Source of the DNA: Bacteroidetes bacterium HGW-Bacteroidetes-10
GTDB taxonomy: Bacteria; Bacteroidota; Bacteroidia; Bacteroidales; UBA932
Direction: 5' to 3'
DNA: 64,000 nt
Assembly: GCA_002842695.1 (NCBI GenBank)
Contig: PHDT01000019.1
Location: forward strand, 1-64,000
Below the pieces are notes generated by a model, which saw only the letters and a list, made by a program, of their open reading frames with translations, was not told the DNA's origin and searched no databases. Both the position numbers and the translations under genes were made by a program. This document shows, in pieces, positions 1 through 64,000 of this stretch. Numbering within the stretch: position 1 is the first letter of the stretch; each line of letters begins with the position of its first letter.

Positions 1-122
1 CTCAAAAAAGAACTAACGCTCTACTCTTTTATTGTACTACTTTAAATTGTACTTGTCTTCCATAATGTCAATGAACTTTCCCGTAAAAAAAACGGCGTTT
101 AAACCGTTATCCCGTTTGGGGA
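1..122 (-). other. Probable leader of an rRNA operon lying left of the window
   Basis: Read on the minus strand, this stretch follows two strong tandem promoters. It carries the phrase AGTTCATTGACATTATGG followed by an A/T-rich, GACAAGTA-containing spacer. From memory this resembles the 16S leader of Bacteroidota (typically AGTTCTTTGACAT...). No 16S sequence is inside the window, so the assignment is inference. A weak hairpin (AACGG at 91-95, CCGTT at 104-108, T-run on the minus strand at 85-92) could act as an attenuator or antitermination element. No protein is encoded here. Confidence 0.55.
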
Positions 123-125
123 GTG

Positions 126-155
126 CAAAGGTATGCACTTTTTTTTAATTCCCAA
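126..155 (-). promoter_or_regulatory. Stable-RNA promoter P2 (leftward)
   Basis: On the minus strand the -33 TTG (153-155) and -7 TACCTTTG (126-133) are separated by exactly 19 bases. This is the Bacteroidota primary-sigma consensus. The bases after the -7 box read CACTCCCCAAA, shared with P1 and with the tRNA-Lys(UUU) promoter at 42473-42487. Confidence 0.75.
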
Positions 156-248
156 ATTTTTCTTCATTTTATTCGAAAATATTTTTCAGAATTTAACCTC
201 TGTAATTGTTCCCGAATATTTCAAATAACTTGTTCCTTTTGGGGAGTG

Positions 249-278
249 CAAAGATAGGCAGGAAATGGTATATTCCAA
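249..278 (-). promoter_or_regulatory. Stable-RNA promoter P1 (leftward)
   Basis: On the minus strand the -33 TTG (276-278) and -7 TATCTTTG (249-256) are separated by 19 bases. CACTCCCCAAAAGG follows. It lies 123 bases upstream of P2, giving a tandem pair typical of rRNA operons. Confidence 0.75.
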
Positions 279-290
279 AAATATTATGAT

Positions 291-298
291 TAAATTTG
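291..298 (+). promoter_or_regulatory. -7 element for the TM2-protein gene
   Basis: TAAATTTG fits TAnnTTTG and lies 26 bases before the ATG at 325. No TTG is found at the expected -33 distance. It sits back to back with P1, so the region is a divergent promoter. Confidence 0.45.
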
Positions 299-324
299 CA
301 TAAACCTCTAACATCAAAATAACA

Positions 325-714
325 ATGTATTGCAGAAATTGTGGTAACGAAGTATCAGACAAAGCGATAGTATGTGTCGCTTGTGGTATTCATCCTCTAG
401 CCGGCAATAGAATTTGCTCTAATTGCCGCGCAGCTACTCCTGAATCGGCTACTTATTGCACCAAATGTGGTGTTGCACTTATGGACAGATCTAATGAATC
501 TGAGTTTGACTGGCTCACGACATTGCTTCTATGTATTTTTTTGGGAACCTTCGGAATACATCGATTCTACACAAAAAGCATAGGAATAGGTCTTATTCAG
601 CTCTTTACTCTTGGAGGTTGTGGAATTTGGGTCTTAATAGACCTTATAATGATTGTGGTTGGAAGCTTCCGTGATGGTTATGATAAGATACTGGTTAATA
701 AAACGAGGGTATAA
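325..714 (+). CDS. Zinc-ribbon TM2-domain membrane protein
   Basis: This 129-residue protein has two N-terminal zinc-ribbon knuckle pairs (Cys3/6 with Cys17/20; Cys31/34 with Cys45/48). A TM2 domain (about residues 60-122) follows, with two membrane helices and the family phrase GTFGIHRFYTKS, then a G-W-x-L-I-D turn before the second helix. TM2 proteins are small inner-membrane proteins of unknown biochemical role, and the ribbons suggest a metal-stabilised cytosolic head. The downstream DUF2752 gene overlaps its 3' end, so the two are probably co-translated. The family call is firm. The function is unknown. Confidence 0.85.
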   Translation: MYCRNCGNEVSDKAIVCVACGIHPLAGNRICSNCRAATPESATYCTKCGVALMDRSNESEFDWLTTLLLCIFLGTFGIHRFYTKSIGIGLIQLFTLGGCGIWVLIDLIMIVVGSFRDGYDKILVNKTRV

Positions 715-988
715 AGTCACCTTTCTACTCTTTCTTGCTGTAGCTCCAGTTGTTTTCTTTTTCTGGCCTTCTGAATACATATATAACGGACATACAATAT
801 GTATTTTCAGAAACTTGCTGGGAACTGAATGCTACGGGTGCGGTATGGTTCGTGCATTATATTCAGCACTCCATCTCAGATTTGCTGAATCGGTAACATA
901 TAATATTCTCGTAATTATTGTTGGGCCACTCCTATTATTCGTATGGGGTAAAACATTATACAGAGGTATTAAGTCTGAAAAATATTAA
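680..988 (+). CDS. DUF2752 family small membrane protein
   Basis: About 102 residues with two hydrophobic helices. Between them lies the DUF2752 signature: CIFRNLLGTEC followed by YGCGMVRA, matching the family pattern C-x-F-R-x-x-x-G-x-x-C-x-G-C-G-x-x-R. The paired cysteines could bind metal or be redox active, but no function is established. An upstream in-frame TTG at 653 and an ATG at 674 exist. I prefer the ATG at 680 because it leaves the smallest overlap (35 bases) with the TM2 gene, and the protein then begins just before the hydrophobic stretch. Confidence 0.75.
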   Translation: MIRYWLIKRGYKVTFLLFLAVAPVVFFFWPSEYIYNGHTICIFRNLLGTECYGCGMVRALYSALHLRFAESVTYNILVIIVGPLLLFVWGKTLYRGIKSEKY

Positions 989-996
989 TACCTTTG
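989..996 (+). promoter_or_regulatory. -7 element of the glycosyltransferase-pyrC-eamA operon
   Basis: TACCTTTG matches TAnnTTTG and overlaps the stop region of the DUF2752 gene. It lies 27 bases before the ATG at 1024. No convincing TTG at -33. Confidence 0.5.
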
Positions 997-1023
997 CCAA
1001 TCATAAGTGATTAATACCTACCA

Positions 1024-1767
1024 ATGCAGTCAGACAAAATCGTTATAATTCCTACCTACAACGAAAAGGAAAACATAAGGAAAATTATTGAAGCAATTCG
1101 CTCTCTGGAAGAAAATTACCATATACTAATTGTAGATGATGGTTCTCCTGATGGAACTGCTGACATTGTAAAAGAACTGCAAACTAAATACTCAGACTCT
1201 CTTTATCTGATTGAACGAGTGGGAAAACAGGGCCTTGGCACTGCATATATTACAGGATTCAACTGGGCTTTAACACACCAATATGAATATGTATTTGAAA
1301 TGGACGCAGATTTCTCCCATAGTCCTAATGATCTTCCAAAGCTATATCACGCATGTCTAGATGGGGCACATCTTGCTATCGGTTCCCGTTATTGTAATGG
1401 TATAAGCGTAATCAACTGGCCTATCGGGCGCGTTATAATGTCATATTATGCATCTGCATATGTAAGAAAGGTTCTTGGAATGAAAATCTTTGATACAACT
1501 GCAGGATTCAAATGCTACAGAAGAGCTGTTTTAAACACCATTGACTTCGAAAAGATAAAAATGAAGGGCTATGGTTTCCAGATAGAAATGAAATACAATA
1601 CCCATCGTCTTGGTTTTACAATAAAAGAAGTTCCAATTATCTTCGTCGACCGAACAGAGGGTACTTCAAAAATGAGCAGTGGTATTTTTGGAGAAGCTTT
1701 CTGGGGAGTCCTCAAAATGAAGTTTCGACGTATCAGACCGAGAGTGGCTTCAAATCCACAAACCTAA
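1024..1767 (+). CDS. Polyprenol monophosphomannose synthase-like GT2 glycosyltransferase
   Basis: A 247-residue GT-A fold enzyme of family GT2, close in layout to DPM1-type polyprenol-phosphate mannosyltransferases. The start VIIPTYNE is the nucleotide-binding strand. VDDGSPDGT (from about residue 37) and EMDADFSHSP are the metal and sugar-nucleotide binding segments. There is no C-terminal membrane domain, so it is the short, peripherally associated type. It probably transfers a hexose from a nucleotide sugar to a polyprenyl phosphate for envelope glycoconjugates. The next gene's ATG shares the last base of its TAA stop (TAATG), showing translational coupling. The donor sugar cannot be read from sequence. 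Confidence 0.88.
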   Translation: MQSDKIVIIPTYNEKENIRKIIEAIRSLEENYHILIVDDGSPDGTADIVKELQTKYSDSLYLIERVGKQGLGTAYITGFNWALTHQYEYVFEMDADFSHSPNDLPKLYHACLDGAHLAIGSRYCNGISVINWPIGRVIMSYYASAYVRKVLGMKIFDTTAGFKCYRRAVLNTIDFEKIKMKGYGFQIEMKYNTHRLGFTIKEVPIIFVDRTEGTSKMSSGIFGEAFWGVLKMKFRRIRPRVASNPQT

Positions 1768-3107
1768 TGACTACTTTAATAAGGAATTGTACAATTGTTA
1801 ATGAAGGAATCTCTTTCAGAGGGGGACTTCTGATTGATGGAAGCTACATTTCTGAAATTTTTTGTGAACCATGTATCTATCCTGATGCTGATAAAATTAT
1901 CTATGCTGAGGGTTTAATACTAATGCCAGGCTTAATAGATGATCAGGTTCATTTCAGAGAACCCGGAAATTGTGTAAAGGGAACAATTGAAAGTGAAAGT
2001 AAAGCTGCGATTCTTGGAGGTGTAACATCCTTTATGGAGATGCCAAATACAAATCCTCCAGCTGTCACCCTTGAAGAGCTTGAAAAAAAGTACTCAACGG
2101 CTTCTGACACATCATATGCAAATTACTCCTTTTATCTTGGCGGTTCTAATGACAACCTTAAGGAGATTCTAAATGCAGATCCGGAAAACATATGCGGAAT
2201 AAAACTTTTTATGGGTTCATCTACCGGCAACATGCTGGTTGATAATCCTGATTCTCTTGAAAAAATCTTTTCAAAATCCAAAATGACTATTGCTACTCAT
2301 TGTGAAGAAGAGAAAATTATTCAGACGAATTTACAAGTTGCACGGGAAAAATTTGGAGAGAATATCCCTTTCTCATATCACCCGGTCATCAGAAACAGAG
2401 AATCTTGTATTCAATCAACAAAAAAGGCTTTAGAACTGGCTCTCAGAAATAATGCATCACTTCACATACTTCATATTTCCACAAGAGAGGAGCTGGAACT
2501 GATCAGGGAAGCTCAGCAGATAAATCCAGAAATTTCAGGAGAGGTATGCGTTCACTATATGTTGTTAGACAGCAGCCAGTATGAAAAATATGGCAGCAGA
2601 ATGAAATGTAATCCAGCTATAAAGGAGAGGGAAGACCGGGATGCAATTATTTCAGCTGTTAAAAACGGGATCATAAAAGTTGTCGCTACCGATCATGCTC
2701 CTCATACAATTGAAGAGAAGAAAAATGGATATTTGTCAGCTCCATCTGGGCTTCCTCTTATTCAGCACAGCTTTCAGATAATGTGGAAACTTCATCTTGA
2801 CGGACATTTCACAATATTTGACATAGCTGACAGAATGGCCCACTCCCCTGCCGACAGGTTTCACGTTAAACAAAGAGGATATATAAGAGAGGGCTATTAT
2901 GCCGATTTATTCCTTTTTAATCCTGAGGAATTCCAGGTGATTTCTAAAGATAATATTGCTTACAAATGCAATTGGTCTCCATTTGAAGGCGAAAAATTGC
3001 CTGCAAGCATTGTTCATACTTTTGTGAATGGAGTACAGGTCGTTGAAGAAGGCAGAGTTACCGGCATTAAAGCCGGAATGAGATTAAAATTCATATATGA
3101 AAAATAG
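1767..3107 (+). CDS. pyrC: Dihydroorotase, class I
   Basis: At 446 residues this is the usual length for class I bacterial dihydroorotase, which closes N-carbamoyl-aspartate to dihydroorotate in pyrimidine synthesis. Metal-site motifs are present in order: DDQVHFREPG (His-x-Arg pair), GIKLFMGSSTGN (lysine expected to be carboxylated), THCEEE, LHILHIST and ATDHAPHT (metal-binding Asp). The amidohydrolase ends in the usual small beta domain (ADLFLFNPEEF). The start overlaps the preceding stop by one base and the 3' end overlaps the next gene by 11 bases. Allantoinase or hydantoinase is the main alternative, but the HFREPG and DHAPHT context favours dihydroorotase. Confidence 0.9.
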   Translation: MTTLIRNCTIVNEGISFRGGLLIDGSYISEIFCEPCIYPDADKIIYAEGLILMPGLIDDQVHFREPGNCVKGTIESESKAAILGGVTSFMEMPNTNPPAVTLEELEKKYSTASDTSYANYSFYLGGSNDNLKEILNADPENICGIKLFMGSSTGNMLVDNPDSLEKIFSKSKMTIATHCEEEKIIQTNLQVAREKFGENIPFSYHPVIRNRESCIQSTKKALELALRNNASLHILHISTREELELIREAQQINPEISGEVCVHYMLLDSSQYEKYGSRMKCNPAIKEREDRDAIISAVKNGIIKVVATDHAPHTIEEKKNGYLSAPSGLPLIQHSFQIMWKLHLDGHFTIFDIADRMAHSPADRFHVKQRGYIREGYYADLFLFNPEEFQVISKDNIAYKCNWSPFEGEKLPASIVHTFVNGVQVVEEGRVTGIKAGMRLKFIYEK

Positions 3108-3990
3108 AGGCGAAGCGATTATTGTTTACAGTTCTATTATTACTGCTGTAATATTCTGGGGATTCTCATTTATATGGACAAATTCACTCCTCAGACAAAA
3201 TTTTCCTCCAATAGCTCTGGTTTTCTTTCGAATGCTTTTTGCCGCAATCCTTCTGTTTATTGTTTCATTTGCTGCCAGAAAACTAGAAAAAGTAAGAAGA
3301 AAGGACTACGGATGGTTTTTGCTCCTGGTACTTCTGGAACCATTCATTTACTTTATTGGAGAGACATTCGGCCTTCAGATTGTAAACTCCCCTACTCTTG
3401 GATCAATCATTATTGCCACTATTCCAATTTTTGCTCTGGTTCCCGGGATGCTCATATACAAGGAAAAGATAACAGCAATTAATATTGTGGGAGTATTTGT
3501 CACTCTTCCGGGTATTTTACTGGTAGTATTTGACAAAGGAGCAATTTCAGTTGATCATTACTGGGGTATTCTGCTCTTGTTCCTTGCGGTATTTGCTGCT
3601 GTGGGCTATTCTGTTGTAGTAAAGAGGCTTGCAAAAACATATAACAGTTATACAATTGCAACCTATCAGCATATACTTGGAGCTTTATATTTTCTTCCTC
3701 TGTTTATAATATATGATTACGATACATTCTCTCTGAGTATGTTCACTCCTGATGTGCTGAAGCCGCTGTTATTCCTGGCTATCCTGTGTTCCTGCACAGC
3801 ATTTATTCTATTTATTAACTCAATTAAGGCTCTGGGAATTGCCAGGGCGAATATTTTCACAACCCTGGTTCCTGCAATATCTGCATTTGGAGCCTATATG
3901 CTGGGCCAGGAGAGCCTTAACCTTATGAAAATTGCAGGTATTACAATTGTTGTTGCAGGAGTGATTGTGGCGCAAAGAGAAAAGAAATAG
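3097..3990 (+). CDS. EamA/DMT-family exporter
   Basis: This 297-residue inner-membrane protein has about ten hydrophobic helices arranged as two EamA repeats (about residues 12-142 and 155-294). Each repeat ends in the usual G-I-x-x-V-x-x-G type helix. DMT-superfamily proteins of this kind export metabolites or amino acids, but the substrate cannot be inferred. It overlaps pyrC by 11 bases and closes the three-gene operon. Its stop is followed after only nine bases by the convergent tex gene, and no hairpin terminator lies between them. Confidence 0.85.
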   Translation: MKNRGEAIIVYSSIITAVIFWGFSFIWTNSLLRQNFPPIALVFFRMLFAAILLFIVSFAARKLEKVRRKDYGWFLLLVLLEPFIYFIGETFGLQIVNSPTLGSIIIATIPIFALVPGMLIYKEKITAINIVGVFVTLPGILLVVFDKGAISVDHYWGILLLFLAVFAAVGYSVVVKRLAKTYNSYTIATYQHILGALYFLPLFIIYDYDTFSLSMFTPDVLKPLLFLAILCSCTAFILFINSIKALGIARANIFTTLVPAISAFGAYMLGQESLNLMKIAGITIVVAGVIVAQREKK

Positions 3991-3999
3991 AAAACACCA

Positions 4000-6144
4000 T
4001 TAGGTAATATTTTTCATACTAAGCTGAATACGACCTCTTTTAAGATCAACCTCAACAACTTTTACCTTGACAACTTGCTGAAGTTTCACAACTTCAGACG
4101 GAGATGAAACAAACCGGTCGCAAAGCTGAGAAATGTGTACAAGCCCGTCTTGTTTGATTCCAATATCTACAAATGCTCCAAAGTTGGTAATATTTGTAAC
4201 AATTCCAGGGAGTATCATCCCTAGCTGCAAGTCTTCTATTGTATGAATATCTGGCGCAAATTCCATTACCTGGGCAAGTTTTCTTGGATCACGGCCTGGT
4301 TTTGAAAGCTCCTCCATAATATCATTCAAGGTAGGCAAGCCAATATCATCAGAAACATATTTTTTAATGTCAATTGACTTTCTGGCATTTTCATCAGAAA
4401 TCAGAGAGACAGGAGATAACTTGATTTCGCTTGCCATCTTCTCAACAAGTTTATACCTCTCTGGGTGAACAGCAGTATTATCCAGTGGATTTGGAGCATC
4501 AGGGATTCTGAGAAATCCTGCACACTGTTCAAATACTTTATCTCCCAATCGTTTAACCTTTAAAAGTTCGAGTCTGGACTTAAAGGGACCCTTATCACTT
4601 CTGTAATCAACAATGTTTTGTGCCAGTGCCGGGCCAATTCCTGAAACATAACTGAGCAAATGTTTGCTTGCAGTATTCAGGTTAATTCCCACTCTGTTTA
4701 CACAACTGACAACGGTATTATCAAGCATCTCCTTTAACATGGACTGATCTACATCATGCTGATACTGTCCCACTCCTATTGACTTAGGGTCAATTTTCAC
4801 TAACTCTGCAAGAGGGTCCATCACTCTTCTGCCAATTGAAACAGCACCTCTAACCGTAACATCATAATCAGGAAACTCCTCTCTGGCTACAGGTGAAGCA
4901 GAATAGACAGATGCTCCGTCTTCACTTACAGAAAAAATCTGTAATCCCTTAGGCATTGGTATCTTTTTAATAAACGCCTCAGTCTCTCTGCTGGCTGTTC
5001 CGTCTCCAATGGCTATAATCTCGATTTTGTAAGATTCCACAAGGTTTGAAATCTTTTTAATTGCATTAATTTTTTCATTTACCGGAGGGTGAGGATATAT
5101 TGTGTCGTTGTGAAGCAGTTCCCCCTGCGCCCCCAGGCAAACAACTTTACAACCCGTCCTGAATCCGGGATCAATTGCAAGTACACGTTTTTGTCCTGCA
5201 GGAGGAGCCAGCAGCAAAGATGTAAGATTTTCCCCGAACACTTTAATTGACTCAAGATCTGCTCGCTCTTTAGCAGCTTTGATTGTTTCGTTTTCAATTG
5301 AAGGATGCAACAGCCGTTTGTAAGAATCTTCAATTGACATTGCAAGCTGATCTCTGCAATCTTCAGAAATATCTCTACTGTTTTTAAAGAGAATTCTGGC
5401 CATATAATTAAGAGAATAATCGGAATCTACCTCAAGCTTGACTGACAATTCGCCCTCCCTTTCACCTCTGAGAATAGCAAGTACTCTGTGAGCAGGAATA
5501 TTAGAAATATTACCTGAAAATTCAAAATAATTTCTGTATTTACTTTCATCAGAGGCAGAACTATCTTTATGCGGCTTGGAAACAATACGCGCAAATTTCT
5601 GATATTGTCCCCTGAGGGCTACTCTTACAGAAATATCTTCGCTTATCCATTCAGAAATTATGTCTCTCGCGCCGGCAAGAGCCTCTTCTGTATCCTTTAC
5701 ATTCTCTCCAACAAAGGAAAGAGCGTCTTTGGCAGGGAACCGGGATTCAAGATTAAATATCTTTAATGCCAGTGGTTCCAGTCCTTTCTCTTTAGCTATC
5801 GATGCCCTGGTTCTGCGTTTTGGCCTGAACGGAAGATATATGTCTTCCAACCGCTGTAACTCGACACAATTTTCAATTTCACTTCGCAGATCATCAGTTA
5901 GTTTGTTTTGCTCTTGAATGGAAGAAATAACAGTCTCTTTCCTCTTCTGCAGGTCCTGAAACTTTGTAAAGTAATGTTTAATTTCCGCTACCTGAACTTC
6001 GTCAAGTGAACCGGTCCTCTCCTTTCTGTATCTGGAAATAAATGGTATTGTCGCACCCTCTTCAATTAATTGGATGCAATGTTCAACCTGCCATTTGTTT
6101 ACGTTAAGAATTGCGCAAATTTGATTTATGTAGATATTATTCAT
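4000..6144 (-). CDS. tex: Tex-family RNA-binding transcription accessory protein
   Basis: At 714 residues this has the full Tex architecture. An N-terminal helical domain contains EEGATIPFISRYRKERTGSLDE. A YqgF-like RNase H fold follows (VLAIDPGFRTGCKVV, near 320). Next come helix-hairpin-helix repeats (ASKHLLSYVSGIGPALAQ) and a C-terminal S1 domain (GMILPGIVTNITNFGAFVDIG, about 640-712). Tex binds nucleic acid and is linked to transcription and stress tolerance. Its start overlaps the stop of the upstream ClC gene by eight bases, so both are read from one transcript. Confidence 0.95.
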   Translation of the reverse strand: MNNIYINQICAILNVNKWQVEHCIQLIEEGATIPFISRYRKERTGSLDEVQVAEIKHYFTKFQDLQKRKETVISSIQEQNKLTDDLRSEIENCVELQRLEDIYLPFRPKRRTRASIAKEKGLEPLALKIFNLESRFPAKDALSFVGENVKDTEEALAGARDIISEWISEDISVRVALRGQYQKFARIVSKPHKDSSASDESKYRNYFEFSGNISNIPAHRVLAILRGEREGELSVKLEVDSDYSLNYMARILFKNSRDISEDCRDQLAMSIEDSYKRLLHPSIENETIKAAKERADLESIKVFGENLTSLLLAPPAGQKRVLAIDPGFRTGCKVVCLGAQGELLHNDTIYPHPPVNEKINAIKKISNLVESYKIEIIAIGDGTASRETEAFIKKIPMPKGLQIFSVSEDGASVYSASPVAREEFPDYDVTVRGAVSIGRRVMDPLAELVKIDPKSIGVGQYQHDVDQSMLKEMLDNTVVSCVNRVGINLNTASKHLLSYVSGIGPALAQNIVDYRSDKGPFKSRLELLKVKRLGDKVFEQCAGFLRIPDAPNPLDNTAVHPERYKLVEKMASEIKLSPVSLISDENARKSIDIKKYVSDDIGLPTLNDIMEELSKPGRDPRKLAQVMEFAPDIHTIEDLQLGMILPGIVTNITNFGAFVDIGIKQDGLVHISQLCDRFVSSPSEVVKLQQVVKVKVVEVDLKRGRIQLSMKNIT

Positions 6145-7912
6145 GAGATACTTTCTGAAGTTGTTCCCGATAAGCCGAGAAAATTTTTGATTTAGAAACG
6201 AAACCTATATATTTTCCAGAACTGTCTGTTACAGGCAGATTCCATGATAAACTTTTTTCAAACTTATTCATAACAGTCTCCATCGTATCGTCGCAGGAAA
6301 CTATCTCCTGAGGACTTTGCATAAGGTCAGAAATCTTATCCTTTTCATACCTCTCTACGCTGAACATGATTTGGCGGATGTCATCAAGTAATATTATCCC
6401 TTTTAGTTTTCCATCAGAATCCAAAACCGGGAAAATATTTCGTTTTGATTCACGCACTTTCATAATAAGATCTCCCAGCACGGCATCTGCGCTAACTGAC
6501 ATAAAATCATTCTCAACAAGATCAGATGTTTTAAGCAATGTAAGTACAGCCTGGTCACTGTTATGAGTTAGTAGAGCTCCCTGTTTGGCAATCCGCTTAG
6601 TATAGATAGAATATGATTCGAATGCTCTTATGGTTGCAAACGAAATTGCGGCAGTAATAATGAGCGGAGTTAAAAGTAAGTAACCTCCTGTTATCTCAGC
6701 AATTAAGAAAATTGCAGTTAAAGGTGCCTGCATGACTCCCGCCATTAATCCTGCCATTCCAACCAGTGCAAAATTTGCCTCAGGGACAACAAATATCCCT
6801 GTCAGATTAATTGTTCTTGCGATTACAAAACCAGCAACGCCACCAATAAAAAGAGTCGGGCCGAAAGTTCCACCCACGCCACCACCTGCATTAGTAAATG
6901 ACATAGCCCAAACCTTAAAAAAAATAACTGCCGTAAAAAAAAGAGGGGTAAACCAGCCAATATCAAACAAAGACTCAAATATACTTGGGCCAATTGCAGA
7001 CTGAGTATTGTTATTCAGAAGGTGGGTCAGCGATTCATACCCTTCACCAAACAGCGGTGGAAAAAGAAAAATAAGCAAACCCAGAGAGACCGCAGAGATA
7101 ACCCATCTTCTGAAGGTTCTTTTTATTGAAGATATTTTATCTTCCAGCTTAAGGGTCATTCTGATAAAATATAGAGAGACCAGACCACAGGCAACTCCCA
7201 GAAGAATGTAAAAAGGGATGTTAGCCATATTGAACGCTTCTATAGTATTGGCAAAAACAACCTTTTCTCCAAGAAATAAATACGATACTGTTGTTGCTGT
7301 TACTGCTGAGACCAGTAAGGGCAGTACAGAAGTCATTGAAATATTAAACAGCAGAATTTCCAGTGTAAACAAAACTCCTGCAAGAGGCGCTTTAAATATT
7401 CCGGCAACAGCACCTGCAGCTCCGCAACCCAGGAGGATAGTCATATGCTTGTACGACAGCCCCATAAATCTTGCAACATTAGAACCAATTGCAGCTCCTG
7501 TATAAACTATTGGAGCCTCAGCTCCGACTGAACCACCAAAGCCTATTGTTAGCGAACTGGCTACAATTGATGACCAGGTATTATGAGATTTAATTTTTGA
7601 TTCATTCTTTGATAACGCAATCAGTACCTTGGTTACTCCATGGCCAATATTGTCCTTAATTACGTACTTCACAAAAAGGAGAGCAATAAGCATCCCAATC
7701 CCTGGATAGACAATATAGAGAATACTCTCTGCAGGAGTATTGAACCAACCGGTGAGAGTCCATGCTACGAAATGGACCGCATGCTTTAAAAGGACTGCGG
7801 CAAGTCCGCTTCCGAGACCTACAAACAGAGCCATTATAAAGAGAAGCTGGTTCTCGGGTAACTGCCGGATCCTGCACAGCAAGCTGCTTATATATCTCTT
7901 TAAAAATTCCAT
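6137..7912 (-). CDS. ClC-family chloride channel/transporter with CBS domains
   Basis: The 591 residues comprise a ClC membrane core (about 1-430) and two CBS motifs (about 445-585). Signature segments are GFGGSVGAEAPIVYTGAAIG, which holds the gating glutamate in the G-x-E-x-P loop, GAAGAVAGIFKAPLAGVLF, and GGGVGGTFGPTLFIGG, the second selectivity loop. ClC proteins conduct Cl- or exchange Cl- for H+ across the inner membrane, and the CBS pair usually senses adenine nucleotides. The gating glutamate leaves channel versus antiporter open. It is transcriptionally coupled to tex. A terminator just upstream isolates it from the preceding gene. Confidence 0.93.
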   Translation of the reverse strand: MEFLKRYISSLLCRIRQLPENQLLFIMALFVGLGSGLAAVLLKHAVHFVAWTLTGWFNTPAESILYIVYPGIGMLIALLFVKYVIKDNIGHGVTKVLIALSKNESKIKSHNTWSSIVASSLTIGFGGSVGAEAPIVYTGAAIGSNVARFMGLSYKHMTILLGCGAAGAVAGIFKAPLAGVLFTLEILLFNISMTSVLPLLVSAVTATTVSYLFLGEKVVFANTIEAFNMANIPFYILLGVACGLVSLYFIRMTLKLEDKISSIKRTFRRWVISAVSLGLLIFLFPPLFGEGYESLTHLLNNNTQSAIGPSIFESLFDIGWFTPLFFTAVIFFKVWAMSFTNAGGGVGGTFGPTLFIGGVAGFVIARTINLTGIFVVPEANFALVGMAGLMAGVMQAPLTAIFLIAEITGGYLLLTPLIITAAISFATIRAFESYSIYTKRIAKQGALLTHNSDQAVLTLLKTSDLVENDFMSVSADAVLGDLIMKVRESKRNIFPVLDSDGKLKGIILLDDIRQIMFSVERYEKDKISDLMQSPQEIVSCDDTMETVMNKFEKSLSWNLPVTDSSGKYIGFVSKSKIFSAYREQLQKVSHE

Positions 7913-7929
7913 GCACGAAATTACAAAAA

Positions 7930-7951
7930 AAAGGCTGAAAACTCAGCCTTT
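7930..7951 (-). terminator. Intrinsic terminator after the acidic-tail protein gene
   Basis: Nine-base stem (AAAGGCTGA 7930-7938, TCAGCCTTT 7943-7951) with an AAAC loop. A run of T follows on the minus strand. It lies between the stop at 7976 and the ClC start at 7912. Confidence 0.8.
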
Positions 7952-7975
7952 ATTATCTCTTGTATAAAAATCCTG

Positions 7976-8368
7976 CTACTCGTCGGTATCTTCTTCCTCT
8001 TCAGTGAAACTGCTTGAAGAATCATCGTCCGGAAATTCATCCGGATCTGCTCCATCTGCATCAGATGAACCGCCACCAAACAATTCATCGGCTGCCTCCT
8101 CGTAATCATCAATCTTAACATCAACTTTTACAAGATAAATTGCATCTGGTACCTCAAGTGAAATTGCATAAAAGAATGATCCGTCCGGTTTGTCAACTTT
8201 AAATATCTCCCCCATGTAGTCTGCATAACCTTTTGGATATCTCTCCTTGATTATTGCAAGAAGTTCTGGGCTAAGGTTATTGTAACTAACTACCAACCTG
8301 CGCTTCGACTGGCCCGGAGCTGTCTGGCTTGCTGATTTGTTTTTAGCTGTATTTGTATTTTTCTCCAT
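7976..8368 (-). CDS. Conserved hypothetical protein with acidic low-complexity tail
   Basis: A 130-residue soluble protein with no signal peptide or membrane segment. Residues 1-22 are polar and basic. Residues 23-90 form a compact core (RRLVVSYNNLSPELLAIIKERYPKGY, then FYAISLEVPDAIYLVKVDVKID). Residues 91-130 are almost entirely Asp, Glu, Ser and Gly. The acidic tail resembles that of RNA polymerase delta or DNA-mimic proteins in composition only, and I do not recognise the core as either. It is the last gene before a terminator and lies 72 bases downstream of the ygiQ stop, so it may belong to the AGCS-argS-ygiQ transcript. No function is proposed. Confidence 0.7.
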   Translation of the reverse strand: MEKNTNTAKNKSASQTAPGQSKRRLVVSYNNLSPELLAIIKERYPKGYADYMGEIFKVDKPDGSFFYAISLEVPDAIYLVKVDVKIDDYEEAADELFGGGSSDADGADPDEFPDDDSSSSFTEEEEDTDE

Positions 8369-8440
8369 ATAGTTAAACTGTTCGATTTAGATTTCGGGCT
8401 GCAATTATAATGCAAAAATTTAAGTTAATATAACCTTTTA

Positions 8441-10171
8441 CTACTTTTTATTTAAAAAAAAAGATTTTTGCTTGAGTTTCATTTCGGGGTCTCTTTCTAC
8501 AAAGGTAGATTTCAGGGTTTTAGGATCTACACCTGTATAAAAAATTATTGAGGACCTTGTAAGAGGAGTTGGAGTAAAATCCTGAACCTGTTCAAGCCTA
8601 ATATCTTTAAGATAAGGATTTTGAGCAAGATACCTCATATCTTCCATACGACATCCGGGATGACTTGATATAAAGTAGGGAACAATCTGGTACTTTAATC
8701 CCTCTTTTCTTATTATTGAATCGAACTCTGTTTTGAGGTTTTCAAATAATTTAAATGATGGCTTGCCCATACATTTAAGTACATGTTCTTCTGTATGTTC
8801 CGGCGCAACCTTAAACCGGCCCGAAGTATGATTTACAACAACTTCCCGCAAATACTTCTTTCCTGACTCATTGAGGTAACCTTTCTCGTCAAGAAAGAGA
8901 TCATATCGGATACCGCTGCCTACAAATGCCTTTTTAATGCCTTTAAGAGCAGAAATTTTTTCATAAAGATCCAGTAACGGATCATGAGATATATTTAAGT
9001 TCTTACATATAGCAGGATATATACAGCTCTCCCTTTTGCATTTAATACACTGGTCAATATTCTTACCCTGCATATTATACATATTTGCTGAAGGTCCTCC
9101 CAAATCTGAAATATATCCCTTGAATCCATCCATAGAAGCAATTTTCTCAGCCTCTTTTATGATTGATTCCTGAGATCTTGACTGAACAAATTTTCCCTGA
9201 TGAGCAGAAATCGTACAGAAACTGCAGGAACCAAAACACCCTCTGTGAGTATTTATGGAGAACTTAATCATCTCATAAGCGGGAATATGTTTATCCTTAT
9301 ATCTGGGGTGAGGTTTACGAGTATAAGGAAGATCATAGTATGCATCAATTTCACCAAAATCAGGAAGGTGTGCAGGAGGATTAACCTGAACATATTTATC
9401 ACCTGCTGGTTCTGATATGCATTTGGGATAATAAACATTCGACTCCTGTTCAATAACTCTGAAATTTTCTGCAAGAGCCATTTTATCCTTAAGGCAATCC
9501 TCGAATGATTTAAGTAAGATACTGTTTTTGCTGTCGGATAGAGGAGTATCTGTGACAAATGCAATCTGGGGAATCATCCGGATTTCATCAATCTGAGCAG
9601 ATGAAGCAATAGCAGCAGAAATCTGAATAATTGGTTTCTCCCCCATCCCGTATACCAGCCAGTCAGCTCCTGACTCAATAAGAACAGATGGTTTAATTCT
9701 GTTTTGCCAGTAATCGTAGTGAGTAAATCTTCTCAAAGAGGCCTCCACTCCTCCTATTACAACCGGAATATGAGGATATATATTTTTTAGGATCTGAGTG
9801 TACACAGTAACGGCATAATCAGGCCTTCTTCCGGCAGCCCCCTCGGGAGTATAAGCATCGTTGCTGCGTAGTCTCTTGTTTGCAGTATAATGGTTTATCA
9901 TTGAATCCATAACCCCTGCATTTACCCCAAAAAAAAGTCTAGGTTCGCCAAGCTTTCTGAAGTCGCGAAGGTCATCTCTCCAGTTTGGCTGAGGCACTAT
10001 TGCTACTTTATAACCCTCTTTCTCGAGAACACGGGCAATAACAGCTGTTCCGAATGATGGGTGATCTATGAAGGCATCCCCTGAGAATAGAATTATATCT
10101 GCATAATCCCAGCCCAGTGCCTCCATCTCTTTTCTGGATGTAGGAAAAGTAATATCAGTGTTTCTGGCCAT
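8441..10171 (-). CDS. YgiQ-family radical SAM protein
   Basis: About 576 residues. The N-terminal half (SGDAFIDHPSFG...) is the YgiQ-specific B12-binding-like domain. The radical SAM cluster motif is NTHRGCFGSCSFCTISAHQG (CxxxCxxC), followed by GGPSANMY and a second Cys-rich stretch (CIKCKRESCIYPAIC). YgiQ proteins are uncharacterised SAM radical enzymes with no agreed substrate. A longer reading frame opens with TTG at 10201. I choose the ATG at 10171 (MARNTDITFPT) because it follows the argS stop by one base, the pattern expected in this tight operon. Confidence 0.9.
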   Translation of the reverse strand: MARNTDITFPTSRKEMEALGWDYADIILFSGDAFIDHPSFGTAVIARVLEKEGYKVAIVPQPNWRDDLRDFRKLGEPRLFFGVNAGVMDSMINHYTANKRLRSNDAYTPEGAAGRRPDYAVTVYTQILKNIYPHIPVVIGGVEASLRRFTHYDYWQNRIKPSVLIESGADWLVYGMGEKPIIQISAAIASSAQIDEIRMIPQIAFVTDTPLSDSKNSILLKSFEDCLKDKMALAENFRVIEQESNVYYPKCISEPAGDKYVQVNPPAHLPDFGEIDAYYDLPYTRKPHPRYKDKHIPAYEMIKFSINTHRGCFGSCSFCTISAHQGKFVQSRSQESIIKEAEKIASMDGFKGYISDLGGPSANMYNMQGKNIDQCIKCKRESCIYPAICKNLNISHDPLLDLYEKISALKGIKKAFVGSGIRYDLFLDEKGYLNESGKKYLREVVVNHTSGRFKVAPEHTEEHVLKCMGKPSFKLFENLKTEFDSIIRKEGLKYQIVPYFISSHPGCRMEDMRYLAQNPYLKDIRLEQVQDFTPTPLTRSSIIFYTGVDPKTLKSTFVERDPEMKLKQKSFFLNKK

Positions 10172-10172
10172 T

Positions 10173-11951
10173 CTACATTCTCTCAGGCAGGGTAATTCCA
10201 AGAATTCCCATTGCCTTTGATAATATTTTTGCGATACTTTGAATAAGAACCAGCCTTTGATTTCTTATCTCTGAATTCTCCTCTCTCAGGATAGAGACCT
10301 CGTGATAGTAATGATTGAACTCTTTGGCAAGTTCATATGCATAATTGGCAACAACAGCAGGTGAGTGCGCCTCTCCGGCTTCAGCAATTTTTTCAGGAAA
10401 ATTATTCATTAATTTAATAATATCACGCTCTTTTGAATTGAGTTCTGCAGATTGAAACAGCGGTATTATTCCCTGCTCTCCTGCTTTTCTCAGAATCGAT
10501 TTAATACGTGCGTGAGTATATTGAATGAAAGGGCCTGTGTTACCATTGAAATCAATTGATTCCTTAGGGTCAAACAACATTGTTTTCTTTGGGTCAACTT
10601 TAAGAATAAAGTACTTAAGAGCTCCAAGTCCGAGCATTTCAAACAATTTATTCTGCTCATCTGAAGACATGTTTTCCAGCTTTCCAAGCTCCAGGGAAGT
10701 TTCTCTAGCAGTATTCACCATGTCTTCTATGAGATCATCGGCATCTACAACAGTTCCCTCTCTTGATTTCATCTTACCTTCAGGAAGTTCAACCATACCA
10801 TAAGAGAGATGATAAATTGTATCAGACCAGTCAAATCCAAGTTTTTTAAGAATTAACTTCAGAACCTGAAAGTGATAATTCTGTTCATTTCCCACAACAT
10901 AAATAAGCTCATTAAATGGGTATTCTGCAAAACGCTGATGTGCAGTACCAAGATCTTGAGTCATATAAACCGAAGTTCCATCTGATCTGAGAAGAAGCTT
11001 TTCATCCAGTCCGTCCTCTGTTAAATCGCACCAGACAGAACCATTCTCTTTTTCTGTGAAAACGCCCTTTTTAAGACCTTCCTGAACTAGTGACTTGCCA
11101 AGAAGATACGTTTGAGACTCATAATATGTTTTATCAAAAGAGACACCCAGTCTGTCGTATGTTTTGTCAAATCCCTCGTAAACCCATGAATTCATAGTTT
11201 TCCAAAGATCAACAGTCTCCTTGTCTCCTTTTTCCCACCTGACCAGCATATCCTGCGCCTCTTTAAGAATTGCAGTCTGTTTTTCGGCCTCTTCTTTGTC
11301 AACTCCTGAGGCCGCAAGTAATTCAATCTCTTTCTTAAGCATCTCATTGAAAATAACATAATATTTCCCAACAAGATGGTCTCCCTTCATTCCGGAGCTT
11401 TGAGGAGTCTCTCCATTTGCCATTTTTTGCCATGCAAGCATTGACTTGCAAATATGAATTCCTCTGTCGTTAACCAGATTTACCTTAACTACTTTATGAC
11501 CGTTTGCTTCAAGAAGAGTAGCAACGGACCACCCGAGAAGGTTGTTTCTTATATGACCCAGGTGGAGAGGCTTATTTGTGTTAGGTGAAGAGTATTCAAC
11601 CATTACGGTTCTGCCAGAAGCAGGATGCTGACCCCAGTCGGCAGAATCTGATATGACTTTAAATTTATTTAGCCAGTAGTCATCTGAAAGGGAAATGTTT
11701 AAAAACCCTTTAACCACATTAAATGCTTTTATTTCAATGGATTTTGAGGAGATATACTCTCCAAGTTCCTGAGCTGTTGCTTCAGGAGATTTCTTTGAAA
11801 TCTTAAGAAGTGGAAAGACAACTATTGTTATATCACCTTCAAATTCTTTGCGTGTTGCCTGTGTCTGAAAAAAATTATCTTGCAGCTTCTCTCCGTACAG
11901 AGCTTCAACCGCCTCTTTCAGCTTCAATGTTATTAATTTTTCAGGATTCAT
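10173..11951 (-). CDS. argS: Arginyl-tRNA synthetase
   Basis: The 592-residue class I aminoacyl-tRNA synthetase charges tRNA-Arg in the cytosol. The N-terminal Add-1 tRNA-binding domain covers about residues 1-110. The HIGH-type motif is in YSSPNTNKPLHLGHIRNN. The KMSK region appears as EGKMKSREGTVVDADD, typical of ArgRS, whose KMSKS is degenerate. The C-terminal DALR anticodon-binding domain ends in MGILGITLPERM. The gene is packed between the AGCS symporter (2-base gap) and ygiQ (1-base gap), indicating one transcript. Confidence 0.96.
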   Translation of the reverse strand: MNPEKLITLKLKEAVEALYGEKLQDNFFQTQATRKEFEGDITIVVFPLLKISKKSPEATAQELGEYISSKSIEIKAFNVVKGFLNISLSDDYWLNKFKVISDSADWGQHPASGRTVMVEYSSPNTNKPLHLGHIRNNLLGWSVATLLEANGHKVVKVNLVNDRGIHICKSMLAWQKMANGETPQSSGMKGDHLVGKYYVIFNEMLKKEIELLAASGVDKEEAEKQTAILKEAQDMLVRWEKGDKETVDLWKTMNSWVYEGFDKTYDRLGVSFDKTYYESQTYLLGKSLVQEGLKKGVFTEKENGSVWCDLTEDGLDEKLLLRSDGTSVYMTQDLGTAHQRFAEYPFNELIYVVGNEQNYHFQVLKLILKKLGFDWSDTIYHLSYGMVELPEGKMKSREGTVVDADDLIEDMVNTARETSLELGKLENMSSDEQNKLFEMLGLGALKYFILKVDPKKTMLFDPKESIDFNGNTGPFIQYTHARIKSILRKAGEQGIIPLFQSAELNSKERDIIKLMNNFPEKIAEAGEAHSPAVVANYAYELAKEFNHYYHEVSILREENSEIRNQRLVLIQSIAKILSKAMGILGITLPERM

Positions 11952-11953
11952 CT

Positions 11954-13312
11954 TTATTTATTTTTATTAAAATAGATTTTCATTTCTCTTTTTACCCTGG
12001 GAGAGAGAATCAGCAGTGTGATCATTGTTGGTATAGCCATTAACGCATAGGCACTGTCAATTACCCCAACAACAACATCGAGTGAAATAACTGCTCCAAC
12101 TACCAGCATAATCAGAAAAAAGTAGTTGTAATAATTTGCATATCTGGCTCCAAAAAGGAAGTTAGTGCATTTGACGCCATAATAGGAATATGAAAACATG
12201 GTTGAAAATGCAAATATAGTTGCCATGATGAGCAACAGGTAGTGTCCCAAACCAGGAATTGACATTTCAAATGAATTCATTGCCATCTGTATTCCCTGCA
12301 GTTGTGAGACTTCATATTGCCCGTTAATCATAATTGCCAGTGCTGTCAATGTGCAGACAAGTCCGGAGTCAATAGAGGGTCCTATCATAGCAACAAGTCC
12401 CTCTCGTATAGGCTCAGTATTCTTGGAAGCTCCATGCATCATTGAAGCAGTACCTACACCTGCTTCGTTTACAAAAGCGGCTCTTCTTGCTCCAATAACA
12501 ATTGCTGACCCTGCAAGGCCTCCAAGGCCCGCCTTAAACTGGAATGCCTCATTAAAAATTGAGGCGAAAACATCCGGAACAACGCTTAAATTAGTAAGAA
12601 CGATGTATCCGACAAGAAGAAAGTACATAGCGACCATTGCCGGCACCAGTTTGGCTGATACCTTTGAGATTCTCTTTATCCCACCAAGTACAACAACTGA
12701 AACTATCAGAGTAATTGCTATTCCAATGAACATCCGCAGCAGAAAAGAGTTTTCAACGCCCATAGGAGTTGTTACAACAGTTGTTATTGCTTCTGTAAGC
12801 TGATTTGCCTGCATCAGGCATAATGTACCTATTAGTCCGAACACTGAAAAGAAAACAGCCATTGGTTTCCATTTCTGGCCTAGTCCCTGTGTTATCATGT
12901 ACATTGGGCCTCCCTGTGGTTCTCCGGCTGAATCTTTTCCTTTAAACATAATGGTAAGACTTCCTTCAAAAAACTTTGTAGCCATTCCAACAATTGCACT
13001 TACCCACATCCAGAAAATTGTGCCAGGTCCTCCCATTGTGAGAGCGACAGCTACTCCGGAAATGTTTCCCATCCCGACAGTTGAGGCTATTGCACTTGCC
13101 AGTGCCTCAAATGAACTGATCTGCCCCGGCGCATCATCCTCTTTTTTTCTAAGCGATTTAAGCGCTCTGCCGTAATAACGGAAAGGAACGAATCCTGAAT
13201 AAATTAAAAACCAGGACCCTCCACCAATCAGAAGCAAAAAAAGGGGCATCCCCCAGAGCCAGTTGCCGAAATCAACAATGAGCCCTCCAATCGCCGGCCA
13301 GAAGTTAGACAT
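11954..13312 (-). CDS. AGCS-family sodium:alanine/glycine symporter
   Basis: The 452-residue membrane protein has about ten to eleven helices. It carries AGCS hallmarks: FEALASAIASTVGMGNISGVAVALTMGGPG near residues 68-95 (the sodium-site loop) and RRAAFVNEAGVGTASMMHGASK near 280. The family takes up alanine or glycine with Na+. It is the first gene of a dense leftward operon with argS and ygiQ. A TAnnTTTG element precedes it. The sequence shows no riboswitch upstream. Confidence 0.92.
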   Translation of the reverse strand: MSNFWPAIGGLIVDFGNWLWGMPLFLLLIGGGSWFLIYSGFVPFRYYGRALKSLRKKEDDAPGQISSFEALASAIASTVGMGNISGVAVALTMGGPGTIFWMWVSAIVGMATKFFEGSLTIMFKGKDSAGEPQGGPMYMITQGLGQKWKPMAVFFSVFGLIGTLCLMQANQLTEAITTVVTTPMGVENSFLLRMFIGIAITLIVSVVVLGGIKRISKVSAKLVPAMVAMYFLLVGYIVLTNLSVVPDVFASIFNEAFQFKAGLGGLAGSAIVIGARRAAFVNEAGVGTASMMHGASKNTEPIREGLVAMIGPSIDSGLVCTLTALAIMINGQYEVSQLQGIQMAMNSFEMSIPGLGHYLLLIMATIFAFSTMFSYSYYGVKCTNFLFGARYANYYNYFFLIMLVVGAVISLDVVVGVIDSAYALMAIPTMITLLILSPRVKREMKIYFNKNK

Positions 13313-13337
13313 TTGTTAAGTTTTATTAGAATTTTGG

Positions 13338-13345
13338 CAAAGATA
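13338..13345 (-). promoter_or_regulatory. -7 element of the AGCS-argS-ygiQ operon
   Basis: Minus-strand TATCTTTG matches TAnnTTTG and lies 25 bases upstream of the start at 13312, in the short gap after the antiporter gene. No good -33 TTG. Confidence 0.5.
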
Positions 13346-13365
13346 ATATTTAGAATTCAAACAGC

Positions 13366-14577
13366 TCATTCATCTTCGGATAATGAGAGTTTTCGGGAAA
13401 CATAATTGACTGTTGTTCCCTGAAAAAGCAGCGAAACTATTGTTACAAAGAATACAATGTCAAACATTAGCTGGCCATTTTCAATCCCTGCTATCAGGGG
13501 ATATGTTGCAAAAACTATTGGGACTGCACCCCTTAATCCAATCCATGAGACATAGTGCCTTGCTCTCATGGAAAAGTGCCTGAAAGGAGAGAGTGAAATA
13601 AAGACCGCTAAAGGTCTTGACAATACAATAAGAGCAATTGATATCAATATTCCGGGCACGGCAATATCCAGCAATTGAGCCGGATTTACAAAAAGTCCCA
13701 GGGTAAGGAAAAGTACAAGCTGACTGAGCCAGGCTATGCTGTCGAAAAATGTGTAAGCTGTAGGATCACATTGAATTTTGTTATTTCCAATTACAAGTCC
13801 TGCTATATAAACTGCCAGGAATCCATTCCCGTGCAGAAGTCCTGTTGCTGACTGAATGAAGAAAAGTGCAGCAAGTAAAAGCACATGGTAAAGTGACTTG
13901 TTATCTGTATTAAGACGCCCAATGAAGAAAAGCGCAATTTTTGCAAAAACATATCCGCACACAGCACCTACAGAAAACTGAATTATGAACTCTATTATGA
14001 ATACCTCTGCTGATGTATTTCCTGTTACAACCATTTGCAGAAAAATAATCATGAGCATGAAAGCCATCGGATCATTGCTTCCGCTTTCAAGTTCTAGTAA
14101 TGGTTTGAGATTCTCTTTCAGTTTAACCCCCTTTGACCTCAAAATTGAAAACACAGATGCAGAGTCAGTAGAAGACATCACAGCTGCCAGCAGCATGGAT
14201 TCCGCGACAGTCAGCCCGGGGAAACCTGTAAGGAGTGATGTAATTATGTATATAACAGTTCCGGTAAACAGAGTAGTAAGCAGGACTCCAACTGTTGAAA
14301 GAATTATTCCAGGTGCAAGTACAGGTCTTATATCTCTGAATCTGGTGTCAAGTCCTCCGGAAAAGAGTATTATACTGAGTGCAACATTTCCAATAAACTG
14401 AGAAATGTATGGGCTGTCAAACTTAATACCTACCCCGTCACTTCCAAAAAACATCCCAATAAAAAGGAAGAGGAGAAGAAGAGGAACACCAAACTTATTT
14501 GCAGCCTTACCCGCAACAATACTGATAAAAATCAGAACTGAACCAATTAACAATATGTTTTCTGCTGTTAACTGCAT
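13366..14577 (-). CDS. CPA1 cation/proton antiporter, CvrA/NhaP2-like, membrane domain only
   Basis: This 403-residue protein is nearly all membrane helices. FGVPLLLLFLFIGMFFGSDG at the N-terminus and MLAAVMSSTDSASVFSILRSKG with LLELESGSNDPMAFML mark it as a CPA1 exchanger of the K+/H+ CvrA (NhaP2) type. Full-length relatives are longer and carry a C-terminal TrkA_C regulatory domain. This protein stops after the last helix (LFQGTTVNYVSRKLSLSEDE), so that domain is absent. It probably exchanges Na+ or K+ for H+ at the inner membrane, and cation preference is not readable. Confidence 0.85.
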   Translation of the reverse strand: MQLTAENILLIGSVLIFISIVAGKAANKFGVPLLLLFLFIGMFFGSDGVGIKFDSPYISQFIGNVALSIILFSGGLDTRFRDIRPVLAPGIILSTVGVLLTTLFTGTVIYIITSLLTGFPGLTVAESMLLAAVMSSTDSASVFSILRSKGVKLKENLKPLLELESGSNDPMAFMLMIIFLQMVVTGNTSAEVFIIEFIIQFSVGAVCGYVFAKIALFFIGRLNTDNKSLYHVLLLAALFFIQSATGLLHGNGFLAVYIAGLVIGNNKIQCDPTAYTFFDSIAWLSQLVLFLTLGLFVNPAQLLDIAVPGILISIALIVLSRPLAVFISLSPFRHFSMRARHYVSWIGLRGAVPIVFATYPLIAGIENGQLMFDIVFFVTIVSLLFQGTTVNYVSRKLSLSEDE

Positions 14578-14591
14578 ATTTGCAAATATAC

Positions 14592-14620
14592 AAAAAAGGC
14601 ACCCTAAAAAGAGTGCCTTT
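14592..14620 (-). terminator. Intrinsic terminator after the M3 peptidase gene
   Basis: Stem AAAGGCAC (14595-14602) with GTGCCTTT (14613-14620) and a T-run on the minus strand. The minus-strand TATATTTG at 14583-14590, directly after it, could be the -7 element of the antiporter gene. Confidence 0.75.
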
Positions 14621-14646
14621 CCCGATATTTTTTTAAAACTGAAACT

Positions 14647-16752
14647 CTATTTCAAACCTCTGTTCTTTAACAAAGCGTCAATTCCTGGTTGAGTTCCCCT
14701 GAAATTAACATACAAAGTCATAGCTTCGTCTTGTCCTGCTCTTGCAAGTACCTCTTTTCTGAACTTGGCAGCAACCTCCTTGTTGAAGATATCACCAGTT
14801 TCTACAAATGCCTGATATGCATCACTGTCCAGAACCTCAGCCCATATATATGAATAGTAACCGGCAGTATATCCTCCGCCAAATGTATGGCTAAAATATG
14901 TACTTCTGTATCTTGGAGGTATTTGAGAAACAAGACCCCTGTCACCCAGTACTTTTGCTTCAAAAGCATTTACATCAAGATTTGCAGGAATCTCTTTAAG
15001 AATGTGATAATCCATATCCAGCAGAGAAGCAGCAAGGTACTCTGTAGTTGCAAAGCCCTGGCCATATTTGCCCGCATTTACAATCTTGTCTACGAGTTCC
15101 TGAGGTATTACTTCTCCGGTCTGGTAATGTTTTGCATAAACTTTCAGAACCTGTGGTTCAAAAGCCCAGTGTTCCATGATTTGAGAAGGAAGCTCAACAA
15201 AGTCTCTTGTCATTCCGCCAACACCATAGTAATGTACATCTTTAAGAAGGCTGGCCAGGGCATGTCCAAATTCATGGAAATATGTCTCGGTTTCGTCTGT
15301 GCTAAGAAGTGCCGGCTCATCACCATTTGGACGTGTAAAATTGCCAACTATGTTAACAAGCGAAGCAACTCTCTCTCCATTTTTATATGTCTGTGAACGG
15401 AATCCGCTGCACCATGCTCCACCTCTTTTTGCACCCGGACGAGCAAACATATCCATATAAAGTATACCAAGATGAGAACCATCGGCATCTTTACACTCAT
15501 ATACAGTAGCCTCTGCATGAGGCATTGGAACGTTGTCCAGCTGAGTAAATGTAATACCATAAAGCTGATTAGCAACATAGAAGATACCATCTCTTACATT
15601 CTCAAGTTTGAAATATGGTCTCAGCTGAGAGTCGCTAAGGTCAAACTTCTTTGCCATTGCTTTTTCGAAGAAAAATCTCCAGTCAGAAGACTCAAGGGTT
15701 CCAGTGAATCCTTCTGCAGCTGCTATCTGAGACATATCTGCAAGTTCACGTTTAGCAGCAGCAAGAGAAGGTGTCCATAGTTTGTTTAAGAGGTCATAAA
15801 CAGCCTCCGGAGTTTTTGCCATTCTCTCAACAAGTTGATATTGAGCAAAATTTTCATATCCAAGGAGTTTCGCTCTTTTGAGTCTAAGGTCTATAAGTTT
15901 CTTAATAACCTCTTTATTATCAAACTCATTGTTATTATTACATCTGTTAAGATATGCAGTGAATATTTCTTTTCTGAGCTCTCTGTTTTCTGACTGCTGC
16001 AGGAATGGCATAATACTAGGATTATCAAGACCAAATACCCATTTACCTGAAGTTGTTGAATCCTTCTCACCTCTTTTAAGAGCAGATGCTTTCATAGATT
16101 CAGAAAGACCTGCAAGATTTGATTCATTATCAATAACAAGTTTAAAAGAACCTGTTTCTGCAAGCAAATTTTGTCCAAACTGAAGTTGTAGAGCAGAAAT
16201 CTCTTCATTAATCATTTTGAGTTCTGCCTTTTGATCATCAGGTAAGTCTGCACCACTTCTAACAAATCCTTTGTACATCTCATCGAGAAGTCGCATCTGT
16301 TCTGCATCCAGGCCAAGAGAGTCTTTTTTTGCATAAACTACCTTAACTCGGTCAAAAAGACCCTGATTAAGGCTAATTTCATTAAAATGTTTGCTTCTTA
16401 ATGGAGACAACTCTTTTTCCAGGGCAATTACCTCCGGATTTGAATCAGTTCCGCTGATATTTGAAAAAACAGGAGAAATCTTGTCAAGCATTGCTCCGGC
16501 ATTGTCATAGGCAACAATAGTGTTTTCAAATGTTGGAGCATCCGGATTATTAACAATAGAATCAATTTCGGCTTTGTGCTGAGCCATAGCTTCAACAAAT
16601 GCCGGCATAAAATGCTCAATCTTGATTTTCTCGAAAGGTGGAATTCCGTAAGGAGTATCCCACTCGGCAAGCAAAGGGTTTTCTACACCCTTCTGACCGC
16701 AGGAAGTAACTAGTGCACCGGCTGCAATCATGGCAAATAGAAATTTTTTCAT
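14647..16752 (-). CDS. M3-family metallopeptidase lipoprotein (peptidyl-dipeptidase Dcp / oligopeptidase A-like)
   Basis: 701 residues. The N-terminus MKKFLFAMIAAGALVTSC is a lipoprotein signal with cleavage before Cys18, so the enzyme is probably periplasmic or outer-membrane anchored. The zinc site is ETYFHEFGHALASLL (HExxH), with the third ligand expected in the following helix (SQIMEHWAFEP). The C-terminal phrase SHTFGGGYTAGYYSYIWAEVL is typical of M3 thimet-like enzymes. These cleave short peptides, here likely imported or scavenged oligopeptides. It lies 27 bases downstream of rpoD and probably shares its transcript. Confidence 0.92.
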   Translation of the reverse strand: MKKFLFAMIAAGALVTSCGQKGVENPLLAEWDTPYGIPPFEKIKIEHFMPAFVEAMAQHKAEIDSIVNNPDAPTFENTIVAYDNAGAMLDKISPVFSNISGTDSNPEVIALEKELSPLRSKHFNEISLNQGLFDRVKVVYAKKDSLGLDAEQMRLLDEMYKGFVRSGADLPDDQKAELKMINEEISALQLQFGQNLLAETGSFKLVIDNESNLAGLSESMKASALKRGEKDSTTSGKWVFGLDNPSIMPFLQQSENRELRKEIFTAYLNRCNNNNEFDNKEVIKKLIDLRLKRAKLLGYENFAQYQLVERMAKTPEAVYDLLNKLWTPSLAAAKRELADMSQIAAAEGFTGTLESSDWRFFFEKAMAKKFDLSDSQLRPYFKLENVRDGIFYVANQLYGITFTQLDNVPMPHAEATVYECKDADGSHLGILYMDMFARPGAKRGGAWCSGFRSQTYKNGERVASLVNIVGNFTRPNGDEPALLSTDETETYFHEFGHALASLLKDVHYYGVGGMTRDFVELPSQIMEHWAFEPQVLKVYAKHYQTGEVIPQELVDKIVNAGKYGQGFATTEYLAASLLDMDYHILKEIPANLDVNAFEAKVLGDRGLVSQIPPRYRSTYFSHTFGGGYTAGYYSYIWAEVLDSDAYQAFVETGDIFNKEVAAKFRKEVLARAGQDEAMTLYVNFRGTQPGIDALLKNRGLK

Positions 16753-16779
16753 TTAATATTCAAGTTATAAGTTAGTTGG

Positions 16780-17640
16780 TTATCCAAGGTAAGATTTAAG
16801 CAATTTACTTCTGGCGCTGTGCCTTAGTCTTCTTATTGCTTTTTCCTTGATTTGACGTACTCTCTCTCTTGTAAGCCCAAAGTGCTCACCTATCTCCTCA
16901 AGTGTCATCTCGGTTGTACCAATACCAAAGAAATATTTTACTATGTCTCTCTCTCTTTCGGTTAGGGTAGAGAGCGCCCTCTCAATCTCTTTGTTAAGCG
17001 ACTCGTTTAAAAGACCTCTGTCTGCATTTGGAGAATCGGTGTTTGGAAGTACATCAAGGAGATTATTATCCTCTCCATCAACAAATGGTGCATCAACAGA
17101 GACATGTCTTCCTGAAACCCTTAATGTATCAGCAATTTTTTCACGTGGAATATCAAGAATTACGGCAAGCTCTTCTGGCGAAGGGAGTCTTTCGTTTTCC
17201 TGTTCAAATTTTGAAAGGGCTTTGTTTATCTTGTTGAGAGACCCAACCTGATTGAGCGGCAACCTGACAATCCTTGATTGTTCAGCTAAAGCCTGAAGAA
17301 TTGACTGGCGAATCCACCATACAGCATATGAGATAAATTTGAAACCTCTTGTTTCATCAAATTTCTCAGCAGCTTTTATCAGACCAAGATTTCCTTCGTT
17401 AATAAGATCGGGCAGACTAAGCCCTTGGTTCTGATATTGTTTTGCCACAGAAACCACAAAACGAAGATTTGCTCTTGTTAGTTTTTCAAGAGCCTCCTGA
17501 TCCCCTTTTCTAATCCGCTGCGCTAATTCTACCTCGTCTTCTACAGTAATGAGTTCCTCTCTTCCGATCTCCTGGAGATACTTGTCAAGAGAGGCACTCT
17601 CCCTGTTTGTAATGGATTTTGTAATCTTAAGTTGTCTCAT
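16780..17640 (-). CDS. rpoD: RNA polymerase primary sigma factor (Bacteroidota type)
   Basis: 286 residues, short because the N-terminal region 1.1 and spacer of proteobacterial sigma-70 are missing. Region 1.2 begins [18 protein letters not shown]. Region 2 contains [34 protein letters not shown] and the -10-binding segment [15 protein letters not shown]. Region 4 has the helix-turn-helix [25 protein letters not shown]. This sigma type recognises TTTG / TAnnTTTG promoters, matching the elements found before many genes here, including its own. It directs bulk transcription and therefore most genes listed. Confidence 0.95.
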
Positions 17641-17657
17641 GTATACATATTATCTTG

Positions 17658-17689
17658 CAAAGCTACGAAAAAAATGGTTTAAGCTGCAA
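17658..17689 (-). promoter_or_regulatory. Promoter of rpoD
   Basis: Minus-strand TTG (17687-17689), 21-base spacer, TAGCTTTG (17658-17665), 17 bases before the rpoD ATG. The promoter matches the consensus of the sigma factor it drives. Confidence 0.65.
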
Positions 17690-17693
17690 AATT

Positions 17694-19130
17694 TTAGAGA
17701 CCGATTCCATAATAGACTACTGATCCGTCCGGATAAACTCCCTCCACAAGAAGCGAACGCTTGCTTCTTTGAATGACAGATTCAATATCTCCTGCGCTTC
17801 CAACGGGAATCTGATTAACATATGTGATCACAAACCCTTTTCTTATTCCGGCATTTTTGAATTTTCCTTCTCCTACGCTTACAATCTCAACTCCCTGTCT
17901 CAGCGACAATTTCTTTAATGTCTCTTGCGAAGCGCTTCTCAACTCAGAGCCAAACAATGAAGCTACTCCTCCTTTTCCAGCTGAAGCCAAATCTGACTCA
18001 CCTGCTTTTGCTTGTAATACAACTGAAAGCTGAATTAGTTTACCCTCTCTTTTAATTTCGACAGAAATTTTATCCTTTGGCCTGAATTTACTGATTTGTT
18101 CCTGCACTGCAGGAGCCGAATTCACAGCTACTCCGTTTATCTTTGAAAGTATATCGGAACTTTTTATTCCTGCTCTGTCTGCAGCTCCGTCTTTAGTTAC
18201 CTCTGCAATGAAAACTCCTTCATTTCCCTTAAGACCGTGCTCCCTGGAAAGATCTTCATCTATCTCTCTCATGGTAATACCAAGAATAGCTCTCTGAACT
18301 GTTCCAAAATCAAGTATATCTTCTACAACTTTCTTAGCAATAGTAGTAGGAACAGCAAATGAATAGCCGGAATAAGAGCCTGTTCGAGAAGCAATCGCAG
18401 TGTTAATTCCAACGAGCTCTCCCCTTGTATTTACAAGAGCCCCGCCTGAATTTCCAGGGTTAACTGCTGCATCTGTCTGAATAAATGACTCAATTTTAAA
18501 GTCTCCATCCATAGAAGGCATGCTTCGGGCTTTTGCGCTCACAATTCCTGCAGTTATTGTTGATCTCAGATTATAGGGATTTCCAATCGCAATTACCCAT
18601 TCTCCCAGACGGAGAGAATCAGAGTTCCCAAAACTCAGAAAAGGAAGGTTTTCTGCATTAATTTTTAAAAGAGCGATGTCAGTAACAGGGTCACTGCCTA
18701 CAGACGTTGCTTTGAAAGACTTATTGTTCTCAAGTGTAACAACAATATCATCTGCACCTTCAATTACATGATTATTGGTTATAATATATCCGTCAGTTGT
18801 AATAATTACACCGGAGCCAGAATTGACCTGATTACGGGGAGTCATTCCCGGATTTCCGTAGCCAAAAAAGAAGTCATAAATAGTATAGGGCTGATCTGCT
18901 CCTTTTTTTGTCACTTTTACATGCACAACTGCCTTTACTGCAGTTTCTGCTGCAAAAGTAAAATCTGGATAAAGTTGGTCAGATAGTGTTACTTTCTGGA
19001 TAGGCACTCCATCGCCGGAGTATGCATGGAGTCCGGAATTTTTGTCAGTTATTTTAATGACTGTTAGGGCTGTAGCAGCGCTGACAATTACTGTCAGAAT
19101 TAAATAAATAAATATTCTTTTCATATTCAT
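17694..19130 (-). CDS. HtrA/DegQ-family serine protease with PDZ domains
   Basis: About 478 residues. An N-terminal signal anchor (FIYLILTVIVSAATALTVI) sends it to the periplasm. The trypsin-like domain shows His in ITNNHVIEGADD, Asp in DPVTDIALLKI and Ser in AAVNPGNSGGALV. A first PDZ domain covers about 285-375 (AILGITMREIDEDLS...) and a second, shorter one the last 90 residues. These proteases degrade or refold damaged envelope proteins. The longest frame opens with TTG at 19142, and I use the ATG at 19130 (another ATG lies at 19124). It is divergent from dnaN. Confidence 0.93.
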   Translation of the reverse strand: MNMKRIFIYLILTVIVSAATALTVIKITDKNSGLHAYSGDGVPIQKVTLSDQLYPDFTFAAETAVKAVVHVKVTKKGADQPYTIYDFFFGYGNPGMTPRNQVNSGSGVIITTDGYIITNNHVIEGADDIVVTLENNKSFKATSVGSDPVTDIALLKINAENLPFLSFGNSDSLRLGEWVIAIGNPYNLRSTITAGIVSAKARSMPSMDGDFKIESFIQTDAAVNPGNSGGALVNTRGELVGINTAIASRTGSYSGYSFAVPTTIAKKVVEDILDFGTVQRAILGITMREIDEDLSREHGLKGNEGVFIAEVTKDGAADRAGIKSSDILSKINGVAVNSAPAVQEQISKFRPKDKISVEIKREGKLIQLSVVLQAKAGESDLASAGKGGVASLFGSELRSASQETLKKLSLRQGVEIVSVGEGKFKNAGIRKGFVITYVNQIPVGSAGDIESVIQRSKRSLLVEGVYPDGSVVYYGIGL

Positions 19131-19181
19131 TGATTTTTTCAACCATCCAAAATCAAATTATATGCCATAACTATTTTTTAT

Positions 19182-19189
19182 TATCTTTG
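19182..19189 (+). promoter_or_regulatory. -7 element of dnaN
   Basis: TATCTTTG matches TAnnTTTG and ends 17 bases before the dnaN ATG. The upstream region is an AT-rich divergent gap without a clear TTG. Confidence 0.55.
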
Positions 19190-19206
19190 TTGAAAATTGA
19201 GATTAT

Positions 19207-20334
19207 ATGAAATTCGTAGTTTCCAGCACAGAACTTTTAACTAGGCTTCAGTCAGTTTCGAGAGTTATATCGTCGAAAAATTCACTGCCAATTCTGGACA
19301 ATTTTCTCTTCATTCTTAAAGATGGTCATCTGACAATTACAGCTTCGGACCTTGAGACAACTCTTAAGGCAAGGATGGTAATTGACAATATTACAGATGA
19401 AGGAGAGATAACAGTTCCGGCCAAGCTTCTGGTTGATTCGCTCCGCGAGTTCGCAGATCAGCCGCTGGAATTCAAAACAAATGAAACAGATTCTATTATT
19501 GAAATTGTATGGGCTACAGGTAACGCGAAACTGCCTTGTACAACTGCAGACGATTATCCCTCTTTGCCGGAACTTGACGAAAACCGTGTGACTGTTTCGG
19601 TCAATTCACATACTTTGCTTGAAGGAATCAACAGAACTCTTTATGCAACTGCAGAAGAGGAACTTCGTCCGGTTATGAATGGTATTTTCTTTGATATTGA
19701 CACAGATAGTACAACACTTGTTGCTTCAGATGCACACAAGCTTGTATGCTATACCCGACATGACATAAAGTCAGAAACCAAGTCCTCTTTTATTCTTCCT
19801 AAAAAACCATCTTCTGTTCTTAAAAATATTCTAGGGAAGGGAGACGAAGAAGTTATCGTAAGATTTGATAACAGAAACGCATGTTTCGAATTCGAATCAT
19901 TCGTACTGGTTTGCAGACTTGTAGAGGGCAACTATCCGGCTTACAAATCTGTTATTCCTAAAAATAACACAAACAAACTGGTAATAAACAGACTGGACTT
20001 CCTTAACTCTTCAAGAAGAGTTGCAGTTTGCTCAAATCAGGCAAGCAGCCAGGTGAGACTTAAGCTAAGCTACAATACACTTACATTGTCTGCGCAAGAC
20101 CTTGACTTCTCAATATCTGCTAATGAAAATCTTATTTGTCAGTACGAGGGGGACAATATGGAGATTGCTTTCAAGTCTACATTCCTGATTGAAATTCTGG
20201 GAAATCTTCCATACACTGACATTTCACTTGAACTATCCGATCCTTCAAGAGCTGCACTTATTCTTGCCGCAGGGCCTGTTGACCCTCAGGAAGAGATTCT
20301 GGCTTTACTAATGCCAATGATGGTGAATGCATAA
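19207..20334 (+). CDS. dnaN: DNA polymerase III beta subunit (sliding clamp)
   Basis: 375 residues, the normal length for the three-fold repeated clamp. The start MKFVVSSTELLTRLQSVSRVISSKNSLPILDNFLF and the segment ILPKKPSSVLKNIL are characteristic. The end EEILALLMPMMVNA matches the usual C-terminal clamp strand (family pattern ...YLIMPMRL). As a ring-shaped dimer it tethers replicative polymerase to DNA. It sits directly upstream of a DnaQ-like exonuclease gene (12 bases). No dnaA or recF is beside it. Confidence 0.95.
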   Translation: MKFVVSSTELLTRLQSVSRVISSKNSLPILDNFLFILKDGHLTITASDLETTLKARMVIDNITDEGEITVPAKLLVDSLREFADQPLEFKTNETDSIIEIVWATGNAKLPCTTADDYPSLPELDENRVTVSVNSHTLLEGINRTLYATAEEELRPVMNGIFFDIDTDSTTLVASDAHKLVCYTRHDIKSETKSSFILPKKPSSVLKNILGKGDEEVIVRFDNRNACFEFESFVLVCRLVEGNYPAYKSVIPKNNTNKLVINRLDFLNSSRRVAVCSNQASSQVRLKLSYNTLTLSAQDLDFSISANENLICQYEGDNMEIAFKSTFLIEILGNLPYTDISLELSDPSRAALILAAGPVDPQEEILALLMPMMVNA

Positions 20335-20346
20335 CACATCTTTTTG

Positions 20347-21132
20347 ATGAAACTGAACCTAAAGAACCCAATAATTTTTTTCGATATCGAGAGCACCGGC
20401 TTGAATGTCTCCTCAGACAGAATTGTAGAGCTAAGTGCTCTTAAAATTTTGCCTAACGGAGATCAGGAAATTAAAACAAGGCGGCTTAACCCTACCATTC
20501 CAATATCTCCTGAAGCTCAGGCTGTTCACGGAATCTCTAATGAAGATGTGAAGGATTGCCCAACTTTTAAAGAGGTTGCAAGAAGCCTTGCAAACTGGAT
20601 GACAGGTTGCGATTTTGCCGGTTATAACTCAATTAAGTTTGATGTTCCCATGCTTGCAGAAGAGTTTCTTAGAGCAGGGATTGACTTTGACTTTCGTAAA
20701 AGAAAGCTGGTAGACGTTCAGAACATTTTTCACAAAATGGAGCAACGGACTCTAAGTGCAGCCTACAAATTTTATTGCAGCAAAAGTCTCGAAAATGCTC
20801 ACTCAGCAGAGGCCGATACTGTAGCTACTTATGAGATTCTCGAATCTCAGCTTGATATGTATAAAGAGACACTTGAAAACGATGTCGAATTTCTCTCCAA
20901 GTTTTCTATCAGAAACAACACTCTGGATTACGCCGGAAGAATCGTACTGAATGACAAAGATATCCCGGTATTTAACTTTGGAAAACACAAGGGGAAATCG
21001 GTCTCAGCAGTATTCAGGGCAGAACCAAGCTACTATTCATGGATGATGAATGGTGATTTCACACTGGATACGAAACAAGTTTTAACAAAACTATATAAGG
21101 AGTACAGCATTAATCCCGGAACACTCCTTTAA
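20347..21132 (+). CDS. DnaQ-like 3'-5' exonuclease (DEDDh)
   Basis: About 261 residues. Exonuclease motif I is IIFFDIESTGL (Asp/Glu pair). Motif II lies in FAGYNSIKFDVPML, and motif III is HSAEADTVATYEIL (catalytic His and Asp). The C-terminal piece FNFGKHKGKSV...YYSWMMNGDF is a small domain often attached to Bacteroidota exonucleases of this class. Position next to dnaN suggests a proofreading or repair role, but the usual epsilon-specific clamp-binding tail is not obvious. Start taken at ATG 20347 rather than the TTG three bases before. Confidence 0.88.
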   Translation: MKLNLKNPIIFFDIESTGLNVSSDRIVELSALKILPNGDQEIKTRRLNPTIPISPEAQAVHGISNEDVKDCPTFKEVARSLANWMTGCDFAGYNSIKFDVPMLAEEFLRAGIDFDFRKRKLVDVQNIFHKMEQRTLSAAYKFYCSKSLENAHSAEADTVATYEILESQLDMYKETLENDVEFLSKFSIRNNTLDYAGRIVLNDKDIPVFNFGKHKGKSVSAVFRAEPSYYSWMMNGDFTLDTKQVLTKLYKEYSINPGTLL

Positions 21133-21149
21133 AAGACTTAGCACATAAA

Positions 21150-21749
21150 GTGAATATTTTTACATACAATGTGCATACAAATGAGTTCACCTTCAGGCCT
21201 GATACAACTCTTGCCAGGGAGGTGAACACTCTTTATCCGCCATCCGGTACAGACGAAGTATGCATATATCCCTGCATGGTCCTGAGAATTTCCAAAAGCG
21301 GGAAATGTATATCTGCCAAATTTTCAGAAAGGTATTACTCTGCTTACTCATTCGGGTTGTATATTACAGACCGGTCTGTTTATGATAATAGCCAAATTAC
21401 ACATTTTGAATATACCAGGTTAACAACTTTTGACGTAAGCACAATTGTTTCCCGTGACTTAAAGTTAGCAGGATCATATTTGAAAGGCTCAATCCTGCGA
21501 ACTCAATTATCCGGGGGGGATAAAGCTGAATCCATACTGGATAAAGAATCTGAAATAATTTCTGCCAGGGCCATTGAGAGAATTTCATCTCACTTTTCAC
21601 TAAAAACCGGAGACCTTATTTTTATCGAAATGTCTGCTCCGTTATTTTCGTCCAGAGTAGATCGAATTATTCAAACTCTTATCAATCCGGACAAGAAAGG
21701 TTCAGAAGAAGAGAATCAGGAATTGCTGCTCGATTTTTTTATCAGATAA
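21150..21749 (+). CDS. FAH-fold-like protein, probably catalytically dead
   Basis: 199 residues, GTG start (no usable ATG nearby). The segment MVLRISKSGKCISAKFSERYYSAYSFGLYITDRS lines up with the core of small fumarylacetoacetate-hydrolase-family enzymes as I remember it (xVVRIxxxGKxIxxxFAHRYYDxxTVGxDFTARD). FSLKTGDLIFIEMSAP lines up with their LKxGDxIxTGTPxGVG. The acidic metal ligands and the TGTP loop are changed, so catalysis is unlikely. It follows the exonuclease by 17 bases. Its last 34 bases overlap the convergent flavoprotein gene. The family assignment rests on motif memory only. Confidence 0.55.
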   Translation: MNIFTYNVHTNEFTFRPDTTLAREVNTLYPPSGTDEVCIYPCMVLRISKSGKCISAKFSERYYSAYSFGLYITDRSVYDNSQITHFEYTRLTTFDVSTIVSRDLKLAGSYLKGSILRTQLSGGDKAESILDKESEIISARAIERISSHFSLKTGDLIFIEMSAPLFSSRVDRIIQTLINPDKKGSEEENQELLLDFFIR

Positions 21750-22990
21750 GCTGCAGATCTGCCCGCAAGATGGCCAGTAGAAAAAGCAATTTGAAGATTA
21801 TATCCACCTGTATCTCCATCAAGATCTATAACTTCTCCAGCAAAAAACAGATTTGGGATTATCCTGGACGCCATAGTTTTAGGCAATATTTCATCGAGAT
21901 TAATTCCTCCTGCAGTAATAACGCATCTTTCAAAAGAAGTAAACCCGGTGATTTCGAGTCTCCAGCACTTTAGCAAATCTGCAAGTTTGTAAATCTCTCC
22001 CGTAAACTGAAGCGAAAGTATTTTTGATTGCAAAAGTCCGGATGAATTTCCAAAAGGGATAATAAGCTGCTTTGGCAGTAATTTCACCAAGAGGTCATTT
22101 AACCTTATTTTTCCATCAGCTGAGAATTCCCTTTTAATTCGGGCAATAATCTGATCTTCTGTGAGAGCAGGCTTAAGGTCAATCTCTACGAAAACCTTAT
22201 TCCCAGATGAGAGTGCTCTTACAGCCTTTCTGCTGATTCTTAATCCAAGCGGCCCCTCCAGCCCATTGGAAGTAAACTCGGTATCACCAAATTCCTCCTG
22301 AACTAAATCCTTCCCTACAAATAGTTTAACGGCAACATTTTTCAAAAGAAGGCCAGAAAGCGCAGTGTCAAACTTGACAGGCATAAGCGCTGTTAGTGAA
22401 GGAAGGCATTGAGAAACAGAGTGTCCTGCCTGTGCAGCAATCTTATAACCATCTCCGTCCGAGCCGGTAAGAGGATAACTTAATCCGCCAGTTGCAATAA
22501 TTAATGCCTTCGCGACAGAAGTTCTGGCAACACCTGACTCCTCCCAGGAGACTGATGTAATCAAATTATTTTCTGTTGTGAAACCTGTTACTTTTGACAG
22601 ATATTTGATTTCTGCCCTGTTTCTTAAGATTTCATCTGTAAGAGCAGTAACTACATCTGCTGCTTTACCGGAGGCAGGGTAAGCTCTCTCCCCTCTCTCA
22701 ACGGAGACTTCAAGTCCAATTTCTTCAAATAGATTCAAAGTATCACTGTTGCTGAAAGATCGGAATGCAGGTTTAAAAAAATTGCTTTTTGGATAAATAT
22801 GCTCAGAAAATTCGTTCCAGGGCTTTGTGTTAGTGATATTACACCTCCCCTTTCCAGTAATTCTTACCTTTCTTCCTGCCTTCTCCATCTTTTCAAGAAG
22901 AAGTACTTTAAGCCCCTCTCTTGAAGCACTCAAAGCAGCCATTAATCCTGATGCCCCAGCCCCTGCAATTATCAGATCATATTGTTTCAT
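21716..22990 (-). CDS. HI0933/BaiN-family NAD(P)/FAD-dependent oxidoreductase
   Basis: 424 residues. The FAD dinucleotide motif is IIAGAGASGLMAALSASREG, followed by the family-specific GRKVRITGKGRCNITN. An insert of HI0933 type covers about 190-340. The C-terminus closes the Rossmann fold with FFAGEVIDLDGDTGGYNLQ. Members are flavoproteins of uncertain substrate, and one clade (BaiN) reduces bile-acid intermediates in gut clostridia. The sequence here gives no substrate. The 3' end overlaps the FAH-like gene by 34 bases in the convergent orientation. Confidence 0.9.
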   Translation of the reverse strand: MKQYDLIIAGAGASGLMAALSASREGLKVLLLEKMEKAGRKVRITGKGRCNITNTKPWNEFSEHIYPKSNFFKPAFRSFSNSDTLNLFEEIGLEVSVERGERAYPASGKAADVVTALTDEILRNRAEIKYLSKVTGFTTENNLITSVSWEESGVARTSVAKALIIATGGLSYPLTGSDGDGYKIAAQAGHSVSQCLPSLTALMPVKFDTALSGLLLKNVAVKLFVGKDLVQEEFGDTEFTSNGLEGPLGLRISRKAVRALSSGNKVFVEIDLKPALTEDQIIARIKREFSADGKIRLNDLLVKLLPKQLIIPFGNSSGLLQSKILSLQFTGEIYKLADLLKCWRLEITGFTSFERCVITAGGINLDEILPKTMASRIIPNLFFAGEVIDLDGDTGGYNLQIAFSTGHLAGRSAAYLIKKSSSNS

Positions 22991-23038
22991 TCTGCAAAGT
23001 AAGCCATTTTTATTAAATTTGAATAAATATTGAGACCC

Positions 23039-24142
23039 ATGAAGACACTCTACTACTCTACTATTCTGACATTTTCACTGTTAATGCTTTTCGGATGCGG
23101 GAATCATTATGACACTCAATCCACATATCTTCCGGGAGATGGATGTGAGTATGCACAATATTTTGGACTTTCTGATTCTGCAGGAAATATTAATATAATT
23201 GTCCAGGATTCATGGGAAGAGGAAAATATCACAGGTGAAGGTATTATGGTTATCAGAAAGTCTGATAATAAAGAGTATAAAAGAATAATTTGTATGTCCA
23301 CAAGCCACATTGCTTATATTAGTGCTTTGGGATTACAGGAGAGAATAGTTGGGGTTTCAGGATCAAGGTACATATCTACTCCTGAAATAATCCAGGGGAT
23401 ATCGGATGGTAAAATTGCAGATATTGGGTTCGAATCATCTTTAAATTACGAACTTCTTCTTTCTCTCAGACCTGACATTGTATTTACATATGGAATAAGC
23501 GGAGAGAACAATCAGTATATTGAAAAAATTCGACAATTCGGAATTGAGGTTGTTGCACTTGGAGACTACCTTGAAGAACACCCTCTCGGAAAGCTGGAAT
23601 ATCTGAAACTTTTCGGAGAACTACTTGATAGAAGAGGTCTGGCAGATTCTCTCTATATTTCGTCCCGAGACAGATATCTTAACCACAAACAAACTGCATC
23701 ATCAGCTTCAAATTATGATGTTTTAGTTAATGCACCATGGAAAGATGTATGGTACATACCAGGTGAAAAGAGCTATATGACAATTCTGATTGAAGATGCA
23801 GGTGGCAGGATTCTTGGCTCTGAAAGTAATGAATCAAGAACTAAATCACTAAGTATTGAAAAGGTGTACTCCTTTGCCTCCAAGGCACAATTTTGGCTAA
23901 ATCCCAACAATGCTTTATCCATAGAAGAGCTTAAAGGTATGAATCCGCTTTTTGAAAATATCCAGGCTCTAAAAGAGGGCAAAGTATACAACAATACTAA
24001 AATGAACACTCCCGGCGGGGGATCCGGATTCTGGGAACAGGGAGTAATTGAACCTGACATAATACTGCTTGATCTCATTTCAATATTGCATCCGGAACTT
24101 GCTCCGGGACATATTCCAAAATATTACATCAGGTTAAAATAG
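23039..24142 (+). CDS. ABC transporter substrate-binding lipoprotein (BtuF/FhuD type)
   Basis: About 367 residues. MKTLYYSTILTFSLLMLFGC is a lipoprotein signal (Cys20). The PF01497 fold begins at RIICMSTSHIAYISALGLQERIVGVSG. Two lobes are bridged by a long helix, and the end IEPDIILLDLISILHPEL is typical of cobalamin or siderophore binders. No permease, ATPase or TonB receptor gene is adjacent, so it must work with components elsewhere, and its ligand (corrinoid, haem or ferric siderophore) cannot be told. ATG 23039 chosen over a TTG at 23030 because it gives a clean signal peptide. Confidence 0.85.
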   Translation: MKTLYYSTILTFSLLMLFGCGNHYDTQSTYLPGDGCEYAQYFGLSDSAGNINIIVQDSWEEENITGEGIMVIRKSDNKEYKRIICMSTSHIAYISALGLQERIVGVSGSRYISTPEIIQGISDGKIADIGFESSLNYELLLSLRPDIVFTYGISGENNQYIEKIRQFGIEVVALGDYLEEHPLGKLEYLKLFGELLDRRGLADSLYISSRDRYLNHKQTASSASNYDVLVNAPWKDVWYIPGEKSYMTILIEDAGGRILGSESNESRTKSLSIEKVYSFASKAQFWLNPNNALSIEELKGMNPLFENIQALKEGKVYNNTKMNTPGGGSGFWEQGVIEPDIILLDLISILHPELAPGHIPKYYIRLK

Positions 24143-24171
24143 AAAAAGGAGCCTTTACGGGCTCCTTTTTT
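24143..24171. terminator. Bidirectional intrinsic terminator (btuF-like / buk)
   Basis: Eleven-base stem AAAAAGGAGCC / GGCTCCTTTTT around TTTACG. A- and T-runs on both sides serve both convergent genes. Confidence 0.85.
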
Positions 24172-24189
24172 ACCTGAATAGTCAGAATA

Positions 24190-25263
24190 TTAAGCGTACA
24201 CAGATGGCTTCTCTCTTCCTGTAAGAACAGCAAGACCATTCATAGCCAGTGCAGACATCTCATCTTCCCCCGGATAAACCTTTACAGGAGCAATGAATTT
24301 AACCATATCCTCAATCTTCTCCATCAGCTTTGTATTATATGCAACTCCACCTGTAAGAAGTATTGCATCTACCTTTCCGGAGAGAACAGCTGCTGCTGCA
24401 CCTATGGACTTGGCAACATTGTAACCGAAAGCGTCAGAAATAAGAGTGTACTTCTCATCACCTTCGTTTACCATCTTTTCAACGTAATTAAAAGAATTAG
24501 TTCCAAGATGTGCAATAAGTCCACCTTCTCCGGCTATCATTTTTTTCACCTGTGAAAGAGAATATTTTCCGGAAAAGCAGAGCTCAGCCAGAGCCAGAGT
24601 TGGTAATGTCCCTGATCTCTCAGGAGAAAAAGGGCCCTCTCCGTTAAGAGCATTATTAACATCCACGACTCTTCCTCCTGTATGTGTACCAACAGAAACT
24701 CCACCGCCTAAATGTGCTACAATCAGATTAAGATCTGAATATCTCTTTCCTACAGACTCAGCATACATTTTTGCAATAGCTTTCTGATTCAGGGCGTGAA
24801 AAATTGAAACCTTTGGAAATAGCGGATGACCCGAAATTCTTGCAACCGGGGAAAGCTCATCTACAACAACCGGGTCTGCTATAAATGCTTTACATCCCGA
24901 AATATCCTTTGCAAGATTATTAGCAATAAGGGCACCAAGATTACTTGCATGCTCTCCGTATTTCATATGCTGCAGGTCGTCAATCATCTGCTCATTAACC
25001 TCATAAACTCCAGACTCGATTGGTTTGAGGAGCCCTCCCCTGCCAACAATTGCAGAAAGTTCAGAAAGGTCAATACGGCTCTCTTTTAAAGCCGAGACAA
25101 TTGCCTCTTTGCGGAATTCATACTGGTCAGTAATATTATCATACTGTGAAATTTCCTCTGCAGAGTGTCTCAGAGTATGCGAAAAAATCTCTTTCTCATC
25201 TTCAAATATTGAAATCTTTGTTGATGTTGAACCAGGATTTATGGCCAATATTTTATATCCCAT
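24190..25263 (-). CDS. buk: Butyrate kinase
   Basis: 357 residues of the acetokinase/ASKHA family. ILAINPGSTSTKISIFEDE is the phosphate-1 motif of Buk, HLGGGVSVGTHTGGRVVDVNNALNGEGPFSPERSG holds the active-site loop, and ILLTGGVAYN the adenosine site. It makes ATP and an acid from butyryl phosphate; branched-chain acyl phosphates are also possible substrates in this family. It lies six bases after ptb, which makes the acyl phosphate, and downstream of ackA, forming an energy-conserving operon. Located in the cytosol. Confidence 0.92.
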   Translation of the reverse strand: MGYKILAINPGSTSTKISIFEDEKEIFSHTLRHSAEEISQYDNITDQYEFRKEAIVSALKESRIDLSELSAIVGRGGLLKPIESGVYEVNEQMIDDLQHMKYGEHASNLGALIANNLAKDISGCKAFIADPVVVDELSPVARISGHPLFPKVSIFHALNQKAIAKMYAESVGKRYSDLNLIVAHLGGGVSVGTHTGGRVVDVNNALNGEGPFSPERSGTLPTLALAELCFSGKYSLSQVKKMIAGEGGLIAHLGTNSFNYVEKMVNEGDEKYTLISDAFGYNVAKSIGAAAAVLSGKVDAILLTGGVAYNTKLMEKIEDMVKFIAPVKVYPGEDEMSALAMNGLAVLTGREKPSVYA

Positions 25264-25269
25264 ATATTA

Positions 25270-26175
25270 TTATTTTGCTGTTAAAGCTGCAAGGGCAATT
25301 GAATTAAGTTTTGTGTCTATGCTGTCTGCGCGGCTTGAAAGAACACACGGAGCTTTTGCTCCAGCAACTATTGCAGCTTGTCTGCTGCCCGGACATAGCT
25401 GAGAATTTACCTTATAAAAGACATTTGCTGACTCAATATTTGGAAAAACAAGGCAATCTGCATCACCTGCAACCGGGCTTACAAGCTTTTTAACTGCAGC
25501 AGCCTCAGCAGAGATTGCAACATCAAGAGCAAGTGGTCCGTCAACAAGGCATCCGGAAATTTGTCCCCTGTCTGCCATTTTTGAGATAATAGCAGCGTCT
25601 ACACACGCAGGCATACCGGGTAGCATCTGTTCAGTAGCAGTAATGATTGCCACTTTAGGCTTTGAATTTCCGAGTGCATGCGCAGTTTTCACAACATAAT
25701 TTGTAATTGCAATTTTCTGCGAGAGGTCGGGTGCTGGTATAACTGCAATGTCTCCAAGCACCATAAGTTTATGGTAATTTGGATTTGACATTACAGTAAC
25801 GTGGCTCAAAACAGCCTTTGGAGGAAGAAGCCCCTTTTCCTTATTGAGAATTGCTCTCATGTACTTATCTGTGCTGCAAAGACCTTTCATCAGAATATCG
25901 CCCTCTCCTGCATTAATAAGATCAACAGCCATTGCAACTGATTTAACCTCATCATCGTTTGGAACAATTCTGAAAATTGAAGGATCAATGTTTTCGTGAG
26001 CACACACCTGACGAATCATTTTCTCGTCACCTACAAGTGTTGCTTCAACGATACCTGCTTCAACAGCAAGTTTAGCAGCATTAATTGTATGATCATCCAC
26101 AGCCCACGCCGCAATTAGGCGCTTTCTTGGCTTTGAACGCAGCTGATCGTAAATTTGTTCGAATGTTGTTATCAT
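25270..26175 (-). CDS. ptb: Phosphate butyryltransferase
   Basis: 301 residues of the Pta/Ptb family. Recognisable segments are AVDDHTINAAKLAVEAGIVEATLVGDE near the N-terminus, DILMKGLCSTDKYMRAILNKEKGL, and GPLALDVAISAEAAAVK. It converts an acyl-CoA and phosphate to the acyl phosphate used by the adjacent kinase. Length and lack of an N-terminal extension favour Ptb over phosphate acetyltransferase. However, the family also uses acetyl- or branched acyl-CoA, so it could also supply AckA, for which no separate pta is present here. Confidence 0.88.
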   Translation of the reverse strand: MITTFEQIYDQLRSKPRKRLIAAWAVDDHTINAAKLAVEAGIVEATLVGDEKMIRQVCAHENIDPSIFRIVPNDDEVKSVAMAVDLINAGEGDILMKGLCSTDKYMRAILNKEKGLLPPKAVLSHVTVMSNPNYHKLMVLGDIAVIPAPDLSQKIAITNYVVKTAHALGNSKPKVAIITATEQMLPGMPACVDAAIISKMADRGQISGCLVDGPLALDVAISAEAAAVKKLVSPVAGDADCLVFPNIESANVFYKVNSQLCPGSRQAAIVAGAKAPCVLSSRADSIDTKLNSIALAALTAK

Positions 26176-26195
26176 AATTATTTTAAAAAAATTCC

Positions 26196-27407
26196 CTATT
26201 TCTTTTCAACAAGCTTCATTGTGTCCTGAGCAATTACAAGTTCCTCATTTGTTGTTACAGTTGACATCATTACTTTTGAGCCCGGTTTGGTAAGAATTAC
26301 ATCTTTCCCCCTTACACCCTTGTTAGCATCAGGATTGAAATCAACACCTATGTATTCCAGGTGGGTTCCTACCATCTCTCTGATGTGAGGGTCATTTTCA
26401 CCAATTCCGCCGGTAAACACAATCATATCACAACCATTCATAACTGCTGTGTATGAACCAATATATTTTAGAACTCTGTAGTAAAGCAGATTTAGTGCAA
26501 GAATCGCTCTTGGATCCCCTTCTGCAGCTGCATTTTCAATATCGCGTGCGTCTGATGATTTTCCAAAGACTCCAAGAAATCCGCTCTTTTTATTTAATAA
26601 TGCATTTATACCTGCAGCATCCAGATTTTCTCTCTCCATAATATATGAGATGATTCCGGCATCCAGGTCACCGCTGCGGGTCCCCATAATAACGCCCTCA
26701 AGAGGAGTAAATCCCATTGAAGTATCTATAGATTGTCCGTTTTTAATTGCTGTGATAGAACTGCCGTTTCCAAGGTGGCAAGTGATAACCTTTGATTTTT
26801 CAAAATCCAGCCCTGCAAGATCACAGGCCTTTTTTGCAACAAATTTATGGCTGGTACCATGGAAACCATACCTTCTGATTTTATGGTCTGTATAGTATTC
26901 ATAAGGTATTGCATACATGTATGCATAATCTGGCATAGTCTGATGGAAAGAAGTATCGAAAACTGCAACCTGAGGCACCTCAGGCATAAGTGTCTCAATA
27001 GCATTTATACCAAGCAGGTTTGCCGGATTATGTAGAGGAGCAAGTTCGCAAAGAACCTGGATTCCGTCAATTACAGACTTGTCTATAAGAGTGCTTTGCT
27101 TAAAAAGTTCCCCTCCATGCGCTACACGGTGACCAACAGCATTGATATCAGAAAGAGATTTCAATACACCCATTGAAGGGTCTAACAGAAGATCCAGAAC
27201 CTTTTTGATTCCAACTGTGTGATTAGGAATTGGCGATTCTGTTTTGAATTTATCCTTGCCGGTCGCCTGATGAGACAGTACTCCCATTTCAAGTCCAATT
27301 CTTTCAACAATGCCTTTGGCCAAAAGCTCAAACTGTGATTCAGATCTCATATCGAGTACCTGGTACTTCAGAGATGAGCTTCCGCAATTCAATACTAGAA
27401 TTATCAT
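26196..27407 (-). CDS. ackA: Acetate kinase
   Basis: 403 residues, full length. Motifs include ILVLNCGSSSLKYQV (phosphate 1), AVFDTSFHQTMPDYAYMYAIPYEYY, RRYGFHGTSHKFV, HLGNGSSITAIKNGQSIDTSMGFTPLEG and VFTGGIGENDPHIRE. It forms ATP and acetate from acetyl phosphate in the cytosol. It is first in the ackA-ptb-buk cluster, with 20- and 6-base gaps. A TATATTTG promoter element precedes it. Confidence 0.96.
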   Translation of the reverse strand: MIILVLNCGSSSLKYQVLDMRSESQFELLAKGIVERIGLEMGVLSHQATGKDKFKTESPIPNHTVGIKKVLDLLLDPSMGVLKSLSDINAVGHRVAHGGELFKQSTLIDKSVIDGIQVLCELAPLHNPANLLGINAIETLMPEVPQVAVFDTSFHQTMPDYAYMYAIPYEYYTDHKIRRYGFHGTSHKFVAKKACDLAGLDFEKSKVITCHLGNGSSITAIKNGQSIDTSMGFTPLEGVIMGTRSGDLDAGIISYIMERENLDAAGINALLNKKSGFLGVFGKSSDARDIENAAAEGDPRAILALNLLYYRVLKYIGSYTAVMNGCDMIVFTGGIGENDPHIREMVGTHLEYIGVDFNPDANKGVRGKDVILTKPGSKVMMSTVTTNEELVIAQDTMKLVEKK

Positions 27408-27455
27408 TTTTTTAAGTTAATTTATGAATTCGCAAAAATTTTGAATAAAATCGTA

Positions 27456-27463
27456 CAAATATA
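27456..27463 (-). promoter_or_regulatory. -7 element of the ackA-ptb-buk operon
   Basis: Minus-strand TATATTTG matches TAnnTTTG and lies 48 bases upstream of the ackA start. No TTG at the usual -33 distance. The remaining gap to the divergent comEC gene is AT-rich, with nothing else visible. Confidence 0.5.
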
Positions 27464-27526
27464 GTAATAAAACCCTCTATTTGGTTATGAATTAATATTA
27501 ATTTCTTAAAATTACAAAAAAATGTG

Positions 27527-28999
27527 ATGTCGGATATGTGGCGTAAAAAGCATAATTTCGATTTTCTGAAACAGTTCAGAAATGCACCACTTTTCATCTA
27601 TTCGGCATCTTATTTATCGGGAATCCTGACAGCCGGCAGTTCTCTCTCCGGAACAGAATCAGCAGCAATTTTTGCCTCATCTGTTATTATTGCTGCGCTG
27701 GGAATGTATTATCTTAATTTTTACGATCCTCTCGCAGGCAGGGACAAACTCCTTCTTAAAATACAGAAAATAATGTTTGCAGCGGCTTTCTTTTCGCTGG
27801 GACTGCTTAACATATTTCTTTCAGGATACGGCAGCAAAATTACAAAAATAACTTCACTTCCCATAGGCAAAATTATATTGTTGAAAGTAACAGTAAAAGA
27901 ATTTTCATCAATTAATAATGAGAGTAAAACAATAATTGCTTATTCGCCAGATTATCAGGAGAAAATATTGTTTTATATAAAGGGAGGTAATAGTTGTTTT
28001 GAGACCGGGGATACCTTAATCTTCAGTTACAAGCCAACTATATTTAAATCTGCAGGTATTTCTCAATCATTTGACATAAACCGATACTACAGACACAAAG
28101 GGATATATTCATCAGGGTTTGTTGATTCTGATAATATTGAGATAATAAAAGCTAGAAAAGTTGATTTGGAGACTCTTTTTGCCAGAATGAGGGATAAATT
28201 TGCAGCAAAGGAGAGAGAGCTTCTGAAAAATGATATCTCTTCAGGGGTAATTATTGCTCTGACAACAGGACTGAAAACTCATCTGAGCAAAGATGTAAAA
28301 AAGTCATTTTCCAAATCGGGAACAATACATCTTATGGCTGTATCTGGATTGCATGTAAATTTCATCTACATGATTCTATCAGTATTGACTAAGTTTCTCG
28401 GGAATAAAAGATTAATGAGAATTATCAGAGCCTTTATAATAATCTCATTTGTGTGGTCATACGCACTCTTTACAGGCCTCGCTCCTTCAATTTTAAGGGC
28501 AGTTATAATGATTTCCATGGCAGAAGCCGGCAGGGCGTCCGGAAGGGAAGGAATGAGTCTTAATTCACTCTCGTTAGCAGCTATTGCGATTTGCCTTCAC
28601 AATCCTGCAGAAATATTTGATGCGGGCTTTCAGCTATCTTTTCTGGCAACATTATCAATTATTCTGTTTGTACCATTACTCCACTCTTTGTATTTATTCA
28701 GAAACAAAGTCCTTAGATATTTATGGAATTCTGTTTCTGTATCAATTTGCTGCCAGGCAGGAACAATGCCGCTTACGCTTTTTTATTTCGGGTACTTTCC
28801 AACCTATTTCATGTTTTCCAACATTATTGCAATACCGCTCAGCTCTTTGCTGATAATTGCAGTAATATTACAATTTTCACTTTCGGGTACGATTGCGTCC
28901 GAAGAAATGGCGAAAGTTGTTGTTTGGTTAAGTGAAGTGCTTATATGGTTTGTTGGGAAAATTGAATCTCTTCCATTCTCATCCTTTGAGATCAGATAG
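27527..28999 (+). CDS. ComEC/Rec2-family protein, short form
   Basis: About 490 residues. The N-terminal part (about 20-215) is a DUF4131-like domain with membrane helices and an OB-type soluble section. The Competence domain follows, with LTTGLKTHLSKDVKKSFSKSGTIHLMAVSGLHV, the diagnostic SG(L/T)xHLxAVSGLHV region, and FTGLAPSILRAVIM. ComEC forms the inner-membrane channel for single-stranded DNA in natural transformation. The C-terminal metallo-beta-lactamase-like nuclease domain is absent and the protein ends right after the Competence domain, overlapping the convergent DMT gene by eight bases. Start taken at the ATG after a GTG at 27524; an ATG at 27536 is also possible. Confidence 0.8.
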   Translation: MSDMWRKKHNFDFLKQFRNAPLFIYSASYLSGILTAGSSLSGTESAAIFASSVIIAALGMYYLNFYDPLAGRDKLLLKIQKIMFAAAFFSLGLLNIFLSGYGSKITKITSLPIGKIILLKVTVKEFSSINNESKTIIAYSPDYQEKILFYIKGGNSCFETGDTLIFSYKPTIFKSAGISQSFDINRYYRHKGIYSSGFVDSDNIEIIKARKVDLETLFARMRDKFAAKERELLKNDISSGVIIALTTGLKTHLSKDVKKSFSKSGTIHLMAVSGLHVNFIYMILSVLTKFLGNKRLMRIIRAFIIISFVWSYALFTGLAPSILRAVIMISMAEAGRASGREGMSLNSLSLAAIAICLHNPAEIFDAGFQLSFLATLSIILFVPLLHSLYLFRNKVLRYLWNSVSVSICCQAGTMPLTLFYFGYFPTYFMFSNIIAIPLSSLLIIAVILQFSLSGTIASEEMAKVVVWLSEVLIWFVGKIESLPFSSFEIR

Positions 29000-29873
29000 T
29001 TCCCGCAATAATAATTACTGATATTATGGCAAGAATTACACCTGACCATTGACGGGCTGTAAATTTCTCCTTAAAGAAGAACATTCCAATCAATGCTGTC
29101 AGCATAACAACAGATGCATTATGAACCGGGAAAACCACAGAGCCGCCCATGAGACCCACGTTTACAAGTATCATTTTTGACACCAAAAAGTTAAAGGTTC
29201 CCATAACAGCTCCCCATATAAGATTTTTGAATTGAAATGACGCCTTTTCTGTATTCTTGATCCTGTCATATAAAATTGTTACAATCCCAATCAAAGATGC
29301 TGTTGCAAAAATTCCCATTAAAAAGAGCTCCTGATGAGAGTCTACTACCAGTACTTTTTTATTGGTAATCTCCATAGATGTGTCAATAAGACCTGAAACC
29401 AGAAAAACTGAAACGGGCAGAGCTAATGTAACAAGCGTGATTTTTTCACCTTTCCCTTTATACAATATGAGTACAAAAGAGATCAGAGCCAGTATAATTC
29501 CAATGATTTTTTCACCAATATTATCATTTTGACCCAGATAAAGAATTCCAACTGTAACAGGAATTACAACAGCCATTTTATTGAGAGCTGTAGTAAGTCC
29601 TATCCCTGCTCTTTCTGTAGAGAATGACATTAGAACAAACGAAAGAATAAACAAAAAACCAACCCAAAGAGAAGCAATGTACATTCCCTGTGTCATCCCT
29701 GCCAGATCTGTGGCAAATGAACTTCCGTGACTTACGGCCGTAAGGATGAATGCTATTATATAATTAATTGTTATTGTCTGATACTTGTTGAGATTTTTAG
29801 TATCGATAATTTTAAGAGATATAAACATCCCAAGAGCAAACAATATGTGTATAATCAAATAGATAATATTCAT
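28992..29873 (-). CDS. EamA/DMT-family membrane protein
   Basis: About 293 residues with roughly ten membrane helices in two halves. It ends in a typical EamA closing segment (MFFFKEKFTARQWSGVILAIISVIIIAG). The pattern GLTTALNKMAVVIPVTVGILYLGQ resembles drug/metabolite transporters of the RhaT/EamA group. The substrate is unknown. A longer frame opens with TTG at 29939, but MNIIYLIIHILFALG from ATG 29873 starts at the first helix. It is convergent with comEC and divergent from the purF-like gene. Confidence 0.8.
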   Translation of the reverse strand: MNIIYLIIHILFALGMFISLKIIDTKNLNKYQTITINYIIAFILTAVSHGSSFATDLAGMTQGMYIASLWVGFLFILSFVLMSFSTERAGIGLTTALNKMAVVIPVTVGILYLGQNDNIGEKIIGIILALISFVLILYKGKGEKITLVTLALPVSVFLVSGLIDTSMEITNKKVLVVDSHQELFLMGIFATASLIGIVTILYDRIKNTEKASFQFKNLIWGAVMGTFNFLVSKMILVNVGLMGGSVVFPVHNASVVMLTALIGMFFFKEKFTARQWSGVILAIISVIIIAGTI

Positions 29874-29921
29874 AAAAGAAATCTTAACAAAATAAACTTC
29901 GAAGATAATCTTTAAATTATT

Positions 29922-29929
29922 TACTTTTG
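29922..29929 (+). promoter_or_regulatory. -7 element of the purF-like gene
   Basis: TACTTTTG matches TAnnTTTG, 38 bases before the ATG at 29968. No good -33. Confidence 0.45.
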
Positions 29930-29967
29930 TGTCCGTCAATATAAATTTTCAAGTAACACATTAATTT

Positions 29968-31377
29968 ATGGGCGGTCTGTTTGGCGTTGTTTCACGCGAA
30001 AAATGTTCTATCGATTTATTTTACGGAACTGATTATCATTCACATCTGGGTACCAGAAGAGGTGGCATGGTTACTCTCAATAAAGAGGGCCATTTTTCCA
30101 GGTCAATTCACAACCTGGAAAACTCTCACTTTCGTGCAAAGTTCGAAGAGGAATTAAAAAAATTTGATGGCAACTCGGGCATAGGTGTTATTAGCGACAC
30201 AGATTCACAGCCAATAATCTTTAACTCTCATCTGGGAAAATTTGCCGTTGTATCAGTTGGCAAAATCAATAATATATCTCAACTGGAAAGCGAAATCATT
30301 TCCAAAGGAAGAAACTTTTCTGAATTAAGTTCCGGAAATACTAATCCTACCGAACTCACTTCAATTCTTATAACAGAGGGGACTGATTTTACTGAAGGTA
30401 TTAAGAATGCTCAGGACAAGATCAAAGGATCTTCAACTATTCTGGTCCTTACCAAAGATGGCGTTATTGCATCCAGGGATAAGTATGGAAGAACTCCGCT
30501 TATTATTGGAAAAAAAGATGGATCATTTGCCGTTGCATCTGAAACATGTGCCTTTTCAAATCTCGGATATGAAGAGGAGCACTATCTTGGGCCCGGTGAA
30601 ATTGTTCTGATTACCTCAGAAGGCTATACCCAGTTATCGCCTCCCGGCAAAAAGCTTCAGATTTGTTCTTTTTTGTGGGTTTATTACGGATATCCGACCA
30701 GCTCTTATGAAAAAATAAATGTTGATGATGTAAGATATGCACTTGGACACGCTCTTGGATCAAAAGACAAGACAGAACTTGATGTTTCTTCTGCTATACC
30801 AGACTCTGGCACTTGTATGGCTATTGGGTTTGCAAGCGGTAAAAAGATTCCCTACAGGTGTGCAATTGTAAAATATACTCCTACATGGCCAAGAAGTTTT
30901 ATGCCATCGGACCAATCTGTAAGAGACCTGGTGGCAAAGATGAAGCTAATTCCCAATAAAAGCCTTTTAAGAGAGAAGAAAATTGCATTTTGCGATGATT
31001 CAATTGTAAGAGGTACCCAATTAAGAGATAATGCACAAACTCTTTTGGAATATGGAGCAAGAGAAATTCATATCAGAATAAGTTGTCCGCCTCTGGTATT
31101 CCCTTGCGAATTTATGAATTTCTCTGCATCAAGATCACCTTTAGAGCTTATTACCAGACGATTCATACTGGAAAAAGAGGGACAGCACAATAAGAACCTT
31201 GAGAAATATTCAGATTCAGGCACACCTGAATATCATGAGCTTGTAGAATATATAAGGAAGGACCTTAAGCTGTCAAGTCTTCAGTTTAATTCGATTGATG
31301 ACTTAATATGTTCGATTGGACTGCCAAAAGAATCAATTTGCACTCATTGTTTCGACGGTAGCAGTTTCGGAGGTTGA
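29968..31377 (+). CDS. PurF-type amidophosphoribosyltransferase paralogue with inactive glutaminase domain
   Basis: 469 residues with the PurF layout: N-terminal class II amidotransferase-like domain (about 1-225) and C-terminal phosphoribosyltransferase domain. The PRPP loop is intact (KIAFCDDSIVRGTQLRDNA). The N-terminus is Met-Gly-Gly-Leu-Phe-Gly, so the catalytic Cys expected right after Met is missing. The usual RYST and NGN glutamine-site segments are also not found. Cysteines that bind the [4Fe-4S] cluster in Bacillus-type PurF have counterparts (ICSFLW, FPCEF, CTHC). It may be ammonia-dependent or regulatory. I recall similar Cys-less paralogues being widespread in Bacteroidota. No other purine gene is nearby. 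Confidence 0.8.
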   Translation: MGGLFGVVSREKCSIDLFYGTDYHSHLGTRRGGMVTLNKEGHFSRSIHNLENSHFRAKFEEELKKFDGNSGIGVISDTDSQPIIFNSHLGKFAVVSVGKINNISQLESEIISKGRNFSELSSGNTNPTELTSILITEGTDFTEGIKNAQDKIKGSSTILVLTKDGVIASRDKYGRTPLIIGKKDGSFAVASETCAFSNLGYEEEHYLGPGEIVLITSEGYTQLSPPGKKLQICSFLWVYYGYPTSSYEKINVDDVRYALGHALGSKDKTELDVSSAIPDSGTCMAIGFASGKKIPYRCAIVKYTPTWPRSFMPSDQSVRDLVAKMKLIPNKSLLREKKIAFCDDSIVRGTQLRDNAQTLLEYGAREIHIRISCPPLVFPCEFMNFSASRSPLELITRRFILEKEGQHNKNLEKYSDSGTPEYHELVEYIRKDLKLSSLQFNSIDDLICSIGLPKESICTHCFDGSSFGG

Positions 31378-31402
31378 AAGGCAAAATTCTACCCGTAAAA
31401 TT

Positions 31403-31431
31403 TTGGCATTTAAGATTTTTAATTATCTTTG
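31403..31431 (+). promoter_or_regulatory. Promoter of the RRM-protein gene
   Basis: TTG (31403-31405), 18-base spacer, TATCTTTG (31424-31431), 43 bases before the ATG at 31475. The untranslated leader is long enough for autoregulation by the RNA-binding product, which is speculation. Confidence 0.65.
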
Positions 31432-31474
31432 TTATGCACAATTAAAATTTCTTAACCTTATCACTTCGGTTCTT

Positions 31475-31732
31475 ATGAACATTTTTGTTTCAAGTCTAAG
31501 TTTCCGCGCTAAAAAAGAGGATTTAGCCGAACTGTTTGCGCCATACGGCGAAGTTACTTCTGCCAGGATTATTTTCAACCGTGAAACACGCCGCTCAAAA
31601 GGCTACGGTTTCGTGGAGATGCCTAACGAAACTGAGGGCAATGCAGCTATCGCTGCTCTTAACGGATCAGATCATATGGGACGCACCATCAATGTTGCTG
31701 TTGCCAATGACAGACCGCCAAGAGAGGAGTAA
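31475..31732 (+). CDS. Single-RRM RNA-binding protein
   Basis: 85 residues forming one RNA recognition motif. RNP2 is NIFVSSLSF at the N-terminus and RNP1 is SKGYGFVEM near residue 45. The usual beta-alpha-beta-beta-alpha-beta order ends in MGRTINVAVANDRPP. Short RRM proteins of this type are abundant in Bacteroidota and are proposed post-transcriptional regulators. A longer frame reaches back to 31316 inside the preceding gene, but the RRM, the promoter and the ATG all point to 31475. A strong terminator follows, so the gene is monocistronic. Confidence 0.9.
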   Translation: MNIFVSSLSFRAKKEDLAELFAPYGEVTSARIIFNRETRRSKGYGFVEMPNETEGNAAIAALNGSDHMGRTINVAVANDRPPREE

Positions 31733-31756
31733 TCGATATAACGCAACAGAAAATAC

Positions 31757-31783
31757 AAAGGGCTGCAAATTGCAGCCCTTTTT
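31757..31783. terminator. Intrinsic terminator after the RRM gene
   Basis: Stem AAAGGGCTGCAA / TTGCAGCCCTTT with a T-run. It probably also serves the convergent S46 peptidase gene. Confidence 0.85.
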
Positions 31784-31804
31784 CATCAATATTATTCAGG
31801 AGAA

Positions 31805-33925
31805 TCACTTTACAAGATTCATCTCTTTAATCAGATGTCCTGCTCCGGCTACTTTATCCACAACAAAAAGCACATATCTTACATCAAGAGATATGTTCCT
31901 GCAAACTGAAGGGTCATATACAATATCACTCATGGTTCCTTCCCAGACTCTGTCAAAATTAATTCCAACCAGGTTACCATCTGCATTCAGAACCGGGCTT
32001 CCAGAATTACCTCCTGAAGTATGATTCGTTGCAATGAAACATACCGGAACTGTACCGTTCACAGTCCATTTGCCAAAATCTCTTTTTGAATAAACATCTC
32101 TCAGTTTTTGAGGGATATCATAATCATAAATATTTGGATTGTCCTTCTCCATTATCCCTTCAAGGGTAGAGTAATGTTTGTAGTATACGCCATCAGATGG
32201 GGTGTAACCTTTTACTTTACCGTAAGTTATGCGGAGAGTTGAGTTTGCATCAGGATAAAACTCCTTTTTGGTATCAAATTCCATCTGTCCTCTCATATAG
32301 GTTCTGTAAAGAAGAGTCAATCTTGAATTAAGCTGATCATAAACTGGTTTTATACTTGCATTAAAAAAATCATTAAATGCAGTATAAAATACTACTGCAG
32401 GGTCATTTGCAAACATATCCTGGGTCACACCCTTTTCAATAAATGAAAGAGCCTTCTCCCTTGATGAAAAAATTGAATTTTCATATATATAGTTTGCAAG
32501 GGATTCTGTTGTTTTATGCAACCTCATAATTTCCTTGAAGTAATCCGGTTTAAATTCATCAGGTACATTTTTATTGTACTCCCCAACTATTGCTATAAAT
32601 GATCGCTTGTCAACAGGCATATAATAATCCTTGTAGAAACTCTCCATCATTGCACGAATATTGGATGAACTCACTTCTGGAGACATCTTTGCATTTCTGG
32701 CAGCAGCAGCTGTTATCATTCCGGCAAATCTGATAATCTCATTTGCGTTTATTGCCTCAGAGTGATAATCATTTACAAATGAAAGTGGCTCCAGTTTGGC
32801 ATACAGAGCTGCGAGGGTATCTACAACTCCCTCATATGCTTTATTTTTGCCTGCCCAGATTCTAAATCTATTTTCAAAGGCTCTTTTCTCTTCAACAGTA
32901 CGGAGCCTTTTGATACCTCCTGCTTCACCCTGCCACTTCTTCCATGCGTTTGCAACAGATGCATTTTTTGATGCATATTTAATTCTTACCTCTGTACTTT
33001 TAGACATTTCGTCAGACTGAATTTCCAAACGCATTGTTCTCAGTTTTATTTTATGAGGGTTGGATACTTCTGAGATATATCTAACTGCTTCACTGTGTAA
33101 ATACTCCTGAGTTCTGCCAGGATAACCATACACCATTGTAAAGTCACCTTCATTAACTCCGGATGTTGAAATTGAAAGAAACTTTTTTGGTTTATATGGC
33201 ACATTATCCTTCGAATATGGAGCTGGTTTATTATTCTTGTCTGCATAAATTCTGAAAAGAGAAAAATCCCCTGTATGTCTGGGCCACATCCAGTTATCCG
33301 TATCTCCGCCAAACTTACCAATCGATGATGGAGGTGCTCCAACCAGACGCACATCTGTATATGTTTCATAAACAAAAAGGAAGTACTGATTTCCGTAATA
33401 CATGGCTTCTACTCTCGCATCATAATGACTTCCCCTCTTCGCCTCATTTATAATGTTTTGAGAGTTTTCCTTCACTTTTGTGCTTCTTTCAGTTTCTGAC
33501 ATTTGATGAGTAACACCCTTTAGTACTTTGTTTGTTACATCGTCCATTCTGACTAAAAACCTGACTGATAATCCTTTATTTGGAAGCTCAGCTTCTCTTG
33601 ACATAGCCCAGAATCCATCTTTCAGATAATCGTTTTCAACCGAACTGTGTGCCTGGATCTGCCCAAATCCGCAATGGTGATTTGTAATAAGCAGACCTTC
33701 AGAAGAGATCAGTTCCCCTGTACAGCCACCTCCAAAATGAACAATTGCATCCTTAACAGATGCCTGATTAATATCATAAATATCCTTTGCAGTAAGACGG
33801 AATCCATTTTGTTTCATGTCGGAAATTCGCTCCTTAATAAGGGAGGGTAGCCACATTCCTTCATCTGCAAAAAGATTGGTTGCAAAAAAGAGTGACGCAA
33901 TAATAATTAGTAATGTGCGCTTCAT
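31805..33925 (-). CDS. S46-family dipeptidyl-peptidase, DPP11-like
   Basis: 706 residues with an N-terminal signal peptide (MKRTLLIIIASLFFATNLFA), so periplasmic. The catalytic triad is visible: His in LITNHHCGFGQIQ, Asp in DTDNWMWPRHTGDFS and Ser in TSGGNSGSPVLN near residue 653. Eighteen residues after that Ser lies Arg (NFDRVWEG). In Porphyromonas enzymes the same position is Arg in DPP11 (Asp/Glu-specific) and Gly in DPP7 (hydrophobic). This predicts release of dipeptides with an acidic second residue. Such enzymes feed amino-acid fermentation. The gene diverges from the AI-2E permease gene. Confidence 0.93.
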   Translation of the reverse strand: MKRTLLIIIASLFFATNLFADEGMWLPSLIKERISDMKQNGFRLTAKDIYDINQASVKDAIVHFGGGCTGELISSEGLLITNHHCGFGQIQAHSSVENDYLKDGFWAMSREAELPNKGLSVRFLVRMDDVTNKVLKGVTHQMSETERSTKVKENSQNIINEAKRGSHYDARVEAMYYGNQYFLFVYETYTDVRLVGAPPSSIGKFGGDTDNWMWPRHTGDFSLFRIYADKNNKPAPYSKDNVPYKPKKFLSISTSGVNEGDFTMVYGYPGRTQEYLHSEAVRYISEVSNPHKIKLRTMRLEIQSDEMSKSTEVRIKYASKNASVANAWKKWQGEAGGIKRLRTVEEKRAFENRFRIWAGKNKAYEGVVDTLAALYAKLEPLSFVNDYHSEAINANEIIRFAGMITAAAARNAKMSPEVSSSNIRAMMESFYKDYYMPVDKRSFIAIVGEYNKNVPDEFKPDYFKEIMRLHKTTESLANYIYENSIFSSREKALSFIEKGVTQDMFANDPAVVFYTAFNDFFNASIKPVYDQLNSRLTLLYRTYMRGQMEFDTKKEFYPDANSTLRITYGKVKGYTPSDGVYYKHYSTLEGIMEKDNPNIYDYDIPQKLRDVYSKRDFGKWTVNGTVPVCFIATNHTSGGNSGSPVLNADGNLVGINFDRVWEGTMSDIVYDPSVCRNISLDVRYVLFVVDKVAGAGHLIKEMNLVK

Positions 33926-33949
33926 GTTTGTTATTGTTATTTATTAACA

Positions 33950-33957
33950 CAAACTTA
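33950..33957 (-). promoter_or_regulatory. -7 element of the S46 peptidase gene
   Basis: Minus-strand TAAGTTTG matches TAnnTTTG, 24 bases upstream of the ATG at 33925. Confidence 0.5.
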
Positions 33958-33968
33958 CGAAAATTTCT

Positions 33969-33976
33969 TACTTTTG
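33969..33976 (+). promoter_or_regulatory. -7 element of the AI-2E permease gene
   Basis: TACTTTTG matches TAnnTTTG, 18 bases before the ATG at 33995. It is packed tightly against the divergent S46 promoter. Confidence 0.5.
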
Positions 33977-33994
33977 AATTCAAAAGTGAGACAG

Positions 33995-35095
33995 ATGAAC
34001 AAACTTTCAAAATACATTGCAGGAATTGCCGGAGCGGTAATAATTGCATTTCTGGCCTGGTTTTTCGGAAATATTCTCATATATATACTGATTGCTGCAG
34101 TTCTCTCTCTTATAGGAAAGCCATTGATGAATTATCTGGCAAATATCAGAATCAAAGGATTATCAATTCCTAAGAATCTTTGTGCAGCTACAACACTGAT
34201 TCTTCTGCTTGGTATATTTTTTGGCTTTTTCTTTTTTATTGCGCCTTTAGTAGGTGAACTTATTGAGATGGTAAGTTCAATGAATATGGAAAATCTTAAT
34301 GAGAAGATTTCTGTACCTCTAGCAGATCTTAACAATTTTATGCTTGAGACCTTTCCAAGCTTAAACCCAAATTTCAAGGTAGAAGCAATTGTAATGGAAG
34401 AATTTCAGAAACTTGTTAATGCCTCAACAATTACAAGCTTTTTTGCATCAATAACTACATTTATTTTTGATTTCGCAATTGGAATATTTGTTGTCTCTTT
34501 TATTACTTTCTTCTTCATTAAGGAACAGGATATGTTCTCAAATATGGTTCTGGCCTTATTCCCGGATAAATATGAACACAATGTAAAAAGAGCACTCGAA
34601 TCAATTTATAATCTTCTTGCAAGATATTTTATTGGGATATCTCTTGAGACTTTTCTCATAACATTGCTTAATGGTTTGGGTTTATACTTTATAGGAGGAG
34701 TTCATTTCTCTATGGCTATTGTTCTGGGATTAATTGCCGGTATTCTTAATGTGATTCCTTACATAGGACCATGGATTGGAGGTATTATTGGTGTTTTGCT
34801 TTCAATGGCAGATATTGGACTTAACACCCCGGATGCGGGCATGGTAATACTCACACTAGCACTGATATTTTTCATTACCCACATGATAGATGTATTCCTG
34901 TTTCAGCCATATATCTATTCCAACAGTGTTCAGGCACATCCGCTTGAGATATTCATTGTGATTCTGATAGCCGGTAGTATTGGAGGAATAATCGGAATGC
35001 TGGTGGCTATACCGGCATATACTGTTCTGAGGGTATTCGGAAGAGAGTTCTTTTCTAAACTTAAACTCGTTCAAAAGCTTACAGACAAAATTTGA
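33995..35095 (+). CDS. AI-2E-family permease (PerM/YdiK type)
   Basis: About 366 residues with roughly eight helices. The family layout is two or three N-terminal helices (about 8-80), a soluble amphipathic segment (about 90-150), then a helix bundle containing GLIAGILNVIPYIGPWIGGIIGVLL and MIDVFLFQPYIYSNSVQAHPLEIFIVIL. Members are named after AI-2 export but include ion exchangers, so the substrate is open. A TTG at 33974 would lie inside the -7 box, so ATG 33995 is the start. A long bidirectional terminator follows. Confidence 0.9.
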   Translation: MNKLSKYIAGIAGAVIIAFLAWFFGNILIYILIAAVLSLIGKPLMNYLANIRIKGLSIPKNLCAATTLILLLGIFFGFFFFIAPLVGELIEMVSSMNMENLNEKISVPLADLNNFMLETFPSLNPNFKVEAIVMEEFQKLVNASTITSFFASITTFIFDFAIGIFVVSFITFFFIKEQDMFSNMVLALFPDKYEHNVKRALESIYNLLARYFIGISLETFLITLLNGLGLYFIGGVHFSMAIVLGLIAGILNVIPYIGPWIGGIIGVLLSMADIGLNTPDAGMVILTLALIFFITHMIDVFLFQPYIYSNSVQAHPLEIFIVILIAGSIGGIIGMLVAIPAYTVLRVFGREFFSKLKLVQKLTDKI

Positions 35096-35111
35096 TATTT
35101 AAAGACCTCTA

Positions 35112-35149
35112 TAAAAAAAGGTGCCGGAAAAAATTCCGGCACCTTTTTT
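35112..35149. terminator. Bidirectional intrinsic terminator
   Basis: A 16-base perfect stem (35114-35129 with 35134-35149) of the type AAAAAAGGTGCCGGAA and its complement. It lies between the convergent AI-2E and TPR genes. Confidence 0.9.
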
Positions 35150-35173
35150 ATAGTCTTCAAAAATAATCAGATA

Positions 35174-36490
35174 TTACTGCTGTTTTGTAGATTCGTAGTA
35201 CGCATTATATTTATCATATCCGGCTTTATAGTTTTCACCTTTTTCACGGAAACGGAAATAAATATTCTTAAGGTATTCTGCGCAAACAGCTTTGATTTCC
35301 TTATCCTGAGTCAGTTCAAAACATTTTTCAAATGGAGCAATTGACATCTCTAGGTACTGCTCAAGTTGTTTAAGCATCTCCTCATATTTTTTGTCGTCCA
35401 TTTCGTCAGCAGCTTTACCCTGAATCTCTACAGCTCTGTCATAGTATGTTGTACCAACTGCAAAAGAACCAAACACATAGTTTGGATCAACTTTAACTGA
35501 GTTTTCATAACACTCAACAGCCTTGTCAATGTTTTTCAGATTTTTCCACACATTACCTTCTGCATAGTGCAAAGATGCATTTGTGGGTTCGTTTTCCTGA
35601 GCTTTCTTGATTAGCGCAAGCACCTTGTTAGGATCGTCATTTGTCTCAAGATAGATATTGATTAATGAGACAAGAATACTTTGATTTGTAGGGTATTTTG
35701 TGAAACCCTGACCAAGCACCTCTTTTGCTTTGTCAACATTTTTAACTGCTTTATAAGCCTCAGCTAAATTTGAATAAAGGTCACCCTTTGAATCAAACTT
35801 ATTATCAAGAGTCATATTAAAAAACTTGATAGCTCTTTCCGGATCCGGAGTCATGTTTGCAGTAAGACCTGTGTAATACATAATAGTAGTATCAGGAGAA
35901 GCAATAATTGGGTCCATGCTTACTACTACAGCCTGTTCGAAATTTGTTGAGGCGTTTTTGAAGTCACCAAGAGTATAACTATTCATACCTTCAGTCACAT
36001 AACGGGTTTTAAGGGCAAGCAGTCTCTCAGAGATATCCTTGTTTTTAGAACCGTTAGCTAATTCTTCAGCTTTTCTTAAAGCATCAAAAGATTCTTTGAG
36101 AAGATCCACTTTCATATAGGGTTTTGTAATTACCCAGGCGGCAAGTGCTCCATCTTTTGAATAATAAAGATCTTTGTCATAGTATGAATCCACAGAGAAT
36201 GTCTCGTTGTTTACGGTACGCTCTTCTGTATTAAGGATACGCTGATCTTTAAGAACCAGTTTAACTTCATTTTGAGTTGCTCCGGCCCATATTGATTTTA
36301 CCGGTGCATCATACACAGCGGCAAAAGCGTCTGACAATTTAAGCCATGTTGCCGGATTTGTAGACTTCTTAGGATGTTGTGCATCTGCCTGCGCTTTTGC
36401 AACATCCTTTAGAGCCTCTGCGGCCTCTTTGGTTTGTGCGCCCATTTGAATTGATAAAATCATTGTCAGGGCAATAAGTAATTTTTTCAT
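35174..36490 (-). CDS. Secreted TPR-repeat protein
   Basis: 438 residues. MKKLLIALTMILSIQMGAQ is a type I signal peptide. From about residue 150 onward the protein is built of TPR-like helix pairs (for example SNLAEAYKAVKNVDKAKEVLGQGFTKYPTNQ and YAEGNVWKNLKNIDKAVECYENSVKVDPN). The last third is rich in charged helices. TPR proteins act as scaffolds and nothing in the sequence names the partner. It lies 44 bases downstream of gyrA and may be on the same transcript. No anchor or catalytic motif is seen. Confidence 0.8.
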   Translation of the reverse strand: MKKLLIALTMILSIQMGAQTKEAAEALKDVAKAQADAQHPKKSTNPATWLKLSDAFAAVYDAPVKSIWAGATQNEVKLVLKDQRILNTEERTVNNETFSVDSYYDKDLYYSKDGALAAWVITKPYMKVDLLKESFDALRKAEELANGSKNKDISERLLALKTRYVTEGMNSYTLGDFKNASTNFEQAVVVSMDPIIASPDTTIMYYTGLTANMTPDPERAIKFFNMTLDNKFDSKGDLYSNLAEAYKAVKNVDKAKEVLGQGFTKYPTNQSILVSLINIYLETNDDPNKVLALIKKAQENEPTNASLHYAEGNVWKNLKNIDKAVECYENSVKVDPNYVFGSFAVGTTYYDRAVEIQGKAADEMDDKKYEEMLKQLEQYLEMSIAPFEKCFELTQDKEIKAVCAEYLKNIYFRFREKGENYKAGYDKYNAYYESTKQQ

Positions 36491-36534
36491 TGAAATTTCG
36501 ATAATTTTAAATATTAACTTATTTATTTTTGTTG

Positions 36535-39027
36535 TTACTCTTCTGCTTCAACAGGTTTTTCTTCGCTCTTGTTTACACTGCAAACTGCTGCAATCATATC
36601 TCCCTCTTTAATATTAATCAGTCTTACTCCCTGAGTTGCTCTTCCTGCTACCCTTATATCGGATACTCCTACCCTTATGGTGATTCCAGACTTGTTAATA
36701 ATCATTAAATCATTTTCGTCAGTTACATCCTTGATTGCTATAAGAGCTCCGGTCTTTTCTGTAATGTTGATCGTTTTGACACCTTTGGCACCTCTGCTGG
36801 TAACCCTGTAGTCGTCGAGGTTTGATCTTTTACCATAACCATTTTCACTTACAACCAGAATATGTCTGATATCACTGCCTTCTGCATTAGGGTCTACACA
36901 AATCATACCAATTACCTCATCCTCCTCTGTGATGTTGATTCCGCGAACACCAGAAGCAGTTCTTCCGATTGCTCTTACATCCTCTTCATTGAATCGTACA
37001 CATTTACCTCCCCTGGCAGCGAGAAGAATTTCATTTGCCCCGTTAGTGAGCACTGCCTCAAGCAGTTCATCATTCTCCCTGATGGTAATTGCATTTACAC
37101 CATTAACCCGTGGTCTTGAATATGCTTCAAGTGATGTTTTCTTAACAATACCCTTTTTAGTTGCAAGAACAATAAAGTTTGAATTGATATAATTCTCGTC
37201 GTTAAGGTTCTTAACATTGATATATGCACATACTTTATCGTCCGGGTCGATATTCAGGACATTTTGAATAGCCCTTCCCTTTGAGGCTTTTGATCCCTCA
37301 GGAACCTGATAAACCTTAAGCCAGAAACATCTTCCCTTTTGGGTGAAAAAGAGCATTGTACTATGCATATTTGCAACATATATATGCTGAATAAAATCTT
37401 CGTCTCTGGTAGTACTTCCTTTTGCTCCTACTCCACCTCTGTTTTGAATCCGGTACTCAGCCAGCGGTGTTCTTTTCATATATCCCAAATGTGAAATTGT
37501 AATTACAACATCTTCGTCCGGATAAAAATCTTCCGGATTGAAATCTTCTGCTGTAAGCTCAATTATCGTACGTCTCTTGTCTCCGTATTTGTTTTTCAGC
37601 TCTGTAAGTTCATCTTTAATAATCTGCATCTGCAAAGTTACATCTGCCAGAATCTCCCTGAGATGAGTTATTAATTTCATCAGTTCGTCATACTCAGCCT
37701 GAAGTTTTGATCTTTCAAGTCCGGTAAGCTGACGAAGACGCATTTCAACAATAGCTGTTGCCTGAACATCAGAGAAGGCAAACCTTTCAATGAGTCTGGT
37801 TTTTGCCTCATCAACAGTTTTTGAATCTCTGATAAGTGCAATAATTTCATCAATATGGTCAAGGGCTTTAAGCAGCGCCTCAAGAATATGAGCTCTCTTT
37901 TCTGCCTGTTCAAGATCGTATTTTGCTCTTCTGACTACTACTTCATGTCTGTGTCTTACAAAATACTTTATAAGCTGCTTAAGATTGAGCAGGCGCGGGC
38001 GTCCGTCAACCAGTGCAATATTGTTAACCGAAAAGCTAGACTGAAGCTGAGTATACTTGAAAAGCGTGTTTAGAACGACATTAGCCACTGAGCCCATTTT
38101 GAGCTTTATGACAATTCTCATTCCTGTTCTGTCACTTTCGTCATTGATGTATGAAATACCCTCAACTTTCTTCTCTTCTACAAGTTCAGCTATCTTTTCA
38201 ATAAGCTCTCGCTTGTTAACCATATAAGGTATCTCGGTTACAACAATAGTTTCTCTGCCTGAATCGCTAACCTCGATATCGGTTTTTGCTCTTACAACAA
38301 TTCTTCCCTTTCCTGTTTCAAAGGCATCTTTGATACCTTGATTTCCCAGGATAATTCCTCCTGTGGGAAAATCGGGTCCCTTTATGTGATGAAGTAACTC
38401 TTCAGTTGTGATTTCACTATTGTCAATATATGCGTTAATAGCATCTGCCACCTCTGAAAGGTTATGCGGAGGCATGTTGGTTGCCATGCCCACTGCAATT
38501 CCTGATGCTCCGTTGAGCAGCAACATTGGAGCTTTTGCAGGCAGTACCGTTGGCTCCTGGAGCGAGTCGTCGAAGTTAGGCTTGAAGTCAACTGTGTTTT
38601 TCTCCAGATCGAGTAATACCTCTTCTGCGAGTTTTCTGAAACGGGCTTCAGTATAACGCATTGCCGCAGCCGAATCTCCATCTATAGACCCGAAGTTACC
38701 CTGGCCGTCTACAAGCATGTATCTCATACTCCATTCCTGGGCCATTCTCACCATTGCTTCGTAAACGCTTGAGTCACCATGAGGGTGGAACTTACCAAGC
38801 ACCTCACCCACAATACGGGCAGATTTCTTAAAAGAGGCACCGGATGTTAGTCCAAGTTCGGACATTCCAAACAGTACCCTTCTGTGAACAGGTTTAAGTC
38901 CATCCCTCACATCGGGCAGAGCACGTGAAACAATTACAGACATCGAATAGTCGATGTATGCACTTTTCATCTCGTCCTCTATGTTTATTTTGATTATTCT
39001 CGGGTTATTTTCAGGTTCTTGTATCAT
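36535..39027 (-). CDS. gyrA: DNA gyrase subunit A
   Basis: 830 residues. The breakage-reunion domain starts [31 protein letters not shown]. The catalytic tyrosine is in [17 protein letters not shown]. The quinolone-resistance region shows [20 protein letters not shown], with Ser present at the position often mutated in resistant strains. The C-terminal part (about 510-815) is the beta-pinwheel DNA-wrapping domain, with a GyrA-box-like [11 protein letters not shown] near 535. It works with GyrB to introduce negative supercoils. gyrB is not in the window. Confidence 0.96.
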
Positions 39028-39120
39028 TTTATTACTGACTTTCCGTATTTAAAAAAGAGGTGCTAAATTAGGAATAAAAAATAGATTGAACAAATTGAAA
39101 TTCTATTTGTCTAAAATGAG

Positions 39121-39128
39121 TAAATTTG
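39121..39128 (+). promoter_or_regulatory. -7 element of clpC
   Basis: TAAATTTG matches TAnnTTTG and ends 20 bases before the ATG at 39149. Its position argues against the upstream in-frame starts at 39086 and 39116. No CtsR-like repeat is visible. Confidence 0.5.
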
Positions 39129-39148
39129 CACATTATTCAACATTTGAA

Positions 39149-41674
39149 ATGAATCTTATACTATCAAACGAACTAAATGAAATCATCTCTTACAGCAGAG
39201 AGGAGGCGATGAGAATGGGAAGCTACACCATTGGCATTGACCATCTGATTCTTGGAATAATCAGACACCAGGATAATGCTGCATTCGAGACACTTATGAA
39301 TTTTGGCATAGATTACAGAGAGCTGAAACTAAAAATTGAGGAACAGCTTAAAAGCGGGGAAGTAGTTCCGTTTGATCAGGCAGACAAACTGAATCTGTCT
39401 AAGGGAGCAGAAAACTCCCTTAAGATCATGTATCTTGAAGCACGTTCACTTAAGGAGGTTAAACCTGGACCGGTCCATTTGCTGCTTGCAATTCTCAGGA
39501 GTGAAGAGGGTGTTTCTATGTCTATCCTCAGAGAGTACAGGATAACCTATGAAAGGGTTAAAGATCTTCTCAAGGGAAAAGATAGTTCCAGACCTTCTGC
39601 AACATCTTCATTTGAGGAAGAGTCTGATGGACCTGCTATGGAAAGCGAAAGCGACAACCGTGCAAAAGCAGTTAAAAATATCCGCAGTCAAAGCGACACT
39701 CCTGTACTGGACAGTTTTGGATTTGACCTGACAAATGCTGCTCATGAAGGAAAACTTGACCCTGTTGTAGGAAGAGACAAAGAGATTGAAAGACTTGCCC
39801 AGATTCTTGGAAGAAGAAAGAAAAACAATCCTGTTCTTATTGGTGAACCGGGAGTTGGAAAATCTGCGATAGCCGAAGGTCTTGCCCTGCGGATTTCTCA
39901 GAGAAAGGTCTCCCGCGTGCTGTTAAATAAAAGGATTATATCACTGGATATTGGTTCTATTGTAGCTGGCACAAAATACAGAGGACAATTCGAGGAGAGG
40001 ATGAAAGCCATACTCGGAGAGATATCCAAGAATCCAGAGATAATTCTGTTTATTGACGAGTTGCATACTCTGGTAGGCGCAGGGGGTGCCTCAGGCTCTC
40101 TTGATGCTGCAAACATGCTTAAACCGGCTCTTGCCAGAGGCGAAATTCAGTGCATTGGAGCTACTACTCTTGACGAATACCGGGAATATGTAGAGAAGGA
40201 TGGCGCGCTTGAAAGAAGGTTCCAGAAAATCATGGTTGATCCTACAAATTTTGAGGAGACCAGGCATATTCTTGAAAACATAAAGGAGAGGTATGAAAAG
40301 CACCACAATGTTCACTATACAGATGAAGCGTTAACAGCATGCATAAGATTATCTCAAAGGTATATTACAGACAGATGTCTTCCTGATAAGGCAATTGATG
40401 CACTTGACGAGGCGGGATCCAGAGTACACCTTATGCATTTGAAAGTTCCTGACTCAATTCTTCAAATGGAAAAAGAGATTGAACCAATAAGAATTGAGAA
40501 GAGGCTTGCTGTAAGCAACAGTCAGTACGAAACAGCTGCTCAGCTAAGAGATCTTGAAAAACAGAAAATGGAAGAGCTTGAGGTTGCTCAGAAAACATGG
40601 AATGAAGAACAAAATTTGCATCCTCAGGAGGTGAATGAGAATGATGTTGCCGAAGTCCTTTCCATGATAACAAGTGTTCCTATTCACAGACTTGCCGAGA
40701 AAGAGGGAGACAGACTTGCCAGAATGGGTGAAAACCTCAGAAAAAAGATTATTGGCCAGGATGAAGCGGTTGACAAAGTTGTAAGAGCTATTCAAAGGAA
40801 CAGAGCTGGTTTAAAAGACCCGAATAAACCTATCGGTACATTTCTTTTTCTGGGCCCTACCGGGGTGGGGAAAACTCAGCTTGCCAAAATCCTGACAGCA
40901 TACCTGTTCGACACTGTCGATAATTTAATCAGGATTGACATGAGCGAATTCATGGAGAAATTTGCTCTAAGCAGGCTTATTGGAGCGCCTCCGGGATATG
41001 TTGGCTACGAAGAGGGTGGTCAGCTTAGCGAAAAGGTGAGAAGAAAGCCATACTCAGTAATATTGCTTGACGAAATTGAGAAAGCACACCCGGATATTTT
41101 CAATATCCTTCTTCAGGTACTTGACGAAGGCAGGCTGACAGACAGCAACGGAAGACACATCGACTTCAGAAATACCTTGCTGATAATGACTTCAAATATT
41201 GGCAGCAGGGAGGTAAAAGACTTTGGCAGTGGGCTGGGCTTTTCCAACTCCACAAAGAGAAATGTAAGTGACAACACAAAACACATTATTGAAAAGGCGC
41301 TTAAGAAAACATTCTCGCCTGAATTTCTGAACAGACTTGATGAACAAATTCTCTTTAACACTCTAAGCAAGGAGGATATCTGCCAGATTATTGACATTGA
41401 ACTTGATGATCTGTACAAGAGAATTGAACTTGCTGGCTACAAGCTTATTATTAGCGAAGATGCCAAAAGGTTTGTTGCCGATGAGGGTTACGATCCACAG
41501 TTTGGAGCAAGACCGCTTAAAAGAGCTATTCAGCGTCACATAGAAGATGCAATTGCAGAAGCGATAATCAGCGGTAAGTTTAAGCAGGGCGAGACGCTTC
41601 ATGTTGAAACCGATAAAGAAGATTTATCAGAGGGAGGTACGCCTCAGAAACTTAAGGTTACCTCTGGTTCTTAA
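39149..41674 (+). CDS. clpC: ClpC-type AAA+ unfoldase
   Basis: About 841 residues. A Clp N-domain (about 1-145) is followed by AAA+ module 1 (Walker [14 protein letters not shown], Walker [16 protein letters not shown]). A middle region carries the UVR motif ([22 protein letters not shown]) typical of ClpC. AAA+ module 2 has Walker [13 protein letters not shown] and Walker [14 protein letters not shown], ending in a ClpB D2-small domain. It unfolds proteins for ClpP or acts as a chaperone. [20 protein letters not shown] fits the usual ClpC N-terminus, supporting the 39149 start. The last 48 bases overlap the convergent gene. Confidence 0.92.
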
Positions 41675-42415
41675 ACTTTGATAATTGCTAGCGGAAGACT
41701 CCGGGAAGGGCAATTTGCGCTCTCTCCGGAGTTTTTTTACTGAGTGTCTGGTATAATCCCTTGTGTCAACAATAAAATCCAGAGGTTCACTTTCAGAAAC
41801 GAGAACAAAACCCAGTTTTTTGTATGCATCTCCATCTGACCACTCTTTATCTGCATAACTCATTACTTCCTGAGGAGAGTGCTCTCTTATAAAATGTTCA
41901 AGAAATTTTCCCATACCACCGGCTACCCTCACGCCAGATAAACTAGCGTATCTTACCCACTCATACGAACTAACTATCTCCCCTTCCCTGTTCATTGGTC
42001 TGGGTGCTGAAAAGGCAGATACAGCCACAATTTCCCCGGTTTTATCCATCAAGGCATAAAAATACTTAGCATTAACGCTTCCCAGAAGGTGATTCTCATT
42101 TAAAAAAAATCCGGCCCTGGCCTTGTCAATCTTTGAAACAGTACAATTCCTTGCAAAAATTGAAGACTTTTTTCCGAGATTGGCAAGTAACCTGCCCCTG
42201 ACAATATCTCCGCGTGAGTACCACAAATCCTCATACAGAGTTATTGTCCTGTAACCGTCAATTACGGGAAAATCCTTCCCAGACGGAGTACCCAGAAGTA
42301 TCAGTTCTGCACAAATTTTGAAAGAATCAATAAATACAAGGTTTTCGCGAACAAAAAATGAAATATTGTTAGCTGCAAGAAACTCTCTGAATTCTAGTGT
42401 AAAACTGTTTGCCAT
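41627..42415 (-). CDS. GNAT-fold-like protein related to a phage-associated domain
   Basis: 262 residues, soluble. The middle section KIDKARAGFFLNENHLLGSVNAKYFYALMDKTGEIVAVSAF and then GMGKFLEHFIREHSPQEVMSYADKEWSDGDAYKKLGF matches, from memory, a GNAT-like domain found in phage proteins and homing-endonuclease neighbours (pattern FL-x-x-NHLQG ... GG-x-x-K-L-F-x-x-F ... YSD-x-R-W-x-x-G-x-Y-x-x-LGF). The N-terminal 90 residues and the basic C-terminus are unassigned. No nuclease motif is present. The 3' end overlaps clpC by 48 bases. Function unknown; a lone domesticated phage gene is possible. Confidence 0.6.
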   Translation of the reverse strand: MANSFTLEFREFLAANNISFFVRENLVFIDSFKICAELILLGTPSGKDFPVIDGYRTITLYEDLWYSRGDIVRGRLLANLGKKSSIFARNCTVSKIDKARAGFFLNENHLLGSVNAKYFYALMDKTGEIVAVSAFSAPRPMNREGEIVSSYEWVRYASLSGVRVAGGMGKFLEHFIREHSPQEVMSYADKEWSDGDAYKKLGFVLVSESEPLDFIVDTRDYTRHSVKKLRRERKLPFPESSASNYQSLRTRGNLKFLRRTSL

Positions 42416-42420
42416 TAATG

Positions 42421-42428
42421 CAAAGATA
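42421..42428 (-). promoter_or_regulatory. -7 element of the GNAT-like gene
   Basis: Minus-strand TATCTTTG, five bases from the ATG at 42415, implying a nearly leaderless transcript. No -33 TTG seen. Confidence 0.4.
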
Positions 42429-42456
42429 AAAGTTTTTCACCCTTTTTCTAAAAGAA

Positions 42457-42487
42457 ATTTGGAAATAATGTATTGTTGCCATATCTT
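42457..42487 (+). promoter_or_regulatory. Promoter of tRNA-Lys(UUU)
   Basis: TTG (about 42457-42459), 20-base spacer, TATCTTTG (42480-42487), then CACTCCCAAAACGG. The initial transcribed sequence is nearly identical to that of the two leftward stable-RNA promoters at 126-278. Confidence 0.7.
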
Positions 42488-42505
42488 TGCACTCCCAAAA
42501 CGGAA

Positions 42506-42591
42506 GATTCAGTAGCTCAGCAGGTAGAGCACAACACTTTTAATGTTGGGGTCCTGGGTTCGAGCCCCAGCTGGAAGCCCCAGCTGGATCA
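42506..42591 (+). tRNA. tRNA-Lys(UUU) with a 13-nt tandem duplication in the T-arm/acceptor region
   Basis: The 5' acceptor GATTCAG (42506-42512), the D arm, an anticodon arm with loop CTTTTAA (anticodon TTT at 42539-42541) and a T arm (42554-42570) are all canonical. GCCCCAGCTGGAA (42564-42576) is then followed by GCCCCAGCTGGAT (42577-42589). If either copy is removed the tRNA is a perfect 73-mer whose acceptor closes as GATTCAG/CTGGATC with discriminator A42591. As written, the first copy gives CTGGAAG, which mispairs at 1-72 and 2-71. It could be broken, processed unusually, or an assembly error. Confidence 0.8.
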
Positions 42592-42598
42592 CAAAAAC

Positions 42599-42632
42599 AG
42601 AAGCCAAGCGTCAGCTTGGCTTCTTTGTTTTT
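42599..42632. terminator. Terminator of tRNA-Lys(UUU), also facing the fimbrillin operon
   Basis: Eleven-base perfect stem AGAAGCCAAGC / GCTTGGCTTCT with GTCA loop. TTGTTTTT follows on the plus strand and a TGTTTTTG run on the minus strand. Confidence 0.85.
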
Positions 42633-42635
42633 ACT

Positions 42636-42710
42636 CCCCAGCTGGTCAAGCTTGCTTGAACAAGATGGGTAAGTAAAAAGATACCAGGTCCGGCGCGGCA
42701 AGCTTGCTTG
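42636..42710. repeat. Short repeats between the tRNA terminator and the fimbrillin operon
   Basis: CCCCAGCTGG (42636-42645) is a third copy of the sequence duplicated in the tRNA 3' end. CAAGCTTGCTTG occurs twice as a direct repeat (42647-42658 and 42699-42710), flanking a segment with an unusually GC-rich part (CCAGGTCCGGCGCGG). No gene is seen. It may be the scar of a small insertion, or a boundary element. Confidence 0.5.
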
Positions 42711-42721
42711 GGAGCGCTAGA

Positions 42722-44287
42722 TTACAAAGGCTTGTTAATAATATTAGCATCAGTTAATACAACCGCACCATTAATAGCAAGAGCTCTTCCCTCCAGGATA
42801 GCCCCGGCATTCAGAGTAATTGATGTAAGAGCAAGTAAATTTCCTTTGAATGTAGTGTTGTCGCCTATTGTTGCCGACGACCCTATCTGCCAGAAAATAT
42901 TTTCGGCCTTTGCACCATTTGCAAGAATAATATTCCCCCCGGCACCACCAATTGTTGTTAATGCATCAGCTACCTGAAATACCCAGAAAGAGTTAGAATT
43001 TCCCTGAGCGTCCAGTGTCAGATTCCCTGCCTGCACCATAAGGGTTGATAAAGATTTGTATATACCCGGAATTAGTACTGATCCGCCAATATCTCCCGCT
43101 ACAATTGAGGGCGAAGGGCTGACAGCGCTTTCTGCATCATTATATGCATCTGTAAGGTCTAACTTTGCCTGTGTAAGCATTGCGGCTGTACCTGGAGTAA
43201 CATCATCCGGTGCGTATGTAAAGCCATTGACAACTGTTGCAGGAGGAAACCCTGTAATAGCGGCACGTAATCCCGGACTAATACCAACATCCATGTCATT
43301 GACGATACTCAGACCGGAGCTGCTTACCCCCACCCCTCCAAGAATACCGAACTCTTTTGCAGTTTTAAGGTCAATAAACGGGATAATAATTGTGAGGTTA
43401 TATTTGTTGTTTCTTTTGATAAATATCCCATCCCTGACCACAGTTGTCACACCCAGGTCTGTATGTGCATTAACAGTAAAAGTGCCCCCAGTGTGATCAC
43501 CAGGATTAACCATCAGCATCGCTCCAGCTGTTGTGGACGGGTCACTGGTAATTATGCAGTCACCTGAAATATTCAATATCGAACTGTTAGAACCGGCAGC
43601 GCCAGTAATGGTATACAATGCATCTCCTGTAGGTTTAACCTGAGTTAAATCAATTATTCCTGATGTAAACGAGAGGCTGGCCCCTGTAGAAGTTGTAATT
43701 TCAACCTTATTGAATTTTGTTGTTCCCTGTGGAATAAGGACCTTAAACTCAATCATAGAAAATACATGGTTATAAACCAGATTAACGGGAGTCGCTGCTC
43801 CCTCGGTAAGAGGATTGAAGCTCTTTGGAGTTGAAACCAAAAAATCAATATCTCCAATATGTGTATATGCACTGCCCGCCTGAGCCTGAGTGGCAGGAAG
43901 GGCAATGGGAATTTCAGTAGCCTCTTTTAAGGAATTTGATATGCTGTATGGATAGTAGGAATAAAATTCATGTACTCCTGCTCCCCAGTATATGGATCCG
44001 TCAAAATTGGAACTTGTAGTTTGAGTCAAAGCAGTAAATTCTGCATTTTTTACTCCTACTGTACCACCGGGATTCTTTGCCTGTGCACAATAGATACCGG
44101 TTTTATCGAGATTATCCCAGCTTGTTGAGAGTCCGTTAAGGATAGTTTTGGTTTGAGGAGAGCTGTATGCACCACTAATTTGTATGAGATCTCCGCTTTT
44201 ACTGACAGCTTCCGAAGGTAATTCTTCTCTCACACAGGAAGTAATCAATAGACCTGCAAAGCAAAGGATATATAAATATTTATTCAT
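42722..44287 (-). CDS. Fimbrillin-like lipoprotein fused to a C-terminal DUF3494 (ice-binding-like) domain
   Basis: 521 residues. MNKYLYILCFAGLLITSC is a lipoprotein signal. Residues about 30-300 resemble fimbrillin-family proteins (TKTILNGLSTSWDNLDKTGIY, EFYSYYPYS, NHVFSMIEFKVLIPQG). From about 305 to the end the DUF3494 beta-solenoid domain is clear: KEFGILGGVGVSSSG, DMDVGISPGL, ITGFPPATV, LDLTDAYNDA, LIPGIYK, LTLDAQGNSNSFWVFQV, NIFWQIGSSATIGDNTTF, NLLALTSITLNAGAILEGRA. DUF3494 contains known ice-binding proteins but many members are uncharacterised adhesin-like modules. It is last in a three-gene fimbrillin operon. Confidence 0.85.
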   Translation of the reverse strand: MNKYLYILCFAGLLITSCVREELPSEAVSKSGDLIQISGAYSSPQTKTILNGLSTSWDNLDKTGIYCAQAKNPGGTVGVKNAEFTALTQTTSSNFDGSIYWGAGVHEFYSYYPYSISNSLKEATEIPIALPATQAQAGSAYTHIGDIDFLVSTPKSFNPLTEGAATPVNLVYNHVFSMIEFKVLIPQGTTKFNKVEITTSTGASLSFTSGIIDLTQVKPTGDALYTITGAAGSNSSILNISGDCIITSDPSTTAGAMLMVNPGDHTGGTFTVNAHTDLGVTTVVRDGIFIKRNNKYNLTIIIPFIDLKTAKEFGILGGVGVSSSGLSIVNDMDVGISPGLRAAITGFPPATVVNGFTYAPDDVTPGTAAMLTQAKLDLTDAYNDAESAVSPSPSIVAGDIGGSVLIPGIYKSLSTLMVQAGNLTLDAQGNSNSFWVFQVADALTTIGGAGGNIILANGAKAENIFWQIGSSATIGDNTTFKGNLLALTSITLNAGAILEGRALAINGAVVLTDANIINKPL

Positions 44288-44299
44288 GATTTCATTATT

Positions 44300-45298
44300 T
44301 TAAAGTATGATAATCTCCCCGCTATAGTTAACATCCCAGTCAGTTATGATTATACCCATTATAGTAAGAGCGGTATTTGTTAACCGTAATTTGTAGATGT
44401 ACTGAAAACCTTTGGCCCATGTAAGTTCACCTTCACCTGTATGAGTAATTGTGTAAATTTTATTGTCAATTTTCAGTTCAAACTGGACATTGCTCCTCTC
44501 TTCGAAAACTGAAGGTACAACATACATATATCCGTTTACCATTGTCTTTAGCTGCTCTTCATTAAGTCCAGGATCAACTGTTTCTGTAATTGAATTTTCA
44601 ACTGAGTTAACAGAAATCTCCGAAGAGGAATTTCCGTTAATTATCTTACCATCAGAAAGTCTCATTGAGATTTTCTCGGTTCCGGCTGAATTAACTGTCA
44701 GCCCGGAAATTGTTGACTCATCAGAAATTTCAATATTTGAAAGCTCCCCTGCTCCAATATAATCTTCTTTATATATTACAAATGATATCAAGGATAGTGC
44801 ATGATTCAATTCAAGCGTCACATGAGGATTGGCATAATAAATCGGACCGCCCCCCGTTGGAAGAAATGTACTTTGGGATGCATACATGTAGTCTGTCTGC
44901 AATGCCATCACCTGATCCTTTGGAATGTCAAGATTAACAACTGCTGATTCTCCTGTGCCTGAAATACTCTCATCAGATTCGGCAAATGGATAGTATGCAT
45001 ATATCTTTGCATAAATTTCCGTTAGACATACAGGCTTAGAGAGATTCCACTTATCTCCGTAACTTAACGACAGATTCTTTGTATAGGAATAGTATAGTTC
45101 TGTCCCCTCAGAATTTGTCACCTGAATGCCTATCTTGAAATTATTAATAAAGCTTTCATCATGCGATATTGTTGCTTCGTTTTTGTTAACGGTAGGCGTC
45201 AGCGAAAGCAGAGCAGATCTGTCGTAGGATATGAAATTGTCTTTAACACAACCAGCAGCAATAATCAGGACGAAAGCCATCAAAATATATCTGCTCAT
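44300..45298 (-). CDS. Fimbrillin-family lipoprotein
   Basis: 332 residues. MSRYILMAFVLIIAAGC is a lipoprotein signal with Cys17. The body has fimbrillin-like signatures shared with the next gene upstream: IYAYYPFAES, QTDYMYASQS, LELNHALSLISFVIYKEDYIGAGELSNI, and the C-terminal WAKGFQYIYKLRLTNTALTIMG followed by ITDWD. Such proteins are exported as lipoproteins and assembled into type V pili by strand exchange after proteolysis. Four bases separate it from the upstream paralogue's stop, so it is co-transcribed. Shaft or tip role cannot be told. Confidence 0.82.
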   Translation of the reverse strand: MSRYILMAFVLIIAAGCVKDNFISYDRSALLSLTPTVNKNEATISHDESFINNFKIGIQVTNSEGTELYYSYTKNLSLSYGDKWNLSKPVCLTEIYAKIYAYYPFAESDESISGTGESAVVNLDIPKDQVMALQTDYMYASQSTFLPTGGGPIYYANPHVTLELNHALSLISFVIYKEDYIGAGELSNIEISDESTISGLTVNSAGTEKISMRLSDGKIINGNSSSEISVNSVENSITETVDPGLNEEQLKTMVNGYMYVVPSVFEERSNVQFELKIDNKIYTITHTGEGELTWAKGFQYIYKLRLTNTALTIMGIIITDWDVNYSGEIIIL

Positions 45299-45302
45299 CG
45301 CT

Positions 45303-46283
45303 TTACGATTTTATATCAATAAGATCTCCTGGCTGAGTATCCCAATCTGTTATAACTGCACTAAGTATTACAAGACCTGTTCCGTCAAGGCGAGCTGTGT
45401 AGATATACTGTTTTCCCTTAAGCCATGAAATTGCTGTTGTATTTGTTGCAGTATATGTTTCTCCGTCAATTGTAAATGTAAATTTCACATCTCCGGTTGC
45501 CATTAAAGAAGTTGGAACCAGAATTGATGTTGCATTTACCTGCGTCTTAAGAATCTGAATATCTGCATTTGGAATAATACTGGATATAGTAACCGGAGCT
45601 GCCAGAGTGCGGGTAATTATGCCTTTAAGACCACCTGTAAGATCACCATTCTCAATATTCATAGTTATTGGAGTACTGCTTGTCATGACAAAATTTGTAG
45701 CAACAGCATCTTCAATCTTAAATTGAGTAATAGTACCTGTCCCTGAATAGTTGTTTTTATAAATATAAAAGGAAATTTGTGTAAGAGCATGGTTCATAAC
45801 CAGACTTGCGTTTTGTTTTCCGGCAATGTTGCTCACACTGTTCAGTCCGGTTAAAGGTGTTGCGTACATATAGTCTGTTTCACTTCCTGTTGTTGCAGCA
45901 CTCTCAACTGTAACGGGAATTGTGTTAAATGCAGACAGATTATCTGAAACAGAAACATATGGGTAATATGCATACACTTCTCCGGGTGTATTTGTCAGAT
46001 AAATTGGTGTTAGTGTAGACCAGGTTGTACCGGCAGAATTATAAGTGTACATGATGTTTGTCATAGTACCGGATTGATAATTAATTTGTCCTGCTTTACG
46101 AACTTGTACTCCTATACTTGATCCGTTAGGAAAAACTGTTCCTGAAATAATTGCTTTTGTAGGTGTTACTCCCACTTTTACAGACAGAGCTTTTGCAATG
46201 TTAAAGTTTTCAGGATCTTCTTGTTTGGTACATGAGAATAGCGATATAGCCATTACAGATGTGATAATTAATAATTTTTTCAT
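45303..46283 (-). CDS. Fimbrillin-family lipoprotein
   Basis: About 326 residues from ATG 46283; the frame extends to 46343, but only the shorter start gives the lipoprotein signal MKKLLIITSVMAISLFSC. Fimbrillin features are VYAYYPYVS, ETDYMYATPLTG, LVMNHALTQISFYIYKNNYSGTGTITQF and the closing WLKGKQYIYTARLDGTGLVILS with ITDWD. It is paralogous to the next gene over its whole length. First gene of the operon; the 149-base gap upstream has no clear consensus promoter on this strand. Confidence 0.82.
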   Translation of the reverse strand: MKKLLIITSVMAISLFSCTKQEDPENFNIAKALSVKVGVTPTKAIISGTVFPNGSSIGVQVRKAGQINYQSGTMTNIMYTYNSAGTTWSTLTPIYLTNTPGEVYAYYPYVSVSDNLSAFNTIPVTVESAATTGSETDYMYATPLTGLNSVSNIAGKQNASLVMNHALTQISFYIYKNNYSGTGTITQFKIEDAVATNFVMTSSTPITMNIENGDLTGGLKGIITRTLAAPVTISSIIPNADIQILKTQVNATSILVPTSLMATGDVKFTFTIDGETYTATNTTAISWLKGKQYIYTARLDGTGLVILSAVITDWDTQPGDLIDIKS

Positions 46284-46403
46284 TTTTATGGGTGTTGTGT
46301 TTACTGAATTTAAAAATCTTTGCAATCGCAAGGTGACAATCATATTTTAAAAAATCATTACATGTTTTATAGTAATCATTGCACTATTCACACCTGAATT
46401 TCA

Positions 46404-46411
46404 TATATTTG
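46404..46411 (+). promoter_or_regulatory. -7 element of the WG-repeat lipoprotein gene
   Basis: TATATTTG matches TAnnTTTG, with TTG at 46379-46381 (22-base spacer). It ends 21 bases before the ATG at 46433. Confidence 0.5.
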
Positions 46412-46432
46412 GAGTGACTTAAAACCTCTGCA

Positions 46433-48052
46433 ATGAAAAATTTTCGTATTTGGGTTGTACTGCTGGTGGCAGTCGCAGCTATTTCCTCCTGTTCAGAAGG
46501 TATAAAATCTGACATTACACATTTACCATTCAAAAATTCTCAGGATTCTAAATGGGGACTGGTATCAACCGATGGCAAAGTTCTTTTTGCAGAACAGTTT
46601 GCAAATATGCCATCCGTTGCTGTTAACGGGATATTCACTGTCAAAAATTCTGCTGGACTTTATGAGTACTACAATGCCTCAGAGACTCCTCAGAAATTCG
46701 GAGGTGAATATATCCATGCTGGATTATTTCACGAAAATTTGGCCCCTGTGGTTTTGTCTGAATCTCCGGTATCATTTATAGACAAAACAGGAAAAACTGC
46801 ATTTGAGCTGAAAGAATTCGAAGGAGTAAAAATTGTAGCCGCAACTAATTTCAGTGATGGTATGGCCATGGTAGAAAATGCAACAGGGCTTAAGGGTTAC
46901 ATAAATACGGCCGGAGAGTTCATTATTAAACCCCAGTATGAAGTAGCATTGCCATTCAATGCAGGACTTGCCCTGGTTGGCAAGAAAACCTCAGAAGGTA
47001 CAATATACACTCTCATGAACAAGTCAGGCCAGACAACAGCAACTCTTGATACCAGAATTGTGGCTATTCACGAATATTTCAGTGAATCTCTGGCTGGATA
47101 TACGATGTCTGAAGAGATGGATGAATGGGGCTTCATTGATATTAGCGGGAATATTGTAATACCTGCCGATTCTCTTCGTAAAGCTGTTAAGCCATTTTGT
47201 GGAAAATATGCAATTTTTTGGGATGGAATGCTGTGGGGAGCAATTAACAGAAAAGGAGAAGTGGTTATAAATCCTATATACGCTTCTCTTGAATATGGCC
47301 CTGAGGGAAAATTTATTGCCGGTGACGGGGAAAAATTTAACTTGATTGACTTAAATCTAAAGAGACTGGGAATTGAAAATTTTTCTTCTCATACAGGATA
47401 TATAAACGGATATGCCTTTATTGGTGAGCCCGGACGATTTGTCTCAGCTAATAAATCAGGAAAACAAAATGGAGAAGCTACTTACTTTGAAGTAGCCAAT
47501 CCTTCAATAAATGAACTTTTTGAATCTGATATTTTCTCGATTTCCGGAGAAATAAGAAAATTTATCAGCATTATTGCTCAGGACAGAATTGGCAATATCC
47601 GTTTTGGGCAGACAGCAGAAGCAACTGCTTCCCAGATGGGATACCCGTCACCTGAAATTGCAAAAGGAATGAGACGCTTTTCTAAATCAATTGATGGAAA
47701 AGATATTAAAGGGTCAATGTTTGCCGAATTCAGTGATAACCCTGTTATTGAAATCACTGAAAAGCAGATGTCCAGAGATATGTGGGGTAAGGCATTTTAT
47801 GAAGATGTTGTTACAGGCTACAGCTTTAACGAAGAGGCAACACTATCAGATATTGGATATATCATGCATCTGTCAGGTCAGTTTAAGGGAAAAGAGAAAC
47901 CCATAACCGGCATACTTGCATCAATGGCAAAAAGTTCCGGATTCAAGATTGTCACAGAAAAAGAAGACGAGCTGATATTCTCTTCTGAATCTGAAATAAA
48001 CCTGCATATAATTATTAAGCAGGGGGAAATTGAAATAAGGGGGAGCAGATAA
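46433..48052 (+). CDS. WG-repeat lipoprotein
   Basis: 539 residues. MKNFRIWVVLLVAVAAISSC is a lipoprotein signal. WG-type beta-propeller repeats occupy about residues 40-330: DSKWGLVSTDGKVLFAEQF, LKGYINTAGEFIIKPQYE, EWGFIDISGNIVIPAD and LWGAINRKGEVVINPIY. The C-terminal 180 residues (from about NPSINELFESD) form a separate, unrecognised domain. WG repeats are thought to mediate protein contacts, and members are common in surface proteins. It stands alone between the divergent fimbrillin operon and a convergent transporter gene four bases away. Confidence 0.8.
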   Translation: MKNFRIWVVLLVAVAAISSCSEGIKSDITHLPFKNSQDSKWGLVSTDGKVLFAEQFANMPSVAVNGIFTVKNSAGLYEYYNASETPQKFGGEYIHAGLFHENLAPVVLSESPVSFIDKTGKTAFELKEFEGVKIVAATNFSDGMAMVENATGLKGYINTAGEFIIKPQYEVALPFNAGLALVGKKTSEGTIYTLMNKSGQTTATLDTRIVAIHEYFSESLAGYTMSEEMDEWGFIDISGNIVIPADSLRKAVKPFCGKYAIFWDGMLWGAINRKGEVVINPIYASLEYGPEGKFIAGDGEKFNLIDLNLKRLGIENFSSHTGYINGYAFIGEPGRFVSANKSGKQNGEATYFEVANPSINELFESDIFSISGEIRKFISIIAQDRIGNIRFGQTAEATASQMGYPSPEIAKGMRRFSKSIDGKDIKGSMFAEFSDNPVIEITEKQMSRDMWGKAFYEDVVTGYSFNEEATLSDIGYIMHLSGQFKGKEKPITGILASMAKSSGFKIVTEKEDELIFSSESEINLHIIIKQGEIEIRGSR

Positions 48053-48055
48053 TTA

Positions 48056-49723
48056 TCAGCCAAACATAATCAGTAACTGAGCAGAGAGTACCCTGAGAAA
48101 CATTGTAAGGGGATATACTGTTGCATAACTCACCGCAGGTATGTCATTGCCTGCTGCAGCTCCGGAATATGCAAGAGCCGGAGGGTCTGTTGTACTGCCT
48201 GCAAGAAGACCCATCATTGCGAAGTAATTCATTTTAAGGTATAATCTGCAGAATACCCCGGTAATTAACAGAGGAACAACCGTAATTATTGCTCCGTAAA
48301 GAATCCACAATGCACCGCCGCCGTTTACAATTGTGTTTACAAATCCGCCGCCGGCATCAAGACCAACACATGCGAGGAACAAAGAAATTCCAATCTCCCG
48401 CAGCATCAGATTTGCACTCATTGTTGTATATGTTACAAGCTTGTACTGAGGTCCGAATCTGCTCATTAAAATTGCAACAATAAGAGGTCCTCCGGCCAGT
48501 CCCAGTTTGACAGGCTGAGGTATTCCCGGAATAAAGAGCGGTATACTTCCAAGTAAAATTCCAAGTCCAATTCCCAGAAAAATTGCCGTTAGATTTGGTT
48601 CTCTTAACTTGTGCATTGAATTGCCCAAAAGATTTGCTGCGGCATCGATAGATGCCGTTGTTCCTATTATGGTGAGCCTGTCTCCAATTTGCAGTCTTAA
48701 ATCTGGCCTGGCAACCAAATCTACTCCTGCCCTGTTAATCCTGGTGACTGTTATCCCAAAAGCTTTTCCCAATTTCAGATTAGCCAGACTTTTACCATGT
48801 ACCTGCTCTTTTGTAACCAATACCCTTCTGGGAACAACATTAAGGTCATTAATCTGCCACTCTTCATCAGTCATATGCACTTCTCCGCCAAAATAGGCCA
48901 ATACTGCCTCTTTATCCATCTTCTGAAGGATTACAAGTATTCTGTAGTCCTCTTTTAATATCGTTGATGCCCCGGCAATAGAAATGTCGCTGCTGCTTCT
49001 GTAAACACGGGAAATTACAAATGGTCTTTCAATATATTTTTTAATCTCAATAATGGACTTTCCAAAAATTGCAGGATTTTTAATTGATAAAGATATTTTA
49101 ATTGTCTCCTCAGGATTATCTCCCTCCTGTTTTTTAATTTTTGTAAGCTCTTCAGTATTATTGATTCTAAAAAGAGATTTGATAAAAATCATTGATAGAA
49201 TTATTCCAATAACTCCAAGAGGATATGCTACAGCATAACCTGTTGCTATTGTAGGATCATTTACACCATTTGTATCAAGAAATGCCTGTTGAGCGGCACC
49301 TAATCCGGGTGTGTTGGTAATTGCTCCTGAAAGAATTCCGGTCATTGTGGAAATGGGTAATCCAGAGAGCTGTTTAATTATGAGTGTTGTAATAACTCCC
49401 AAAAGCACAATTGAAGCAGCCAGGAGATTTAACTTAACACCACCTTTTTTGAACGATGAGAAGAAACCAGGACCAACCTGAAGTCCCACTGAGTAGACAA
49501 ACAAAATAAGGCCGAACTCCTTTACAAAATGGAGAGTATGTGGATCCACTTTAAGCCCGAAATGTGAAAATGTTATTCCTGCAAAGAGAATCCAGGTGAC
49601 GCCGAATGAAATCTTAGCCACCTTGATTTTTGACAACATAATCCCTGTTGCAATTACAAGCGCCAAAATCAGAACGGACTGTGCAATCCCTTCGGTAAAC
49701 AATAACTTTTCGAACCATTCCAT
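48056..49723 (-). CDS. AspT/YidE-YbjL-family transporter with TrkA_C domains
   Basis: 555 residues arranged as membrane half (about 1-170), two cytosolic TrkA_C (RCK_C) domains (about 200-360, including VLVTKEQVHGKSLANLKLGKAFGITVTRI and LRLQIGDRLTIIGT), and membrane half 2. The duplicated AspT motif appears as GILSGAITNTPGLGAAQQAF in the first half and GLLAGSTTDPPALAYSGAAAG in the second. The family includes aspartate:alanine exchangers and uncharacterised anion transporters. The substrate here is unknown. Confidence 0.88.
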   Translation of the reverse strand: MEWFEKLLFTEGIAQSVLILALVIATGIMLSKIKVAKISFGVTWILFAGITFSHFGLKVDPHTLHFVKEFGLILFVYSVGLQVGPGFFSSFKKGGVKLNLLAASIVLLGVITTLIIKQLSGLPISTMTGILSGAITNTPGLGAAQQAFLDTNGVNDPTIATGYAVAYPLGVIGIILSMIFIKSLFRINNTEELTKIKKQEGDNPEETIKISLSIKNPAIFGKSIIEIKKYIERPFVISRVYRSSSDISIAGASTILKEDYRILVILQKMDKEAVLAYFGGEVHMTDEEWQINDLNVVPRRVLVTKEQVHGKSLANLKLGKAFGITVTRINRAGVDLVARPDLRLQIGDRLTIIGTTASIDAAANLLGNSMHKLREPNLTAIFLGIGLGILLGSIPLFIPGIPQPVKLGLAGGPLIVAILMSRFGPQYKLVTYTTMSANLMLREIGISLFLACVGLDAGGGFVNTIVNGGGALWILYGAIITVVPLLITGVFCRLYLKMNYFAMMGLLAGSTTDPPALAYSGAAAGNDIPAVSYATVYPLTMFLRVLSAQLLIMFG

Positions 49724-49736
49724 ATTTTAAAAATTT

Positions 49737-49766
49737 TTGCAAAATTAGCGATAATAAGTATATTTG
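49737..49766 (+). promoter_or_regulatory. Promoter of mscL
   Basis: TTG (49737-49739), exact 19-base spacer, TATATTTG (49759-49766). A 27-base leader precedes the ATG at 49794. It is one of the best matches to the Bacteroidota consensus in the window. Confidence 0.7.
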
Positions 49767-49793
49767 AGATAAATAACTCTAAAAACTAAGTCT

Positions 49794-50225
49794 ATGAAAA
49801 TGCTGGATGAGTTCAAACAATTCGCCATGAGAGGAAATGTACTTGATATGGCTGTGGGTATCATAATTGGTGGTGCTTTTGGAAAAATAGTCTCTTCAAT
49901 TGTATCTGACGTGATAATGCCACCTGTTGGATTGCTGGTTGGCGGTGTAAACTTTACTGACCTTAAGATAACAATTAAACAACAGATACTTGATGCTGCA
50001 GGAGTCGTAACCGCTCCCGCCGTAACTATCAACTACGGTAATTTTATTCAGGTTACATTTGATTTTATAATTATTGCATTTGCAATTTTTATGCTTATCA
50101 AAGGGATGAACAATCTTAACAAAAAGAGAGAAGAGGCCCCCGCTGCACCTGCAACCCCTCCTCCCACTCCAGCAGATATCCAACTCCTGACAGAAATTCG
50201 AGATTTATTAAAGAAAGATAAATAG
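49794..50225 (+). CDS. mscL: Large-conductance mechanosensitive channel
   Basis: 143 residues, normal for Msc[43 protein letters not shown] is the N-terminal amphipathic helix plus TM1, the pore-lining helix. A periplasmic loop (about 55-85) and TM2 ([23 protein letters not shown]) follow, then a short cytoplasmic coiled tail. The homopentamer opens under membrane tension to release solutes on osmotic downshock. The gene is monocistronic, with its own consensus promoter and a strong terminator. Confidence 0.97.
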
Positions 50226-50243
50226 AGTTCCTTAGAAAAAATA

Positions 50244-50273
50244 AAAGGGCTGCTTTTCAAAAAGCAGCCCTTT
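50244..50273. terminator. Intrinsic terminator after mscL
   Basis: Thirteen-base perfect stem AAAGGGCTGCTTT / AAAGCAGCCCTTT with TCAA loop. It also faces the convergent small lipoprotein gene. Confidence 0.88.
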
Positions 50274-50293
50274 ATATTCAGGAAATGAGTTTC

Positions 50294-50524
50294 TTAATAC
50301 TTGTAAGTTTGAGAATCATTATTACTCTTTTTTGAGGATTTACTCTTTTTCACTTTGTTCTGACCGGGAGCATACTGTTTTGCAGATTTTGCACCGGTAA
50401 TTTTCTTCATCTGACCCGGAGGAACAGCGCCATTTCCGTTTACATGGATGCGGGTTGCTCTGCAAGAAGTTGCACCAATTGCCATTACAGCAATAAAAAA
50501 TAAAAACAGATATCTTTTTTTCAT
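50294..50524 (-). CDS. Small conserved lipoprotein with PPGQ / APGQ motifs
   Basis: 76 residues. MKKRYLFLFFIAVMAIGATSC is a lipoprotein signal. The mature part is about 55 residues and carries RIHVNGNGAVPPGQMKK and SAKQYAPGQ followed by a Lys/Ser-rich tail. I recall similar tiny Bacteroidota proteins with the same PPGQ...APGQ pattern, sometimes named as quinol oxidase subunit 4 in databases, a label without support in this sequence. The frame extends to 50569 but only ATG 50524 gives the signal. Function unknown. Confidence 0.7.
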   Translation of the reverse strand: MKKRYLFLFFIAVMAIGATSCRATRIHVNGNGAVPPGQMKKITGAKSAKQYAPGQNKVKKSKSSKKSNNDSQTYKY

Positions 50525-50572
50525 TTTATCAATTGTATAATTATCTAATAATTCTTTAAATGTAGTCATAAA

Positions 50573-50605
50573 TTGAACAACAATAGAATTAATTTACTAC
50601 TTTTG
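50573..50605 (+). promoter_or_regulatory. Promoter of tRNA-Lys(CUU)
   Basis: TTG (50573-50575), 22-base spacer, TACTTTTG (50598-50605), then CAACCCTAAAC. It resembles the stable-RNA promoters but is less close. Confidence 0.6.
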
Positions 50606-50619
50606 CAACCCTAAACAAC

Positions 50620-50692
50620 GGTTCTGTAGCTCAGTTGGTAGAGCACGACACTCTTAATGTTGGGGTCGTGGGTTCGATCCCCACCGGGACCA
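50620..50692 (+). tRNA. tRNA-Lys(CUU)
   Basis: A complete 73-nt cloverleaf. Acceptor GGTTCTG pairs with CGGGACC (G-U wobbles). The D arm is GCTC...GAGC. The anticodon stem CGACA pairs with TGTTG (one G-T wobble) around loop CTCTTAA (anticodon CTT). T arm is GTGGG-TTCGATC-CCCAC and the discriminator is A50692. CCA is not encoded. This isoacceptor reads AAG only, so AAA needs tRNA-Lys(UUU). Confidence 0.95.
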
Positions 50693-50697
50693 CAAAA

Positions 50698-50741
50698 AAA
50701 AAGGATTACAATGCATAAAGCAATACGTAGTCCTTTTTTTG
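50698..50741 (+). terminator. Terminator of tRNA-Lys(CUU)
   Basis: Stem AAAAAGGATTAC (50698-50709) with GTAGTCCTTTTT (50727-50738) and a T-run. Confidence 0.75.
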
Positions 50742-50754
50742 TTTATTTTAAAAC

Positions 50755-50768
50755 TTGAACATATTCAA
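50755..50768. promoter_or_regulatory. Candidate Crp/Fnr-type operator
   Basis: Perfect inverted repeat TTGAA-CATA-TTCAA, fitting the TTGA-N6-TCAA core of Crp/Fnr-family sites. It lies 49 bases before the alcohol dehydrogenase ATG. A near-consensus -7 (TATATTTT, about 50780-50787) lies between. No such regulator is encoded in the window. Confidence 0.4.
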
Positions 50769-50817
50769 TAGTTAATCGTTATATTTTCAATATTATCGAT
50801 ATTAAAAAATTATTAAA

Positions 50818-51966
50818 ATGACAAATTTCATTTTTAAAAACCCAACTAAAATAATCTTTGGTAAGAATACAATCTCTTCAATTTCTGAAGAGATTCCCAG
50901 GGACAAAAGAGTTCTGGTAACATTCGGAGGAGGAAGCGTTAAGGAAAACGGCGTATACAAACAGGTACAGGAAGCTCTTAAAGGATTTACATTTTTTGAA
51001 TTTTGGGGAATTGAAGCTAATCCGGACATTTCGACCTTAAGAAAAGCAATTGCCCTAGGAAAGGAGGAAAAATGTGATTTTGTTCTGGCAGTTGGAGGAG
51101 GCTCAGTAATTGACGGATCAAAACTTATAGCAGCAGGGATTCTTTACGATGGTGATGCCTGGGAAATTGTTATGAAAAGAGACTGGACAGCAAACAAGGC
51201 CCTTCCGCTTGCTTCGGTTCTGACTTTGCCTGCTACCGGCTCTGAAATGAATGCCGGAGCTGTAATTTCCGACAGAGCAAATAAGGAGAAGTTTGCCTTC
51301 TATTCTCAATATCCGGTTTTTTCAGTACTCGACCCCGAAACCACATTTACACTGCCTTCACATCAGGTTGCATGCGGACTGGCAGATACTTTTATTCATG
51401 TAATCGAACAGTATCTGACAACTACTGATCAGTCCCCTTTAATGGACAGATGGGCAGAGGGAATTCTTCAGACTGTAATTGAAATTGCTCCTCAAATCAG
51501 AGAGAATCAGCATAATTATGATGCTATGGCAAATTTTATGCTTAGCGCAACTATGGCTCTAAACGGATTTGTATCAATGGGGGTTTCACAGGACTGGGCA
51601 ACACACATGATTGGACACGAGCTCACGGCATTGCACGGACTAACACATGGTCATACTCTTACAATTGTACTGCCAGGTACAATGTGGGTAATGAGAGAAG
51701 AAAAGGGTGATAAAATTCTCCAGTACGGAAAGCGGGTATGGAATATTGAGGGATCTGACAGAGTGGAGACTATAAGGAAAATTATTGACAGAACAGAGGA
51801 GTTCTTCCGCTCTCTAGGGCTGAAGACAAAATTATCCGAGAATGGTGCCGGAGTGGAGACAATTGACGAAATTGAGAGAAGATTTGAGGAGAGGAAGGTG
51901 AAGTTCGGAGAGAATCGCACAGTAGATTCTGCCGTTGCAAGAAAAATTCTGGAGAAAGTTTTTTAA
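50818..51966 (+). CDS. Iron-containing alcohol dehydrogenase, YqhD/butanol-dehydrogenase type
   Basis: 382 residues of the group III alcohol dehydrogenase family. NPTKIIFGKNTI begins the fold, VLVTFGGGSVKENGVY and FVLAVGGGSVIDGSKLIA form the NAD(P) site, and metal ligands fall in HQVACGLADTFIHVIEQYL and MIGHELTALHGLTHGHTL. YqhD-like enzymes reduce aldehydes, usually with NADPH. With the acyl-phosphate kinases elsewhere in the window it could dispose of reducing equivalents, but substrate and cofactor are not readable. The stop overlaps the convergent FMN-binding gene by four bases. Confidence 0.9.
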   Translation: MTNFIFKNPTKIIFGKNTISSISEEIPRDKRVLVTFGGGSVKENGVYKQVQEALKGFTFFEFWGIEANPDISTLRKAIALGKEEKCDFVLAVGGGSVIDGSKLIAAGILYDGDAWEIVMKRDWTANKALPLASVLTLPATGSEMNAGAVISDRANKEKFAFYSQYPVFSVLDPETTFTLPSHQVACGLADTFIHVIEQYLTTTDQSPLMDRWAEGILQTVIEIAPQIRENQHNYDAMANFMLSATMALNGFVSMGVSQDWATHMIGHELTALHGLTHGHTLTIVLPGTMWVMREEKGDKILQYGKRVWNIEGSDRVETIRKIIDRTEEFFRSLGLKTKLSENGAGVETIDEIERRFEERKVKFGENRTVDSAVARKILEKVF

Positions 51967-52448
51967 TCTGGCTTTGTCTGAGGGAGATTATTAATTACAT
52001 TCACTATTGAATTTGCAGAAATTGTAGAACCCGAAACTGCATCTACATTTGACTTGTATATAAGCTCCCCCGGGGTTTTACCTTTAAATTTTGACAACCA
52101 CTTTTTATTGGTTGCTCCAATTCCGTAGTCTGAGGGATATTCCAAAATCTGGATATCCCTTATTTTATTTTGCATATCTACCAGAATACTAAACACAAAT
52201 TTGTGAGTTCTTCCGGCAGCTCTGCGGATGTAAAGTTTAAAAATACCCCTGCCCCCTTTCATAAAAACCTCTGCATTATCATCTTCTTCGTGTATAATTT
52301 CATACTCTTCCATTTGAATTCCTGTTGACTTTTTCAAAGATGAACCAAAACTTTTCTTATATGATTCAAATGGTTGCTGAGAAAACAGAAATGCTGAATT
52401 CAATAACATCATGACAATAAAAGAGAGAAGGGATATTTTCCTTTTCAC
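51963..52448 (-). CDS. Exported FMN-binding domain protein
   Basis: 161 residues. The N-terminal 23 residues form a signal peptide ending in FLFSQ. The FMN_bind fold covers about 60-157, with the flavinylation-type motif VDAVSGSTISANSI. In this family ApbE attaches FMN to the Thr of S-G-A-T-like sequences; here it reads S-G-S-T. It would carry flavin in the periplasm as an electron carrier. It lies 12 bases downstream of a porin gene on the same strand. No ApbE gene is in the window. Confidence 0.78.
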   Translation of the reverse strand: MKRKISLLSFIVMMLLNSAFLFSQQPFESYKKSFGSSLKKSTGIQMEEYEIIHEEDDNAEVFMKGGRGIFKLYIRRAAGRTHKFVFSILVDMQNKIRDIQILEYPSDYGIGATNKKWLSKFKGKTPGELIYKSNVDAVSGSTISANSIVNVINNLPQTKPD

Positions 52449-52460
52449 AATGGTTAGTTA

Positions 52461-53645
52461 TTAAAAGTTAATTCCTATACCGGCATTAATGTAGTTTTCA
52501 CCTGCTGAGCCGGCCTGTCTTGTTTTTTTATACTGGTAATCAATTTTAAACACGACACCTTCTGCAGGTTTATAACCGATTCCGGCAAAGAATTCATCTG
52601 CCCTGAATGCATCATTCTTAGCAAGGCTTCCGGAGACTGAAGCGTGTGTATTGTAGCGTTCATATCTGACAAACGGAACCAGTCCCATCTTCTTCCCGTT
52701 AAGTAAATCGTATCCTGCTTCGAGGTACCATCCGGTCATTGCACTTCCCAGTTTAGGTTTGTTATCATTAAATTGATTGTATGCCTCACTATTCCCTAAA
52801 GAGGCATATATAAGCTGTCCTCGTGACTGGAATCCCCCTTTGGTGTATCTGAAATCAATTCCTGCCATCGCAATTTTCACAACTGATGAATCTGCTGTAA
52901 TCCTTGCCGCATCCGAATTTTTATCAAGATTATTAAATAGTTTCGATTCTGTATTTCCAAAATAGCCAGAAAGGCCAATATTCAGACCCTGTACTCCATA
53001 ATAATCAATTTTTAAAGAGAGATCAGGTGAGGTCATATTTGTATTGATCCCCTTCTGCCTGGCACTTCGAAATCCGGCAGCACCACTAAGTTTGCTTGTT
53101 CCGTCGTATCCGTAAAATCCATTGAACAGATAAAGCTGATATTTTATTGAGGCTGATGCAATCCGTCCGCCTATACCAGCACCAATTTCCCGCCAGGTTG
53201 TAGGAACGATTAAATTATCAATTGAGGGTCTCTCCACACCATTAAACAATGTCGGTTCATGGAACTCATTAACGATTCCCATTGGCACCAGCATTAGTCC
53301 TCCCCTGAAAGAAAGATAGTCGTTCAGTCTGTAATCTACGAATGCCTGCTCAACATATAGTTCGTTAACATGCTCAAACTCTACTTCCGATACAAAATGA
53401 AGATTTTTTGAAAATTGATATCCAAAGAAGAGAACCATTCTGTGAACATCCAGCTTACCGTTATACTTTGTATCCCCGGAAATTCTCTGGTTGTAGTCAA
53501 TTTGACCATATCCTCCAATTTTTATTTTTGATTCTCTCTCTTCAAGCATTTGCTCTGCTGTATTGAGAACCGGCTCAGATGTCTTTTGGGAGAAAAGCGA
53601 TGTTGAAATAATCATCGCTGCTGAAATTAAAAAAAGTATTCTCAT
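52461..53645 (-). CDS. Outer-membrane porin, phosphate-selective porin O/P-like
   Basis: 394 residues with a signal peptide ending near LFSQ. The mature chain is beta-barrel-like, with alternating strands, many aromatic residues at strand ends and a C-terminal NYINAGIGINF. KIGGYGQIDYNQRI and FVSEVEFEHVNELYVEQAFVDYRLNDYLSFRGGLMLVPMGIVNEFHEP are typical of the OprP/OprO-like family in Bacteroidota. The transported solute is unknown. It is co-transcribed with the exported FMN-binding protein, so the pair may share a redox or uptake role. Confidence 0.82.
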   Translation of the reverse strand: MRILFLISAAMIISTSLFSQKTSEPVLNTAEQMLEERESKIKIGGYGQIDYNQRISGDTKYNGKLDVHRMVLFFGYQFSKNLHFVSEVEFEHVNELYVEQAFVDYRLNDYLSFRGGLMLVPMGIVNEFHEPTLFNGVERPSIDNLIVPTTWREIGAGIGGRIASASIKYQLYLFNGFYGYDGTSKLSGAAGFRSARQKGINTNMTSPDLSLKIDYYGVQGLNIGLSGYFGNTESKLFNNLDKNSDAARITADSSVVKIAMAGIDFRYTKGGFQSRGQLIYASLGNSEAYNQFNDNKPKLGSAMTGWYLEAGYDLLNGKKMGLVPFVRYERYNTHASVSGSLAKNDAFRADEFFAGIGYKPAEGVVFKIDYQYKKTRQAGSAGENYINAGIGINF

Positions 53646-53667
53646 TTATCTTGTTTGTTTTGTTTTG

Positions 53668-53698
53668 CAAAGATGAGGGTGCCTGGAAAACAAAACAA
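53668..53698 (-). promoter_or_regulatory. Promoter of the porin/FMN-binding operon
   Basis: Minus-strand TTG (53696-53698), 20-base spacer, CATCTTTG (53668-53675), one mismatch from TAnnTTTG, 22 bases before the start. The palindrome at 53698-53715 abuts the -33 box. Confidence 0.5.
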
Positions 53699-53715
53699 TC
53701 CCCAATAATGGGGAT
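53698..53715. promoter_or_regulatory. Candidate operator palindrome
   Basis: ATCCCC-AATAAT-GGGGAT, a perfect 6+6+6 inverted repeat directly upstream of the porin promoter and 31 bases after the LuxR-type regulator gene's stop. A G/C-rich palindrome in an AT-rich gap suggests a protein-binding site. Confidence 0.45.
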
Positions 53716-53745
53716 ATTAAGATGAAAAATAGCTATATGTTGTGG

Positions 53746-54360
53746 TTATTGCTCTATCAGACCATTTAAAAGAGAATAAACAGTAAGTCCAGAGACACTT
53801 TTAATTCCCGTTTTCCTTACAATATTTTTCCTGTGTGATATTACAGTATGTACTGATATATTGTGGATTCCGGCAATTTCTTTGTTTGTAAAACCTTTTG
53901 CAACAGAAACGAGTACCTCCTTTTCTCTGTCCGATAAGTCATATTCCACCGGATGAGGAGTATATCCGGATTGAATTAACTCATTATCATCAATTTCTTT
54001 TTGAAATACTCTTTCTATACTCATGGCAATTTCTGAAGGAGTATCATAAATTGAGAGAACTGCAGAAAATTGCCTTTTAAGACTCTCACTTATTATGCTG
54101 TAAGCAAATGCAACTATTCTGGCATCACGGGGATTATTAATTGCAGTTTTTACTTTTTCTGCTCCGGTTTGGTCAAAGAGCGCGGGGTTTACCACTATTA
54201 TATCTGGATCAATTTCATCTGAAAATGAGGTAAAATGGGAAATTGAAGAGAATGACCATAAAACCTGGAACTTGGCTCCAAATGAAGATAGCGATGCTTC
54301 CAGCCCAGTTCTTACAATTTGGGATGGTTCAATTAAAGCTATTCTCAATTTAGCGGCCAT
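53746..54360 (-). CDS. LuxR-type regulator with degenerate receiver domain
   Basis: About 204 residues. The N-terminal 120 residues have receiver length and secondary-structure pattern. However, the acidic pair is replaced (IALIEPSQ), the phosphoacceptor position is Asn (DIIVVNPALF), and the conserved Thr and Lys are not seen. The C-terminal LuxR helix-turn-helix is intact (DLSDREKEVLVSVAKGFTNKEIAGIHNISVHTVISHRKNIVRKTG). It probably binds DNA without phosphorylation control. Its ATG overlaps the hemerythrin gene's end by 11 bases, so the two proteins are coupled. Confidence 0.82.
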   Translation of the reverse strand: MAAKLRIALIEPSQIVRTGLEASLSSFGAKFQVLWSFSSISHFTSFSDEIDPDIIVVNPALFDQTGAEKVKTAINNPRDARIVAFAYSIISESLKRQFSAVLSIYDTPSEIAMSIERVFQKEIDDNELIQSGYTPHPVEYDLSDREKEVLVSVAKGFTNKEIAGIHNISVHTVISHRKNIVRKTGIKSVSGLTVYSLLNGLIEQ

Positions 54361-55063
54361 TTTTGATAATCTCACCAGTTTTTTCCAGATGTGCTACCAG
54401 TGGAACCAGCAACCTGTCTTCAATATGAGCATGATTTTCAAACTCCTCTTCAAGTATGTACAACTTTGCCAAAACCTCATAAACAACATCAGATGGATAG
54501 CCGGCAGGCAGATATTTTAAAAGAATGTTTTTCAGATCGCTCAGTTTGGCTTCAATATTTGTGTGGTTCTCTTCAAACTTCTCAATTGAAAACCCCTCTT
54601 TTCTCACTCCTGAAAGGATTCCTGTGACATAAGGGAAAACCGTTTTCTCCTCATAATTAAAGTGAGATTCAAGTTCTTCTCTGTACTCCTCAAAAAAATG
54701 TTTAAGTATATCTGAATGTTTTGGATTAGCACCTTCAGAGGAGGTAATCTTTGATATACAAAATTCAACAGAGGGTATATCTTTATTTATGAATTCGTTA
54801 TGTGACAGTCTGAGATATCTCACTAAATCGCTCACCTCCTTATTTTTAACACCCTCCACATTAGGCTTGTAGTCATGAAAGTCAGAAACATTGCATATGG
54901 AGAGAAATATATATGGTGATACGGCATTGGACTGACAAACCTCAGAGACACTATTTTCGCCAAATCCAGGTTTAATCCCTAGCCTTGACAATATTTTGAT
55001 AGTCTTATAACTTCCGTTAACAAGGCTGGCCATTTTTTCACTCCCGCTATAAAATTCCCTCAT
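54350..55063 (-). CDS. Hemerythrin-domain protein with ScdA-like N-terminal domain
   Basis: About 237 residues. The N-terminal section VNGSYKTIKILSRLGIKPGFGENSVSEVCQ resembles the small domain preceding hemerythrin in ScdA/RIC proteins, but without its cysteines. The four-helix HHE domain shows diiron-type ligands: LRLSHNEFI, ELESHFNYEEKTVFPYV, FEENHTNIE and FENHAHIEDRLLVPLV. Such proteins bind O2 or NO, or repair Fe-S clusters. It is translationally coupled to the degenerate-receiver regulator, which suggests sensing rather than repair. Start at ATG 55063; ATG 55033 is possible. Confidence 0.82.
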   Translation of the reverse strand: MREFYSGSEKMASLVNGSYKTIKILSRLGIKPGFGENSVSEVCQSNAVSPYIFLSICNVSDFHDYKPNVEGVKNKEVSDLVRYLRLSHNEFINKDIPSVEFCISKITSSEGANPKHSDILKHFFEEYREELESHFNYEEKTVFPYVTGILSGVRKEGFSIEKFEENHTNIEAKLSDLKNILLKYLPAGYPSDVVYEVLAKLYILEEEFENHAHIEDRLLVPLVAHLEKTGEIIKNGR

Positions 55064-55132
55064 AATTTCTCTGTTGACAATTATAAACCAAATATCGTAA
55101 GAAATGTTTAAATTTCGGCAATAGTACTGAAT

Positions 55133-55888
55133 ATGAAAAAATACAAACTTGGATTGGCTCTTTCCGGCGGAGGTGTTAAGGGATTTGCACATGCCGGAGC
55201 CCTAAAGGCAATGGAAGAGAGAGGACTGAGGCCTGATATAATTGCCGGAACAAGTGCCGGAGCTATAGTGGGAGCTCTCTATTCAGCGGGGCATTCACCC
55301 GATCATATTTGTGAACTTTTTAAAAATAAAGACTTCAACCATTTTGTTGAACTTAACATCCCAAAAAACGGGCTTTTTCGTACTACAGGATTTCTTAAAT
55401 TTTTGAAAGACAATATCAAAATGAAGAATTTCGAAGAGCTTCCCATTCCTCTCTATGTTGTCGCCACAAATCTGGATGAAGGGAGATCTGTCGTCTTTTC
55501 AGAAGGGGAACTTCACAGAAAAGTCATGGCCTCATCATGTATTCCTGTCATATTTAACCCCATTGAAATTGACGGGATAAATTATGCCGATGGAGGTATT
55601 TTTAAGAACTTTCCGGTTTCGGTTATCAGGGAATCTTGTGAAAGAATAATTGGCATTAATGCCAGTCCCCTTATTGCAGAGAAATATTCAAAGAATATTG
55701 TTGGGATTGCAGAGCGTACATATCATTTTATGTTCAGAGCGAATACAGTTGAAGACAAACGGTTATGCGATATTCTCGTTGAGGTGGAGAGTGCAATGCA
55801 GTTCAAAACTTTTGATCTTAAGAAGGTTGATGTAATTTTCCAAATGGGGTATGAAGCAATGATTAAGGCTCTCGATATAAACAAATAA
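55133..55888 (+). CDS. Patatin-like phospholipase (RssA-type)
   Basis: 251 residues. LGLALSGGGVKGFAHAGAL is the oxyanion-hole loop, IIAGTSAGAIVGAL holds the nucleophile Ser in GTSAG, and the catalytic Asp is in NYADGGIFKNFPV. There is no signal peptide, so it is cytosolic or peripherally membrane-bound and would cleave acyl groups from lipids. Short bacterial patatins of this type are common housekeeping enzymes of unknown substrate. It diverges from the hemerythrin gene across a 69-base gap. Confidence 0.9.
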   Translation: MKKYKLGLALSGGGVKGFAHAGALKAMEERGLRPDIIAGTSAGAIVGALYSAGHSPDHICELFKNKDFNHFVELNIPKNGLFRTTGFLKFLKDNIKMKNFEELPIPLYVVATNLDEGRSVVFSEGELHRKVMASSCIPVIFNPIEIDGINYADGGIFKNFPVSVIRESCERIIGINASPLIAEKYSKNIVGIAERTYHFMFRANTVEDKRLCDILVEVESAMQFKTFDLKKVDVIFQMGYEAMIKALDINK

Positions 55889-55912
55889 GGGCAACACTTC
55901 TGCTGCCCTTAT
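55885..55912. terminator. Bidirectional terminator between patatin and S9 peptidase genes
   Basis: Stem ATAAGGGCA (55885-55893) with TGCCCTTAT (55904-55912). The T-runs are modest. Confidence 0.6.
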
Positions 55913-55930
55913 TAAATTCTAGTTTATAAA

Positions 55931-58360
55931 TTACTTTTTCAGATATTTTTCAAGAAACTGATCTTGCTCCCAAAGCAGGTGCATTATATTTTCCCTAGTT
56001 ACATAGCTGTGTGACTCTTTTGGAAGGATAACCATTCTTACTGGAGCTCCTAGTCCCTTTAGTGCCTGAAAATAACGCTCTGTCTGGAGCGTAAAGGTTC
56101 CAGGGTTGTTATCGGCCTCACCATGAACGAGCAGTAACGGAGTTTTCATCTTTGCTGCATTCATAAAAGGAGACATCCTGTTATAAACCTCAGGTGTATC
56201 CCAGTAGCTTCGCTGCTCGTTCTGGAAACCAAAAGGAGTAAGTGTCCTGTTATAGGCGCCACTTCTGGCAATACCGGCAGCAAAGAGTTTTGAGTGAGTA
56301 AGAAGGTTCGCGGTCATAAATGCTCCGTACGAGTGCCCTCCCACTGCTACTCTGTTTCTGTCAATATAGCCTAATGCATCTACAGCGTTTATAGCTGCCT
56401 CGGCATTCGCAACAAGCTGTTCTATAAAGGTGTCATTAGGTTCTGAACTTCCTTCACCAACAATCGGGAAAGAGGCATCATCCAGTACTGCATAACCTCT
56501 TGTTACCCAATAGACGAAAGAGCCGTAGTATGGAGCTGTAAATTGATTTGCATTGTGAGTACTCTGGCTTGCAGACGCAGCGTCTTTAAACTCTTCGGGA
56601 TATGCCCATATCAGAAGCGGAAGTTTCTCATTCTTGTTTTTATCGTATCCTGCAGGTAGATACAAAGTACCTGAAAGCTCAATTCCATCTGCTCTTTTAT
56701 ACTTTATTACCTCTTTGTGTACATTCTCAATACTCTTAAACGGATTCTGAAAGTGTGTGATCTGAGTCATTTCATTCCCTTTTTTCAGTGAACGGAAAAA
56801 ATAGTTTGGAAATTCATTTTTGGATTCCATTCTGACTAATAATACACCCTTCTTTATATCGGTGAATGAGACAATATCCTCTTTTTTATCAGTAAGTGAA
56901 GATTGGTAAAGCCTCTTTTTAACAAGTGTTTTCAGTGATAATTCGTCAACAAACGGGAACTGGCCCTCTTTTGTAAAACCATCTCCGGTAAGGAATAGCT
57001 TACCATTATCTATTGCAAGAGTATAGCGGCCGTAAATATTCTTTTTTGTCACAAATGAACCTGGATCTGAATAAACATCCTGCATATTTCTGTTGTTAAA
57101 AAGCCTGAGAGAAGCATCAGCTGCATCAGGAGAGAACATATATGTTGAAGTCATTCTCGTTTCATACCACGAATCTCTTAAAATAGCAGTTTGTCCGTCT
57201 CCCCAGATAATGCCTCCGTACCGCTGAGGAATTTTGACCATTGGCTTAGGGTTGGTGTTAAAAGGGGCATCCCATGAATATAACATGTCTCTGAAATCTG
57301 TTTTAACTGAGGGGTCTCCTCCATCAAGGGCCTCAACAAATACAAGTGTTGAAGGTTTGTCTGACCGCCAGTCCATTGATCTTTTTCCTGTTCTTACAGC
57401 ACTGAAACCCTTAGGCATTATTTCAATCAGAGGAACACTATTTATTGTTTTAACATACTCTCCGGCAGATGTGAAAATTTTAGTTGTCTGAGGAAATCTG
57501 TTCATAGGAACAATATATGAATAAGGCTTTTCAACAGTTGTGACCATTAAATAGCTGCCATCCGGAGAAAAGTTTTCTCCTGCATAGATTGCAGAAGATA
57601 AAAATCTTTCACTTTTTCCGTCTACAGATACTTTCCAAAGCTCCGAATTTGCTATTGTTTCAAAATTTGATTCATCGTTTTTGTTTTTTAACAAATCCTG
57701 ATAAGTTCTGTTTTGAGCAGCTTTTCCATCTCCAACAGATACTATCGGGCCTTTTGGAATGTCTCTCTTCTCGTCAATTAGTCCCGGTCTGTTTTCAGGA
57801 AGCATTCTTACAAGAATCTCCCTGCTGTTTCTAAACCATGTAAATGGATTGTTAATATTTGCATTTACTCTAGCATCAGTAAGCTTTGTGGCTGTTGCAG
57901 TTGCAAGTGTTGCAATCCAAAGTTCTACACCTTTTTCAGTAGTATTTGAAAAAATGAAATACTGATCATCGGGCGAAAATTGGATGTTTGTTATTTGCGG
58001 ATTTGCTGGTAATCCGTAGAGCTGAATTTCTGACTTATCAGTAATCTTTCTTATCTTAATGTTGTTGTAGTAATTTGCACTGCTGGAAATATTTGTAACA
58101 GGATTAATTCTAAGTCCTGCAAGTCTGAGTTCAGGCTGGTTTAACTCCTCAAGAGTTTTGTAGGTGCTTCTGTAAGTAAGAACCATAAATTCGCTTTTTG
58201 AATCAAGCATCACCATTGGAGCTCTCTCATAGTCTGCAAGTTCCATTATCTCACGAGGAGGTGTTTTGTATGTAATATTCTCTTGAGAGAGAGCAGGGCA
58301 AATGAACAAAAAGGCCATGACTATTGTCATTACCAATCTTGAAACCGGGAATTTACTCAT
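55931..58360 (-). CDS. S9-family (prolyl oligopeptidase-like) serine peptidase, secreted
   Basis: 809 residues with a signal peptide (FLFICPALSQ). Residues about 40-550 form the beta-propeller gate domain (for example ITNIQFSPDDQYFIFSNTTEKGVELW). The alpha/beta-hydrolase domain carries Ser in RVAVGGHSYGAFMTANLL, Asp in LVHGEADNNPGTF and His in LPKESHSYVTRENI. The long propeller and the GGHSYGAF motif resemble the glutamyl-peptidase (S9D) branch. It would act on periplasmic peptides. It lies six bases downstream of a response regulator gene and probably shares its transcript. Confidence 0.9.
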   Translation of the reverse strand: MSKFPVSRLVMTIVMAFLFICPALSQENITYKTPPREIMELADYERAPMVMLDSKSEFMVLTYRSTYKTLEELNQPELRLAGLRINPVTNISSSANYYNNIKIRKITDKSEIQLYGLPANPQITNIQFSPDDQYFIFSNTTEKGVELWIATLATATATKLTDARVNANINNPFTWFRNSREILVRMLPENRPGLIDEKRDIPKGPIVSVGDGKAAQNRTYQDLLKNKNDESNFETIANSELWKVSVDGKSERFLSSAIYAGENFSPDGSYLMVTTVEKPYSYIVPMNRFPQTTKIFTSAGEYVKTINSVPLIEIMPKGFSAVRTGKRSMDWRSDKPSTLVFVEALDGGDPSVKTDFRDMLYSWDAPFNTNPKPMVKIPQRYGGIIWGDGQTAILRDSWYETRMTSTYMFSPDAADASLRLFNNRNMQDVYSDPGSFVTKKNIYGRYTLAIDNGKLFLTGDGFTKEGQFPFVDELSLKTLVKKRLYQSSLTDKKEDIVSFTDIKKGVLLVRMESKNEFPNYFFRSLKKGNEMTQITHFQNPFKSIENVHKEVIKYKRADGIELSGTLYLPAGYDKNKNEKLPLLIWAYPEEFKDAASASQSTHNANQFTAPYYGSFVYWVTRGYAVLDDASFPIVGEGSSEPNDTFIEQLVANAEAAINAVDALGYIDRNRVAVGGHSYGAFMTANLLTHSKLFAAGIARSGAYNRTLTPFGFQNEQRSYWDTPEVYNRMSPFMNAAKMKTPLLLVHGEADNNPGTFTLQTERYFQALKGLGAPVRMVILPKESHSYVTRENIMHLLWEQDQFLEKYLKK

Positions 58361-58366
58361 ATGTTT

Positions 58367-58738
58367 TTAGTGTTTTATGATTGAATCAATGATACCGACA
58401 AGTTGATTTTTCATAATTGGCTTTGGAAGATATCCATCAAACCCGGCAGCTCTTATATTCTGCTCATCATCTGATAAGGCATAAGCAGTCTGAGCCACAA
58501 CAGGAAGAAAAGGTCTGATTTTTTTAATTAGCCTCAATGCATCATATCCGTTAAGGATAGGCATTTTTATATCCATAAGTACCAAGTCAATATTATTCTC
58601 TTCCTTAACAAATTCGACAGCCTCCTTACCATTTACAGCCCTGAAGACACAATGGTTAAACCTTGTTAAAAGAGCAGAAATATATAAAAAGTTTGTATCC
58701 TCATCTTCCGCTACTAAAATTCTCAATGGACTTAACAT
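58367..58738 (-). CDS. Single-domain response regulator (receiver only)
   Basis: 123 residues, one CheY-like receiver domain. The acidic pocket is ILVAEDEDTN, the phosphoacceptor Asp is in DLVLMDIKMPILNG, the Thr is in VVAQTAYAL, and the Lys is in GYLPKPI. No output domain follows. The sequence around DIKMP and TAYAL resembles receivers that end hybrid kinases, so it may act in a phosphorelay with a kinase encoded elsewhere. It is first of a two-gene transcript with the S9 peptidase. Confidence 0.88.
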   Translation of the reverse strand: MLSPLRILVAEDEDTNFLYISALLTRFNHCVFRAVNGKEAVEFVKEENNIDLVLMDIKMPILNGYDALRLIKKIRPFLPVVAQTAYALSDDEQNIRAAGFDGYLPKPIMKNQLVGIIDSIIKH

Positions 58739-58799
58739 ATATTTACTTGATTAAGTACAGATTACATAATTAACACGACAACAAAGACTTTTGATTAAA

Positions 58800-58813
58800 T
58801 GTACCAGCGTACA
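58800..58813. promoter_or_regulatory. Candidate operator palindrome upstream of the response regulator gene
   Basis: TGTAC-CAGC-GTACA, a perfect five-base-arm inverted repeat 62 bases upstream of the response regulator start, within the 123-base gap before the pgl stop. Confidence 0.35.
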
Positions 58814-58861
58814 ATTAAAAATCTATTTTATCCACCGAGCGAAAAACAAGCTCTACAATTC

Positions 58862-59596
58862 TTATGTTATAATATTTGACAACTTGACTGCAAAGATCGA
58901 ATTTAATTTGAAATCCACAATAGTTTGAATCCCATCCCAGTAAATAAATGTATTATTGTGGTTTTCAATTACAAATCTCGCAGGATATAGTGTAATTATT
59001 TTTGTTTCAAACATTCTTTTCATTATTTCAATCTTTCCCTCGCCTCTTAAATAAAAAACAATGGTTTTTGAGTTAAGAATTCCTGTTACAGTTAGTGCAA
59101 TTCTCTTTTGACGTGAGTATGGATTTGTTGATTCCATATACATTCTGGAGGTATATAAAAGTTCTTCCTGACCGGGAAAAATTGAAGAAGTATGTCCATC
59201 CTCTCCAACTCCCAGAATCACCATGTCAAAACCTCTGTCCGGTAATATTTTTTCAATCACCTGCAACTCGTATCTTTTTGATTCGCTGGAAGGATTGCCA
59301 GCTCCATTGATTGGAAAAACGTTCTCACTTATTAATGGTACTTCATCTAAGAACAATCTTCTTGCCTCTCCGAAATTACTCTCGGTTTTATCTGCAGGCA
59401 CACATCTTTCATCTACCCAGAATATTCTTAAGTTTCTCCAGTCAATAGCTTCTCTGTATTTGCCTTTCCATAGTTCAAAAAGAGCTATAGGACTACTACC
59501 TCCGGAAATTGCAAGATTAAACGGAAGGTTTTTCTCTTCCTGCTTTTTCTGAATCTCTTCAATCAGTTTTAAAGTCAGTTTTTCTGAGGGAGTCAT
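58862..59596 (-). CDS. pgl: 6-phosphogluconolactonase
   Basis: About 244 residues of the Pgl/SOL family. NLAISGGSSPIALFELW is the phosphate-binding start, WRNLRIFWVDERCVPADKTESNFGEA the active-site region, and DMVILGVGEDGHTSSIFPG the conserved catalytic loop with His. It hydrolyses 6-phosphogluconolactone, the product of Zwf. It follows zwf by nine bases in the gnd-zwf-pgl operon. ATG 59596 preferred to the TTG at 59602. Confidence 0.93.
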   Translation of the reverse strand: MTPSEKLTLKLIEEIQKKQEEKNLPFNLAISGGSSPIALFELWKGKYREAIDWRNLRIFWVDERCVPADKTESNFGEARRLFLDEVPLISENVFPINGAGNPSSESKRYELQVIEKILPDRGFDMVILGVGEDGHTSSIFPGQEELLYTSRMYMESTNPYSRQKRIALTVTGILNSKTIVFYLRGEGKIEIMKRMFETKIITLYPARFVIENHNNTFIYWDGIQTIVDFKLNSIFAVKLSNIIT

Positions 59597-59605
59597 AATC
59601 AATTA

Positions 59606-61105
59606 TTATAGTTCACAATACAGGTCGGTATCTGTAAGATTTTTGCAAGGGTTTGTCCAGCACTTTCCACCCTCAATTATGGCATCACTTTCAGGAGGCC
59701 CCCATGTACCTGCCGGATATCCGTAAAGAGGAATATCGCTGTTTTCCTGCCAGTATCTTAGTATAGGGTCAAAATAATTCCAGCTTGCTTCAACAGCGTC
59801 GCTTCTGGTAAAGAGCACAGGCTCACCATTCATACAATCCTCTATAAGCTTAGAGTAGGCATCGCCAGATGGAAGTCCGCCCAGCTTATCATAGGTAAAA
59901 GCCATTGGCACCTGTTTTACTTCAAAACCAGAACCAGGAACCTTCATGTCAAATTTCAAAACAGCTCCTTCGTTGGGTTGGATTCTTATTACAAGCTGAT
60001 TCTGCTCGGGACAGCCCTCGCTGCTGTTGAAAAGTTTATGCGGAGTCGGCCGGAAATGTATAATTATTTCTGAAACCTTGGTAGGCATCTGTTTGCCGGT
60101 TCTTATATAGAAAGGAACTCCCTCCCATCTCCAGTTAGAAATATTTACCTTCATTGCAAGGAAAGTTTCAGTATAAGAATCAGCCGCAACACTCTTCTCC
60201 TCTCTGTATCCGTTTATTTTAATCCCATCTTTTCTGTGAGAAGCAATATACTGACCCCGAACAACATTCTTCGAAATTTCTTCGTCTGTAAGTGGTCTGA
60301 GTGAGCGATATACTTTAACAACTTCATTACGAAACTCTTGCTCATTGAAGGCAACAGGGGGTTCCATGGCAACAAGGGCGAGAAGCTGAATCAGGTGATT
60401 CTGGACCATATCCCTGAGAGCACCTGCTCCTTCATAAAAGCCACCCCTGTCTTCAATTCCCATATTTTCAACAGCAGTTATCTCTACCCTGTCTATGTAA
60501 TTTCTATTCCACAAAGGCTCAAAAATTCCATTTGCGAACCTGAATGCCAGAATATTCTGGACAGTCTCCTTACCCAAAAAGTGATCAATTCGGAAAATCT
60601 GCTTTTCTGCAAAAGCACTTCTAAGTATATCATTCATCTTTCCGGCACTCTGGAGGTTGTACCCAAATGGTTTCTCCACAATTATCCTGCTTTCAGGAGT
60701 ATTTAGTGCTGATTTCAGAAGATTTGCAGGAATCTGCTCATAAAGAGACGGAGGTGTAGCAAGATAATACAGGATTTTTCCAACATTGCCGGCAAGAGCT
60801 GATATAGCTTCTTTCAAAAGAGTATAATCCTGTTCCTTTGCCGGGTCCATTTTCAGGTAGTGAATTCTTGACAGAAAATTCTCCTTGTTAACATTGCAAA
60901 CCTCGTTAACTGACAAATATTTACTCAGGCCATCTCCAATGCTTCTTCTGTACGATTCGTTGTCAAGCTTTGTTCTCCCTACTCCCAGTATTATAAAATC
61001 CTTGTCAAGTTTGTTGCCAGAATGGAGCAAACAGAGAGCCGGCATAAGCTTCCTTTTTGCCAAATCTCCAGATCCTCCAAATATTACTATAATATTGCTT
61101 TTCAT
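59606..61105 (-). CDS. zwf: Glucose-6-phosphate 1-dehydrogenase
   Basis: About 499 residues, standard length. The nucleotide motif is IVIFGGSGDLAKRKLMPAL. The substrate and catalytic signature is RIDHFLGKETVQN. The second-domain region IVEKPFGYNLQSA is also typical. It oxidises glucose-6-phosphate with NADP+ or NAD+ as the first step of the oxidative pentose-phosphate pathway. Longer starts exist (61132, 61192), but only ATG 61105 places the dinucleotide motif at the N-terminus as in homologues. It is separated from the gnd stop by 19 bases. Confidence 0.95.
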   Translation of the reverse strand: MKSNIIVIFGGSGDLAKRKLMPALCLLHSGNKLDKDFIILGVGRTKLDNESYRRSIGDGLSKYLSVNEVCNVNKENFLSRIHYLKMDPAKEQDYTLLKEAISALAGNVGKILYYLATPPSLYEQIPANLLKSALNTPESRIIVEKPFGYNLQSAGKMNDILRSAFAEKQIFRIDHFLGKETVQNILAFRFANGIFEPLWNRNYIDRVEITAVENMGIEDRGGFYEGAGALRDMVQNHLIQLLALVAMEPPVAFNEQEFRNEVVKVYRSLRPLTDEEISKNVVRGQYIASHRKDGIKINGYREEKSVAADSYTETFLAMKVNISNWRWEGVPFYIRTGKQMPTKVSEIIIHFRPTPHKLFNSSEGCPEQNQLVIRIQPNEGAVLKFDMKVPGSGFEVKQVPMAFTYDKLGGLPSGDAYSKLIEDCMNGEPVLFTRSDAVEASWNYFDPILRYWQENSDIPLYGYPAGTWGPPESDAIIEGGKCWTNPCKNLTDTDLYCEL

Positions 61106-61124
61106 TATACTTAAGGCTGACTTA

Positions 61125-62567
61125 TTAAACATTGTATACTCCTGATGCAGTATCTCCCCCTTCGCCGGTCCAGTTCTCATGGAAGAAAACACCTCGTGGA
61201 GAATCTACTTTTTCAAATGTATGAGCACCAAAAAAATCACGCTGAGCTTGCAGTAAATTTGAAGGAAGCCTTGCAGATGTAAATGAATAGAAATAGTTAA
61301 TAGCGGCACTGAAGGCCGGAAGTGAAACCTCTGCCAAAACTGCTTTAGATATGAGAGATTTCCACTGAGGGAGCGCCTCTGAAATCTCTTTAACAAAATA
61401 GTCAGATAGAATTAAAGCCTTTAATTCAGGATCGTTTTTATAAGCATTAGCAATGTAATTAAGAAATCCGGAGCGGATAATGCAGCCATTTCTCCATATT
61501 TTAGCTATAGACGAATAATCAAGGTTCCAGTTGTACTCTTTTGAGGCACTTTGAAGAAGATCGAAGCCCTGGGCATAGGATGTCAGTTTTGATGCATACA
61601 GCGAATCGTGAATCTCTTTTTCTGACGGAGTGGAAAATGCATCTGAATTACGGTGAAATTTTGAAGCGGCCCTCTCCCGGAGCTCCTTTCTTGAAGAGAG
61701 TGAACGCTCAAATACAGCTGTCGCAATTAGATTTAGAGAAATGCCCATATCCATTGCGCTGTTTACAGACCATTTGCCCGTCCCCTTTTGCCCTGCTGTA
61801 TCAAGAATTTTATCTATAAGAAAATCACCTTTTTTGTCTTTATGTTTCATAATATTCGATGAAATCTCAATCAGGTAACTTTGAAGAGGACCACTGTTCC
61901 ATTTTCCAAAAGTATCACCAATCTCATCGTTTGAAAGATGGACCATTGTTTTCATAACAAAGTATGCCTCAGAAATAAGCTGCATATCTCCGTATTCAAT
62001 ACCATTGTGTACCATCTTTACAAAATGACCAGATCCTCCTCTGCCAATCCACTCACAGCATGGTTCACCATCTTCTGCTTTAGCAGCAATTGATGTAAAT
62101 ATTGGTTTAATATGTTTCCAGGCACCAAACGATCCGCCAGGCATTATTGATGGTCCCTTTAATGCTCCCTCCTCTCCTCCGGAAACACCTGTTCCAACAA
62201 AGAGCAATCCCTTTGATTCAACATACTTTTGTCTTCTTTCACTATCTGCAAAATAGGAATTCCCTCCGTCTATAATAATATCCCCGGGAGTAAGCATAGG
62301 AATAAGCTGATCTATTATTTTGTCAACCGCCTCTCCTGCCCTTACCATCATCATAACTTTTCTTGGCGATTCCAGAGAATCTGCAAACTCTTTCAGAGAG
62401 GAAAAGCCCTCAATGTTTTTACCGGCTGCCCTACCTGCAATAAACTTATCTGTTACCTCTGCAGTTCTGTTGTAAACCGATACTTTATAACCTTTACTCT
62501 CCATATTGAGAACAAGATTTTCTCCCATTACGGCCAGTCCAATCAGGCCAATATCTGATTTTTTCAT
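61125..62567 (-). CDS. gnd: 6-phosphogluconate dehydrogenase, decarboxylating
   Basis: 480 residues, the long dimeric type. The NADP site is IGLIGLAVMGENLVLNMESKG. Catalytic and substrate residues lie in GGSGHFVKMVHNGIEYGDMQLI (Lys, His, Asn) and AGQKGTGKWSV. The C-terminal helical domain ends near GAHTFEKVDSPRGVFFHENW. It converts 6-phosphogluconate to ribulose-5-phosphate, CO2 and NADPH. First gene of gnd-zwf-pgl, which encodes the whole oxidative branch. Divergent from the DUF5106 gene. Confidence 0.96.
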   Translation of the reverse strand: MKKSDIGLIGLAVMGENLVLNMESKGYKVSVYNRTAEVTDKFIAGRAAGKNIEGFSSLKEFADSLESPRKVMMMVRAGEAVDKIIDQLIPMLTPGDIIIDGGNSYFADSERRQKYVESKGLLFVGTGVSGGEEGALKGPSIMPGGSFGAWKHIKPIFTSIAAKAEDGEPCCEWIGRGGSGHFVKMVHNGIEYGDMQLISEAYFVMKTMVHLSNDEIGDTFGKWNSGPLQSYLIEISSNIMKHKDKKGDFLIDKILDTAGQKGTGKWSVNSAMDMGISLNLIATAVFERSLSSRKELRERAASKFHRNSDAFSTPSEKEIHDSLYASKLTSYAQGFDLLQSASKEYNWNLDYSSIAKIWRNGCIIRSGFLNYIANAYKNDPELKALILSDYFVKEISEALPQWKSLISKAVLAEVSLPAFSAAINYFYSFTSARLPSNLLQAQRDFFGAHTFEKVDSPRGVFFHENWTGEGGDTASGVYNV

Positions 62568-62631
62568 TTTTCTGAAAATTTTTCTCTATTTAAATATAGA
62601 CAATAACAAATTTCTCTCCAACTAGTTTTAC

Positions 62632-62639
62632 TAAATTTG
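62632..62639 (+). promoter_or_regulatory. -7 element of the DUF5106 lipoprotein gene
   Basis: TAAATTTG matches TAnnTTTG and ends 19 bases before the ATG at 62659. No clear -33. Confidence 0.45.
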
Positions 62640-62658
62640 TGTCATAATAATAAAGGAT

Positions 62659-63597
62659 ATGAATATTTCAATAAACCTCCGGGTATTATCTCCAATCGCG
62701 GCTATCTTAATTTCATTTTTGTCATCTTGCGGCAGCAGCTCAGTTGATGAAAGTTATCAGTTTGAATACAAGGTTATACCATCGGTCATAAACGATGATG
62801 CAGGCAGGATAGAGTATCTTTCTGCAAGATTCTGGGATAACATTCCATGGAATGATACAAATATTGTCATAAAGATAGTTCAATTACAAAAGCCCTTTGC
62901 AGATTACCTTCAGATACTCTCTTCGGGTTCTCTCTCCTCTGCCGCGGAATCTCTTGGTAAACTTGCAGAGCAGTGCGCCAATTCGAGCAGAAATATTCAG
63001 GAACCATTTACAGAACTGTTTGAGCAATCTTTATACGATCCAAATTCATCTTATAAGAATGAAGAGCTTTATATTCGTGTGGCGGAGGGGTTTTTAAGAG
63101 GGAAAAACCTGATACCCGGAGCTCGGGAGAGATTCAACTTTCAGCTTACTACTCTTCGCAAAAACAGAATTGGAACTATTTCTGAAGATTTTACGATTAT
63201 CACATCAAAAGGAAGAGAAATCAATTTACATTCTTTTGTTTCTCCATATACCCTTCTCTTTTTTTATGAACCTGAATGCAAGTCATGCAACACAGATAAA
63301 GAGTACATTACTGATTCAAAGGTATTTCTAAACGCAGGAAAAATCATAAAGATTGTTGCCGTATACACCGGTACAGACCTGGCAGTCTGGGAGGCTCACT
63401 CCGGAACATTCCCGGAAAACTGGGAAGTAGGTCATGATAAGGAAAATATGATTGTAAACGAAAGTATTTATGACAGAAGAGCCTCTCCGTCAATATATAT
63501 ACTGGATAAAAACAAAAAGGTAATTCTTAAAGATGCTAATGCATATGAAGCAGAGGCCTTTATTGCAGAGAATATTATAAAACAACCTCTTCAATAA
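62659..63597 (+). CDS. DUF5106-type lipoprotein with thioredoxin-like domain
   Basis: 312 residues. The N-terminus RVLSPIAAILISFLSSCGSS contains a lipobox (Cys24). Residues about 40-170 are a helical region of DUF5106 type (RIEYLSARFWDNIPWND). Residues about 175-305 form a TlpA/thioredoxin-like fold (EDFTIITSKGREINLHSF, then LFFYEPECKSC with a CxxC pair). It is expected in the periplasm or outer membrane, as a thiol-disulfide protein whose substrate is unknown. Its 3' end overlaps the convergent nuclease gene by 23 bases. Confidence 0.82.
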   Translation: MNISINLRVLSPIAAILISFLSSCGSSSVDESYQFEYKVIPSVINDDAGRIEYLSARFWDNIPWNDTNIVIKIVQLQKPFADYLQILSSGSLSSAAESLGKLAEQCANSSRNIQEPFTELFEQSLYDPNSSYKNEELYIRVAEGFLRGKNLIPGARERFNFQLTTLRKNRIGTISEDFTIITSKGREINLHSFVSPYTLLFFYEPECKSCNTDKEYITDSKVFLNAGKIIKIVAVYTGTDLAVWEAHSGTFPENWEVGHDKENMIVNESIYDRRASPSIYILDKNKKVILKDANAYEAEAFIAENIIKQPLQ

Positions 63598-64000
63598 AGT
63601 TGTCTTCAAGATACCAAATATAGCCTTTTACTTCAGGAAAGCCCATCTCTCTCATAAGTTCCATATAGCGTGCAATTTGTCTTGAGTGAGAAGAAGATCT
63701 TAGTTTTCCGGTCTTAAAATCAATTACTGAGGTCTCTTCAGAGACTAAGACTCTGTCCGGACGGCTGATCACTCCTCCCGGCTCAATAATTTCGAGCTCA
63801 TTATACACCCCCGATTTGCCTTCGAACCACCCTCTCAATCTGACAGATCCAACAAGCTCTGTTAGCATCGCTACTGTTGACACTTCATCTTCAGGCAATA
63901 ATTCACCCGCAGATACAGCTTCCTTTACTGAGCCAGCTATATCTTCATGAGAATAGATTCTCGATAGAATCGAGTGAATAATTACTCCTCGTTTTCTGGC
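63575..64000 (-). CDS. C-terminal end of an AddA/RecB-like helicase-nuclease (partial)
   Basis: 141 residues, open to the right edge, so the N-terminus is outside the window. The visible part is a RecB-type PD-(D/E)XK nuclease. RKRGVIIHSILSRI is the His-containing first motif, SRPDRVLVSEETSVIDFKTGK carries the catalytic Asp and the D-x-K, and HSRQIARYMELM is the QxxxY-type motif. It matches the C-terminal end of UvrD-family AddA or RecB proteins that process double-strand breaks for recombination. The helicase part must lie to the right. Confidence 0.8.
   Translation of the reverse strand, partial: ARKRGVIIHSILSRIYSHEDIAGSVKEAVSAGELLPEDEVSTVAMLTELVGSVRLRGWFEGKSGVYNELEIIEPGGVISRPDRVLVSEETSVIDFKTGKLRSSSHSRQIARYMELMREMGFPEVKGYIWYLEDNFIEEVVL

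Follow-up and report, generated by a model that had tools for sequence, protein, structure and literature searches.

The 64,000-nt stretch of DNA analyzed here (referred to as the window) lies on contig C34 of a draft Bacteroidales genome of 2.41 Mb in 42 contigs (completeness, 93.5%) and harbors two lysine tRNA genes, one of which, tRNA-Lys(UUU), is longer than normal as assembled. This gene is located between two open reading frames (ORFs) on the opposite strand and is followed by a terminator-like hairpin, which is itself enclosed by a longer inverted repeat. The features of the locus are as follows.

41627 to 42415, minus strand: ORF which we take to encode a GNAT-like protein, the neighbor of tRNA-Lys(UUU) on one side
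42506 to 42591, plus strand: tRNA-Lys(UUU) gene, 86 nt as assembled versus 73 nt normally
42563 to 42575, plus strand: first copy of the 13-nt unit, AGCCCCAGCTGGA, comprising the end of the T-loop, the 3′ strand of the T-stem, and the start of the 3′ acceptor strand
42576 to 42588, plus strand: second copy of the 13-nt unit, AGCCCCAGCTGGA, followed by TCA, which forms the end of the acceptor and the discriminator
42580 to 42645, plus strand: long inverted repeat, in which CCAGCTGG of the second copy (42580 to 42587) pairs with CCAGCTGG at 42638 to 42645 around the terminator hairpin
42600 to 42632, plus strand: terminator-like hairpin, GAAGCCAAGC-GTCA-GCTTGGCTTC, with a T-rich stretch immediately after it, as read directly from the sequence
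42722 to 44287, minus strand: ORF of 521 amino acids, the neighbor on the other side, with its end at 42722; presumably a lipoprotein, the C-terminal half of which appears ice binding-like (DUF3494)
50620 to 50692, plus strand: intact tRNA-Lys(CUU) gene, detected by ARAGORN and RF00005

Structure of the tRNA-Lys(UUU) gene as assembled

The copies of the 13-nt unit at 42563 to 42575 and 42576 to 42588 are identical and abutting, and represent a perfect tandem duplication. The original prediction had placed two adjacent 13-nt copies in this gene, which is borne out by the sequence; the A/T mismatch that it noted between the units is merely the base following each unit in the register chosen. Removal of one copy produces, as had been claimed, a 73-nt tRNA-Lys(UUU) with the acceptor GATTCAG/CTGGATC (which includes one T.G pair) and discriminator A, and the 3′ part of the gene minus one copy matches the 3′ parts of its relatives. 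In its assembled form, the gene departs by 13 extra nt from the canonical layout of a contiguous 7-bp acceptor and 5-bp T-stem with a 7-nt T-loop; the T-loop motif TTCGA is intact. ARAGORN reports a tRNA-Lys(ttt) at 42506 to 42580, and the match to RF00005 attains 53.3 bits across model positions 3 to 68 of 71. In a survey covering the best RF00005 matches of nine genomes of the genus, the tRNA-Lys(UUU) copies score 68.8 bits over positions 1 to 71 in eight, the ninth (G001) having no copy.

A count of exact tandem copies with units of 8 to 60 nt, leaving out periods of 6 or less, returned the 13-nt unit and one 8-nt unit as the only such repeats in the window. No exact tandem repeat longer than 9 nt was obtained in five Markov-simulated windows, and the duplication is beyond chance. 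Elsewhere, 400 kb sampled from the genome contain exact tandem copies of 12-, 14-, 16-, and 21-nt units, and none longer than 9 nt was found in 179 kb of three relatives, a difference which is too small to interpret.

Lysine tRNAs in the genome and in related genomes

A search of the genome itself returned the tRNA-Lys(UUU) gene and the tRNA-Lys(CUU) gene at 50620, the latter having been noted in the original prediction, with no further tRNA-Lys matches. A second intact tRNA-Lys(UUU), as a pseudogene with a functional backup would require and as had been proposed for a genome-wide search, was therefore not found in this 93.5% complete assembly; the ends of two small contigs (C22 and C33) appear as N, and the missing part of the genome could hold such a gene. 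The tRNA family search returned 36 matches, the anticodons of which were read by ARAGORN for all but four, located on C24 (cut by a contig end and reading as Arg), C18 (CAU), and C38 and C41 (83 to 84 nt); the RF00005 match at C41:2980, at 84 nt, is as long as a long-arm tRNA. In the 35 window ORFs that are supported by relatives, AAA accounts for 677 of the 1,053 lysine codons. Because AAA is so heavily used, and because tRNA-Lys(CUU) reads AAG only, the organism needs a working tRNA-Lys(UUU), and a functional copy should exist.

A match to tRNA-Lys(UUU) was identified in 17 of the 24 relatives from the same genus, the seven without one being G001, G003, G006, G013, G014, G018, and G020. In G008, a contig end cuts inside the unit, and all 16 of the relatives with a readable 3′ end carry a single copy of the 13-nt unit, the very finding which the original prediction had named as indicative of an assembly artifact. 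In a scan of GTDB for the T-arm with 0 to 13 extra nt and the conserved trailer, 10 of 10 records were of the single-copy length of 49 nt, including the complete Bacteroidales bacterium CF genome (CP006772); nine of these records seemingly coincide with genomes already compared, and the window's own genome is possibly absent from the scan. Across the order, 349 of 393 genomes (own genome included) match the tRNA-Lys query, scoring having been limited to two candidates in each genome, and among the matches listed only that of the window spans positions 1 to 86. The other listed match extending beyond position 71, in G334, was rejected as a candidate, as its sequence reads as a normal tRNA. Viral contigs yielded no match to the exact repeat.

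No member of the genus has more than two matches to the tRNA-Lys query, and the single-contig genomes G009 and G010 carry one tRNA-Lys(UUU) each, together with one other match at the level of tRNA-Lys(CUU). Two tRNA-Lys(UUU) copies lie close together in G030 and G038, which belong to other families of the order. As separate observations, contig C11 of G013 (L116, at about 8910 to 8955) carries the tRNA-Lys trailer (TTACAAAAACAGAAGCC, with its hairpin) without a tRNA body; the trailer adjoins the downstream gene's ortholog, and a search of the G013 assembly returned no tRNA-Lys(UUU). The single-contig genome G357, also of this order, has 14 matches to the tRNA-Lys query, as judged by similarity, with twelve listed in tandem approximately 121 nt apart (C1:536105 to 537506).

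Hairpins, contig ends, and a second damaged tRNA gene

The 13-nt unit contains the self-complementary sequence CCAGCTGG, and the stretch from 42574 to 42648, folded as single-stranded DNA, attains −24.4 kcal/mol (z −7.6), with none of 200 shuffled sequences folding as well. The same folding was obtained for the G007 locus (z −8.5); in G017, the tRNA end does not take part in such pairing, one hairpin being formed by the terminator and another by the downstream palindrome (z −6.3). A similar terminator hairpin is located 3′ of the gene in many relatives. The contigs of five relatives end past the matched stretch after 0 nt (G008), 6 nt (G016), 157 nt (G015), 179 nt (G024), and 318 nt (G011), and those of the remaining twelve of the 17 continue for at least 772 nt.

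The ends of all 42 contigs were compared, of which 80 of 84 were readable, the other four (C22 and C33) reading as N. An overlap of exactly 79 nt was found for twelve pairs of ends, one of which includes the end of C34; this is the pattern characteristic of de Bruijn assembly at a k of about 79. Shorter unmerged overlaps of 68, 67, 67, 48, and 15 nt were also detected, that of 68 nt being between C23 and C24 inside one tRNA-Arg(UCU) gene; unmerged overlapping ends at comparable places, as would be expected for a local assembly error, are thus present. Five of the 80 readable ends, versus 0.14 expected, are located inside a tRNA gene or no more than 20 nt away from one, namely, the start of C8 (tRNA-Ile, beside an rRNA operon) and the ends of C23, C24, C32 (by our reading a truncated tRNA-Ser), and C38 (by our reading a tRNA-Leu). 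The corresponding Poisson probability is 4e-7 for five ends and 1.5e-5 for four (the tRNA-Ile beside the rRNA operon being left out), values which overstate the effect in that C23 and C24 each carry one side of a single gene. The window contains no Ns; one run of two Ns occurs in the 400 kb sampled (C39:53163), which has no match in the five relatives compared and says little. Across the 48 kb of the window covered, no frameshifted pair of matches was found in the window genes among the 123 relative ORFs with matches (of 165), by a scan which detected 36 of 40 implanted 13-nt duplications.

A second damaged tRNA gene was identified on contig C18 (G000:C18:146101 to 146194, minus strand; L096, L063). 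It is the third tRNA(CAU) gene of the genome and is single copy, matching 22 of the 24 relatives from the genus over 64 to 84 nt (14 at 100%); G018 and G020 returned only weaker matches, to other tRNAs. The C18 gene is missing 14 nt, the 5′ acceptor strand among them, and in 18 of 18 relatives for which the 5′ flank was examined, the acceptor strand GGGCCCA or GGGCCTA directly precedes TAGCTCAG. ARAGORN called no tRNA at the C18 locus and called one at its counterpart in G001. By resemblance to tRNA-Ile2 sequences, the C18 gene is probably AUA reading, and the other two CAU genes are taken to be those of elongator and initiator Met; AUA occurs 352 times in the 35 window ORFs. An organism bearing both tRNA lesions should, we infer, not be viable, and lesions in two single-copy essential tRNA genes fit assembly trouble at hairpin-rich tRNA loci better than they fit a living cell. 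The C18 lesion is probably another assembly error.

As an observation in its own right, in both of these tRNA genes of the genus (tRNA-Lys and tRNA(CAU), L096 to L100), a self-complementary sequence matching the 3′ acceptor strand is located immediately past the terminator, and the two could form one long hairpin; the tRNA-Lys case is that folded above (42580 to 42645).

Interpretation of the duplication

We consider it probable that the draft assembly introduced the 13-nt tandem duplication in error and that the tRNA-Lys(UUU) of the organism is the single-copy form seen in its genus. This reading is favored because all readable relatives are single copy, because a hairpin is located at the site, and because contigs of relatives break here; it is favored further by the contig ends at tRNA genes, the unmerged overlapping ends, and the second damaged single-copy tRNA gene in the same assembly. 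In addition, the damaged gene is the sole tRNA-Lys(UUU) found and AAA is common, such that a working copy should exist. The original prediction had listed a pseudogene with a backup copy, a processed precursor, a tolerated extra hairpin, and an assembly error; this list holds up, assembly error is now the best supported among its entries, and the interpretation as a whole finds partial support.

The very stable inverted repeat, which begins inside the repeated stretch and continues through the terminator, may have caused coverage to fall or the assembly graph to break, as in some relatives. Two pieces overlapping by 13 nt, one ending in AGCCCCAGCTGGA and the other starting with AGCCCCAGCTGGATCAC, would then have been joined with the overlap unmerged; alternatively, a rare artifactual read may have bridged them. 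Metagenome assemblies are described in published curation work (PMC7111523) as carrying local errors, including the insertion of Ns between pieces despite their overlap, which leaves duplicate sequence. The cases set out there resemble the present one in that an overlap is kept twice at a join and scaffold ends overlap by approximately the k-mer size, and the described halting of assembly at points of uncertainty may be likened to the situation at this locus. In those cases, however, Ns mark the join, whereas the present locus is without Ns and is known from the assembled sequence alone.

Several further points argue against an artifact. An assembler that only walks along k-mers should have met the unique junction GGA|AGCC in at least one read; the published type of unmerged-overlap error leaves Ns, of which the window has none; the window genes are free of frameshifts, the assembly being otherwise clean there; other exact tandem repeats (12, 14, 16, and 21 nt) exist in the genome; and the hairpin can also cause a genuine slippage mutation. 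Other readings were rejected. A foldback (inverted) template switch does not agree with the sequence after the first copy, which is a direct repeat and not the reverse complement of upstream bases. A k-mer artifact of a collapsed repeat is at odds with the 21-mer across the junction, which is absent from all other loci compared and occurs only in the present tRNA-Lys(UUU) locus. General poor consensus is not borne out by the frameshift scan and its control.

Alternatively, the duplication may be real, either throughout the strain or in a minor fraction of the cells, with the gene dead or nearly so, slippage having occurred beside the palindrome and an intact tRNA-Lys(UUU) being unassembled or present in most cells. 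The exactness of the tandem copies suggests a recent origin, slippage at the palindrome is plausible, approximately 6.5% of the genome is missing from the assembly, and paired tRNA-Lys(UUU) genes are known from G030 and G038; the normal need of a k-mer assembly for junction-bearing reads points the same way. The genus, however, shows no more than two query matches per genome, with one tRNA-Lys(UUU) each in G009 and G010, and the tRNA(CAU) lesion would require the same explanation independently. On this balance, we regard such a real but inactivating duplication as unlikely.

Another possibility, of lower probability, is that of a real duplication in a functional 86-nt tRNA, with both T-stem and acceptor strands supplied by the second copy such that the 12-bp acceptor/T helix is continuous and the 13 extra nt follow A58 in the T-loop, at about the 59/60 bulge. 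The original prediction held that the insertion splits the T-arm from the acceptor, which describes one possible pairing register; with the D and anticodon arms enforced, this split form made up 6% of the predicted structures versus 36% in which the second copy served both stems, with the 13 extra nt in the T-loop, and in 52% the acceptor paired with the second copy but no standard T-stem formed. That predicted preference would favor a working tRNA, as would the intact TTCGA of the T-loop and the failure to find another tRNA-Lys(UUU) in the assembly. Unconstrained folding, in contrast, predicted a cloverleaf-disrupting hairpin between the copies in 91% of sampled structures; the method is weak, as the single-copy tRNA itself formed T-stem and acceptor in 28% of constrained and 13% of unconstrained structures. 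Archaeal tRNA introns occur at 59/60 in the T-loop, the place which the extra bases occupy in one register here, but those introns are excised from a bulge-helix-bulge by an archaeal endonuclease. Among the matches listed, the insertion is absent from all relatives, and the tRNA(CAU) lesion would be left unaccounted for. The portion of a review of non-canonical tRNAs drawn on here (PMC7609411) names no such bacterial tRNA. Accordingly, a working 86-nt tRNA is considered improbable, and still more so the full claim of a bacterium living on an essential 86-nt tRNA-Lys with a 13-nt T-loop insertion near 59/60 and its acceptor/T helix kept via the second copy. Taken at face value, such a gene would suggest that a large insertion can be tolerated by bacterial tRNAs in the region which RNase P and EF-Tu contact.

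Processing of a precursor by excision of 13 nt in an intron-like step, another of the options originally raised, is scarcely credible, given that its one attraction is that one copy fewer equals a normal tRNA, whereas 13 nt is too short for a self-splicing intron, bacteria are not known to possess a tRNA-splicing endonuclease, Rfam at gathering scores returned two tRNAs only and no self-splicing intron in the window, no readable relative has the insertion, and nothing observed supports such processing. An att-site scar of an integrating element was also rejected, as the copies abut with no element between them. The tRNA fragments left by integrating elements, as presented in PMC9897764, likewise place a portion of the tRNA twice, but those copies flank an inserted element.

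With assembly error as the preferred explanation, the tRNA-Lys(UUU) locus is most likely to be taken as an ordinary one, rather than a new kind of tRNA, until reads say otherwise. Because two single-copy tRNA genes look damaged and contig ends are more common at tRNA genes than expected, the data suggest that tRNA genes with strong 3′ palindromes are possible error spots in draft metagenome-derived genomes, and in surveys of unusual tRNAs in drafts, the reads need to be checked first.

Separately from the duplication, palindromic noncoding units are repeated downstream of tRNA-Lys(UUU) in the genus, as an array at L009:1614 to 2320 (G007). One or more copies or parts thereof are present in L004, L011, L012, L014, L015, and L018, and a degenerate form is present at 42636 to 42715 in the window; these units possibly represent a MITE-like or tRNA-end-mimicking repeat family.
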